Source of the DNA: Chlorobiota bacterium
GTDB taxonomy: Bacteria > Bacteroidota > Bacteroidia > Bacteroidales > JAADJA01
NCBI GenBank assembly: GCA_013151015.1
Contig: JAADJA010000078.1
Span: 1-35,938 of the forward strand
Length of the DNA stretch: 35,938 bases
Direction: 5' to 3'
The position numbers were made by a program, and so were the translations under genes. Positions within the stretch are counted from its first letter, which is position 1. Each line of letters opens with the position of its first letter. Positions 1 to 35,938 of this stretch are shown here, piece by piece. The notes under the pieces were generated by a model. The model was given only the letters and a program-made list of their open reading frames with translations, was not told the DNA's origin and made no database searches.

Positions 1-66
1 TTAAAAAAAGAAAGTGGTATTCGTCACAAAATAGCATGTATTTTCGACTTTTATACAGACATCATT

Positions 67-552
67 TTGGATTCATTCGACAAAATATACAATGACAACT
101 TTTTGCTGCTTTACAGGCTTGCCTGCAAAATGGTAAATGATATTGATTCAGCTTCAGATATAGTCCAAGAAGTATTTATTTACCTGCACGAAAAACTACA
201 GGATGGACATCAAGTAAATCATTTACGTGGTTGGTTGAGCAAAGCAGTTTACAACAGGTGCATCGATTATTTAAGAAAGCCGAAACGAAATGTCGGGCTC
301 AAATCATTAAAAAACCATAGTACGGAAAACGCTGCATTGGAAGTTGCCGAAACAAAAACTGCAATCAATGAAGCTCTCGATAAACTAAATCTCAATGAAA
401 AAACACTTGCAATACTCTATAGTGAAGGATTTTCTTACAAAGAGATGGCCGAAATAAGCGGAATCAAAATGAGCTCAATTGGGACTACCCTTTCAAGGAC
501 TTTGAAAAAATTAAAAAAGGAACTAACATTAATGGGACATGAACTGCATTAA
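67..552 (+). CDS. ECF-type RNA polymerase sigma factor
   Basis: This is an RNA polymerase sigma-70 factor of the extracytoplasmic-function class, expected to direct transcription of a small regulon when released from its anti-sigma partner. The region 2 helix is visible at about residues 10-75 (ASDIVQEVFIYLHEKL, then LRGWLSKAVYNRCIDYLRK, which recognises the -10 box). Region 4 lies near the C-terminus (LAILYSEGFSYKEMAEISG, then SSIGTTLSRTLKKLKK, a helix-turn-helix for the -35 box). At 161 aa the length is normal for the class. The start used is a TTG; the frame stays open to the left edge of the window with no ATG, so the true start could lie further upstream and the 5' end is uncertain. The end overlaps the next gene by 14 nt, which indicates translational coupling with the anti-sigma factor. 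Confidence 0.85.
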   Translation: MDSFDKIYNDNFLLLYRLACKMVNDIDSASDIVQEVFIYLHEKLQDGHQVNHLRGWLSKAVYNRCIDYLRKPKRNVGLKSLKNHSTENAALEVAETKTAINEALDKLNLNEKTLAILYSEGFSYKEMAEISGIKMSSIGTTLSRTLKKLKKELTLMGHELH

Positions 553-1000
553 GGACGAAATTATTCAAGAATATATTGATGGAGAGCTAAAACAACCAGA
601 AATTGTTTTGCTCGAGCAGCACCTATACCAATGTGGCCCCTGTTCAGAAAAGGTCGGCTCACAAAAAAACTTATCCATCAGGATGAAAAAAGCGATTAAT
701 TCCATGGTGGATGAGAATATTGAAATCCCCGCATTTGAACCAGGCAACCACTTTGTTCACCAGGCTTTCATTAAAAGAAACAGATATGCTATTTCTGTTT
801 CTGCGTTGATCGCTGCTGCAAGCTTGCTTCTTTTCTTTGGGGTTTTCAGAAAAGGACAGAACACAAAGGAGGATAGGCAGCTTTTGTTCATCAGCACACT
901 TTATTACGAAGTTGATGCAAACCGGCCTGCAACACAACAGCCATTGCTCATCCACATAACGAAACCCGACGGGGATCAAATTGATTATATCCTGAATTAA
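539..1000 (+). CDS. anti-sigma factor with zinc-finger-like N-terminus and one membrane segment
   Basis: This is the likely membrane-bound anti-sigma factor for the overlapping upstream sigma gene. The N-terminal part holds an HxxxCxxC motif (H28, C32, C35) typical of zinc-binding anti-sigma domains, which sequester the sigma factor on the cytoplasmic side. A single hydrophobic segment follows at about residues 80-101 (SVSALIAAASLLLFFGVF). It leaves about 50 residues outside the inner membrane as a possible sensor tail. The length (153 aa) is on the short side. The start ATG lies inside the end of the sigma gene. The role is inferred from motif, topology and gene pairing; the signal sensed is unknown. 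Confidence 0.72.
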   Translation: MNCIKDEIIQEYIDGELKQPEIVLLEQHLYQCGPCSEKVGSQKNLSIRMKKAINSMVDENIEIPAFEPGNHFVHQAFIKRNRYAISVSALIAAASLLLFFGVFRKGQNTKEDRQLLFISTLYYEVDANRPATQQPLLIHITKPDGDQIDYILN

Positions 1001-1034
1001 ACAAAAACATTTACGAAATCCATAGACCACAATC

Positions 1035-2315
1035 ATGAAAAAGATATCCATTTTAATAATTTTCGCTTTTCTTGCAGTTTCCGGTCCTGCCCAAAAATTA
1101 ATTGACATTTACAAAAAGGGCACGATCAAACTGGTCCCCGATTTGAAATTTGCCCAAAACAACAACTGGGATTCCGTTTTCAAAAGTTATTATGACACTG
1201 TTTACGGCAGCCCAATGGGCAATCGCAAATCATTGATAATAATGCCTGACGGCTCGGTGTTGGTCAACAACAGATACCGTAACTTTTACACAAAGTTTTC
1301 ACCTAATGGGAAATTTGAAAAAGAGTTCGGCATTACCAACAGCAACGGAAAAAAGTTCAAGAAAACGGAGAGTATCGCTGGCGTACTGAACAATAAAATC
1401 CTATTCTCCAATCTTGACAATATAGGGAATATGATTTGTTCCGACCTCGACGGGAACTATATCAAGACTTTGCAACTTGATTACATAACACGGCAAATGA
1501 TCTCCCTTTCACACAATAAAATAGCCGTTGTGGGTTGGGCAATTTGGAGCGATAGGTTTCGTGATTTTGTGGCAATTGTAGATTACGAGACCAATGAAGA
1601 AAAAATAATATGGGATTATTTTTCAGATCGATGTGGGGAGACCGAACATTGTGATTTGTTCAGTTACAAATACGATTTCGAAAGCCATGGATCAATTTTA
1701 TTTTCAACCATGCCGTACATAAATAACATAGGAATGGCTTCACCTCCAAAAATAGCCTGGATAGGGAACAAATTAGTAGTTGCCATCCCCACCACAGGTG
1801 AAATTCTGGTTTATGACATTGAGGGAAACCAAATATCAAAAGACAAAATCACTTGGGCTGTCCATGAGATTTCCGTAAAAGAGCAAAAAGAAATCCAACA
1901 AAAGGCAATTGACAAATTCAAAAGCAAGAAGAACCCCAAATTTGCCGACTGGGCTTCCCCTGAAGAAAACATGAAAGCAAATAAAGAATTGATTGCTGAG
2001 ATGGAAAGCGATTTAAAGGAGATTTCAAAACCTATTAAAATCCCTTATTTCTCAACAATTCTCAAAGATTCTGACAACAACTTACTTTTCTTTGAGTTTC
2101 CAAAAGAAGAAAACAGCAATAAATTCAATGTGTGGGTTTACGGAAACAAAGGCCATTTTATCGGCCAAAGCAGCTTTGTTTGCGATGGTTACCATTTACA
2201 GATCAACCCTTCAAAGATGGTTTTTCACAAAGGGTATTTATACGCCCTCCAACTCAAAAAAAATGTATCTGGTGTCCCGTTGCGACTTGTCCGATTCAAA
2301 CTGGCCAACGAATAA
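1035..2315 (+). CDS. secreted beta-propeller-like protein of unknown function
   Basis: I do not recognise a named family with certainty. The 426-aa product starts with a clear signal peptide (MKKISILIIFAFLAVSGPAQ) and has no further membrane segments, so it is exported to the periplasm or surface. It contains several spaced short motifs of the form D-x-x-G-x-x-x followed by a hydrophobic strand (SPNGKFEKEFG, DLDGNYIKTLQ, DIEGNQISKD, GNKGHFIGQS). This resembles the 6-bladed beta-propeller (NHL/BF3164-like) lipoproteins common in Bacteroidota, but no lipobox cysteine is seen. It starts 35 nt after the anti-sigma gene on the same strand and probably belongs to the same operon, so it may be a target of, or an input to, the sigma factor. 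Confidence 0.7.
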   Translation: MKKISILIIFAFLAVSGPAQKLIDIYKKGTIKLVPDLKFAQNNNWDSVFKSYYDTVYGSPMGNRKSLIIMPDGSVLVNNRYRNFYTKFSPNGKFEKEFGITNSNGKKFKKTESIAGVLNNKILFSNLDNIGNMICSDLDGNYIKTLQLDYITRQMISLSHNKIAVVGWAIWSDRFRDFVAIVDYETNEEKIIWDYFSDRCGETEHCDLFSYKYDFESHGSILFSTMPYINNIGMASPPKIAWIGNKLVVAIPTTGEILVYDIEGNQISKDKITWAVHEISVKEQKEIQQKAIDKFKSKKNPKFADWASPEENMKANKELIAEMESDLKEISKPIKIPYFSTILKDSDNNLLFFEFPKEENSNKFNVWVYGNKGHFIGQSSFVCDGYHLQINPSKMVFHKGYLYALQLKKNVSGVPLRLVRFKLANE

Positions 2316-2328
2316 ATCATAAGAAGTT

Positions 2329-2359
2329 GGGTCTAAGAATGCAATTGCATCTGAGACCC
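2329..2359. terminator. imperfect palindrome after the sigma-factor operon
   Basis: A 31-nt inverted repeat starts 13 nt after the stop codon of the upstream gene. GGGTCT at 2329-2334 pairs with AGACCC at 2354-2359, around a perfect inner core ATGCAATTGCAT. The hairpin would be strong. The sequence after it (GATTGGTTTAAA) has no clear T-run, so it may be a terminator of the non-canonical sort or a protein-binding site. Confidence 0.4.
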
Positions 2360-2406
2360 GATTGGTTTAAAACATAGGCCACCAAAGCCCTTCCTATAAA
2401 AGACTG

Positions 2407-2536
2407 CTATTCCGAACGCAATGGGTTGGGTTTGTGTGCCAGTGCGAGGAATCCCCTGGCTGTTATGGCAGTCTTTCATAGTTTGGGGATTTCTCCCTCA
2501 CCTGCATTTGCCACCCCCAAGGGTCGGAATGACAAC
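2407..2536. repeat. dispersed inverted-repeat element in a non-coding stretch
   Basis: The gap 2316-2758 holds no convincing gene. Within it, the left part (ATTCCGAACGC, then GTGCGAGGAATCCCC) and the right part (GGGGATTTCTCCCTC, then GGGTCGGAATGACA) are inverted copies of one another. They give an element of about 130 nt that can fold into one long arm. Elements with CATTCCGA at the ends and GAGGAATCCCC inside are frequent non-coding repeats in Bacteroidota genomes (general knowledge; copy number here is not testable). Open frames across it are best read as by-products of the repeat. Confidence 0.5.
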
Positions 2537-2564
2537 GAAGGTGCAAGCAACATTGTTTCACATT

Positions 2565-2591
2565 CATCCGATGATTCGAAGTCATCGGATG
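2565..2591. repeat. perfect 10-bp stem hairpin
   Basis: CATCCGATGA at 2565-2574 and TCATCGGATG at 2582-2591 are exact reverse complements separated by a 7-nt loop (TTCGAAG). It lies in the non-coding stretch downstream of both the plus-strand sigma operon and the minus-strand moaA-like gene. It could serve as a bidirectional terminator, although the T-run is weak on both sides. Confidence 0.45.
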
Positions 2592-2758
2592 ATTATTCTT
2601 GGAATATGGGAGAGCGCCCACGCCCGTGCATACCAAAACAATTCCAGAAAGGACACCCCGATGCCCCCTCTTGTACACTGACCGGCGCACAGAGGGAATG
2701 TGCGGGCAAAACCCCCATTTATATGGCGACCGAAAACCGTGTGCTTTCTGACAAGGGC

Positions 2759-3559
2759 TTATCCCCCAATATTGCTGAATCTATTCTCGGTATTAAGTGA
2801 TCCCGATTCTGGTTTATTGCCTATTGCAAGAGACAGGGCGTCTTTCGTTCCCAATTCCCGGATATCATATGCGAGGTTACTGAACAAGCAAGGTTTTATC
2901 TTGCCATCGGCCGTAAGCCGTAGCCTGTTACATTTTATACAGTCACCCCCTTCACCACCAATTACCTTTGAAAATATGCCTTTGCCGAGGTCCATTTCTT
3001 TGATGTACCTTACCTGAAGCCCTTGTTCCATACAAAACCGGCCTACCCCGAGGGCATCGGGTTCAAGAGGTGATTCCTTTACGACACAGTTAACCTTAAT
3101 GGGATATAATCCAGCATTTCGGGCTGCTTCAATCCCTTTCAGGGTATCCGACAACTCCCCTGTCCTGGTGATTTCTTTAAATTTTGAAGCATCCATTGTA
3201 TCCAAGCTGACATTTACCCTGTCAAGGCCTGCTTTCGCAAGTGGTTTCGAAAACCTGTCGAGCAAGGCACCATTTGTTGTCATGGATAAATCCGTAATTG
3301 CGGGGATACTTGACAACATCCCAACCAATTCAACGATCCCTTTCCTTACAAGCGGCTCTCCCCCTGTTATCCTGACTTTATCTATACCCAGTTTTGTCCC
3401 TACGCTCACTACATTATAAATCTCCTCAAAAGACAATATTTCTTTATGGCTGATTAAATTGACCCCACCGATCGGCATGCAATAGGAACACCTTAAGTTG
3501 CATTTGTCGGTAACTGAAATGCGCAAATAGTTGATATTTCGATTATACTTGTCGAACAT
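2759..3559 (-). CDS. moaA: short MoaA-like radical SAM protein (molybdenum cofactor synthesis)
   Basis: MoaA converts GTP to the cyclic precursor of molybdopterin, using one S-adenosylmethionine-binding [4Fe-4S] cluster and a second C-terminal cluster that binds GTP. The sequence shows the radical SAM motif CNLRCSYC near residues 20-27, the GGEP motif (VRITGGEPLVRKG), and a second-cluster region with CIKCNRLRLTADG followed by KPCLF. It ends in the Gly-Gly tail conserved in MoaA (FSNIGG). The length, 266 aa, is well below the usual 320-340 aa. The missing part lies between the barrel (YIKEMDLGKG) and the C-terminal cluster. Both clusters appear intact, so it may be a compact working variant. 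It starts 17 nt after the permease gene, at the end of the arr cluster, and fits a role in supplying cofactor for ArrA. Confidence 0.82.
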   Translation of the reverse strand: MFDKYNRNINYLRISVTDKCNLRCSYCMPIGGVNLISHKEILSFEEIYNVVSVGTKLGIDKVRITGGEPLVRKGIVELVGMLSSIPAITDLSMTTNGALLDRFSKPLAKAGLDRVNVSLDTMDASKFKEITRTGELSDTLKGIEAARNAGLYPIKVNCVVKESPLEPDALGVGRFCMEQGLQVRYIKEMDLGKGIFSKVIGGEGGDCIKCNRLRLTADGKIKPCLFSNLAYDIRELGTKDALSLAIGNKPESGSLNTENRFSNIGG

Positions 3560-3576
3560 AAGCGGAAATGATTAAA

Positions 3577-4308
3577 CTAAAAAAGGAACAGTTTAAAAGA
3601 GGCCAACAATAAAACAGTCGCCAAAATATACCTGACCCTATTTTTACTAAACTTAAAACTACCCAAAAAGGAACCAATCACCCCTCCAATAACCACAGCA
3701 ATGACCCAAAAGGCAATATTAGGCGTAGCGTACAGTCCTGATATGTTCAGCCCGATTATTCCGGCTGTCGAATTCAGGAAAATAAATAAGGCAGAAATAC
3801 CGGCAGTCTCTTTAACATTTGCCCAACGAAACAACAATATCAGAGGGCTTAAAATTATCCCACCGCCTATTCCGATCACTCCCGATAAAAATCCAATAAC
3901 CCCTCCCGTCAGCAACAACGAAGCCCATGATGGTTTTTTAATATTGTCGAACTTAACAGATTTCACAACCAACATCCGAACAATAGCAATCAACAGGCAT
4001 AAACCTAAGATAAGCTTATACAATTTAGGGTTTATGGTTACCCCGGCACCAATAAATGCCGCAGGTACCGAAGCAATAATCAAGGGAACAAGAATACTCC
4101 ATTTAAAATGGCCATTTTTATAAAAGGAATAAAATGCGGTAGCGGAAACAAATAAGTTCAATGTCAAGGCCGAGGATTTCATTATTTCGGGAGCCATTGC
4201 AAAAATTGCCATTAACGCAAGGTAACCACTGGCACCTCCATGGCCAACAGAGGAATAAAGAAGTGCGGTAATGGCCAATAACACAAAAAAAACAATTTCT
4301 AAATCCAT
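3577..4308 (-). CDS. TauE/SafE family inner-membrane permease
   Basis: A 243-aa polytopic membrane protein of the TauE/SafE (formerly DUF81) family, whose members move sulfite, sulfonates or other small anions across the inner membrane. Family-typical features are the N-terminal SSVGHGGASGYLALMA and the internal GVIGIGGGIILSPLIL glycine motif. The rest is mostly hydrophobic helices separated by short charged loops (about 7-8 segments). It lies between the arrD-like and moaA-like genes on the same strand, with moaA 17 nt downstream. The substrate cannot be told from sequence; an oxyanion or sulfur compound linked to arsenate metabolism is a guess from context. Confidence 0.8.
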   Translation of the reverse strand: MDLEIVFFVLLAITALLYSSVGHGGASGYLALMAIFAMAPEIMKSSALTLNLFVSATAFYSFYKNGHFKWSILVPLIIASVPAAFIGAGVTINPKLYKLILGLCLLIAIVRMLVVKSVKFDNIKKPSWASLLLTGGVIGFLSGVIGIGGGIILSPLILLFRWANVKETAGISALFIFLNSTAGIIGLNISGLYATPNIAFWVIAVVIGGVIGSFLGSFKFSKNRVRYILATVLLLASFKLFLF

Positions 4309-4318
4309 ACCATTAATA

Positions 4319-4464
4319 TTAAAAAGACCTTCGTTTCAAATGGAAAGCAAGGCCCAAAAACAACAATGGCACAGCAATTAATTGTTTTTTCATCCTCCTT
4401 TCCAATTCATCCCATACAATTACTGCAAGGATTCGGGAGGCCAGTTATTTCTATCCTGACCCAT
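4319..4464 (-). pseudogene. possible frameshifted small membrane protein
   Basis: Two short overlapping frames in the gap between the arrD-like gene and the permease read as one natural-looking small protein if a frameshift is allowed. The first (4464-4420) gives MGQDRNNWPPESLQ and then a stop. The second, in the neighbouring frame, gives AVIVWDELERRMKKQ, then a hydrophobic stretch LIAVPLLFLGLAF and a basic end HLKRRSF, stopping at 4319. The basic-flanked hydrophobic helix would be a single membrane anchor. AGGAGG sits directly against the internal ATG at 4393, too close for a normal start. It could be a decayed gene or chance. Confidence 0.28.
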
Positions 4465-4549
4465 AGACTTGAAAATCATGGGTAAAATACCTTTAGATTG
4501 ACAAGTTCGGAGTTAAATAAGTAAAAGAACAAATGTTAAATTCGGGTTT

Positions 4550-5197
4550 TCAACCCATGCTTTTTGGAAATTCAACAAGCCCTGTCGATCTTGTAAAAAA
4601 GTCCAAGCACCTAAAAAGTGCTTTATAGTAATCATTGTCAGTTTGTTTCAGCCCATGGCCGCAAAACCCGGGCACCCATTTGTTAAAGTGTTCATTCAAG
4701 AAAATACCCTGGGCATCATGAAAGTTTTTTGCTTCACCAGGTTTTTTATCCAACAAGCTTTTTATTTCATTGAATATCAAATAGTACAAATACTCGGCCT
4801 CGACCGCAACATGATCGGGCAAATCCCTGACCCCCATATTAAAATCAAGTCCCATTTTCCTATATTGGTTCAATACCCAAATCGTATCATCCGTCATAAC
4901 AGAATCGCCCCCTAAGTAAATTGAACTATAAGGTGGGGCGAGTGTCTTGAACGGACCGACGAACAGTTGGGCATATTCTACCAGCAATTCGGTTTCGGTA
5001 AAACTGTTTAAGGATTTCTCCAAGTCTTCGACACACCCCTTATTGTCAATGTTCAGTATTCCAAATGATTTTTTAAGGGAAGCGAACAGGCCCGAACCCC
5101 TTAATACCTCATCCTCCGGCTGGCAAAAAAGCGCAGAAAACAAATTGAAGGCATTGGCCCTTGCCTCTTCTATGGCTATAAAATCTTCAAATCCCAT
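4550..5197 (-). CDS. arrD: TorD/DmsD-family chaperone for the arsenate reductase (ArrD-like)
   Basis: Members of this all-helical family bind the Tat signal peptide and apoprotein of a molybdoenzyme, and help insert the cofactor before export. The 215-aa product (from the ATG at 5197, MGFEDFIAIEEARANAF) has the typical N-terminal helix with LFSALFCQPEDEV. It also has a central LVEYAQLFVGPFKTLAPPYSSIYL (the family's Y/LF.GP...PY.S pattern) and the late H/W region ending in a C-terminal aromatic helix. An earlier in-frame ATG at 5248 would add 17 residues that look like non-coding sequence, so the shorter form is preferred. It lies 113 nt downstream of the iron-sulfur subunit gene, which marks it as that enzyme's dedicated chaperone. 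Confidence 0.8.
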   Translation of the reverse strand: MGFEDFIAIEEARANAFNLFSALFCQPEDEVLRGSGLFASLKKSFGILNIDNKGCVEDLEKSLNSFTETELLVEYAQLFVGPFKTLAPPYSSIYLGGDSVMTDDTIWVLNQYRKMGLDFNMGVRDLPDHVAVEAEYLYYLIFNEIKSLLDKKPGEAKNFHDAQGIFLNEHFNKWVPGFCGHGLKQTDNDYYKALFRCLDFFTRSTGLVEFPKSMG

Positions 5198-5310
5198 TAT
5201 ACAAGCTTTTTTTTTAGAAAGTATTAAAATAAAGAGACTTGAAAACAAGCCTCTTTATGAAAAAAAAGTTACTACACTTAATTATGTAAACGAAATTAAA
5301 ACCCCAAGCA

Positions 5311-6387
5311 CTATTTCACGACCAATATATTTGCCGTAAACGCTTTTCCACCAGCAGTCAACCTGCCAATGTAGGTGCCTGTTTTAAAATCGGAAACATC
5401 AAAATGAACCTTATGCTTGCCAAGTGGCATGCTTTCCCCGTCCATGACCTTTAAGACTTCCTTTCCTGAAATGTCGTAAATGGAAAAATGGATTTCAGAC
5501 GTTTCATTGATTTCAAACTCTGCCGTAGTGTTTCCCGAGGTAGGGTTCGGGTAAACTTTCAATTTCTCGTTTATTTTCTTGACCTCGCGCCTGTCAGAAA
5601 CACCCACATTGAAATCATTCAAATAATACACATTTGGACTGGTGCCCGCTTGCCCTTCTGGCAGCATTTCGCCCAAATTGTTTTTTAGCCGTGAATAACC
5701 ACCGGCAATCGCTACGCTTATTTCACTGTTCGGGTCGTTTAAGTCCCCAAATATACGCGCCCCTGTCGGACAAGAAACCACACAATAGGGTTGTTCCCCA
5801 TTCTGTAGCCTATGGTCACAGAATATACATTTTTCGGTTACGCCAGAAGGCCTAACTGCCCCAATATCGGGATGTGTGTATTTGTTTTTATCAGGAGGTA
5901 CGACCCCGGCCAATTGAACAATTTCTGCCGGCGTTGAAGTCCCACCAGGGATAATCGCTGTTTCATCGTCATAAAAACCCTGTGTGTTCTGCCCTGATGG
6001 GTTAAACGAAATTACCGAATACTGAACCCCATCTTGTATCGTGTATTTGGAGCTGTATGGGCAATTCGTCTGACACAACTGGCACCCGATGCACAAATCA
6101 TCATTGTGCATAGTGATCCCATCATCGGTTTTGTACATTGCCTTTGGCGTAACAGGACATACTGCCACACAAGGTGCATCTGTACAGTGGTTGCACAACA
6201 CAGGCAGTACTTTGTACTTAACATCACCTTGTGCGAAGGTACCTTCTGTGTGAGTAAAGAAGTCGGCCCAATTGTATTTGCGGCCATCCTGCTCAAATTC
6301 GGTATTATTTTCGGTTTTACAGGCTAAAGCGCAGGCTCCGCATCCCATGCACTTATGTAAATCTATCGCCATTCCATATTTTGCCAT
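5311..6387 (-). CDS. arrB: ArrB-like four-cluster ferredoxin subunit with T9SS C-terminal sorting domain
   Basis: This is the electron-transfer subunit of the arsenate reductase. Residues 1-250 are a DmsB/PsrB/ArrB-type ferredoxin. Its sixteen cysteines form four sets (13/16/19/23; 65/68/73/77; 99/102/105/109; 187/190/202/206), with signatures CMGCGACALAC, CNHCTDAPCVAVCP, CIGCQLCQTNCP and CIFC. Known ArrB proteins stop near 230-240 aa; this one has 358. The extra part, about residues 270-358, is a textbook T9SS type A sorting domain: KVYPNPTSG, then IHFSIYDISGKEVLK, then FKTGTYIGRLTAGGK, ending ILVVK. It has no signal peptide, so export would rely on the Tat signal of its partner. The gene lies 23 nt after arrA. 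An insert at about 118-186 before the last cluster is also longer than in short relatives. The single open frame argues against a sequencing join. Confidence 0.88.
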   Translation of the reverse strand: MAKYGMAIDLHKCMGCGACALACKTENNTEFEQDGRKYNWADFFTHTEGTFAQGDVKYKVLPVLCNHCTDAPCVAVCPVTPKAMYKTDDGITMHNDDLCIGCQLCQTNCPYSSKYTIQDGVQYSVISFNPSGQNTQGFYDDETAIIPGGTSTPAEIVQLAGVVPPDKNKYTHPDIGAVRPSGVTEKCIFCDHRLQNGEQPYCVVSCPTGARIFGDLNDPNSEISVAIAGGYSRLKNNLGEMLPEGQAGTSPNVYYLNDFNVGVSDRREVKKINEKLKVYPNPTSGNTTAEFEINETSEIHFSIYDISGKEVLKVMDGESMPLGKHKVHFDVSDFKTGTYIGRLTAGGKAFTANILVVK

Positions 6388-6410
6388 AATCTATGTTTTC
6401 TATGTTATTA

Positions 6411-8921
6411 TTAAACTTTTTCAATTTTCACACCGGCAAAACCACCATTCCTGGCCGTTGCACCCGATAGTCTATCATAGTCGTCAGGTAAAACTTCGTT
6501 ATTGTTGCCCCCTTTTTCGGTAAGGCTGGCATAATTACTGGCAAATCTTCCATAGGCCCAGTGGCCCCCGCCAAATGTTTTGCCAACGGTTCCTGGCCGG
6601 ACACCCTCCCATAACCTGACAATCGTGGTAAGACTCCCGGTTTCTGATGTAACCAATACATTGTCACCATCTGCAACCCCAATAGATGCAGCATCGGAGG
6701 GGTTCATTTTTATGCAGTCCTCCCAATTATGGTCTCCTGGATCGAGCTTTTTAAACTGGTAGTACCAGGGTAGGTTCTGGCTTCTCCCCTCCCGGTTAAA
6801 ACGGGATTTGATATCTATGAAATCAAAAGGATACTCGCCATTGCTACCCCACCGCCTCGGTGTTTCGTAATGAGGGACGAAAGCAAGTTCGCCCTGCGCC
6901 TCATAATTACATTCCGATAATACTGTATCGATATCCGACCCATGTTTATCGGCATGATCCTGAAGTGCTTCTTTAAGTGTTTCGCTGTAAAACTCAAATT
7001 TACCGGTAGCTGTTCCAAAATTCCCGCCCCAGTGGGTTTTAAACGTGTAAGGCCCTGTCGTAACCACGCCTTTCTGCAAAAATTCCTCCCAACCTCCGGC
7101 TAAACTGTCATAGGATGGTTTGGTAAAGATACGGGTCGCAAATAATGCAAACTCTTCTTCATTTTGAGGGGAAACCCCTGATTCAGGGTCAGAAAACTCA
7201 TTTACATAATAATCGTACAAATTGGAAAATCCTTTTTCCTGCAATTTTTTTGCAAGCATAAAAGGTATTTCGTTCTCATCGCCCTTTACATCATACAATT
7301 TGTTGATCATAGGCTGCTGGATCGAGACTTCCGTATGTAGGTTCCCATGTGTCTTCACGTAGGACGATTTTTCAACGGTACTGAAAGCAGCCGGAAGGAC
7401 GATATCGGCAAATTGCGTTGTTTCTGAAGCATTTGTTGTGATATGTGCAAAAAACGGAAGTGCCGAAAGGGCATCATACCATCTTTGGGGTTGCGTTCCT
7501 GAAAATGAGAAATTACACCAATTGCCGATCACCACTTTTATATCATAAGGGTCGGCGGCCAACATGGCATTGGCCACATTATTCGTTACAACACCTTTGC
7601 CCGAATGTTTTTTCATTGCAGGCATCCTGAATGTCCCACGTTGATCGATTTTATGGTATTCAAGTCCTTCGAGGGCTATTGCATCCTGATAGGAACTATA
7701 ATCTGGTATGCCGCTGGTAGAAGATGACACAGTCCTGATTGGCCCACCATAATTATCAACAGACCCTAGCAGGGCATTGAGGGCGTAAATGGCCATGCCC
7801 GTGTAAGTCCCCCTTGGGTTCATAACCGGCCCGGGGCCATACCAAACAGCAACATTGGGGGCTTGCGCCGCCATATTGGCTGCAACTTCTTCGATTTCCC
7901 CTTGTGAAATGCCAGTAACACCTGCGGCCCATTCCGGGGTCTTGTCCTTTAGCTCAATATTCCACCATTTTACCAAACCACTTGATTCTACTTCCGTGAA
8001 ATCATTTTCGTTTACAACAGTATTTGCCGTAAATTCAGAAACCCCGTTCCCGTTAAAATCGCCAACAAATTCTTTATGCCACAATCCATTCACGAGAATG
8101 TGGTGCGCCATAGCAGAAGCCAATGCCCCATCTTCCCCGGGTTTTACGGCCAACCACCTGTCTGACTTGGCCGCAGCCCCCGTCAATACAGGATCGATGG
8201 TCACAACAGTTGCATTTTCCTTGACCTGGGCCCATTTGCTCATGGCGTTCGGGACCTGTCTGTTCGACCTGAACGGATCAACGCCCCACAAAACAAGGTA
8301 TTTTGTGTTGACGAGGTCATAATCCCTATATCCCCAAAAGGCTTCCGTCCAATAACTCCCTGCTTTTTCGGCCTCGGCACAAATAGAACTGTGCGAAATG
8401 CCGTTTGGAGACCCAAATATCTTAGGGAGACTTTTATAAAGGATATCCCTGCTATAAGAATACCGCCCCCGTAAATACAAGAATTTATGTGTTTCATTTG
8501 CGTTGCGCAATTCCATCATTTTTTCGGCAATGGTATCCAATGCCTCGTCCCATGTAATGGGCACAAATTGAGGATCGATGCCTTTTCCTTTTACAGGGTT
8601 TGTCCGTTTCATCGGAACTTTTAAACGATCTGGGTCATAAACCTGTTTTGGGATCATATGGCCTCTCGGGCAACATTGTCCGGGGTTAGTGGATGAATTT
8701 TGATTGCCACGGACTTTTACCGCCCTTCCATCCTGGACAAATACTTCAATCGGGCACCATGTTGTACATCCCTGACAGGTTGAAGGAATCCAATCGCCTT
8801 CATACAAACGGGCCTTTTCAGCTGTAAGGGCAGAAAATGCTTCCAATGTCGGACTAAAAGTAAATGCCCCGGCCCCGAGGACACCAAAAGTTTTAAGAAA
8901 ATCCCTGCGTTTTACTTTCAT
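6411..8921 (-). CDS. arrA: respiratory arsenate reductase catalytic subunit ArrA-like (molybdopterin, Tat signal)
   Basis: The 836-aa catalytic subunit of the DMSO-reductase superfamily is predicted to reduce arsenate to arsenite outside the cytoplasm. A twin-arginine signal opens the protein (MKVKRRDFLKTFG). The [4Fe-4S] cysteines follow as C49-x2-C52-x3-C56-x27-C84 within STCQGCTTWCPIEVFVQDG, the ArrA-type pattern. ArrA-specific marks include RGRY at 151-154 (the related ArxA differs here), SHSSICAEAEK with Cys181 as likely molybdenum ligand, Lys186, and Tyr198 (FWGYRDYDL). With a constant offset of 12 these match the active-site residues I recall from the Shewanella ANA-3 structure (R165, Y166, C193, K198, Y210). 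The stretches KEFVGDF and KTPEWA match those used for arrA PCR primers. arrB follows at 23 nt. It has no T9SS tail of its own. Polysulfide or thiosulfate reductase is a less likely alternative. Confidence 0.87.
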   Translation of the reverse strand: MKVKRRDFLKTFGVLGAGAFTFSPTLEAFSALTAEKARLYEGDWIPSTCQGCTTWCPIEVFVQDGRAVKVRGNQNSSTNPGQCCPRGHMIPKQVYDPDRLKVPMKRTNPVKGKGIDPQFVPITWDEALDTIAEKMMELRNANETHKFLYLRGRYSYSRDILYKSLPKIFGSPNGISHSSICAEAEKAGSYWTEAFWGYRDYDLVNTKYLVLWGVDPFRSNRQVPNAMSKWAQVKENATVVTIDPVLTGAAAKSDRWLAVKPGEDGALASAMAHHILVNGLWHKEFVGDFNGNGVSEFTANTVVNENDFTEVESSGLVKWWNIELKDKTPEWAAGVTGISQGEIEEVAANMAAQAPNVAVWYGPGPVMNPRGTYTGMAIYALNALLGSVDNYGGPIRTVSSSTSGIPDYSSYQDAIALEGLEYHKIDQRGTFRMPAMKKHSGKGVVTNNVANAMLAADPYDIKVVIGNWCNFSFSGTQPQRWYDALSALPFFAHITTNASETTQFADIVLPAAFSTVEKSSYVKTHGNLHTEVSIQQPMINKLYDVKGDENEIPFMLAKKLQEKGFSNLYDYYVNEFSDPESGVSPQNEEEFALFATRIFTKPSYDSLAGGWEEFLQKGVVTTGPYTFKTHWGGNFGTATGKFEFYSETLKEALQDHADKHGSDIDTVLSECNYEAQGELAFVPHYETPRRWGSNGEYPFDFIDIKSRFNREGRSQNLPWYYQFKKLDPGDHNWEDCIKMNPSDAASIGVADGDNVLVTSETGSLTTIVRLWEGVRPGTVGKTFGGGHWAYGRFASNYASLTEKGGNNNEVLPDDYDRLSGATARNGGFAGVKIEKV

Positions 8922-8949
8922 ATTATCTCAGTTTTATTATTGTTTGACA

Positions 8950-9138
8950 TTAACCTAAAATTATATGCAACAAAACTAAAACAGTCAGGAAAACTATGGT
9001 TATGGTAAGAGGGGTAATAATTGACGGGGAAGATGTAATTTTACTGATAAAAAAACGTAAAAATACCATTACGGATTTGCCAAAAAGAATTTGCCGGTTC
9101 CAGACTAGGCAAGACAACACGGAAATACAGGAGAACAC
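8950..9138 (-). CDS. possible small single-span membrane protein upstream of arrA
   Basis: This short frame of up to 62 codons ends 28 nt before the arrA start on the same strand. Its last 24 residues (SIITPLTITIVFLTVLVLLHIILG) would form one membrane helix, preceded by a basic region (FLRFFISKITSS). An internal ATG at 9069 would give a 39-aa form. There is no recognisable family and no strong ribosome-binding site, and codon use is not persuasive. It is listed because no ArrC membrane subunit is present. A non-coding leader is equally likely. Confidence 0.2.
   Translation of the reverse strand: MFSCISVLSCLVWNRQILFGKSVMVFLRFFISKITSSPSIITPLTITIVFLTVLVLLHIILG
8971..8978 (-). promoter_or_regulatory. 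candidate -7 box for arrA
   Basis: On the minus strand the sequence TAGTTTTG matches the Bacteroidota -7 consensus TAnnTTTG. It lies about 50 nt before the arrA start. No convincing -33 TTTG is seen at the normal distance, so this is a weak prediction. It also falls inside a small overlapping open frame. Confidence 0.28.
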
Positions 9139-9167
9139 AAAACCGTAATGCCTTTAGTGTAAGCCCA

Positions 9168-9260
9168 TAATACCGATTACCAATCAAATTGAGCCTTTAT
9201 TTCACTTCAATCCTAAAGTTGCTTTGATTTGGTATCGGCATTACTCCCGAAACTTCGGGA
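9168..9260. promoter_or_regulatory. inverted-repeat pair and hairpin in the 442-nt gap between crp-like gene and arrA
   Basis: The gap 8922-9363 holds two structures. First, 21-nt arms at 9168-9188 and 9223-9243 are inverted copies matching at 17 of 21 positions (core TAAT-CCGAT-...-ATCAAA), separated by 34 nt. Second, a hairpin TCCCGAAACTTCGGGA lies at 9245-9260. The hairpin may end the regulator transcript (its gene stops at 9364). The arms could be an operator for ArsR or Crp, or a second folded element. No functional assignment is possible from sequence alone. Confidence 0.35.
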
Positions 9261-9363
9261 TAATTTTCGAAATGCCTTTCAGCACATTTAAAAAATAATT
9301 GGTATAACGACCCGGACATTTTTGAACTTCTGATTCGTTTCACATGGATTCGCTTTAAATTGG

Positions 9364-10107
9364 TTAGCCAATCAAACTAATCTGCCTTAATAAATCCGGT
9401 TTTAGGATTTCGACTTTTTTCCTGTTTATGATTATGATCCCATCATCAACAAACTCCTTTATGGTTTTCGAAAGGCTTTCTTTTGACAATCCGCAGAATT
9501 CAGAAAGTTCCTTCAAGTTAATTGTCAGTCCAAATGGATTGGAGCAGTATATTTCATCGGAAAGATAAAGCAGGGATTCGGCTGTTTTCCCCTTTGATTG
9601 TTTATGTACCTGATTTGAAATCCTAATAAGGGCCTTGATATAACTTTTGTTCAACATTTGGATATAGGCCTCGGCAAAATCGAAGTTGCTTTTCATGACA
9701 CTTTTAAAAACCGAGTTGTCGATTACACAAACGCTGGAACTTTCAATGGCCGTTATCGTAAAGTGGTGACGGTTGCCAACATATAAACCCGGACCTGCGA
9801 TAAAATCAACTGGTTTTGCAAACCTCACGATCGTATTTCTTCCGGAATCGCCCTCAACATAAACCTTTGCCAATCCACTTGTAAACGAAAGTGCATGGGT
9901 TGAAGGGGCACCTTGTTTGAAAATTGTTTCGCCCGGGTTAAACAATAGTTCATACCTATTATTGTTAACGAGTTCCAACTCCGGTTCTTTCAGGTACTTG
10001 AAGAACGAGGCTTGCCTCATGCAGTATTTACAATGTTTGGAGGTTCTCTTCTTCGCAATTACCGATTCTGTTATTTTGTTATCGTTCACAGTCAAAAAAT
10101 TTATCAA
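9364..10107 (-). CDS. Crp/Fnr-family transcription regulator
   Basis: A 247-aa regulator with an N-terminal cyclic-nucleotide-type sensory barrel and a C-terminal winged helix. The barrel is at about residues 50-145 (LLFNPGETIFKQGAPSTHALSFTSGLAKVYVEG, then IVRFAKPVDFIAG). The DNA-reading part is the turn NLKELSEFCGLSKESLSKTIKEF at about residues 195-218, followed by DGIIIINRKKVEIL. The N-terminus has a CKYCMRQ cysteine pair (about residues 26-29), similar in placement to redox-sensing Fnr relatives. The arginine-glutamate cAMP pocket is not evident, so the signal may be redox or something else. Its start overlaps the end of the arsR-like gene by 29 nt (or 11 nt if a GTG at 10089 is used). It lies directly upstream of the arr genes and likely controls them according to electron acceptor. 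Confidence 0.82.
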   Translation of the reverse strand: MINFLTVNDNKITESVIAKKRTSKHCKYCMRQASFFKYLKEPELELVNNNRYELLFNPGETIFKQGAPSTHALSFTSGLAKVYVEGDSGRNTIVRFAKPVDFIAGPGLYVGNRHHFTITAIESSSVCVIDNSVFKSVMKSNFDFAEAYIQMLNKSYIKALIRISNQVHKQSKGKTAESLLYLSDEIYCSNPFGLTINLKELSEFCGLSKESLSKTIKEFVDDGIIIINRKKVEILKPDLLRQISLIG

Positions 10108-10429
10108 CAGAAAGTTTACAATCTATATGTCTTAAAATCCCTTTAAGCTTTGATACTGTTCCCTGGTTCAAACAATACTCTACTTTCGCCCCGGAAATAC
10201 GGCCTGTAATCAATCCAATCTTTTTTAGTTCATTGAGGTGCTGATTGATCGTTGTCCTTCCAAGTGGGATTTCTTTGGAGATATCACCCGTAAAACAAGT
10301 GTCCATTTCTGCAAGGAACATAATGATAGAAAGCCGTGCAGGATGTCCCAGTACTTTAAAGAACATCGCATCTTCCCGTATTTCCTTGTTAAACAGCTCA
10401 ACTTTGGCGTGTGTCATCTTTTTTGCCAT
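10079..10429 (-). CDS. ArsR-family metalloregulator
   Basis: A 116-aa winged-helix repressor of the ArsR/SmtB family; such proteins leave DNA on binding arsenite, antimonite or metal ions. The family pattern is clear: FFKVLGHPARLSIIMFLAEM, then the recognition region IPLGRTTINQHLNELKKIGLITGRISG. The classical CVC metal site of the helix-3 type is reduced to one cysteine (DTCFTGDI). Further cysteines lie at the C-terminus (HIDC and FFDC), so an alternative thiol site is possible. It is the first gene of a two-regulator unit with the overlapping Crp/Fnr gene and sits next to the arsenate reductase genes, which supports arsenite as the signal. Confidence 0.82.
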   Translation of the reverse strand: MAKKMTHAKVELFNKEIREDAMFFKVLGHPARLSIIMFLAEMDTCFTGDISKEIPLGRTTINQHLNELKKIGLITGRISGAKVEYCLNQGTVSKLKGILRHIDCKLSVDKFFDCER

Positions 10430-10628
10430 AAAGATAGTTTAAAGAATCGTTCCTGACGTAATTATACGGAAGAATTTTTAAGACAGTTTCTGAAGGACAC
10501 ACCCCCGCCAACACTATTCCTGGCGAACCCCTCTCGGCCAGCGCACTGGTGGGATTGTGTATGCAAAACTTGATTCACCGGAAAATATGGGATTATTGGA
10601 TGTGTAGTGAGTCTGCTTCGCTCACAAG

Positions 10629-10709
10629 TCAAACGTTTCTTAATTCTTCAAATTCTACATCTTGAATTGACTCGGCAACTATGATTGGCTGATTAAAATC
10701 TAAAATCAT
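10629..10709 (-). CDS. possible 26-aa microprotein coupled to the toxin gene
   Basis: A 27-codon frame begins with an ATG that overlaps the toxin stop codon as ATGA, the same arrangement as at the antitoxin/toxin junction just upstream. It encodes a protein-like acidic peptide (MILDFNQPIIVAESIQDVEF, then EELRNV). The length is too small for homology recognition. It may be a third gene of the toxin-antitoxin operon, or the beginning of a longer gene that has been lost. Chance cannot be excluded. Confidence 0.35.
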   Translation of the reverse strand: MILDFNQPIIVAESIQDVEFEELRNV

Positions 10710-11062
10710 TTTTCATGGGCCACTATCTCTTGATTATTAATCTCAACCAAATTATAATTATCAAAAAGAGAGACAATATCATCAAAATATTTGTTAAAAA
10801 GATGAAACAAGTCTTTGTTAACAATATTCCCTGTTGATACCAATAATAATTTCTTTGGAATTTGATTAACTAAATGCGAATCCAAAAAATCAGAATCCTT
10901 GGTAATTACAATTCTGTTTTGATCCAATGAAATATCCCTTATTTCATTATCAGTAGTCCTTTCTTTATTGGACAAATCATCGGTATGAAGAACATCATAG
11001 CCTTTATTCCTTAACATCAAAGCCAATTTATAAGGCAAATTTGCATCAACAAGGAAAATCAT
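10706..11062 (-). CDS. DUF5615 PIN-like toxin-type protein
   Basis: A 118-aa protein of the DUF5615 group, PIN-domain-like putative ribonucleases usually found as the toxin partner of DUF433 proteins. The start MIFLVDANLPYKLALMLRNKGYDVLH shows the first acidic residue (D6) and the N-P motif. The middle IVITKDSDFLDSHL carries the conserved D-x-D-F acidic site. The rest has the expected alternation of strands and helices. Its ATG overlaps the antitoxin stop by four bases (ATGA), indicating translational coupling. Activity and target RNA are not known from sequence. Confidence 0.8.
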   Translation of the reverse strand: MIFLVDANLPYKLALMLRNKGYDVLHTDDLSNKERTTDNEIRDISLDQNRIVITKDSDFLDSHLVNQIPKKLLLVSTGNIVNKDLFHLFNKYFDDIVSLFDNYNLVEINNQEIVAHEK

Positions 11063-11295
11063 GCCACTACTTTTGAAATTGATTTGACTTTTGCCAAACG
11101 TGAGGCATATGCAAGGCAGGCCTTAATATCTTCTTTTGTAAGAGCTGGGTAATCATCAATGATTTCTTGTTCCGACATTCCGGCAGAAAGCAAATCAAGA
11201 ATCAGTTCAATGGTATATCTTGTATTCCTGATTGTCGGTTTTCCTCCGCAAATATTTGGATTGACGGTAATCAGTTTAAATAAGGGATTTTTCAT
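11059..11295 (-). CDS. DUF433 antitoxin-type protein
   Basis: A 78-aa DUF433 protein with the diagnostic pattern ITVNPNICGGKPTIRNTRYTIELILDLLSAGMSEQEIIDDYP, followed by LTKEDIKACLAYA. The fold contains a helix-turn-helix and these proteins serve as antitoxin and probable autoregulator for the linked DUF5615 toxin. The overlap of stop and start codons with the downstream gene supports a two-gene toxin-antitoxin operon. It is an independent unit set between the arr genes and the metal genes, a common sign of accessory DNA. Confidence 0.82.
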   Translation of the reverse strand: MKNPLFKLITVNPNICGGKPTIRNTRYTIELILDLLSAGMSEQEIIDDYPALTKEDIKACLAYASRLAKVKSISKVVA

Positions 11296-11396
11296 TTTAT
11301 TACTTTTTCACAAAAATACAATATTATTTGCTATTAAACCAGCCCTAAGGTTTATCAACTCTAAATCCCATGGTAGAATTATTTATTTAGTGGCTC

Positions 11397-11549
11397 TTAC
11401 AGGACCTGCTTAATGAAAACAGAAACCGACCCTGAACCATAATTGGCCACGAATAATCTTTCCCAAAAAACAAAAACATCTGTTGGTTTGTCCAGAAATG
11501 AGTTCAAGGTTTGTAAAAGTTCACCTTTAAGGTCATAAACCAAGACCCG
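11397..11549 (-). pseudogene. fragment of a beta-propeller (NHL/SMP-30-like) gene
   Basis: Within the 320-nt gap before the heavy-metal protein gene, one minus-strand frame gives 50 residues that look like two propeller blades: RVLVYDLKGELLQTLNSF, then PTDVFVFWERLFVANYGSGS, ending VFIKQVL and a stop. Upstream the frame is closed by a stop and no start or signal peptide exists, so this is the 3' remnant of a larger gene. The rest of the gap (11296-11396 and 11550-11615) shows nothing recognisable. Confidence 0.5.
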
Positions 11550-11615
11550 GTTTCATGTTTGCAGCCAATAAGGAGAATTGCAAACAGTAAAATATAGATT
11601 TGGTGTTTCCGCATT

Positions 11616-11936
11616 TCAGTCAGGATCGGGATAGGAAATTTCGCCCGGGGTAAAACCGGCTTTCTTCACTTGTTTCCTGATGTCGTCTTCAGCGATTACT
11701 TTCCCATCTTTTACTTTGAGCGTCATCAAACCTTTTTCCACATCAATTTTCACACTGTCAACCCCGGCAATCCCAATCGCCTTTTTCTCCAGGCCGTAAG
11801 CGCAAAACGGACAGGACAATCCATCAACATTCACCTCTACTTTTTTATGGACAAGCGTATCCGAAGGTGATTGTGCTTTTATATGGACAGTTCCCAAAAA
11901 GACTAAAAACGATAATATTACAATTAACTTTTTCAT
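11616..11936 (-). CDS. secreted heavy-metal-associated (HMA) domain protein
   Basis: A 106-aa protein with a signal peptide (MKKLIVILSFLVFLGTVHIKAQ) and a single ferredoxin-like HMA domain. The metal-binding motif GLSCPFCAYGLEKK has the paired cysteines (C-x2-C). It is followed by GVDSVKIDVEKGLMTLKVKDG and DIRKQVKKAGF, the usual MerP/CopZ-like layout. Being exported, it would bind soft metal ions in the periplasm, in the style of MerP. It is on the same strand as the neighbouring outer-membrane protein gene but separated from it by a hairpin. The metal is not determined; copper, mercury or a thiol-bound arsenical are options. Confidence 0.82.
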   Translation of the reverse strand: MKKLIVILSFLVFLGTVHIKAQSPSDTLVHKKVEVNVDGLSCPFCAYGLEKKAIGIAGVDSVKIDVEKGLMTLKVKDGKVIAEDDIRKQVKKAGFTPGEISYPDPD

Positions 11937-12004
11937 ATATTTTCCTTATTACTATTTAATAGCCCGGACAAATCCTAACACCCTGGCTATCTTTTTGTTC
12001 TTTT

Positions 12005-12028
12005 AGCCCTGACCTTCAGGTCAGGGCT
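12005..12028. terminator. strong hairpin downstream of the outer-membrane protein gene
   Basis: AGCCCTGACC at 12005-12014 and GGTCAGGGCT at 12019-12028 form a perfect 10-bp stem with a TTCA loop. It lies 21 nt past the stop codon (12049) of the minus-strand gene. There is no proper T-run on the minus strand, so it could be a terminator of low efficiency or an mRNA-stabilising stem. Confidence 0.5.
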
Positions 12029-12048
12029 ATTGATATTTTGATTTTCTG

Positions 12049-12849
12049 TTAAAATATTAAAATCCTTGTCCCCAATAAAACCATGAATTTTGTTTTTTGG
12101 CCGGGCTCCACATCCTCAATAAGCGGTAACTGGACCCCTGTTTCAAATAGCACCCTTCTTCCGGCTATATATTGGATAGCGGGCGCGACAAAAAAATTGT
12201 TACTGGATTTCCCGAAAATATAATTCCCCGTGAATTCAAGGGAAAGGTTGATTTGGTTTGGTGGATATTGCTGTGGGAGCAAAGGCACGCTGAACCCAAA
12301 ATCATAAACCAGGTTATCGGGCAAACCGGCCGAAGTGTAATTGTACCCAAAATCGCCATAAACCCCAAATTTTGTCGTTACATATCCGGCAACCAATCCG
12401 GTAAGCGTTTGGTAGGAGCCTGTCCCGATTGCAGGTGTCACATTCGTTTTACCCGTTGGGAACGATTGCTTTACCCTTGCCAAAACCCGAAAAGTTTTCC
12501 CCTTTCCGTCTTTCTGGAAAAACACATACTTCGCAAACAGGGCCATATCGCCCAATCCCGTTTGTGCTTCCATCTCATTTACCGATTTGCTGATAAAAGG
12601 GGCAATCCCGCCCATCTGGAACTTTGCCGTAATATTATAAGGGACTACCACCGGTTGCAAGTAAATATTCACATTTCCTTTTTTGATGAGTTTCCCAAAC
12701 GTCCGAACCCCTCCCCCGTCCAGCCCAAGCAAAATAGGCGTCTGCACATAAACAGGAGGACCTTGTGCCCTGATCCCAGAAATTAAAAACAATATCGACC
12801 CGATAAAAACGAGTATATGGAATATTGGGAAATTATGCGTTTTAACCAA
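12049..12849 (-). CDS. outer-membrane beta-barrel protein (transporter/MetA-pathway-like)
   Basis: The mature part has the amphipathic strand pattern of a small outer-membrane barrel of the phenol-MetA-like or transporter type. Examples are GNVNIYLQPVVVPYNITAKFQMGGIAP, GLGDMALFAKYVFF, and FRVLARVKQSFPTGKTN with the usual asymptotic phrase GTGSYQTLTGLVAGYV. It ends in a phenylalanine after a beta strand (MVLLGTRILIF), as barrel proteins do. The longer frame back to an ATG at 13023 adds 58 residues that read as non-coding sequence. A TTG at 12849 gives a good signal peptide (basic start, then IFHILVFIGSILFLISGIRAQ), so that start is used here with caution. It lies between the HMA protein and the redoxin genes and may import or sense a substrate across the outer membrane. 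Confidence 0.65.
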   Translation of the reverse strand: MVKTHNFPIFHILVFIGSILFLISGIRAQGPPVYVQTPILLGLDGGGVRTFGKLIKKGNVNIYLQPVVVPYNITAKFQMGGIAPFISKSVNEMEAQTGLGDMALFAKYVFFQKDGKGKTFRVLARVKQSFPTGKTNVTPAIGTGSYQTLTGLVAGYVTTKFGVYGDFGYNYTSAGLPDNLVYDFGFSVPLLPQQYPPNQINLSLEFTGNYIFGKSSNNFFVAPAIQYIAGRRVLFETGVQLPLIEDVEPGQKTKFMVLLGTRILIF

Positions 12850-13006
12850 AACAGAATTGTTTAATTCATTGGTTAAACGTTTTGGGTATTGGAAACTTAC
12901 AAGTATAATTGTTAAAGAAATGTTAACACAAGGATTCGGTGAATTAAATAGTGAATCATCCGGGATGTACGATAAATTTGAATTACGTGTATTTGTCGTA
13001 CACCTA

Positions 13007-13795
13007 TCATCTGGAAACAACAAAGCGTTTCACTTTCACCTTTTCGGAACCTACAGTAACCACCATTATGTGCAAACCTTCGTCCAATTCGGAAATATCG
13101 ATTTCCATCTGACGAGAAACAAATTCAAAACTTTTTTGCTTTTTCCCAAGAATATTAAAAATTTCGATCTTCGTATCATCAATACGGTTTTGGTCATGGA
13201 GCCGGACATTGATAAAACGGTCTGCCGGATTAGGGAACAGGCTTATTGTCATCTCCCGCTTTTCATTTATCCCGACCAAACAAGAATTCTGAACCAGTCC
13301 GTGGTTTTCAAGAACCGGAACAAGAACAACATCTCCCTCGTAAGACCAAATATCTTGTTCCAAAATTGATTTATCGGGAGCAATCAGTATTTGAGTTGGG
13401 CAGGCCCCAATATCGTAATCTTCATAAACAGTCAATACTTCATTGCCATTTATCCCACTGATATAAGGAAAGCCGATTCCATTTTCCGCAAGGTAAAACT
13501 GCACTTCTACAAGGGTATTCCCTGAATTGACCCCAAGAAAGACCACATCAAAACCGTTGCAGCCAAAATATTCATAGGCCTCGTTGACAGATGGTGCATT
13601 TTCCTGGCTTAGGATACAATCTGCTTTTGAAAAATCGAGGCAAACATATTGCCCGGCTTCCAGAATATCAAACAAAGTCCACTCGTTCCCATCTACATCA
13701 TAGGCTGTAAAATCAACAGCTTCCGTCAAAACAGTTTGGCCGTATTGGACAGAAAAAGAAAACAGGAACAGGAATAAGGTGAGTAGTTTTTTCAT
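13007..13795 (-). CDS. secreted thioredoxin-fold (redoxin) protein with T9SS sorting domain
   Basis: A 262-aa exported protein. The start used is MKKLLTLFLFLFSFSVQYGQ, a clean signal peptide; an ATG 36 nt earlier only adds non-signal residues. Residues 20-165 form a redoxin/AhpC-TSA-like domain (VDFTAYDVDGNEWTLFDIL, then GQYVCLDFSKADC). Only one cysteine (Cys60) lies at the active site, in place of a CxxC pair. A second cysteine lies just before the cis-proline (GACPTQILIAP). Residues about 180-262 form a T9SS type A sorting domain (SLFPNPADRFINVRL, KIEIFNILGKKQKSF, ending KVKRFVVSR). It would be placed on or released from the cell surface. Single-cysteine chemistry points to a peroxiredoxin-like or thiol-binding role, unproven. 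Confidence 0.78.
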   Translation of the reverse strand: MKKLLTLFLFLFSFSVQYGQTVLTEAVDFTAYDVDGNEWTLFDILEAGQYVCLDFSKADCILSQENAPSVNEAYEYFGCNGFDVVFLGVNSGNTLVEVQFYLAENGIGFPYISGINGNEVLTVYEDYDIGACPTQILIAPDKSILEQDIWSYEGDVVLVPVLENHGLVQNSCLVGINEKREMTISLFPNPADRFINVRLHDQNRIDDTKIEIFNILGKKQKSFEFVSRQMEIDISELDEGLHIMVVTVGSEKVKVKRFVVSR

Positions 13796-13892
13796 ATTGA
13801 CAGATATTTGCAGGCACTTCAGTTGTTCCACAAAAACATTTAGCGAGACTCCTCAGGGACAGCCCATTGCACAATTATCATGAAACCCATAC

Positions 13893-14396
13893 CTAAAAAA
13901 GGCAATCATCGGGTTGTGGCTCATCGTCCTCGATGTCAAGTGCAAAACCGGGCGACATTTCCAGGGCTTTGAACCCACAGGCCACTGTCCCGAAATAAGT
14001 TATTCCTTCATTGGCCCCAAAACCGGTATTATTCATATGAGCCCTGATCCAAACCTTCTGGTTTTCGGAAATCGCAAACGGGCCACCAGACCGGGTAAAA
14101 GGACCTCCAACATGGCTATGGGCAAGAATTCGCCGGTAAATCAAATCGCCATCTTCAGAAATAACTTCCCACCAATCGGCGTACTGGTCACAACCCGTAT
14201 CAGGCGAATCAATGGTTACCGCAAAGGTATAGCTGTTCCCGGCCCCACTTGCCACAACTTTAATAATATCTGCATATAAGAGACTATTGGGATTGCCTTT
14301 TTCTTTGTTTTCAAAATTATCTGGTACAATAAACGAAGAAAGTGTTAGAATCATCAACACCATTAAGGAACAAGAAAGGGAACGAAGACTTTTCAT
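13893..14396 (-). CDS. small secreted protein with YADWWEV / GGPF motif, unknown function
   Basis: A 167-aa product with a hydrophobic N-terminal signal (LSCSLMVLMILTLSSFIVP). The body is compact and hydrophilic with a recognisable conserved core: TGCDQYADWWEVISEDGDLI, YRRILAHSHVGGPFTRSGGPF, and KVWIRAHMNNTGFG. Proteins with this core occur in several bacterial phyla as uncharacterised exported proteins (from memory). The histidine-rich HSH and paired cysteines (CDQY early, VACGF late) could form a disulfide or a metal site. It ends in an acidic tail (DIEDDEPQPDDCLF). Same strand as the redoxin gene, about 100 nt upstream of it; a shared transcript is possible. Confidence 0.68.
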   Translation of the reverse strand: MKSLRSLSCSLMVLMILTLSSFIVPDNFENKEKGNPNSLLYADIIKVVASGAGNSYTFAVTIDSPDTGCDQYADWWEVISEDGDLIYRRILAHSHVGGPFTRSGGPFAISENQKVWIRAHMNNTGFGANEGITYFGTVACGFKALEMSPGFALDIEDDEPQPDDCLF

Positions 14397-14510
14397 ATTA
14401 AAATTGATAGTTGTTTTAGCAGTTTGACGTCAATATTGCAGATCCCTTACACCCTCTTTCCTATATGAAGACTTTTTAATCGTGCCTGTTTCATAAAACA
14501 GGGAATTTGA

Positions 14511-14928
14511 GAAGGGGTATATTTGATGTTAGAAATATCCATCCTTCAGAGGTATTAAAACCAGAGCGACAACCAAATAGAATTGCAGACACGTGACAGG
14601 CCCAATTTTGGCCATTTTCCAGGATTGACATTGAGCGATCAAGCCCCTGACGAAAAAACAGTTCGGGACTTCAAAGAACGCATGTCCAAGCTTGATCTGT
14701 GAAAAGGACTTTTTTAGGGTTTCCCGTTCAAAACCGGAAGATAACGGGCCAATAGCACATGAAGGGAAAATCATAGATACAAGTTTTGTTGAGGTGCCCC
14801 ACCAAACACCTGCGAAGATAACGAACACAAAACAGGAAACTGCACGATGCCAAAGAGCTCGGACGGAGAGCCGGGCAAGAAAAGGCCCACATTTTGAAAC
14901 TAAATTATTAGAGGTTGCCACATTATAA
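14511..14928 (+). pseudogene. decayed IS5-family transposase fragment
   Basis: Reading the plus strand in three frames recovers pieces of one transposase. First comes ISILQRY followed by NQSDNQIELQTRDRPNFGHF (a broken form of the N-terminal LQ..YNLSD.Q.E.Q..DR pattern). Next is LTLSDQAPDEKTVRDFKERM with a stop soon after, and then in another frame PEDNGPIAHEGKIIDTSFVEV with PHQ. The last piece includes the first catalytic aspartate region (IIDTSFVEVP). Stops and frameshifts show it is long dead. Both the N-terminal 60 or so residues and the whole C-terminal half are missing, and it ends against the 3' end of arsC. The remainder of the gap from 14397 to 14510 shows nothing. Confidence 0.72.
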
Positions 14929-15333
14929 CTTCTTGTAAAACCCCAAAAAACCTTCTTTAATCCGATCCCTCACTTTTCGATAAACATGGAGAACTTCTTC
15001 GGGAGAACCTTTGGCATCTGCCGGGTCTTCAAAACCCATATGCAAACGGTTTTTGACTTTGCCCGTAAATACCGGACAGATTTCTTTTGCACCATCGCAA
15101 ACGGTAATCACATAATCAAAACTATCCTTTAGGTATTTCTCAACGGGTTCGGGTTGTTGCAAACTTATGTCAATGCCCTCCTCTCCCATCACTTTTATGG
15201 CATGTGGGTTTACTTTTGACTCGGCCTTCGTTCCGGCTGAAAAAACGTCCATCCGTGGGTCAAATGATCTAAGGAAACCTTCTGCCATTTGACTCCTACA
15301 AGTGTTTCCGGTACAAATTATCAGTATTTTCAT
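14923..15333 (-). CDS. arsC: thioredoxin-coupled arsenate reductase ArsC (low-molecular-weight phosphatase family)
   Basis: This cytoplasmic enzyme reduces arsenate to arsenite for detoxification. The start is taken at MKILIICTGNTCRSQMAEGF; 43 upstream codons in the same frame do not look coding and overlap another frame. The phosphatase-like loop CTGNTCRS places the nucleophile at Cys7. The pair for the disulfide cascade is present as VCDGAKEIC (two cysteines seven apart, like C82 and C89 of the staphylococcal pI258 enzyme). The general acid lies in GFEDPADAKG. The length of 136 aa is normal. It follows the mini-thioredoxin frame (overlap 38 nt) and the CDF pump on the same strand. No ArsB or Acr3 arsenite pump is encoded in this window, so the arsenite exporter must be elsewhere or the neighbouring pump takes that part. 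Confidence 0.9.
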   Translation of the reverse strand: MKILIICTGNTCRSQMAEGFLRSFDPRMDVFSAGTKAESKVNPHAIKVMGEEGIDISLQQPEPVEKYLKDSFDYVITVCDGAKEICPVFTGKVKNRLHMGFEDPADAKGSPEEVLHVYRKVRDRIKEGFLGFYKKL

Positions 15334-15475
15334 CTGCTTGTTTTGTTGATGGCTGTTTGTATCCACTTTCCGTTTTGTCATGGTTCTCGGCAATGAACAT
15401 TTCAAAATACCTGACGAAGCGTTTACATTTTGGGCAATTTCTACCGGGACATAATATCTCAATTTTGTTCATCAT
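15296..15475 (-). CDS. very short thioredoxin-like protein (CPKC)
   Basis: A 59-aa frame begins 5 nt after the CDF pump stop, preceded by AAAGG. The first half reads like the N-terminus of a small MTH895-type thioredoxin: MNKIEILCPGRNCPKCKRF, then VRYFEMFIAENHDKTES. That is a strand, a CPKC redox motif and a helix. The second half is hydrophilic and shows no fold, and it overlaps the arsC start by 38 nt. Full members of this group are near 75-80 aa, so the gene may be truncated. Thioredoxin-like proteins often accompany arsC, which needs thioredoxin as reductant. It could be a working mini-redoxin or a remnant. Confidence 0.5.
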   Translation of the reverse strand: MMNKIEILCPGRNCPKCKRFVRYFEMFIAENHDKTESGYKQPSTKQADENTDNLYRKHL

Positions 15476-15480
15476 CCTTT

Positions 15481-16380
15481 TCAATGTACCTGATTATTGA
15501 TTAATTCCTTATTGTCCTCAACAGCAAATTCGGGTTGGATATTGCAATGATGGATTTCGTATTGACGCAGGATTTCATTGATATCTTGCAGGATGATTTC
15601 AAATTCAGAAAGCCGGATATCCATATCAAGGTCTACATGGGCTTCAAAGATGATTTCATGTTCATCAAGCTGCCATACATGGATATGATGGATGTTTTTT
15701 AAACCATCAATTTTCTGGACTTCAATTGCGATTTTTTCAATGTCGATGGATTGGGGCGTAAACTGCATCATTATTTTAAGCGATCCTGCAAATATGGCCC
15801 AACTGCTATAAACCAGAAAGACAGCTATTCCCAACGACAAAACACCATCAACCCAATACCAGCCATAATATTTCATCAAAACGCCACCAAAAAGCACAGC
15901 AACGGAGGTAAGCATATCGGTAAAAAGATGCAGGTAAGCCGATCTCATGTTCATACTTCTTTTAGCATCTTTATGAATCAGCAGAACCGACAAACCATTT
16001 ATGAGGACACTTAGCCCAGCAAGCCAAATGACAATGCTCCCCTGAACTTCAATTGGGTCCATTAATCGTTCAATAGCTTCGATTGCCAAAACAACCGCAA
16101 TAACTATCAAAGTAGTGGAATTGACAAAAGCAGCAAATATCTCTGCCCGTTTGTAACCAAAAGTCCTGTCGGTGGTCAATTTCCGCCTGGTAAGTTTCCG
16201 TGCGGCCCAACTAATCATCAATGATAGCACATCGCTGAAATTATGTGCGGCATCCGAAAGCAGTGCCATGCTCCCCGAAACAATCCCACCGATAATCTGT
16301 GCAATGGTAATCCCAAGGTTAAGGATGATGGTCAGTCCTATATTCCTGGAATTGTGATCGTGATGGTGGTATTGTTCCAT
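15481..16380 (-). CDS. cation diffusion facilitator efflux pump (CzcD/ZitB type)
   Basis: A 299-aa inner-membrane proton/metal antiporter of the CDF family. The N-terminus is histidine-rich (MEQYHHHDHN), followed by six expected membrane helices. The metal sites are visible as SDAAHNFSDVLSL in helix 2 and LHLFTDMLTS in helix 5, the HxxxD pairs of zinc-type CDF proteins. The C-terminal cytoplasmic ferredoxin-like domain follows (KIDGLKNIHHIHVWQLDEHEI, FEAHVDLDMD). It leads an operon with the thioredoxin-like frame and arsC. Zinc, cobalt or cadmium is the usual substrate of such pumps. Direct arsenite export by CDF proteins is not established, so the link with arsC is regulatory or incidental. 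Confidence 0.88.
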   Translation of the reverse strand: MEQYHHHDHNSRNIGLTIILNLGITIAQIIGGIVSGSMALLSDAAHNFSDVLSLMISWAARKLTRRKLTTDRTFGYKRAEIFAAFVNSTTLIVIAVVLAIEAIERLMDPIEVQGSIVIWLAGLSVLINGLSVLLIHKDAKRSMNMRSAYLHLFTDMLTSVAVLFGGVLMKYYGWYWVDGVLSLGIAVFLVYSSWAIFAGSLKIMMQFTPQSIDIEKIAIEVQKIDGLKNIHHIHVWQLDEHEIIFEAHVDLDMDIRLSEFEIILQDINEILRQYEIHHCNIQPEFAVEDNKELINNQVH

Positions 16381-16462
16381 AGTAAAAAATCAATATGACC
16401 GTAAAATTAAACTTTTTAAACATACTCAAACTAAAGAAGGATAACACAAATGTTAAAAATAG

Positions 16463-16470
16463 TATATTTG
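16463..16470 (+). promoter_or_regulatory. candidate -7 box TATATTTG
   Basis: TATATTTG matches the TAnnTTTG -7 element of Bacteroidota primary promoters. It lies 71 nt before the plus-strand start at 16541, in the gap shared with the divergent CDF operon. A TGTT at 16451 is a possible weak -33 box though the spacing is short. Confidence 0.4.
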
Positions 16471-16540
16471 CCCACTCTAAAAATATCACGGCTTAAAATG
16501 CCATTCTTGGCTTTTTTCCAATTCAGGTTATTTAACTGCA

Positions 16541-17167
16541 ATGACACGTCTTTCAAAACAAATAATAAAATTAGGGTTGCTTGGCATTTTTAATTTTATT
16601 TCATCTTTTCATTGCATCGCACAAACACAGGTAAAGAAAGCTAAATACAATATCGAAGTATTCGGCATGGACGTGGGTGAATTGAACGTTGAGCAACAAA
16701 TTATAGGACACGACACAATCGTGAAAGCTATCACGAGTGTGGATTTCAAGTTCATTTTCACCTATAAGGGAATTTATTCGCAGGAAGGGACTTATCGCAA
16801 TGGGGAATTGCTGCAATCGCACTTGAAAATAATACGAAAAGGGAAAGTGAGTTCCGATACCCGTATCACCAAAACAGGGAATTACTATACCGTAATCGAA
16901 GGGGACGAGGACACCTCCTACATATACAATAAGATAAGGTATAGCGGCAGCCTGGTTTATTTTAACGAGCCCGTGGACATTTCAACGATCTATTACGAAA
17001 CAAGTGGGGAACAAAAGAAAATCGAGGCCATTGGCGATCACATTTACCATGTTTTCAAGATTAACAAAAACAAGAAAAACGATTACGAATATGAATATGA
17101 AGACGGTATCCTAAAACGGGCCACTATCCGATACCCACTTGCAAACATTTATCTTGAACGGGAATAA
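16541..17167 (+). CDS. secreted DUF6134/DUF3108-like protein
   Basis: A 208-aa exported protein with a signal peptide (LIKLGLLGIFNFISSFHCIAQ region). The beta-rich body begins AKYNIEVFGMDVGELNVEQQ and continues with alternating strands (VKAITSVDFKFIFTYKGIYSQEG, and YHVFKINKNKKNDYEYEYEDG ending the sheet). This matches the general look of the DUF6134 or DUF3108 families, which are periplasmic all-beta proteins possibly binding lipids or polysaccharide; the role is unknown. The product stops at 17167, but the next frame continues in a coding-like manner for 49 codons. The C-terminus may therefore have been altered by a frameshift. Divergent from the CDF operon; no functional link is implied. 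Confidence 0.62.
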   Translation: MTRLSKQIIKLGLLGIFNFISSFHCIAQTQVKKAKYNIEVFGMDVGELNVEQQIIGHDTIVKAITSVDFKFIFTYKGIYSQEGTYRNGELLQSHLKIIRKGKVSSDTRITKTGNYYTVIEGDEDTSYIYNKIRYSGSLVYFNEPVDISTIYYETSGEQKKIEAIGDHIYHVFKINKNKKNDYEYEYEDGILKRATIRYPLANIYLERE

Positions 17168-17315
17168 CCGCCCTAAACGCAAATCGCAACCAACAATCCC
17201 TATCGAACCAAAGGAACAGCCCTTTGAATTCAGGGATCAAAACCCGCTATTGAACAATAACCCTTTTGGAGATAACGCCTTCGTTGCCCTCGACCTGGAA
17301 GAAACAGATCCTTAA
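17166..17315 (+). pseudogene. start-less coding-like frame after the DUF6134-like gene
   Basis: Directly overlapping the stop of the upstream gene, another frame runs 49 codons to TAA at 17313-17315. It reads NRPKRKSQPTIPIEPKEQPF, then EFRDQNPLLNNNPFGDNAF, ending VALDLEETDP. It looks like a natural hydrophilic proline-rich tail but has no start codon of its own except a possible TTG inside the preceding gene. It could be the former C-terminus of the upstream protein cut off by a frameshift. The rest of the gap to 17463 shows nothing clear. Confidence 0.35.
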
Positions 17316-17463
17316 TTGACAAACAACATTAAAGCCGGAAAGGTGGCACAATAGCCTTTTTCGCCCAACGGGCATATCCCGGTTCCATAAAAAAATAATT
17401 TCGTTCAAAATATTTTGGCGTGATATATGTATTGCGAAGCCAAATCATTTAAACTTTATTATT

Positions 17464-17973
17464 ATGAAAAAAGCAATGCTTGGAATATTTATCAGTGTTT
17501 TTGTATGGCAATTGGGGTTCTCCCAAAAACTAACCTATTTTGAATCGGCAACGATCCTGGATGAAATGCCCGCTTTCAGCAAGGCAAACAAAGAACTGGA
17601 TTCCATTGCCAAGATATGGAATACCGAAATCGACAATAAATTCAAACGCATCGACCAGCTTTATAAAGAGTACGTGAAAAACGAATCTGGTCTTTCACCC
17701 GAATCCAGGAAAAAAAAGCAGGAGGAGATTTTCAATGCCGAAAAACAGGCAAATGATTTTAAGGAAAAAAAGTTTGGCAGGGACGGGGATATGGCGAAAC
17801 TCCAGGAACAAAAAATCAAGCCTCTACAGGATCAGGTATTTGGTGCAGCAAAGGCACTTGCCAAAGAGATGGGTTACGATTATGTTTTTGATATCAGCAT
17901 GGAGGGCAATTGGGTTTACCTGAACGAAGATTACGATATCACGGAAATGGTGAAAGCGAAACTGGGTTTATAG
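17464..17973 (+). CDS. OmpH/Skp-family periplasmic chaperone
   Basis: A 169-aa protein with a signal peptide (MKKAMLGIFISVFVWQLGFSQ) and a long charged coiled-coil body. The body includes LDSIAKIWNTEIDNKFKRID, then KKKQEEIFNAEKQANDFKEK, rich in Lys, Glu and Gln. These are hallmarks of Skp/OmpH, trimeric jellyfish-shaped chaperones that hold outer-membrane proteins during transit. The C-terminal strand VFDISMEGNWVYLNEDYDIT fits the family head domain. Length and layout are normal. It stands alone with its own strong terminator; no BamA gene is adjacent here. Confidence 0.85.
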   Translation: MKKAMLGIFISVFVWQLGFSQKLTYFESATILDEMPAFSKANKELDSIAKIWNTEIDNKFKRIDQLYKEYVKNESGLSPESRKKKQEEIFNAEKQANDFKEKKFGRDGDMAKLQEQKIKPLQDQVFGAAKALAKEMGYDYVFDISMEGNWVYLNEDYDITEMVKAKLGL

Positions 17974-18000
17974 TATTGAAAAACAAAAAACAGGAAAAAC

Positions 18001-18032
18001 AAAAAACCTTCGAAATTATCGAAGGTTTTTTT
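18001..18032 (+). terminator. Rho-independent terminator after ompH-like gene
   Basis: AAAACCTTCGA and TCGAAGGTTTT form a stem around an AATTA-type loop and are followed by a run of seven or more T residues. It is 28 nt past the stop codon, a canonical intrinsic terminator. Confidence 0.9.
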
Positions 18033-18084
18033 AGTTTGATGAATTCACGAAATATATCAGAAAGTGATTCCTCAGCATTATCTC

Positions 18085-18132
18085 TCAGGCAGTATAAGCA
18101 ATATCTTCAGAAGCCGACTGCTTAAATATCAC
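18085..18132 (-). pseudogene. possible stub of a toxin gene after the antitoxin-like gene
   Basis: A GTG overlaps the stop of the upstream small gene as GTGA. It opens 15 codons (VIFKQSASEDIAYTA) before a TGA. The phrase resembles the N-terminal strand and helix of ParE/RelE-type toxins (QSASEDI). Too short to be sure; it may simply be non-coding. Confidence 0.2.
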
Positions 18133-18407
18133 TTTGATTCCCTCTGCCAACTTTCAATAATTTTATATGCATGTTCCTTTGCTTCGGCAACCGATAAATC
18201 CATACTGTTTTCAGCTTCAACTAATTTATCCTCAACTTCCTGATAGGTTGCAGGACGTCCTGGCTTTGCCCAATCTTCGGCTTTCAATACTTTCTCATTA
18301 ATATCAGATTGAAAGGCAACAGATTTAACATATTGCAGGCTTTTTAAGAAATCGGCCAACAAAGTAGCATTCTTTGTATTATCGGTTTTTATTACGATTG
18401 TTTGCAT
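18129..18407 (-). CDS. small antitoxin-like protein
   Basis: A 92-aa acidic protein with the start MQTIVIKTDNTKNATLLADF, then LKSLQYVKSVAF. This beta-helix N-terminus is shared with many small Bacteroidota proteins that occur in front of toxin genes. A conserved-looking tail AKEHAYKIIESWQRESK follows. No DNA-binding motif is obvious. No intact toxin gene lies downstream; only a short stub is open and the convergent ompH-like transcript follows. It may be an orphan antitoxin or an unrelated small regulator. It starts 18 nt past the stop of the large S41 protease gene, so co-transcription with it is possible. Confidence 0.55.
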   Translation of the reverse strand: MQTIVIKTDNTKNATLLADFLKSLQYVKSVAFQSDINEKVLKAEDWAKPGRPATYQEVEDKLVEAENSMDLSVAEAKEHAYKIIESWQRESK

Positions 18408-18425
18408 AGGGCGAAATTACGAAAA

Positions 18426-21400
18426 TTATTTTGTCTTATCCGGGAAATCAGGAATCTCCGGCCACCCCTCCGGCCAGTTTTTCAAGTCTTCCAATATCAC
18501 CTCAATTGCTTTGTCCAATTGTTGGTCTTCACCTACATATTCTTTTGCGGGATCGTTATCGACCACAATATCCGGATCGACACCATGGCCTTCAATTTCC
18601 CAGTTTTTCCCTTCAATGTCAAAACGGGCAAACTCCGGTTTCCTCAGGTCGCCACCATCAATAAATGGCAATGAACCACGGATCCCGACAACGCCTCCCC
18701 AACTGCGCATACCAACAATTTTCCCCATCTTCATTTTCTGGAATTGGAAGGGGAACAAATCGCCATCGGAAGCGGAATAATTATCGATCAACATCACCTT
18801 GGGGCCATAAAGCATTCCCCTCGGGCTTGTTTCCGATCTGCCGTTCCGCATCATGCTCCACATCACCAATTGCCTGTTGAGCCTTTCGATAATCATGGGC
18901 GATACATTTCCGCCACCATTTCCCCGGTCGTCAATAATCAAAGCTTTTTTGTTCAACTGGGGATAAAAATGTTTTATGAACTCGTTCAGGCCGGCAGCAC
19001 TCATGTCCGGGACATGGATATAGCCCACTTTCCCGTCAGTGGCTTCGTTCACTTTATCGATATTATGCTGGACCCAGTTGTAATAATATAAGTTGGCTTC
19101 GTTGGCAACCGGTACCACGATTATATCGTGCGCACCATCAGCAGAAGCACTGCTATTGACCGTTAGCTGGACTTCCTTGCCCGCAGTCCCGATCAAAGCT
19201 TCATAGATGTCGTTCATATCCTTGGTTGTCTTGCCATTGATGGCAATAATAAAATCGCCTTTGTTTACGTCAACACCCACTTCCGTAAGTGGGGCACGGG
19301 TTCCCTTTGTCCAGTTTTCGCCTTTCAGGATCGTGTCGATTCTATAATAGCCCGATTCGTCCCGGTTCAACCCGGCACCAAGAAGGCCCATTTTAATACG
19401 CTCGGGTTTTGGCTTGTCGCCACCGCTGATATAGGCATGGCCGATACTTATTTCGCCAATCATTTCACCAATGATGTAATTCAAATCATTACGGTTGTTC
19501 ACGTAAGGCACCAATGGTTCATACTTTGTGTGGATGGCTTCCCAGTCAAGTCCGTGCATTCCCGGATCATAGAAGAAATCGCGCATTTGCCGCCAGGCTT
19601 CATCAAAAATCTGCTTCCACTCCTCTTTCAAGTTTACCCATACTTTCATATTGGAAACATCCACATAATCCTTCAAGCTTATTTTCCCTTTCGGCAAATC
19701 AATAACCGCATATTTGCCCTTGGAGGATATCATCATTTTTTTGTGATTGGCCGATATGATATAGCTACTGAAGTTCCCCAAATCGGTTTCCTTTTTCTTT
19801 TTCAGGTCATAAAGCTTGAAAGCCGATTTCTGCATTTTGCTGTTGTAAGTAACATAATACACACTGTTGTCGATAGCGTTCACGTTCCAATACGAACCTG
19901 CATCACCGGGTATAACAAGGATACGATCGACAATCCCGTCAAAATCTATCTCGATGTTTTTACCATCGGCTTCATCTGTTTTGGCATCGGATTTCTTGTC
20001 GCCCTTTTTATCATCTTTTTTATCGTTATCGGAACCACTTTTATCTTCCTTAACTTCAACTTCATCGTTTTCAGGGGAGAACGGGTTTTCGACATCTTTT
20101 CTTAAAGTCACAAAATAGAGTTTTGACATATCGCGATAGGCATGGTTCCATTCTGTCCAACTGTAAATCGGGTTAAAGTCCCTTGAAGAAGTGAAGAAAA
20201 GGTATTTGCCATTGCTACTGAACTCAGCTCCGCTTGAATTGTACCAATCATCGGTAACAGGGTTTTTCTCCTTGGTTTCAAGGCTATAAACCCAAACCCT
20301 CGACATCTTGGCCCTTTCGGGAAGCGAGAAAGCAATCCAGCGGCTATCTGGCGACCATGAATAACTTCTCAGTTCACCATCCAGGCTTTCTTCCACTACA
20401 ACCACTTTCCGGGAATCAATATCAACATAGTTCAGTCGTTGCATCCTGTCGGACCACATGATTTTTTTACTATCGGGTGACCAAATAGGGTCATACTTAT
20501 AATTATGGCTCCCTTTTGTAATCTGGATAGCTTCTTCCATCCCATCTTGGCTTTGGATATAAATCTCATCTTCCCCGGTTTTGTCCGAAATATAGGAAAT
20601 GAATTTCCCATCGGGCGACCATTCCACGTCACGTTCGTGCACGCCCGAAGTTTCAGTCAGGTTTTTCGTAATCCCGTGTTTTGCCGGCACCGACCAAACA
20701 TCGCCACGGGCACCGAATACCAACCTTTTTCCATCCGGGGAAACGGCATAGCTCCGTATCATCTTGCTCGCATCTTTATACGCATCACGGCCTTCGATCA
20801 AATCATCAGCTATTATTACCGGGATTTTTGTGGTTTCGCCGCTCGCAATATCATAATTGTACAAAAAGCCACCGTTCTCAAAAATGATGGAATTGTCACC
20901 AAGGGAAGGGAACTTAATATCATATTCGGTGTATTTGGTCACTTTCTTCGTCTCCCCCGAAACCGTGTTATACACAAACAGGTTCATCGTCCTGTCACGA
21001 TCGGAAAGAAAGTAAACATCATCGCCGTGCCACATGGGAAAAATATCCTGGGCAATATTATTGGTGATATTCTTGATTTCCTTTGATTCAAAATCATAAA
21101 TCCAAACATCGTCGGCCATTCCCCCTTTGTAATATTTCCAGGTACGGAACTCGCGGAATACCCGGTTATAGGCCAATTTCTTTCCATCGGGCGAATAACT
21201 GCAAAAACCACCGCTCGGCAATGGCAATTCCTCTGACAAACCGCCATTTACATTGGCCAAAAACAACTGGCCTTTAAACGAGTTGAAGGATTTTTTCCGT
21301 GAACGATAAACAATTTGCTCATCGTTTTTCCAGGTCATCACAATATTATTGGGGCCCATACGGTCAGAAACATCATCCCGGCCAAGGGTAGCTGTGTATG

Positions 21401-21701
21401 TCAACCTCTTTGGGACGCCACCTTCCGAAGGGATCAGGAACACTTCCGTATTGCCATCATATTGTCCGGTAAATGCAATGTTCTTCCCATCGGGCGAAAA
21501 GCGGGCAAACATCTCGTAGCCTTCAAAGGTCGTAAGTTTCCGGGCCAGTCCCCCACTCTTTTCAACCGTGTATAAATCCCCGGCATATGAAAACACAACC
21601 TGGTCTCCGTGAATTGCAGGGAAACGCATTAAGCGCATTTCGTCCTGGGCATAAAGGGCTACTCCCAAAAACAGGATTGCCGACAGTAACAACTTTTTCA
21701 T
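18426..21701 (-). CDS. Tricorn-like S41 family peptidase, exported
   Basis: A 1091-aa exported peptidase related to archaeal Tricorn. The start MKKLLLSAILFLGVALYAQ is a clear signal peptide; an ATG 69 nt earlier adds non-signal residues. The first half is a WD40/PD40-like double propeller with repeated SPDGKxIAF blades (FSPDGKNIAFTG, WSPDGKFISYIS, WSPDSKKIMWSD, WSPDSRWIAFS). A charged low-complexity linker follows (KEDKSGSDNDKKDDKKGDKK region). Then come the helical core with ISIGHAY, which places the catalytic His, and a PDZ domain (VGVDVNKGDFIIAINGKTTK). The C-terminal S41 part has DDRGNGGGNVS and the nucleophile in NYSASDGD near residue 980. It likely trims peptides in the periplasm. The protein is complete for its family. 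Confidence 0.9.
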   Translation of the reverse strand: MKKLLLSAILFLGVALYAQDEMRLMRFPAIHGDQVVFSYAGDLYTVEKSGGLARKLTTFEGYEMFARFSPDGKNIAFTGQYDGNTEVFLIPSEGGVPKRLTYTATLGRDDVSDRMGPNNIVMTWKNDEQIVYRSRKKSFNSFKGQLFLANVNGGLSEELPLPSGGFCSYSPDGKKLAYNRVFREFRTWKYYKGGMADDVWIYDFESKEIKNITNNIAQDIFPMWHGDDVYFLSDRDRTMNLFVYNTVSGETKKVTKYTEYDIKFPSLGDNSIIFENGGFLYNYDIASGETTKIPVIIADDLIEGRDAYKDASKMIRSYAVSPDGKRLVFGARGDVWSVPAKHGITKNLTETSGVHERDVEWSPDGKFISYISDKTGEDEIYIQSQDGMEEAIQITKGSHNYKYDPIWSPDSKKIMWSDRMQRLNYVDIDSRKVVVVEESLDGELRSYSWSPDSRWIAFSLPERAKMSRVWVYSLETKEKNPVTDDWYNSSGAEFSSNGKYLFFTSSRDFNPIYSWTEWNHAYRDMSKLYFVTLRKDVENPFSPENDEVEVKEDKSGSDNDKKDDKKGDKKSDAKTDEADGKNIEIDFDGIVDRILVIPGDAGSYWNVNAIDNSVYYVTYNSKMQKSAFKLYDLKKKKETDLGNFSSYIISANHKKMMISSKGKYAVIDLPKGKISLKDYVDVSNMKVWVNLKEEWKQIFDEAWRQMRDFFYDPGMHGLDWEAIHTKYEPLVPYVNNRNDLNYIIGEMIGEISIGHAYISGGDKPKPERIKMGLLGAGLNRDESGYYRIDTILKGENWTKGTRAPLTEVGVDVNKGDFIIAINGKTTKDMNDIYEALIGTAGKEVQLTVNSSASADGAHDIIVVPVANEANLYYYNWVQHNIDKVNEATDGKVGYIHVPDMSAAGLNEFIKHFYPQLNKKALIIDDRGNGGGNVSPMIIERLNRQLVMWSMMRNGRSETSPRGMLYGPKVMLIDNYSASDGDLFPFQFQKMKMGKIVGMRSWGGVVGIRGSLPFIDGGDLRKPEFARFDIEGKNWEIEGHGVDPDIVVDNDPAKEYVGEDQQLDKAIEVILEDLKNWPEGWPEIPDFPDKTK

Positions 21702-21871
21702 AGTTTCTAATGATTGATTTATAATTCTTAATTTCAAAATAATCCGCTTATGAATACAAATCCATGCCATAAAAGATATGTTTCATTAAATTAACCGGAT
21801 ACATATTTAACATGGAGCGATATTTCATGGTACTGTATTAATCCGAACAGCGATTGTGCGATAACGAACAT

Positions 21872-21894
21872 AAAAAAAGCCTGTCAGAACAGGC
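21872..21894 (-). terminator. Rho-independent terminator for the 21921-22529 gene
   Basis: On the minus strand GCCTGT-TCTG-ACAGGC forms a perfect 6-bp stem with a four-base loop, directly followed by seven T. It lies 27 nt after the stop codon of the upstream minus-strand gene. Confidence 0.85.
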
Positions 21895-21920
21895 AGGCCT
21901 TTTAATATTATACATGATAT

Positions 21921-22529
21921 CTAATTGCATTTCTTGTTATAATCATTCACCGAATCAAATATGACGTTAACGGCATATTCACCAAAATCATTCGTGAGCT
22001 TGTCATTGTTGCGGGCGTCTTCACATACTTTAAAAGCTTCACAATAATTTCCATCATTGGCGAAGATTTGCGCATGTACCAATGAATAGAAAAAATTAAC
22101 AAGGAAACTTGAACTTGATTTTTCTTTTGCCTGTTCAAAAATCACAAATGCGGCCTGTGGGTCAGATGGTTTATCCATGTATGTAATATACGCAAGGCAA
22201 AAAAGCTCATCGCCCGTCAATTGTGTCAAATCCAGGTTTTGCCAGTCACCTTTAATGGTGCGTGCAAGATACTGCCTGAAAGTAGTTGCATTGAAATCCG
22301 CTTTGGGATCGATGTACATTGCATTGATAACGGCGGCCTTATTTTCAAGCGCTACCGAACCGTCAAGGATGTAGCTTGCTATATTGCCATCAAGCTTTCC
22401 ATATTGTTCCGCAAGGCCAACTTGTTCGATATTGGAATAGAAATTTGAGAAATTTGTGGTAAGTGGGTTTCCGGCATATGCAGCAAACATAAAAAGCAAA
22501 GTAGCGAAAGTCAGTTGTGTTTTTTTCAT
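21921..22529 (-). CDS. secreted helical (TPR-like) protein of unknown function
   Basis: A 202-aa product with signal peptide MKKTQLTFATLLFMFAAYAG. The mature part is mainly alpha helical with the paired-helix phrasing of short TPR/Sel1-like arrays (LFCLAYITYMDKPSDPQAAF, VIFEQAKEKSSSSFLVNFFY, YCEAFKVCEDARNN). No named family is recognised. Two cysteines lie in the last third and one at the very end (KKCN), so a disulfide is possible in the periplasm. It is a single-gene unit with its own terminator. Confidence 0.65.
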   Translation of the reverse strand: MKKTQLTFATLLFMFAAYAGNPLTTNFSNFYSNIEQVGLAEQYGKLDGNIASYILDGSVALENKAAVINAMYIDPKADFNATTFRQYLARTIKGDWQNLDLTQLTGDELFCLAYITYMDKPSDPQAAFVIFEQAKEKSSSSFLVNFFYSLVHAQIFANDGNYCEAFKVCEDARNNDKLTNDFGEYAVNVIFDSVNDYNKKCN

Positions 22530-22825
22530 TGGGAAAGTTTTATAAATCTTAAAATTTGCACAAAGATATTAAATTATACCGTAAGAAATCAAGTTTGCCT
22601 GCCTTTATCGGCAGACCGGAAATTTTATTGGTTGATTTCTTTCGAGCTCCGACTTTGTCGAGAGTCCTCGTTTATCGGGATATTACTGCTCCTAATCAGC
22701 TTTGTTTTTGCAAACCTGCCAAGAAACATTATATTCATTCACCAGACAGTAGGACAAGGTGCTAAGGTTGCCTCTGAAGTAAGAATTATTAATTTCCTTT
22801 TTGCAATTGCATTAGGTCACACACA

Positions 22826-22870
22826 AACCTGTAAGGTCGAAGTTGGCAAAACCTGTAAGGTCGAAGTTGG
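22826..22870. repeat. 24-nt direct repeat, two copies
   Basis: AACCTGTAAGGTCGAAGTTG plus G is found at 22826-22846 and again at 22850-22870 without a change. The gap 22530-22825 before it shows no gene. Confidence 0.85.
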
Positions 22871-22900
22871 AATGTGCGCAGGCGACCTGACAGGTTGGAA

Positions 22901-23125
22901 AATAGTTTGCGGTCTTTTCTTCAACCAGTCGGGTTGATTCCAAAAAACCTGTTGGGTTGAAGCCGGTCTTGCAGTATGGGCAACACGACAAATTGGGAAA
23001 TAGTTTGCGGTCTTTTGTTCAACCAGTCGGGTTGATTCCAAAAAACCTGTTGGGTTGAAGCCGGTCTTGCAGTATGGGCAACACGACAAATTGGGAAATA
23101 GTTTGGTCTTTTCTTCAACCAGTCG
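22901..23125. repeat. 98-nt tandem repeat, about 2.3 copies
   Basis: Starting at TAGTTTGCGGTCTTTT (22903), the same 98-nt unit recurs at 23001 and, with a 2-nt deletion, at 23099. The units are nearly identical (one clear substitution, C to G, in the TCTTTTCTTCAACC part). Each unit contains AACCAGTCGGGTTGA and AACCTGTTGGGTTGAAGC, two variants of one short motif. The frames open through it are repetitive and not believable genes. No spacer structure of a CRISPR is present. Confidence 0.92.
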
Positions 23126-23145
23126 GGTCGCTGCCCGCAAGCTTA

Positions 23146-23210
23146 CTTCGACCCAACTGGTTCTTCGGTTTCGGGTCTCCGTCCACGGGCTTGCTTCGAC
23201 CCAACTGGTT
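23146..23210. repeat. inverted-orientation copies of the same short motif
   Basis: CTTCGACCCAACTGGTT occurs at 23146-23162 and 23194-23210, 48 nt apart. It is a near reverse complement of AACCTGTTGGGTTGAAG in the tandem repeat just upstream, so the whole block can fold into large stems. The remainder to 23297 (including CCCGACTGTATCGGG at about 23248) shows no gene and may hold the 3' end signals of the following minus-strand gene. Confidence 0.75.
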
Positions 23211-23297
23211 ATGACAAACCAAATGTATCTTTTTCCAGCACGGTTTCCCGACTGTATCGGGCGGTAAAACTGTGATGGGTTTTCTCAAAATTGCACC

Positions 23298-26200
23298 TTA
23301 TGCCCACTTCACAAGATTAACGTCCTGCCGGTTGTTCAGCAAATCAATTTTTGCAAAAATACGGACAGCGAAATCAAATATCCCGGCGACCGTTAGATGG
23401 ACCGAACCTGCGTAAACAGCATTCTCCCCGGTGCTGCTCGTCAGCTCCAACTCTTCCGAAAGATAAACTTTCGTTACCTTTCCGTTTTCTTTGTTCCCGA
23501 GGAGCAAATCCACGCCAATATTGGCCGAGGGGATATGGTTGGTTTTCATAACAACTTCCACGGCAAAGTCCTGTCCCAGCTTTAAAGGCTCGGAACTTGT
23601 ATCAGGGAAACGCATCTCCACCACTTCGAGCCCTTGCCATCTGGAGGCGATAATCCTTTTTGATTCGGCAATACGGATTGCATGTTCAAAATGCTTTTCG
23701 TTCACCCTTTTGCTCAACTTGAACAATTTGGAATAGAATTTCCGGTGATAATCATCCAGCATTCGTTTCATGGTGAAGTTCGGCGCCACTTCCGTCAGGG
23801 TGTTTTTCACGAAGGAAACCCAGCCTTGCGGAACCCCGTTTTCGTCCCTGTCGAAATATTGTGGCAAAATCTCATCTTCGATAATATTGTAAATTGTTTC
23901 GGCATCCAGTTCATCCTGGAAAGCCTGGTTGCCATACGAACGTGCCTCGGGAATGGCCCAACCGGCATTTTTGCGGTAACCCTCTGCCCACCAGCCATCC
24001 AAAACACTCAGGTTCACCACACCGTTCATCACTGCTTTTTCGCCGCTTGTGCCTGAGGCTTCCAATGGGCGTGTAGGTGTATTGAGCCAGATATCGACCC
24101 CGGGTATCATTTTTTTAGCGACCGCCATATTGTAATTTTCGAGGAAGAATACTTTTCCGATAAATTCCGGCTCTTTGGAAATATGGATGATCTTTTTTAT
24201 CAAATCCTGTCCGGGGATATCATTGGGATGCGCTTTTCCGGCAAAGACAAAACGGACGGGGCGATCGGAACCATCAATGATTTGCAGCAAACGCTCCCTG
24301 TTCGTAAACAGCAGGTGTGCCCTTTTATAGGTTGCAAACCTCCTTGCAAAACCAATATACAACGCATTGGGATCAATTCCTTCAAGGGTATCAAAAATCA
24401 CTTTTGGTTTTTCCTGACGTTTTTTCAAATCCCTGCTCACCTTTTCTTTCAGGAATCCCACAAAATCGTTCTTGGCCTTTTTGCGGTTTTCCCAAATCAT
24501 GTTGTCAGGGATATTTCGCAATTTTTGCAAGGTTTTTTCATCTGCATTCCGAAGATCGTCAATATTTAGGTTGTTCTCCTTCATCAGGCGCTGGCAATTT
24601 GCCGAAGTCCATGTAGGATAATGTACACCATTGGTCACATAACCAATATGAAGTTCTTCGGGGAAATATCCCGGATAAAGCCCCACAAACATTTCCCGGG
24701 AAACTCGTCCGTGGATTTTGCTCACACCGTTTATTTCGCTCGAACAATGAGCTGCCAGTACGCTCATCGAAAAGCGTTCGGTGTGGTCTTCTTTATTAAA
24801 ACGGCCCAGGCCCATAAAATCTTCCCACGAAATATCCAAACGATCAGCATAGTGCGGGATATAGGTCCTCAAAACATCTTCGGTAAATTTGTCGTGACCA
24901 GCGGGGACAGGTGTATGTGTAGTAAAAAGGGTAGTCCCTCTCACAACTTCCAGGGCAGCATCAAAACCAAGTGCATTGTCCTGAACAAGGTAGCGAAGGC
25001 GTTCCATTCCGGCAAAAGCAGCATGTCCTTCGTTCAGATGGAAAACATCGGGTTTCAGGCCAAGGGCATCGATCAATCGTATCCCCCCTACCCCAAGCAG
25101 CAATTCCTGTTTAAACCGGTTGTCCCAATCGCCACCATACAACTGGCTTGTGATCGTGCGGTCATCAGCGGAATTCATGTAATTATCGGTATCCAATAAA
25201 TAAAGCGAGATCCTGCCAACTTTCACCTCCCAAACCTTGGCCGTGAGGGTACGACCGGGCAGGGCAACACCTATTTTCAACCACTCATTGTTTTCATCGT
25301 AAACAGGATGGATGGGCAGTTCTGCGAATTTCTCACGTATTGTGCCCGCTATCTGATCGCCAAACAATGAGATACTCTGACTGAAATACCCATGCCGGTA
25401 CATCAAACCTATGCCGACCATGTTCACATTGGAATCGCTGGCCTGTTTCAGGTAATCCCCGGCAAGTATCCCCAAACCACCGGAATAGGTGCGAATGGAT
25501 TCGTGAAGGCCAAATTCCATACTGAAATAGGCAATCTGGTTTTCAGGTTTGTTTTTTGCCTCGTTCATGTACTTTTTAAACGAGGTATAAACTTTTTCCA
25601 TTGCCTGGAGAAATGCCTTGTCTTTCCGTAAATCCTGAAACTTTTCAAAAGAGAGGCCGTTTAGGAAAACCACCGGGTTATGGCGAACGCTTTCCCATAA
25701 TTCCTTATTGATGGACATAAACAGTTCCTCGGCCTCATAGTTCCATGACCACCATAAGTTCATGGATAGTTCGCGCAAAGGCTCCAGCTCTTCGGGCACA
25801 TTCACTTTTACATACACTTTTTTCCATTCCGGTTTCAGCGATGTCCCATTTGTATAGACCTTATATTGTATGGACTGTTTGTTACTGAACAATTCAGAAC
25901 GGCTTTCAACCTTTTTCAAGGCAATACCATAAGCCTTACGGTAATTTCCGGCAAGGTTTTCCCAATAAAGCAATTTGGAAATTTCATAGGCCTCGGTTGC
26001 AGCTTTGCGATAATCATCTTTGTTGAGCGAAGCATAATCCATCAGGTGTTCGGAAATCCGGTCAACTGCCTCCGAATAGTTTTCATCGTCCCTTTCGACC
26101 ACAAAAGCTGCCTTGTTTTTTATATCTGTATGTGATTGCAACCACAGGCCAAAACCAGCTAATGAAGTTGTAAGTGTTGGTATTTTAAATGCGATGCTTT

Positions 26201-27551
26201 CCATGGGCGTATATCCCCAGGGTTCATAATATGAAGGGAAAACAGTTACATCAAAACCGGGGAGCAATTGGTAATACCCCATGTTAAAAACCCCATCGTT
26301 CCCATCGAGGTAAACCGGCACAAAAATCACCTTCACCTTATCATTAGGGGAATTCCCCAGTTTGTTTTCCGAAATTTTATTCAAAACCGGATCATGCGCC
26401 ACACTATATAAACTATGTGTAAGGTATTCGCCCGAAACGGGTTTTGCATAATCAGCTCCTCCCATTAATTTTTGGACATCGTTGCGAGGGCCCGCATGGT
26501 TGGCCGGAACAGCAATGAAAACCACTATTTGCCTGTTATTATCCGATTGGTTCATTTTGCCCAAAGCATCAATAAAAACATCAAGGCCTTTGTTCCTGAA
26601 TTCATAGCGACCGCTTGTAAGTACCATCATTGCATCATTTTCTATCTTTTGGTCAAGGACAGCTTCAGCTACCTGTACCAACTTAGCACGGGCTTTCTTT
26701 CTGTTTGCGGTAAAGGTTTTGGGCGAAGGCAGGAACGAAGCTGTAAACCCATTGGGTGTTACAACGTCCACCTCCTTTGTCATCAGGCTCTTGCACTCCC
26801 CGGCGGTAATATCGCTCACGGTGGTAAAACAATCAGAAACTTCTGCCGATAAATTTTCAAGGGAATATTTGGCTGCAATCCCGAGTTGCTCCGCCATCCT
26901 TGCTGCATCCATATTTTCCATATCGCGGTAAAGTGGCATATTGTTCCCGGCAATGGAACGACCAAGACTGGTTGCATGTGTCGTAAAAACGGTACCAATT
27001 TGAGGCGTTTTGTCGTTCAGGTACAAAACCCCTGCACCCGTCATCCATTCATGGAAATGGGCAATGATCCTGTCCTGTGCGGAAAGGTAAAAATTGTAAA
27101 AACTCTCTATTACTTTCCCGGTTGCATAACCAAACAAAGCCGGCTCGACATAATCCCAACCACCTGAAATGGAATTTAGTTTATAGGTTTCCCAAAACGA
27201 AGCGAATATTTTATCCTTTTCGGTAAAAAAAGGTGTAAAGTCCACAATGATGGCGATTGGGTTACCGGGGATGTTCCAACGGCCAATCTTTAGCCTCAGC
27301 CCCTCCTTCAGGGCTGTTTCTTTCCAGGACGAAAACAAAGTATTGTCCTCGATAAAGTCAGGGTTTTCGATGGTTTCTTTCCAAACGTCCGGCCCAATAA
27401 AAATATAGTTGTCGCCGTAGCCCTCCATCATGGTTTGGGCCTTGGATGAAAGAACCGTATAAATCCCCCCTACTTTATTGCAAACTTCCCAGCTTGTTTC
27501 AAAAACATAATCGGGTTTTAATGATATATTTTTCTTGCTCATCTGTATCAT
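23298..27551 (-). CDS. glycogen synthase (GT3) fused to alpha-glucan phosphorylase (GT35)
   Basis: A 1417-aa two-enzyme protein. Residues 1 to about 545 are a GT3-type glycogen synthase: VFETSWEVCNKVGGIYTVLS holds the nucleotide-sugar-binding KVGGI. FPSYYEPWGYTPMESIAF carries the paired glutamates that retain the sugar-donor configuration. From about residue 575 (VPEELEPLRELSMNLWWSWN) follows an alpha-glucan phosphorylase of the short bacterial type, with ENQIAYFSMEFGLHES and the cofactor lysine in EASGTSGEKAVMNGVVNLSV. The last 100 residues look like a beta-sandwich module. One part builds the alpha-1,4 chain, the other releases glucose-1-phosphate from it. Similar fused proteins occur in Bacteroidota and are usually labelled only as phosphorylase. 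AAAGG sits 9 nt before the ATG used; a second ATG is 9 nt inside. Confidence 0.9.
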   Translation of the reverse strand: MIQMSKKNISLKPDYVFETSWEVCNKVGGIYTVLSSKAQTMMEGYGDNYIFIGPDVWKETIENPDFIEDNTLFSSWKETALKEGLRLKIGRWNIPGNPIAIIVDFTPFFTEKDKIFASFWETYKLNSISGGWDYVEPALFGYATGKVIESFYNFYLSAQDRIIAHFHEWMTGAGVLYLNDKTPQIGTVFTTHATSLGRSIAGNNMPLYRDMENMDAARMAEQLGIAAKYSLENLSAEVSDCFTTVSDITAGECKSLMTKEVDVVTPNGFTASFLPSPKTFTANRKKARAKLVQVAEAVLDQKIENDAMMVLTSGRYEFRNKGLDVFIDALGKMNQSDNNRQIVVFIAVPANHAGPRNDVQKLMGGADYAKPVSGEYLTHSLYSVAHDPVLNKISENKLGNSPNDKVKVIFVPVYLDGNDGVFNMGYYQLLPGFDVTVFPSYYEPWGYTPMESIAFKIPTLTTSLAGFGLWLQSHTDIKNKAAFVVERDDENYSEAVDRISEHLMDYASLNKDDYRKAATEAYEISKLLYWENLAGNYRKAYGIALKKVESRSELFSNKQSIQYKVYTNGTSLKPEWKKVYVKVNVPEELEPLRELSMNLWWSWNYEAEELFMSINKELWESVRHNPVVFLNGLSFEKFQDLRKDKAFLQAMEKVYTSFKKYMNEAKNKPENQIAYFSMEFGLHESIRTYSGGLGILAGDYLKQASDSNVNMVGIGLMYRHGYFSQSISLFGDQIAGTIREKFAELPIHPVYDENNEWLKIGVALPGRTLTAKVWEVKVGRISLYLLDTDNYMNSADDRTITSQLYGGDWDNRFKQELLLGVGGIRLIDALGLKPDVFHLNEGHAAFAGMERLRYLVQDNALGFDAALEVVRGTTLFTTHTPVPAGHDKFTEDVLRTYIPHYADRLDISWEDFMGLGRFNKEDHTERFSMSVLAAHCSSEINGVSKIHGRVSREMFVGLYPGYFPEELHIGYVTNGVHYPTWTSANCQRLMKENNLNIDDLRNADEKTLQKLRNIPDNMIWENRKKAKNDFVGFLKEKVSRDLKKRQEKPKVIFDTLEGIDPNALYIGFARRFATYKRAHLLFTNRERLLQIIDGSDRPVRFVFAGKAHPNDIPGQDLIKKIIHISKEPEFIGKVFFLENYNMAVAKKMIPGVDIWLNTPTRPLEASGTSGEKAVMNGVVNLSVLDGWWAEGYRKNAGWAIPEARSYGNQAFQDELDAETIYNIIEDEILPQYFDRDENGVPQGWVSFVKNTLTEVAPNFTMKRMLDDYHRKFYSKLFKLSKRVNEKHFEHAIRIAESKRIIASRWQGLEVVEMRFPDTSSEPLKLGQDFAVEVVMKTNHIPSANIGVDLLLGNKENGKVTKVYLSEELELTSSTGENAVYAGSVHLTVAGIFDFAVRIFAKIDLLNNRQDVNLVKWA

Positions 27552-27610
27552 GTTTTTTAACCTTTTTCACCGAATTATCCCAACCTGAACAAATCAATAA
27601 AGACAAAGGC

Positions 27611-27618
27611 CAAAATTA
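27611..27618 (-). promoter_or_regulatory. candidate -7 box for the glycogen fusion gene
   Basis: Minus-strand TAATTTTG matches TAnnTTTG. It is 60 nt upstream of the start. A TTGG 17 nt further upstream could act as the -33 box. Confidence 0.4.
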
Positions 27619-27757
27619 TAAATCTCAAAACTTGTCCAACATTCCTGGCGGATAATTGCCAAGATTTTCAAATCATAAATACGAAACCTGTTTGGATTAT
27701 TGATTTTTTTTCTTTGAAATTTATCCCGCCTGCCGGCAAGGACAGGTTTGTTTTTTG

Positions 27758-27773
27758 TCCCGAAGCTTCGGGA
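27758..27773. repeat. perfect 16-nt palindrome in the 608-nt divergent gap
   Basis: TCCCGAAGCTTCGGGA is fully self-complementary. Nearly the same site (one base pair changed) is found at 9245-9260 upstream of arrA. Next to it lies CCTGCCGGCAAGGACAGG. Both are typical short dispersed palindromes of Bacteroidota intergenic DNA. The rest of the gap 27552-28159 is AT-rich and holds no gene; it separates the divergent glycogen and AbgT genes. Confidence 0.7.
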
Positions 27774-28159
27774 TTGTATTTTGTGTTTTTGCCAAACAAT
27801 ACACGCTCTCACATACTGAATCCATAGTTAAGATAAAAAAGTGATTTAATTAAATTAAGTAATTATTTACCTGAATAAAAACCGGGCTGCAAATGTACGT
27901 ATCTTAACTGGAAAAGTTGGGGGGATTAAAGTTAAAAAAACTGAATATGTAATTGCCTTTATGTGCAATGAAACCTCCGTTCAAAATAATTAACGAATCA
28001 GGTGGATTACAGCCAATCACCTTCTGGGTGAAAAAGCAATTATGTAAAAGCACAAGAAAACCATAAAACCAGGATAGGTTCGGTAAAAACCGAAATAATC
28101 CCAATACGATTTCCAAAGTTTTGTTTCTTTGCCAAAAATAGGCAAACTATAACGAGATT

Positions 28160-29704
28160 ATGATGGGCAAAGCAAAAAAGAGAACAGGTGTTTTTCAAAG
28201 GATGTTGAACTGGACAGAACGAGCGGGCAATGCCTTGCCGCACCCAGCCACACTTTTCGCCTTGTTTGCCCTTTCCGCATTGATTTTCTCGGCAATTGGC
28301 CATTGGATGGGCTGGGAGGCCGTTCATCCCGGGACCGGTGAAATCGTACGGCCCATAAACCTTTTATCGCACGATGGCATCCACATGATTTTACTTGAGA
28401 TGGTAGATAATTTCACGGGATTTGCCCCTCTCGGAATTGTCCTTGTGGCCATGTTGGGAATCGGGATTGCCGAACAAAGTGGCCTGATAAATGCCATTAT
28501 CCGGATGTTGGTACTCAACTCACCAAAGCACCTCCTCACTTTTATCCTTGTTTTTTCGGGGATATTGTCAAATGTAGCATCTGATGTGGGCTATGTATTA
28601 CTAATACCGCTTGCCGGGGTAATATTTGTGGCTGTAGGCAGGCATCCCATTGCGGGAATGGCAGCGGCTTTTGCCGGGGTTTCCGGTGGGTTCAGTGCAA
28701 ATCTGATCCTTGGCACAGTTGACCCCTTATTGGCAGGTTTATCGCAGGAGGCGGCCAACATCCTTGACCCAACCTACGAGGTCAATGCAACGGCCAACTA
28801 TTACTTTATGTTTGTATCCACTTTTGTAATTGCATTTGCAGGGACATTTGTCACCGAAAAAATCGTGGAGCCCAGATTGGGGAAATACGTCAGGACAGAA
28901 TCAAACAAGAAAGAGGATTCGTTCGATAAACTTTCCAAAACCGAAAAAAAAGGCTTGTTGATGGCATTGCTCGCAATGTTGGTTATCGTGGGCATTACCC
29001 TTATAGGCATAATCCCCGAAAATGGTTTTCTTCGGGGAACGGACGGAGGTTTGCTCACGTCCCCCCTCATACGTGGGGTCGTGGCCATGTTGTTTATTGT
29101 GGCCTGCACGATGGGACTGGCCTACGGTTTTACAACAGGGACTTTTAAAAATGATTCGGATGTGGTAAATGGGATGGCCTCTTCCATGAAAACATTGGCC
29201 ACCTACATTGTCCTCGTCTTTTTTGCTGCACAATTTGTAGCTTATTTCAAATGGAGCAACCTTGGGATTATTTTGGCCGTTAAAGGGGCTGACCTGCTGA
29301 TGTCGGCAAATATGGGCCTGATACCCGAAATGATCCTGTTTATTTTGCTTTCGGCAAGTATCAATATGCTCATGGGAAGCGCATCGGCCAAATGGGCCAT
29401 CCTTGCCCCTATTTTCATCCCCATGTTCATGATCATGGGATATTCGCCCGAATTGTCACAAGTGGTTTACCGCATTGGCGACAGCGTAACGAATGTTATA
29501 TCGCCCATGATGAGTTTCTTTGCGCTGATTATCGCCTATGTCCAAAAATATGATCCAAAGGCAGGTATAGGGACAATCATTGCGACCATGGTCCCTTATT
29601 CCATTGTATTCCTGGTTTCATGGATTATCCTATTGGTGATTTGGTTGCTCCTTGGGTTACCATTGGGCCCCGATGCCGGGATTCATTATGTGGTTCCCAA
29701 TTAA
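28160..29704 (+). CDS. AbgT-family transporter
   Basis: A 514-aa polytopic inner-membrane protein of the AbgT family, which transports p-aminobenzoyl-glutamate or, in some members, exports sulfonamide-type antimetabolites. The start MGKAKKRTGVFQRMLNWTER, then AGNALPHPATLF, is the family signature. Later conserved parts are FTGFAPLGIVLVAMLGIGIAEQSGLI, VSGGFSANLILGTVDPLLAG, and SASINMLMGSASAKWAILAPIF with IGDSVTNVISPMMSFFALI. About twelve hydrophobic stretches are seen. A second ATG directly follows the first; either may be used. It is a single gene divergent from the glycogen gene. Folate salvage is the usual proposed role. Confidence 0.9.
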   Translation: MMGKAKKRTGVFQRMLNWTERAGNALPHPATLFALFALSALIFSAIGHWMGWEAVHPGTGEIVRPINLLSHDGIHMILLEMVDNFTGFAPLGIVLVAMLGIGIAEQSGLINAIIRMLVLNSPKHLLTFILVFSGILSNVASDVGYVLLIPLAGVIFVAVGRHPIAGMAAAFAGVSGGFSANLILGTVDPLLAGLSQEAANILDPTYEVNATANYYFMFVSTFVIAFAGTFVTEKIVEPRLGKYVRTESNKKEDSFDKLSKTEKKGLLMALLAMLVIVGITLIGIIPENGFLRGTDGGLLTSPLIRGVVAMLFIVACTMGLAYGFTTGTFKNDSDVVNGMASSMKTLATYIVLVFFAAQFVAYFKWSNLGIILAVKGADLLMSANMGLIPEMILFILLSASINMLMGSASAKWAILAPIFIPMFMIMGYSPELSQVVYRIGDSVTNVISPMMSFFALIIAYVQKYDPKAGIGTIIATMVPYSIVFLVSWIILLVIWLLLGLPLGPDAGIHYVVPN

Positions 29705-29810
29705 TATCCCTGATAAAACATATTTTTCATACAATACGAAACAGATTGGCCATTCCCACTTATCAACCACATTTCCCGTCCTGGCATCCCTAATAAAACT
29801 TAATATTTTT

Positions 29811-29937
29811 TAGTGGGTTTTAAGAAATCGCCAAGTTCAAGGCTTGTGAAGCACTGAAAGCAAAGGAGTTTGCTTTTGCAAATGACAGGCTTCAGTACGA
29901 GCGCAACGCAGAAATCGGCGTTTTCATATAGCCACTA
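29811..29937. mobile_element. MITE-like element with terminal inverted repeats
   Basis: A 127-nt block begins TAGTGG and ends CCACTA. Its ends can be aligned as inverted copies over about 24 nt (TAGTGG-T-T----AAA-CGCC-A). The interior has a protein-like frame on each strand (for example KFKACEALKAKEFAFANDR), but there is no start codon. It stands in the 424-nt gap between the AbgT gene and the aldolase gene; the remaining gap holds only the promoter and leader of the aldolase gene. Whether other copies exist cannot be judged from this window. Confidence 0.45.
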
Positions 29938-29984
29938 CTTATCAACAATTAACAAATATTAATAATTAATTAAGGGGAATTCAG

Positions 29985-29992
29985 TAAATTTG
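29985..29992 (+). promoter_or_regulatory. candidate -7 box for the aldolase gene
   Basis: TAAATTTG fits TAnnTTTG and lies in an AT-rich stretch about 137 nt before the start codon, which would leave a leader of about 130 nt. No clear -33 TTTG is seen. Confidence 0.4.
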
Positions 29993-30128
29993 CTGTCCTT
30001 TTGCAAAAAAAGTATAACTACTTGCTTTGTAAAAGATAATAGGATTTGATATTTCATCAAACATTGCAAATACTGCAATGATTCAATGCAAGATTACGAA
30101 ATACGAAACACAAAACAATTTTAAAAAT

Positions 30129-31208
30129 ATGTCAGAAAAAATTTTAGACCATGTTAAACCCGGGGTAATTTCGGGTGACGATCTTCAAAAAGTCTTTTCC
30201 ATTGCAAAGAAGAATGGATTTGCCATACCTGCGGTAAATGTGGTGAGCACCGATTCGGTAAATGCGGTCTTGGAAGCTGCAAAGAACAATAACTCCCCTG
30301 TCATCATCCAGTTTTCCAACGGTGGGGCAGCATTTTATGCGGGCAAAGGATTGTCAAACGAGAATGAAAAAGCCGCTATTGCTGGAGCAGTCTCGGGAGC
30401 AGAGCATGTTCACCGGATGGCTGAATTATATGGTGTCCCCGTAATTTTGCATACCGACCATGCAGCGAAAAAACTCCTTCCATGGATCGATGGGCTTTTG
30501 GATGCCGGTGAAAAGTATTACGAAGAACACGGAAAGCCTTTGTTCAGCTCGCATATGCTCGACCTTTCGGTGGAACCCATCGAAGAGAACATCGAAATTT
30601 CCAAGAAATATTTAGAAAGAATGAGCAAAATCGGGATGACCCTCGAAATCGAGCTTGGTGTTACCGGCGGTGAGGAAGATGGCGTGGACAATACCGACAT
30701 CGACAGTTCTAAACTTTATACCCAACCCGAAGAAGTAGCCTTTGCGTACGAGGAACTTTCAAAAATCAGTGATCGTTTTACGGTTGCAGCTGCCTTCGGA
30801 AATGTTCATGGTGTTTACAAACCCGGCAACGTGAAGCTTTCCCCCATCATCCTGAAAAATTCACAGGATTATATCCAGAAGAAATATAATACGGATGACA
30901 AACCTGTCAATTTTGTATTCCATGGCGGTTCGGGTTCGAGCCATGATGAAATCAGGGAAGCAATCTCTTATGGTGTGATCAAAATGAATATTGATACGGA
31001 TACACAATGGGCTTTTTGGGACGGTGTAAGGAAATATGAGGCAAAAAACCATGATTACCTGCAAGGACAGATTGGCAACCCCGAAGGGGACGACAAACCA
31101 AACAAGAAGTTTTACGATCCAAGAAAATGGTTGCGCGAAGGCGAGTTGAGCATGGTGGAAAGATTGAAGGTTGCCTTTGAAGATTTAAATAATATTGATA
31201 GAAATTAA
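30129..31208 (+). CDS. fbaA: class II fructose-1,6-bisphosphate aldolase
   Basis: Reversibly splits fructose-1,6-bisphosphate into dihydroxyacetone phosphate and glyceraldehyde-3-phosphate in glycolysis and gluconeogenesis, in the cytoplasm. The start at MSEKILDHVKPGVISG gives 359 aa, the same length as the E. coli class IIA enzyme. An ATG 51 nt upstream adds non-coding-like residues. The catalytic aspartate and first zinc histidine appear in VPVILHTDHAAKKLLPW (about residues 110-111). The other zinc ligands are in GNVHGVYKPGNVKLSP and FVFHGGSGSSHDEI. The class IIA insert MTLEIELGVTGGEEDGVDN is present. A single gene with its own promoter region. Confidence 0.96.
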   Translation: MSEKILDHVKPGVISGDDLQKVFSIAKKNGFAIPAVNVVSTDSVNAVLEAAKNNNSPVIIQFSNGGAAFYAGKGLSNENEKAAIAGAVSGAEHVHRMAELYGVPVILHTDHAAKKLLPWIDGLLDAGEKYYEEHGKPLFSSHMLDLSVEPIEENIEISKKYLERMSKIGMTLEIELGVTGGEEDGVDNTDIDSSKLYTQPEEVAFAYEELSKISDRFTVAAAFGNVHGVYKPGNVKLSPIILKNSQDYIQKKYNTDDKPVNFVFHGGSGSSHDEIREAISYGVIKMNIDTDTQWAFWDGVRKYEAKNHDYLQGQIGNPEGDDKPNKKFYDPRKWLREGELSMVERLKVAFEDLNNIDRN

Positions 31209-31307
31209 ATATTTCTTGGTGGGAAGCCTGAATGAAATACTTTTAAGGCCTCACCCTTACGCAAATAACACAATTAATAATCATACTAACTTTTAAAAAT
31301 TAAAATC

Positions 31308-32927
31308 ATGAAAAAACTTTTCCTATCAACTGCCATTATTTTGGTTATGGCACTCATCAATGTTTCCTATGCCGATGGCCTCGAAACATTTGAAAACTAC
31401 CCTGAAATAGGAAACTCCTATCAGGACGGAACTTTCCCAGGGCTTGACGGCTCTACATGGGAATACTGGCAATGCCGCGGCGACCAGCCCATTGACGAAC
31501 AATCACCTTGTCTTGGAAAAGACAGGACACCAACGGCCGAAGTTACTTCAGGAACTATTTCCGGTGGGTTTGGAACGATCAGCTTTGATTATATGCAAGC
31601 CTTTTCAACAGGTGTGAACCTTGATGTTTTCGTGAATGACATCCTTGTTGGCAATGTAACATCAAGCGGTGAACAAGGAGTTGTTTTGAATTCGGGTGAC
31701 ATCACCGTTGATATCGAAGGTGATGTTTACATTTCCTTTATCCAGAACAACAGCGGTGCGGGTCAGGTGAGCATCGACAATTTCGCTTATACGAGCTTTG
31801 GTGGGGGAACGCCCGATCCCGAACCCACCAACTATCCAACAACTTTCACGGCAACGGCAAATGCCACCGACATTAACCTTTCATGGACAGATGCAACAGG
31901 CGACCAGCTTCCTTCAAAATACATTATTTTTGGTGGAACCTCAGCCAGTCTTCCCGTTCCTGTGGACGGAACCCCCATTACCAATGATGCCGACCTTTCA
32001 GATGGAAGCGGTGCCCTTAACATTTCATATGGGGTTGAAACTGCAATGTTTGCCGGACTAACAGCGAACACAACCTATTATTTCACTATTTACCCTTACA
32101 CCAATTTTGGGACAAACGTTGATTACAAAACCGATGGAACTGCCCCGGCTGATGAAGCGACAATTGGCAATATCGTAGTGGTTGAATCCCACAACTTTGA
32201 TGATTACTCCTTTGGCAACTGGACAAAAATTTCGGTTATCGGTGACCAGGAATGGGTCATTGATTCCATCTATGGTGTAAATGGTACCCCTTGTACGAAA
32301 ATGAGCGGTTATGCAGGCGGGTCCAACGAAAACGAAGATTGGTTGATTTCACCTATGCTTAACCTCGACACATTTACAGCTGCCAATATTGCCTTTGCCA
32401 ACGCAATGAACTACACAGGAAATGACTTGGAATTAAAAGTTTCGACCGATTATGATGGAGGTGGCGATCCCAATTCCGCTACATGGACAAGCCTGAGCTA
32501 CACTATGTCGCCCGGTTCTTGGTCATGGGTCGAATCTGGAACTGTTGACCTTAGTACTTACATTGGCCCATCCGTTTATGTGGCATTTTTCTATACAAGT
32601 ACCGCAGATGGATCAGCTACCTGGGAAATTGACAATATCGTAGTAAAAGGTGAAACCGAAGTAGGGATCAATAACCTATCTGATGTTGCAGCACAGATTT
32701 CTGTTTTCCCCAACCCTTCTTCAGGAATGGTACAAATCAGCAAGTCAATAAATGGTTTCTCACATGTTAGGGTTATGGCCATCACGGGAAGCATCGTGAA
32801 ACAAGCTGAATTAAACAGTGAATTATCCACACTCGACCTTCGTGATCTGGAAACAGGGATTTATTTCATGACATTCTCTGACGAAAACAGCAAACAACAA
32901 GTCAGTAAAAAACTGATTATCCAATAA
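31308..32927 (+). CDS. large T9SS-secreted protein with fibronectin III and choice-of-anchor J-like domains
   Basis: A 539-aa exported protein. After the signal peptide (MKKLFLSTAIILVMALINVS) comes a beta-sandwich region to about residue 165 (FGTISFDYMQAFSTGVNLDV). A proline-rich joint GGGTPDPEPTNYP leads into a fibronectin III-like module (LSWTDATGDQLPSKYIIF, then GLTANTTYYFTIYPY). Next is a choice-of-anchor J/MAM-like domain (ESHNFDDYSFGNWTKISV, NEDWLISPMLNLD). The last 80 residues are a T9SS type A sorting domain (ISVFPNPSSGMVQISK, LDLRDLETGIYFMTF, ending KKLIIQ). It would be anchored on, or released from, the cell surface. No catalytic motif was found; carbohydrate or protein binding is possible. 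Confidence 0.85.
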   Translation: MKKLFLSTAIILVMALINVSYADGLETFENYPEIGNSYQDGTFPGLDGSTWEYWQCRGDQPIDEQSPCLGKDRTPTAEVTSGTISGGFGTISFDYMQAFSTGVNLDVFVNDILVGNVTSSGEQGVVLNSGDITVDIEGDVYISFIQNNSGAGQVSIDNFAYTSFGGGTPDPEPTNYPTTFTATANATDINLSWTDATGDQLPSKYIIFGGTSASLPVPVDGTPITNDADLSDGSGALNISYGVETAMFAGLTANTTYYFTIYPYTNFGTNVDYKTDGTAPADEATIGNIVVVESHNFDDYSFGNWTKISVIGDQEWVIDSIYGVNGTPCTKMSGYAGGSNENEDWLISPMLNLDTFTAANIAFANAMNYTGNDLELKVSTDYDGGGDPNSATWTSLSYTMSPGSWSWVESGTVDLSTYIGPSVYVAFFYTSTADGSATWEIDNIVVKGETEVGINNLSDVAAQISVFPNPSSGMVQISKSINGFSHVRVMAITGSIVKQAELNSELSTLDLRDLETGIYFMTFSDENSKQQVSKKLIIQ

Positions 32928-32951
32928 TGATAATTTGATTTTATCATTTGA

Positions 32952-32978
32952 AGCCCCCGGTTAACCGGGGGCTTTTTT
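32952..32978 (+). terminator. Rho-independent terminator after the T9SS cargo gene
   Basis: AGCCCCCGG-TTAA-CCGGGGGCT is a very stable stem followed by six T residues, 24 nt past the stop codon. Confidence 0.92.
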
Positions 32979-33049
32979 ATTGAGATTTAGTTTTATTGAG
33001 ATTTAAAATAATAAATCAGTAAGAAACATTATATATTGCAACAATGTAT

Positions 33050-33057
33050 TATTTTTG
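33050..33057 (+). promoter_or_regulatory. candidate -7 box upstream of the 33077 gene
   Basis: TATTTTTG fits TAnnTTTG and lies 20 nt before the ATG, so the leader would be very short. The -33 box is not clear. Confidence 0.3.
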
Positions 33058-33076
33058 CTATTCTGCAATTTAGCTG

Positions 33077-34624
33077 ATGATGAAGAATATTCTCGCCCTC
33101 ATATTGTTTTTCTTAATTCTGAATACAGGGATTGCCCTGGGTCAATCCGATCCGTTCCTGCGTGTGGAAATAGATGTCAAATCAGACGAAGCCGCTTTTA
33201 AGATCATTCCATGCAACGACAAGGGTGTTGTGTTTTTTTACGAAACCACTATCAAGGAGAACGATTACAAGTTTTGGGTTTTTGTGCTTTACAACAAGTA
33301 TATGCAGGAAGCCTGGAAAAAAGACATCCCTGTTTTTCACAACCTTACCTATAGGAAACATGTTTACCGGGAGGGTTTCCTCTACATCCTTTTTCATGAT
33401 GAGGAAAAGAAAAAGTCGGAGACCTATAATTACCAATTAATGAAATTGGACCTTGCCGATGGGAAATATGAATTGTTCAGCGGGGAGGTGCCCAACAATG
33501 CACAAATATCGGCAATTGAGGTCATCGGCAATTCCATTTTTGCGGGCATCAACACCAATCAGGGACATGCGGCACTTTATCGCCTCGACTTAAACACCAA
33601 AGAAACCAAAGAGCTTTCCAGCTATGATTTTGGTTCGGCACGCTTTGAAAGTTTTTATCTCGATACGCTGAACAACTCCGTTATGTGCCTGTTCAATGTT
33701 TTTATTTCCAAAGGGACCCAATATCTCCTCACCGATCAATATAATGCCCAGGGGGAGTTGTTGAAGTCCATAAAAATAATACCCGAAAAAGGGAAGAAAT
33801 TCAATTCTGGGAAACTCATTGCCAAGGGAAATGATTCCTGGTTATTGATTGGGCCCTATGATTATATTTCCGGGACAACAATTCCAGCTAAAGACTATTT
33901 CCGGCATCAGGCCTCCGGTTTCTATACGATTAACATCCATGGAAACGAAGTCGGAAAACCAAGCTTCAATAATTTCCTTGACCTTGAAAACATGACGGGC
34001 TACCTGAAGAGCAGGGAATTTGAAACGGCAAAAAGAAAGGCGGAAAAAAGTGAAAAGGCAAAGGAAAAAAACTCCATCGACTTCAACCTATTGTTGCACG
34101 ACATCATCAAAAAAGACAGCCTCTATTATTTTGTGAGCGAAGGCTATTACGAAGAATACCACACCGTAACCAATACCTATTATGATTATTATGGCCATCC
34201 CAGCCCAGTCTCCTATTCTGTTTTTGATGGATATAAGTATTTCAATGCCTTTGTGGCCTGTTATGATGAAAACGGCAACAAGCTTTGGGACAACGGAATG
34301 GAAATTTTCAACATTCTCACACTCGACCTTGTGAACAGGGTGGTGGTTTATTTTGCCGGGGACGAAATGGTACTTGCCTTTAACCGGCAGGGGAAAATCG
34401 GGGCAAAAATCATCAAAGGAAATGAAGTGATCGCAGGGCTTGATTACTTCCCCGTCGAAACTTCCTATAATAACGATAAAATCATGGAAGATACCAAAAG
34501 CAACATGGTTTATTGGTACGGGAATTATTTCCTTACATTTGGTTTCCAAACCATTAAGAACAATACCTTTAATACAAAGAACAAACGGAAAGTCTTCTAC
34601 ATCAACAAAATAGGATTTCATTAA
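33077..34624 (+). CDS. exported protein of unknown function, probably beta-propeller-like
   Basis: A 515-aa product with a signal peptide (MMKNILALILFFLILNTGIALG). The remainder is rich in aromatic beta strands separated by short turns (GVVFFYETTIKENDYKFWVF, SIFAGINTNQGHAALYRLDL, MVLAFNRQGKIGAKIIKGNE). This suits a propeller fold, but no repeat is sharp enough for a family name. There is a basic coiled stretch at about residues 315-335 (RKAEKSEKAKEKN) and a tyrosine-rich turn near residue 360 (YYEEYHTVTNTYYDYYGHP). A single gene with no T9SS tail, so likely periplasmic or bound to the outer membrane by partners. Confidence 0.7.
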   Translation: MMKNILALILFFLILNTGIALGQSDPFLRVEIDVKSDEAAFKIIPCNDKGVVFFYETTIKENDYKFWVFVLYNKYMQEAWKKDIPVFHNLTYRKHVYREGFLYILFHDEEKKKSETYNYQLMKLDLADGKYELFSGEVPNNAQISAIEVIGNSIFAGINTNQGHAALYRLDLNTKETKELSSYDFGSARFESFYLDTLNNSVMCLFNVFISKGTQYLLTDQYNAQGELLKSIKIIPEKGKKFNSGKLIAKGNDSWLLIGPYDYISGTTIPAKDYFRHQASGFYTINIHGNEVGKPSFNNFLDLENMTGYLKSREFETAKRKAEKSEKAKEKNSIDFNLLLHDIIKKDSLYYFVSEGYYEEYHTVTNTYYDYYGHPSPVSYSVFDGYKYFNAFVACYDENGNKLWDNGMEIFNILTLDLVNRVVVYFAGDEMVLAFNRQGKIGAKIIKGNEVIAGLDYFPVETSYNNDKIMEDTKSNMVYWYGNYFLTFGFQTIKNNTFNTKNKRKVFYINKIGFH

Positions 34625-34683
34625 AGTAAACCATATCCACCATCTTCTTCACATATTTATTTCAAGTTCCTAAATTACACAAA

Positions 34684-34999
34684 ATGAAAGAAACGATGCT
34701 ATTCATAAGTATGGCCCTCTTTTTGATTTCAAGCTGTAAACAAACCCAGGAAGGTTTTATTTCCATCATTCCAAAAAAATCAAAAGACCTCACATCCATT
34801 TCTTACAAACTTACCGAGAAATATCATTATTCAAATACGCCCGATACTACCGTTACATCTTTTGAGGTTTGAATATGCACAAAAGCAATGCCTTCGTTAA
34901 ATGTACCGTATGTATATTGTTGACAAGGAAGGAAAAATTGGTTTTGATGAATGGAAGTTCAGGAAACTAAAGGAAAAGGTTGAGGAACTATTACAGTAA
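34684..34999 (+). pseudogene. small lipoprotein gene broken by a frameshift
   Basis: The first 62 codons give a lipoprotein start with lipobox LISSC (MKETMLFISMALFLISSCKQ) and then FISIIPKKSKDLTSISYKLT. They stop at TGA just after TSFEV. In the next frame the sequence goes on as EYAQKQCLR, a stop, then YRMYIVDKEGKIGFDEWKFR and KLKEKVEELLQ to TAA at 34997-34999. Together these look like one protein of about 105 aa hit by a frameshift and a nonsense change. No family was recognised. Confidence 0.55.
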
Positions 35000-35160
35000 A
35001 TTGAAATAACATCGCCATGTTAAATATTAATCACAAAGAAATACAATCTTTGCTCTTCAGGTATTTTTGGCAATTTAAATTACTCGTGTCAGATTCCATT
35101 ACAGATACCTGCTTGCTTTGGGTGAGCATAAGGAAACAGCATTCTGGTGTGGGTGGAAAA

Positions 35161-35938
35161 TTACTTTAAATTTTCAGAAGCCCCACCACTATCTATTTTT
35201 TTAATAACATAACGTCCAAGAGCTATACCTTTCTTTTCCACCAAATTATAAGTTATGACAGCAATTATCATTGTTGAGATAAAAACGATTAACAAAGCGA
35301 TAAAAGTTCCGAAAGTTTTAAATCCCGATAACCCAAAAAAATCATACCTCACAAAGTAATTCAAAACCGCAAAATGTATAAAATACATACTATAGCTTAG
35401 TTTTCCAGTAAACTTAGTTACTGGGTTCACAAAAAATGAAAAGCTATTATTTGCCAATGCATAAATTAAAAAAGCAAAAGCAACAGCATAAATGACAATC
35501 TTTCCGGTATATTTTTGGTAAACCCAATTATCAGCAGCAATCATCAGAAAAACAGATAAAAGAATATAAAGTAAGCTTGTCAATTTCTGATTATTGAAAG
35601 TATGCCCTTTAAAAAAATGGAATAAGACAATGCCTGAAGCAAATACGGGCAATTGGTTAAAGAAACCATAATATGATATACCCCACACTAAATACAATTG
35701 TTCTTTCGGGTAAAAACCTGCCCAATATTGATAAATCCAACCATTTATGAAGTAATTAATTATCAAAGTAAAAATTAAAAAGAGGATTCCTTTCTCCTTA
35801 TTGTTTATCAACTTGAATAAAAAAGGTAAAGTCAAATAAAACGTAAACTCCACCGCAATTGACCAGCTACCCGGCACAATACTATTAATTGTTTCCGGAT
35901 GCCAACCATGTGTAAAGGTCGCTGCAGAAAGGATGTAC
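35161..35938 (-). CDS. acyltransferase 3 family membrane protein, 5' end outside window
   Basis: The C-terminal part of an integral membrane O-acyltransferase of the OafA/NolL (acyltransferase 3) family, which transfers acetyl or other acyl groups to surface sugars. The frame is open to the right edge of the window. Translation there gives ILSAATFTHGWHPETINSIV and then PGSWSIAVEFTFYLTLPFLF, the conserved central motif of the family. Nine or so hydrophobic segments follow, then a cytoplasmic basic end. A GTG at 35877 could be mistaken for a start but lies inside the motif. It may belong to a polysaccharide modification locus beyond the window. The gap 35000-35160 shows nothing. Confidence 0.85.
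   Translation of the reverse strand, partial: YILSAATFTHGWHPETINSIVPGSWSIAVEFTFYLTLPFLFKLINNKEKGILFLIFTLIINYFINGWIYQYWAGFYPKEQLYLVWGISYYGFFNQLPVFASGIVLFHFFKGHTFNNQKLTSLLYILLSVFLMIAADNWVYQKYTGKIVIYAVAFAFLIYALANNSFSFFVNPVTKFTGKLSYSMYFIHFAVLNYFVRYDFFGLSGFKTFGTFIALLIVFISTMIIAVITYNLVEKKGIALGRYVIKKIDSGGASENLK

Follow-up and report, generated by a model that had tools for sequence, protein, structure and literature searches.

The iron-sulfur subunit (ArrB) of an ArrAB-type arsenate reductase ends, in the window (the whole stretch of DNA analysed, 35,938 nucleotides of contig JAADJA010000078.1 from a Chlorobiota bacterium, genome G000 in our survey), in a type A sorting domain of the type IX secretion system (T9SS). 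The domain is no artefact, recurs among relatives and is under selection. Its best explanation, which we hold to be probable, is that the folded ArrAB complex would be exported in two steps, first by the twin-arginine translocation (Tat) pathway and then by T9SS to the cell surface. Such a two-step export had been put forward in the original prediction and is supported, at the level of sequences, by a tail that is carried by ArrA or by ArrB and never by both, that is limited to one phylum in the pairs seen and that is under purifying selection. Further support comes from the loss of the tail, with a probable remnant, in a relative (L066) in which T9SS was not detected, and from the absence of NrfD-type genes near the tailed pairs.

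The open reading frame of 358 amino acids lies on the minus strand (5311-6387), has no internal stop and can be divided into three parts. The core (residues 1-261, positions 5605-6387, minus strand) is a four [4Fe-4S] ferredoxin whose best NCBIfam match is the ArrB model NF041715 (residues 3-261, 220.5 bits, under the curated cut-off of 450). The linker (residues 262-275, positions 5563-5604, minus strand) is followed by the sorting domain (residues 276-358 with the stop codon, positions 5311-5562, minus strand), which forms the very C-terminal end of the chain and is matched above cut-off by both TIGR04183 (residues 278-356, 41.1 bits, cut-off 23) and PF18962 (residues 278-354, 42.8 bits, cut-off 27). 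All the motifs quoted in the original prediction of a type A tail in one frame with ArrB occur in the translation. As it had also stated, no signal peptide precedes the core, since the N-terminus, read by eye, begins at the first cluster motif. In an AlphaFold model computed with 24 ArrB sequences (mean pLDDT 68.9), residues 276-356 are predicted to be all-beta with seven strands and are separated from the ArrB core by a linker at 261-274 with pLDDT below 50; folded alone, the core of the tail has block means of 90-95 in pLDDT. A Foldseek search with the whole window ArrB placed 6cz7_B, the ArrB of Shewanella, on top and the T9SS C-terminal domain (CTD) of mirolase (8qb1) at rank 15. With the tail alone, Foldseek gave many Ig-like matches with E values from about 1e-3 upwards, none reaching 0.001, and 8qb1 at rank 19, so that the predicted fold agrees with a T9SS tail and by itself identifies nothing.

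Upstream of arrB on the same strand, arrA (6411-8921, minus strand) encodes the molybdopterin catalytic subunit. Its best NCBIfam match is NF041714 (1012.9 bits, under the cut-off of 1600), and residues 34-836 align with the solved Shewanella ArrA (6cz7_A) at 889 bits. Both subunits score below the curated cut-offs, and we therefore use the name ArrAB on the grounds of the best family and a near full-length alignment; the identity as an arsenate reductase is thus an assignment by homology, to the ArrAB type. The twin-arginine signal claimed for ArrA was found as the motif RRDFLK at residues 5-10, together with a weak PF10518 match (19.0 bits, under the cut-off of 22.7), and ArrB has no such motif. 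Downstream of arrB follow genes for a TorD-type chaperone (4550-5248, minus strand; PF02613, 89.2 bits, cut-off 22.2), a TauE-family transporter and a MoaA-like protein. The chaperone probably begins at the ATG at 5197, where its homologue in the congeneric genome G016 starts. The MoaA-like protein (2759-3559, minus strand) has only 266 residues, matches TIGR02666 at 271 bits, under the cut-off of 284, and seems to lack an inner part.

The congeneric genome G016 shares this fusion architecture, with 96% identity across the 358 residues and the same neighbour genes. In a whole-protein search of 99 genomes including G000, 86 gave some match at E 0.001, and among the matches listed only those in G000 and G016 covered all 358 residues; the gene is present in 2 of the 17 genomes of the genus. 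The next best of the matches listed (L033) is a ferredoxin of 357 residues that has its own twin-arginine motif and lacks a tail. Between the window and G016, the tail shows 13 synonymous and 3 non-synonymous changes (dN/dS 0.055), and the probability of three or fewer non-synonymous changes among 16 under neutrality is 8e-7: the ArrB tail is under purifying selection. The corresponding dN/dS values are 0.128 for the ArrB core, 0.056 for ArrA and 0.45 for the linker, which has three differences. A tail matched by chance was considered and ruled out by both HMM libraries and this purifying selection.

The survey of tails was based on ArrA searches at 1e-90. In the phylum, 2 of 395 genomes gave a match; in the class to which G454 belongs the figure was 10 of 391, in the order of the window 5 of 393 and in the G692 family 7 of 54. 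These sets overlap and include the own genome or the one on which the set was centred. From named genomes, 80 of 229 ArrA relatives were retained. Altogether 19 distinct ArrA-bearing genomes of the phylum were obtained (including G016 and that of L139, which is placed in the phylum through the title of its record), of which 18 could be judged, the contig of G498 ending inside ArrA. Exactly one tail was found in 13 of these 18 ArrAB pairs and a tail on both subunits in none. It is carried by ArrB in seven genomes (G000, G016, G832, G961, G454, G615 and G1097), by ArrA in six (G692, G694, G660, G558, G533 and G1094) and by neither subunit in five (G520, G753, G787, G818 and the genome of L139). 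Our own tail model, built from 15 other T9SS cargo proteins of G000, was positive for 8 of the 95 rows of ArrA and 7 of the 91 rows of ArrB; these counts include duplicate records and leave G1094 and G1097 aside. TIGR04183 and PF18962 matched all of the 11 tails given to them, and the tails of G1094 and G1097 were scored by our own model only. Tails are retained on ArrB proteins of 48-56% identity to that of the window.

Outside the phylum, which holds, judged by record titles, for 73 of the 80 loci (the records of L087, L105 and L117 give no phylum), none of the 69 pairs with both genes read to the stop carries a tail, the other four being cut off or without ArrB; in this these ArrAB pairs differ from the window ArrB with its sorting domain. 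The absence of a tail is less sure for L081, L107, L125, L127 and L138, whose frame is broken, short or masked, and no ArrA piece of these five extends past the end of the family. Comparing 13 tailed and 5 tailless pairs with 0 and 69, a Fisher test yields 8e-12, the related rows not being independent. Finally, in 11 further relatives' loci, which are listed matches with long open frames and represent a sample and not a survey, our own model found no tailed ArrB-like or ArrA-like ORF, its single match there being another protein.

In G000, the T9SS proteins SprA (TIGR04189, 2573.3 bits) and PorU (NF033707, 1285.2 bits) were detected. The search of ArrB homologues in Bacteroidota for the sorting domain and its co-occurrence with T9SS genes, which the original prediction had called for, gave the seven genomes with a tail on ArrB, five of them beyond G000 and G016, and SprA and PorU above cut-off in 11 of the 11 tailed genomes tested (G1094 and G1097 stood outside this test). 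Both proteins also exceed the cut-off in G498 and in the five genomes of the phylum that lack a tail. Among 14 control genomes, the SprA model matched none and the PorU model two, both under cut-off. TatC is present in G000 (165.4 bits, cut-off 132.7) and above cut-off in 14 of 16 genomes tested, of which 9 of the 11 tailed ones; it was not found in G016 (86% complete) and G961 (79% complete).

The relative L066, a bin assigned to Planctomycetota, has an ArrA 75% identical to that of the window and a tailless ArrB that ends at residue 260. In its genome, whose completeness is not stated, no match to SprA, PorU or TIGR04183 was found. L066 is nested in the ArrB-tailed clade with SH-aLRT support of 100 for a five-row and 90 for a four-row clade. 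After its ArrB stop codon, in another frame (8055-8290), the motif VYPNPA stands near the expected start of a tail. Among 300 shuffles for each comparison, the local score of this stretch was reached 2 times with the window tail, 9 with that of G832, 0 with G961 and 41 with G615, that is, the similarity is significant for two of the four ArrB tails, marginal for a third and not significant for the fourth. The stretch is probably a decayed T9SS tail, for which these comparisons are suggestive and not a proof. The flanks of L066 are closer in tetranucleotides to all six sampled contigs of its own genome than to the Bacteroidota samples, which argues against misbinning. In a tree of 50 ArrA cores, selected among the rows and trimmed of their tails, the 11 tailed rows fall in one 13-row clade (support 97) whose other two members, G520 and L066, are tailless; the five ArrA-tailed rows group together (97), and the fewest changes of tail state amount to three. 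This one clade and its minimum of three changes point to few independent events: two acquisitions or a switch, plus losses.

These data also bear on the alternative that the tail is a passive addition, brought by recombination in a genome rich in T9SS cargo and left unused, the complex staying in the periplasm. Donors abound, as G000 has at least 150 TIGR04183 matches. Two further proteins of the window have a T9SS tail: a thioredoxin/peroxiredoxin-like protein (PF00578; 13007-13831, minus strand; TIGR04183, 37.9 bits), a few kb from arrAB, and a choice-of-anchor J protein (31308-32927, plus strand). This alternative would also suit the tailless and unanchored pairs of G520 and G753, two genomes that do bear T9SS. 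However, a passive tail is hard to reconcile with the purifying selection on it, with its retention on ArrB proteins about half identical to that of the window, with its presence on ArrA instead in six genomes and with its disappearance, leaving a probable decayed remnant, where T9SS was not detected. We thus consider an unused tail unlikely.

The anchoring of the pairs was considered in the same way. An NrfD-type gene is absent from the DNA examined around all 13 tailed pairs and accompanies three of the phylum's five tailless pairs (G787, G818 and L139). G520 and G753 have neither a tail nor an NrfD gene nearby, yet they have SprA and PorU, which we count against two-step export; they are exceptions to any simple rule of tail or anchor. 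L105, from a genome with SprA and PorU, is tailless and has an NrfD gene. Tail and anchor are both missing from many pairs outside the phylum, so that the unanchored state alone does not call for a tail. We do not claim that a porin gene takes the place of the tail in tailless pairs: of the five scanned, one has a clear Porin_O_P gene (L139, 1638-2900, just upstream of its tailless, NrfD-anchored arr operon), the neighbours of two others give weak barrel matches under cut-off (L165 and L169) and those of the last two match nothing.

A second alternative accepts the two-step export and changes the enzyme, which would be a related molybdoenzyme with a different oxyanion or a sulfur compound as its substrate, or would work as an arsenite oxidase. 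It draws on the scores below the curated cut-offs for both subunits and on the TauE-family gene two genes downstream of arrB. Against it, ArrA is both the best family and the full-length match of the window protein, and the motif RGRY, which we take to mark ArrA rather than ArxA, is present in 95 of 95 ArrA rows; no open-licence paper on an ArxA motif was found. Arsenic genes are also near: ArsC is encoded in the window and beside the pair of G520, and in G961 genes for ArsR, ArsC and Acr3 (L168, 2844-4798) lie about 4 kb upstream of the tailed arrAB, the Acr3 gene spanning two overlapping frames and containing masked bases. Another substrate is accordingly improbable, a shade more so than an unused tail. 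An assembly or sequencing artefact was rejected and has a negligible probability: the own genome is a draft of 237 contigs, but the ArrB fusion occurs in seven genomes including that of the window, the six others among them G016 with its 96% identical copy, and synonymous changes dominate in the tail, which excludes the frameshift or misassembly that the original prediction had raised.

Returning to export by Tat and then T9SS, we infer the passage of the complex, its surface location, the processing of its tail, its electron donor and its activity from the features described above. ArrA and ArrB would load their cofactors and pair in the cytoplasm with the assistance of the TorD-type chaperone, and the twin-arginine signal of ArrA would bring the folded pair across the inner membrane by Tat, the signal-less ArrB travelling as a hitchhiker. 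In the periplasm, T9SS would recognise the folded tail, the AB complex would pass through SprA, and PorU would cut off the tail and attach the complex to the surface. There, supplied with electrons through an outer-membrane path, it would reduce extracellular arsenate. The distribution of signals and tails fits such a relay. Indeed, a twin-arginine motif is present in 12 of the 12 readable ArrA N-termini of tailed pairs, and all 13 ArrB proteins of these pairs begin directly at the first cluster motif. Motif and T9SS tail stand on one chain in five of the six tailed ArrA proteins, the sixth, of G1094, being cut at its start. A tail on either ArrA or ArrB, and never on both, suggests that either subunit can bring about the same effect, which is what joint travel of the pair would predict; the shift of the tail between subunits would then be a natural test that the cargo is the complex and not the chain. 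We consider it fairly likely that such a Tat-to-T9SS relay moves, as one unit of cargo, a respiratory enzyme of two subunits that is already assembled and loaded with its cofactors. The sorting domain could then be placed on either subunit, the chain that bears it would not require its own signal peptide, and the arsenate reductase would come to lie on the outer surface.

The window protein resembles known T9SS type A cargo in its C-terminal domain above both cut-offs, its seven predicted strands and the mirolase CTD among its Foldseek matches. It differs in its signal: such cargo is described with a Sec signal, whereas the tailed ArrB of the window has none and its partner ArrA has a twin-arginine motif. 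In the sections drawn on here, PMC9251779 describes T9SS as moving folded cargo, with substrates that carry a Sec signal, and PMC12618676 likewise describes its substrates with a Sec signal. According to PMC11285876, T9SS tails can be specific to their host. The words 'Tat' and 'twin-arginine' are absent from the main text of PMC12618676 and of the review PMC10202324, and no report of a T9SS tail on an arsenate reductase was found in the open-licence literature searched. The ArrAB mentioned in the Kapabacteria bin Ch6 (PMC7509429) is of the ArrAB type and comes from a group that holds many tailed pairs; a tail or an export route is not mentioned in the part of that article considered here.

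Among characterised enzymes, the ArrAB of Shewanella sp. ANA-3 (PDB 6cz7) is a close likeness, through the ArrA alignment and the top Foldseek match of ArrB. Shewanella ArrAB is periplasmic and fed by CymA. A surface location has been described for another enzyme, the DmsAB of Shewanella oneidensis, which, according to the portion of PMC9048795 used here, lies at the outer face via type II secretion and is fed by the DmsEF conduit. The window would differ from it in the second step, with a T9SS tail instead of type II secretion, and in the conduit, as no conduit gene adjoins its operon and the listed ORFs flanking arrAB include no multihaem protein.

If true, the reading proposed here would add a new route by which a respiratory enzyme is placed on the cell surface. 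The exports of T9SS would include, besides single chains delivered by Sec, folded metalloenzymes of several subunits delivered by Tat, and Bacteroidota would have a means of surface respiration comparable to that which type II secretion gives Shewanella through DmsAB. As the original prediction had supposed, an outer-surface reductase could act on mineral-bound arsenate and leave arsenite outside the cell, which would bear on the release of arsenic from sediments.

Concerning the electron path, the search of G000 beyond the window used PF03264 and PF13435. Neither G000 nor G016 has a NapC/NirT cytochrome above cut-off, which weighs against the proposed export. Both genomes encode an octaheme cytochrome of 505 residues with a Sec-like start and a T9SS tail (L202, 544-2058, on contig C214 of G000, and L201 in G016); that of G000 matches the MtrC/MtrF-type domain PF22113 at 40.4 bits (cut-off 30). 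This tailed cytochrome of the same genome may perhaps feed ArrAB at the surface. Larger cytochromes with T9SS tails are encoded in G558, one with nine and one with at least 12 hemes (L204 and L207), both matching PF22113. As to the surroundings of arrA in other genomes, a gene for an NtrC-type response regulator adjoins it in G454 (L063, 12082-13431), and genes similar in length and start adjoin it in L158, L160, L164, L165, L168 and L213.
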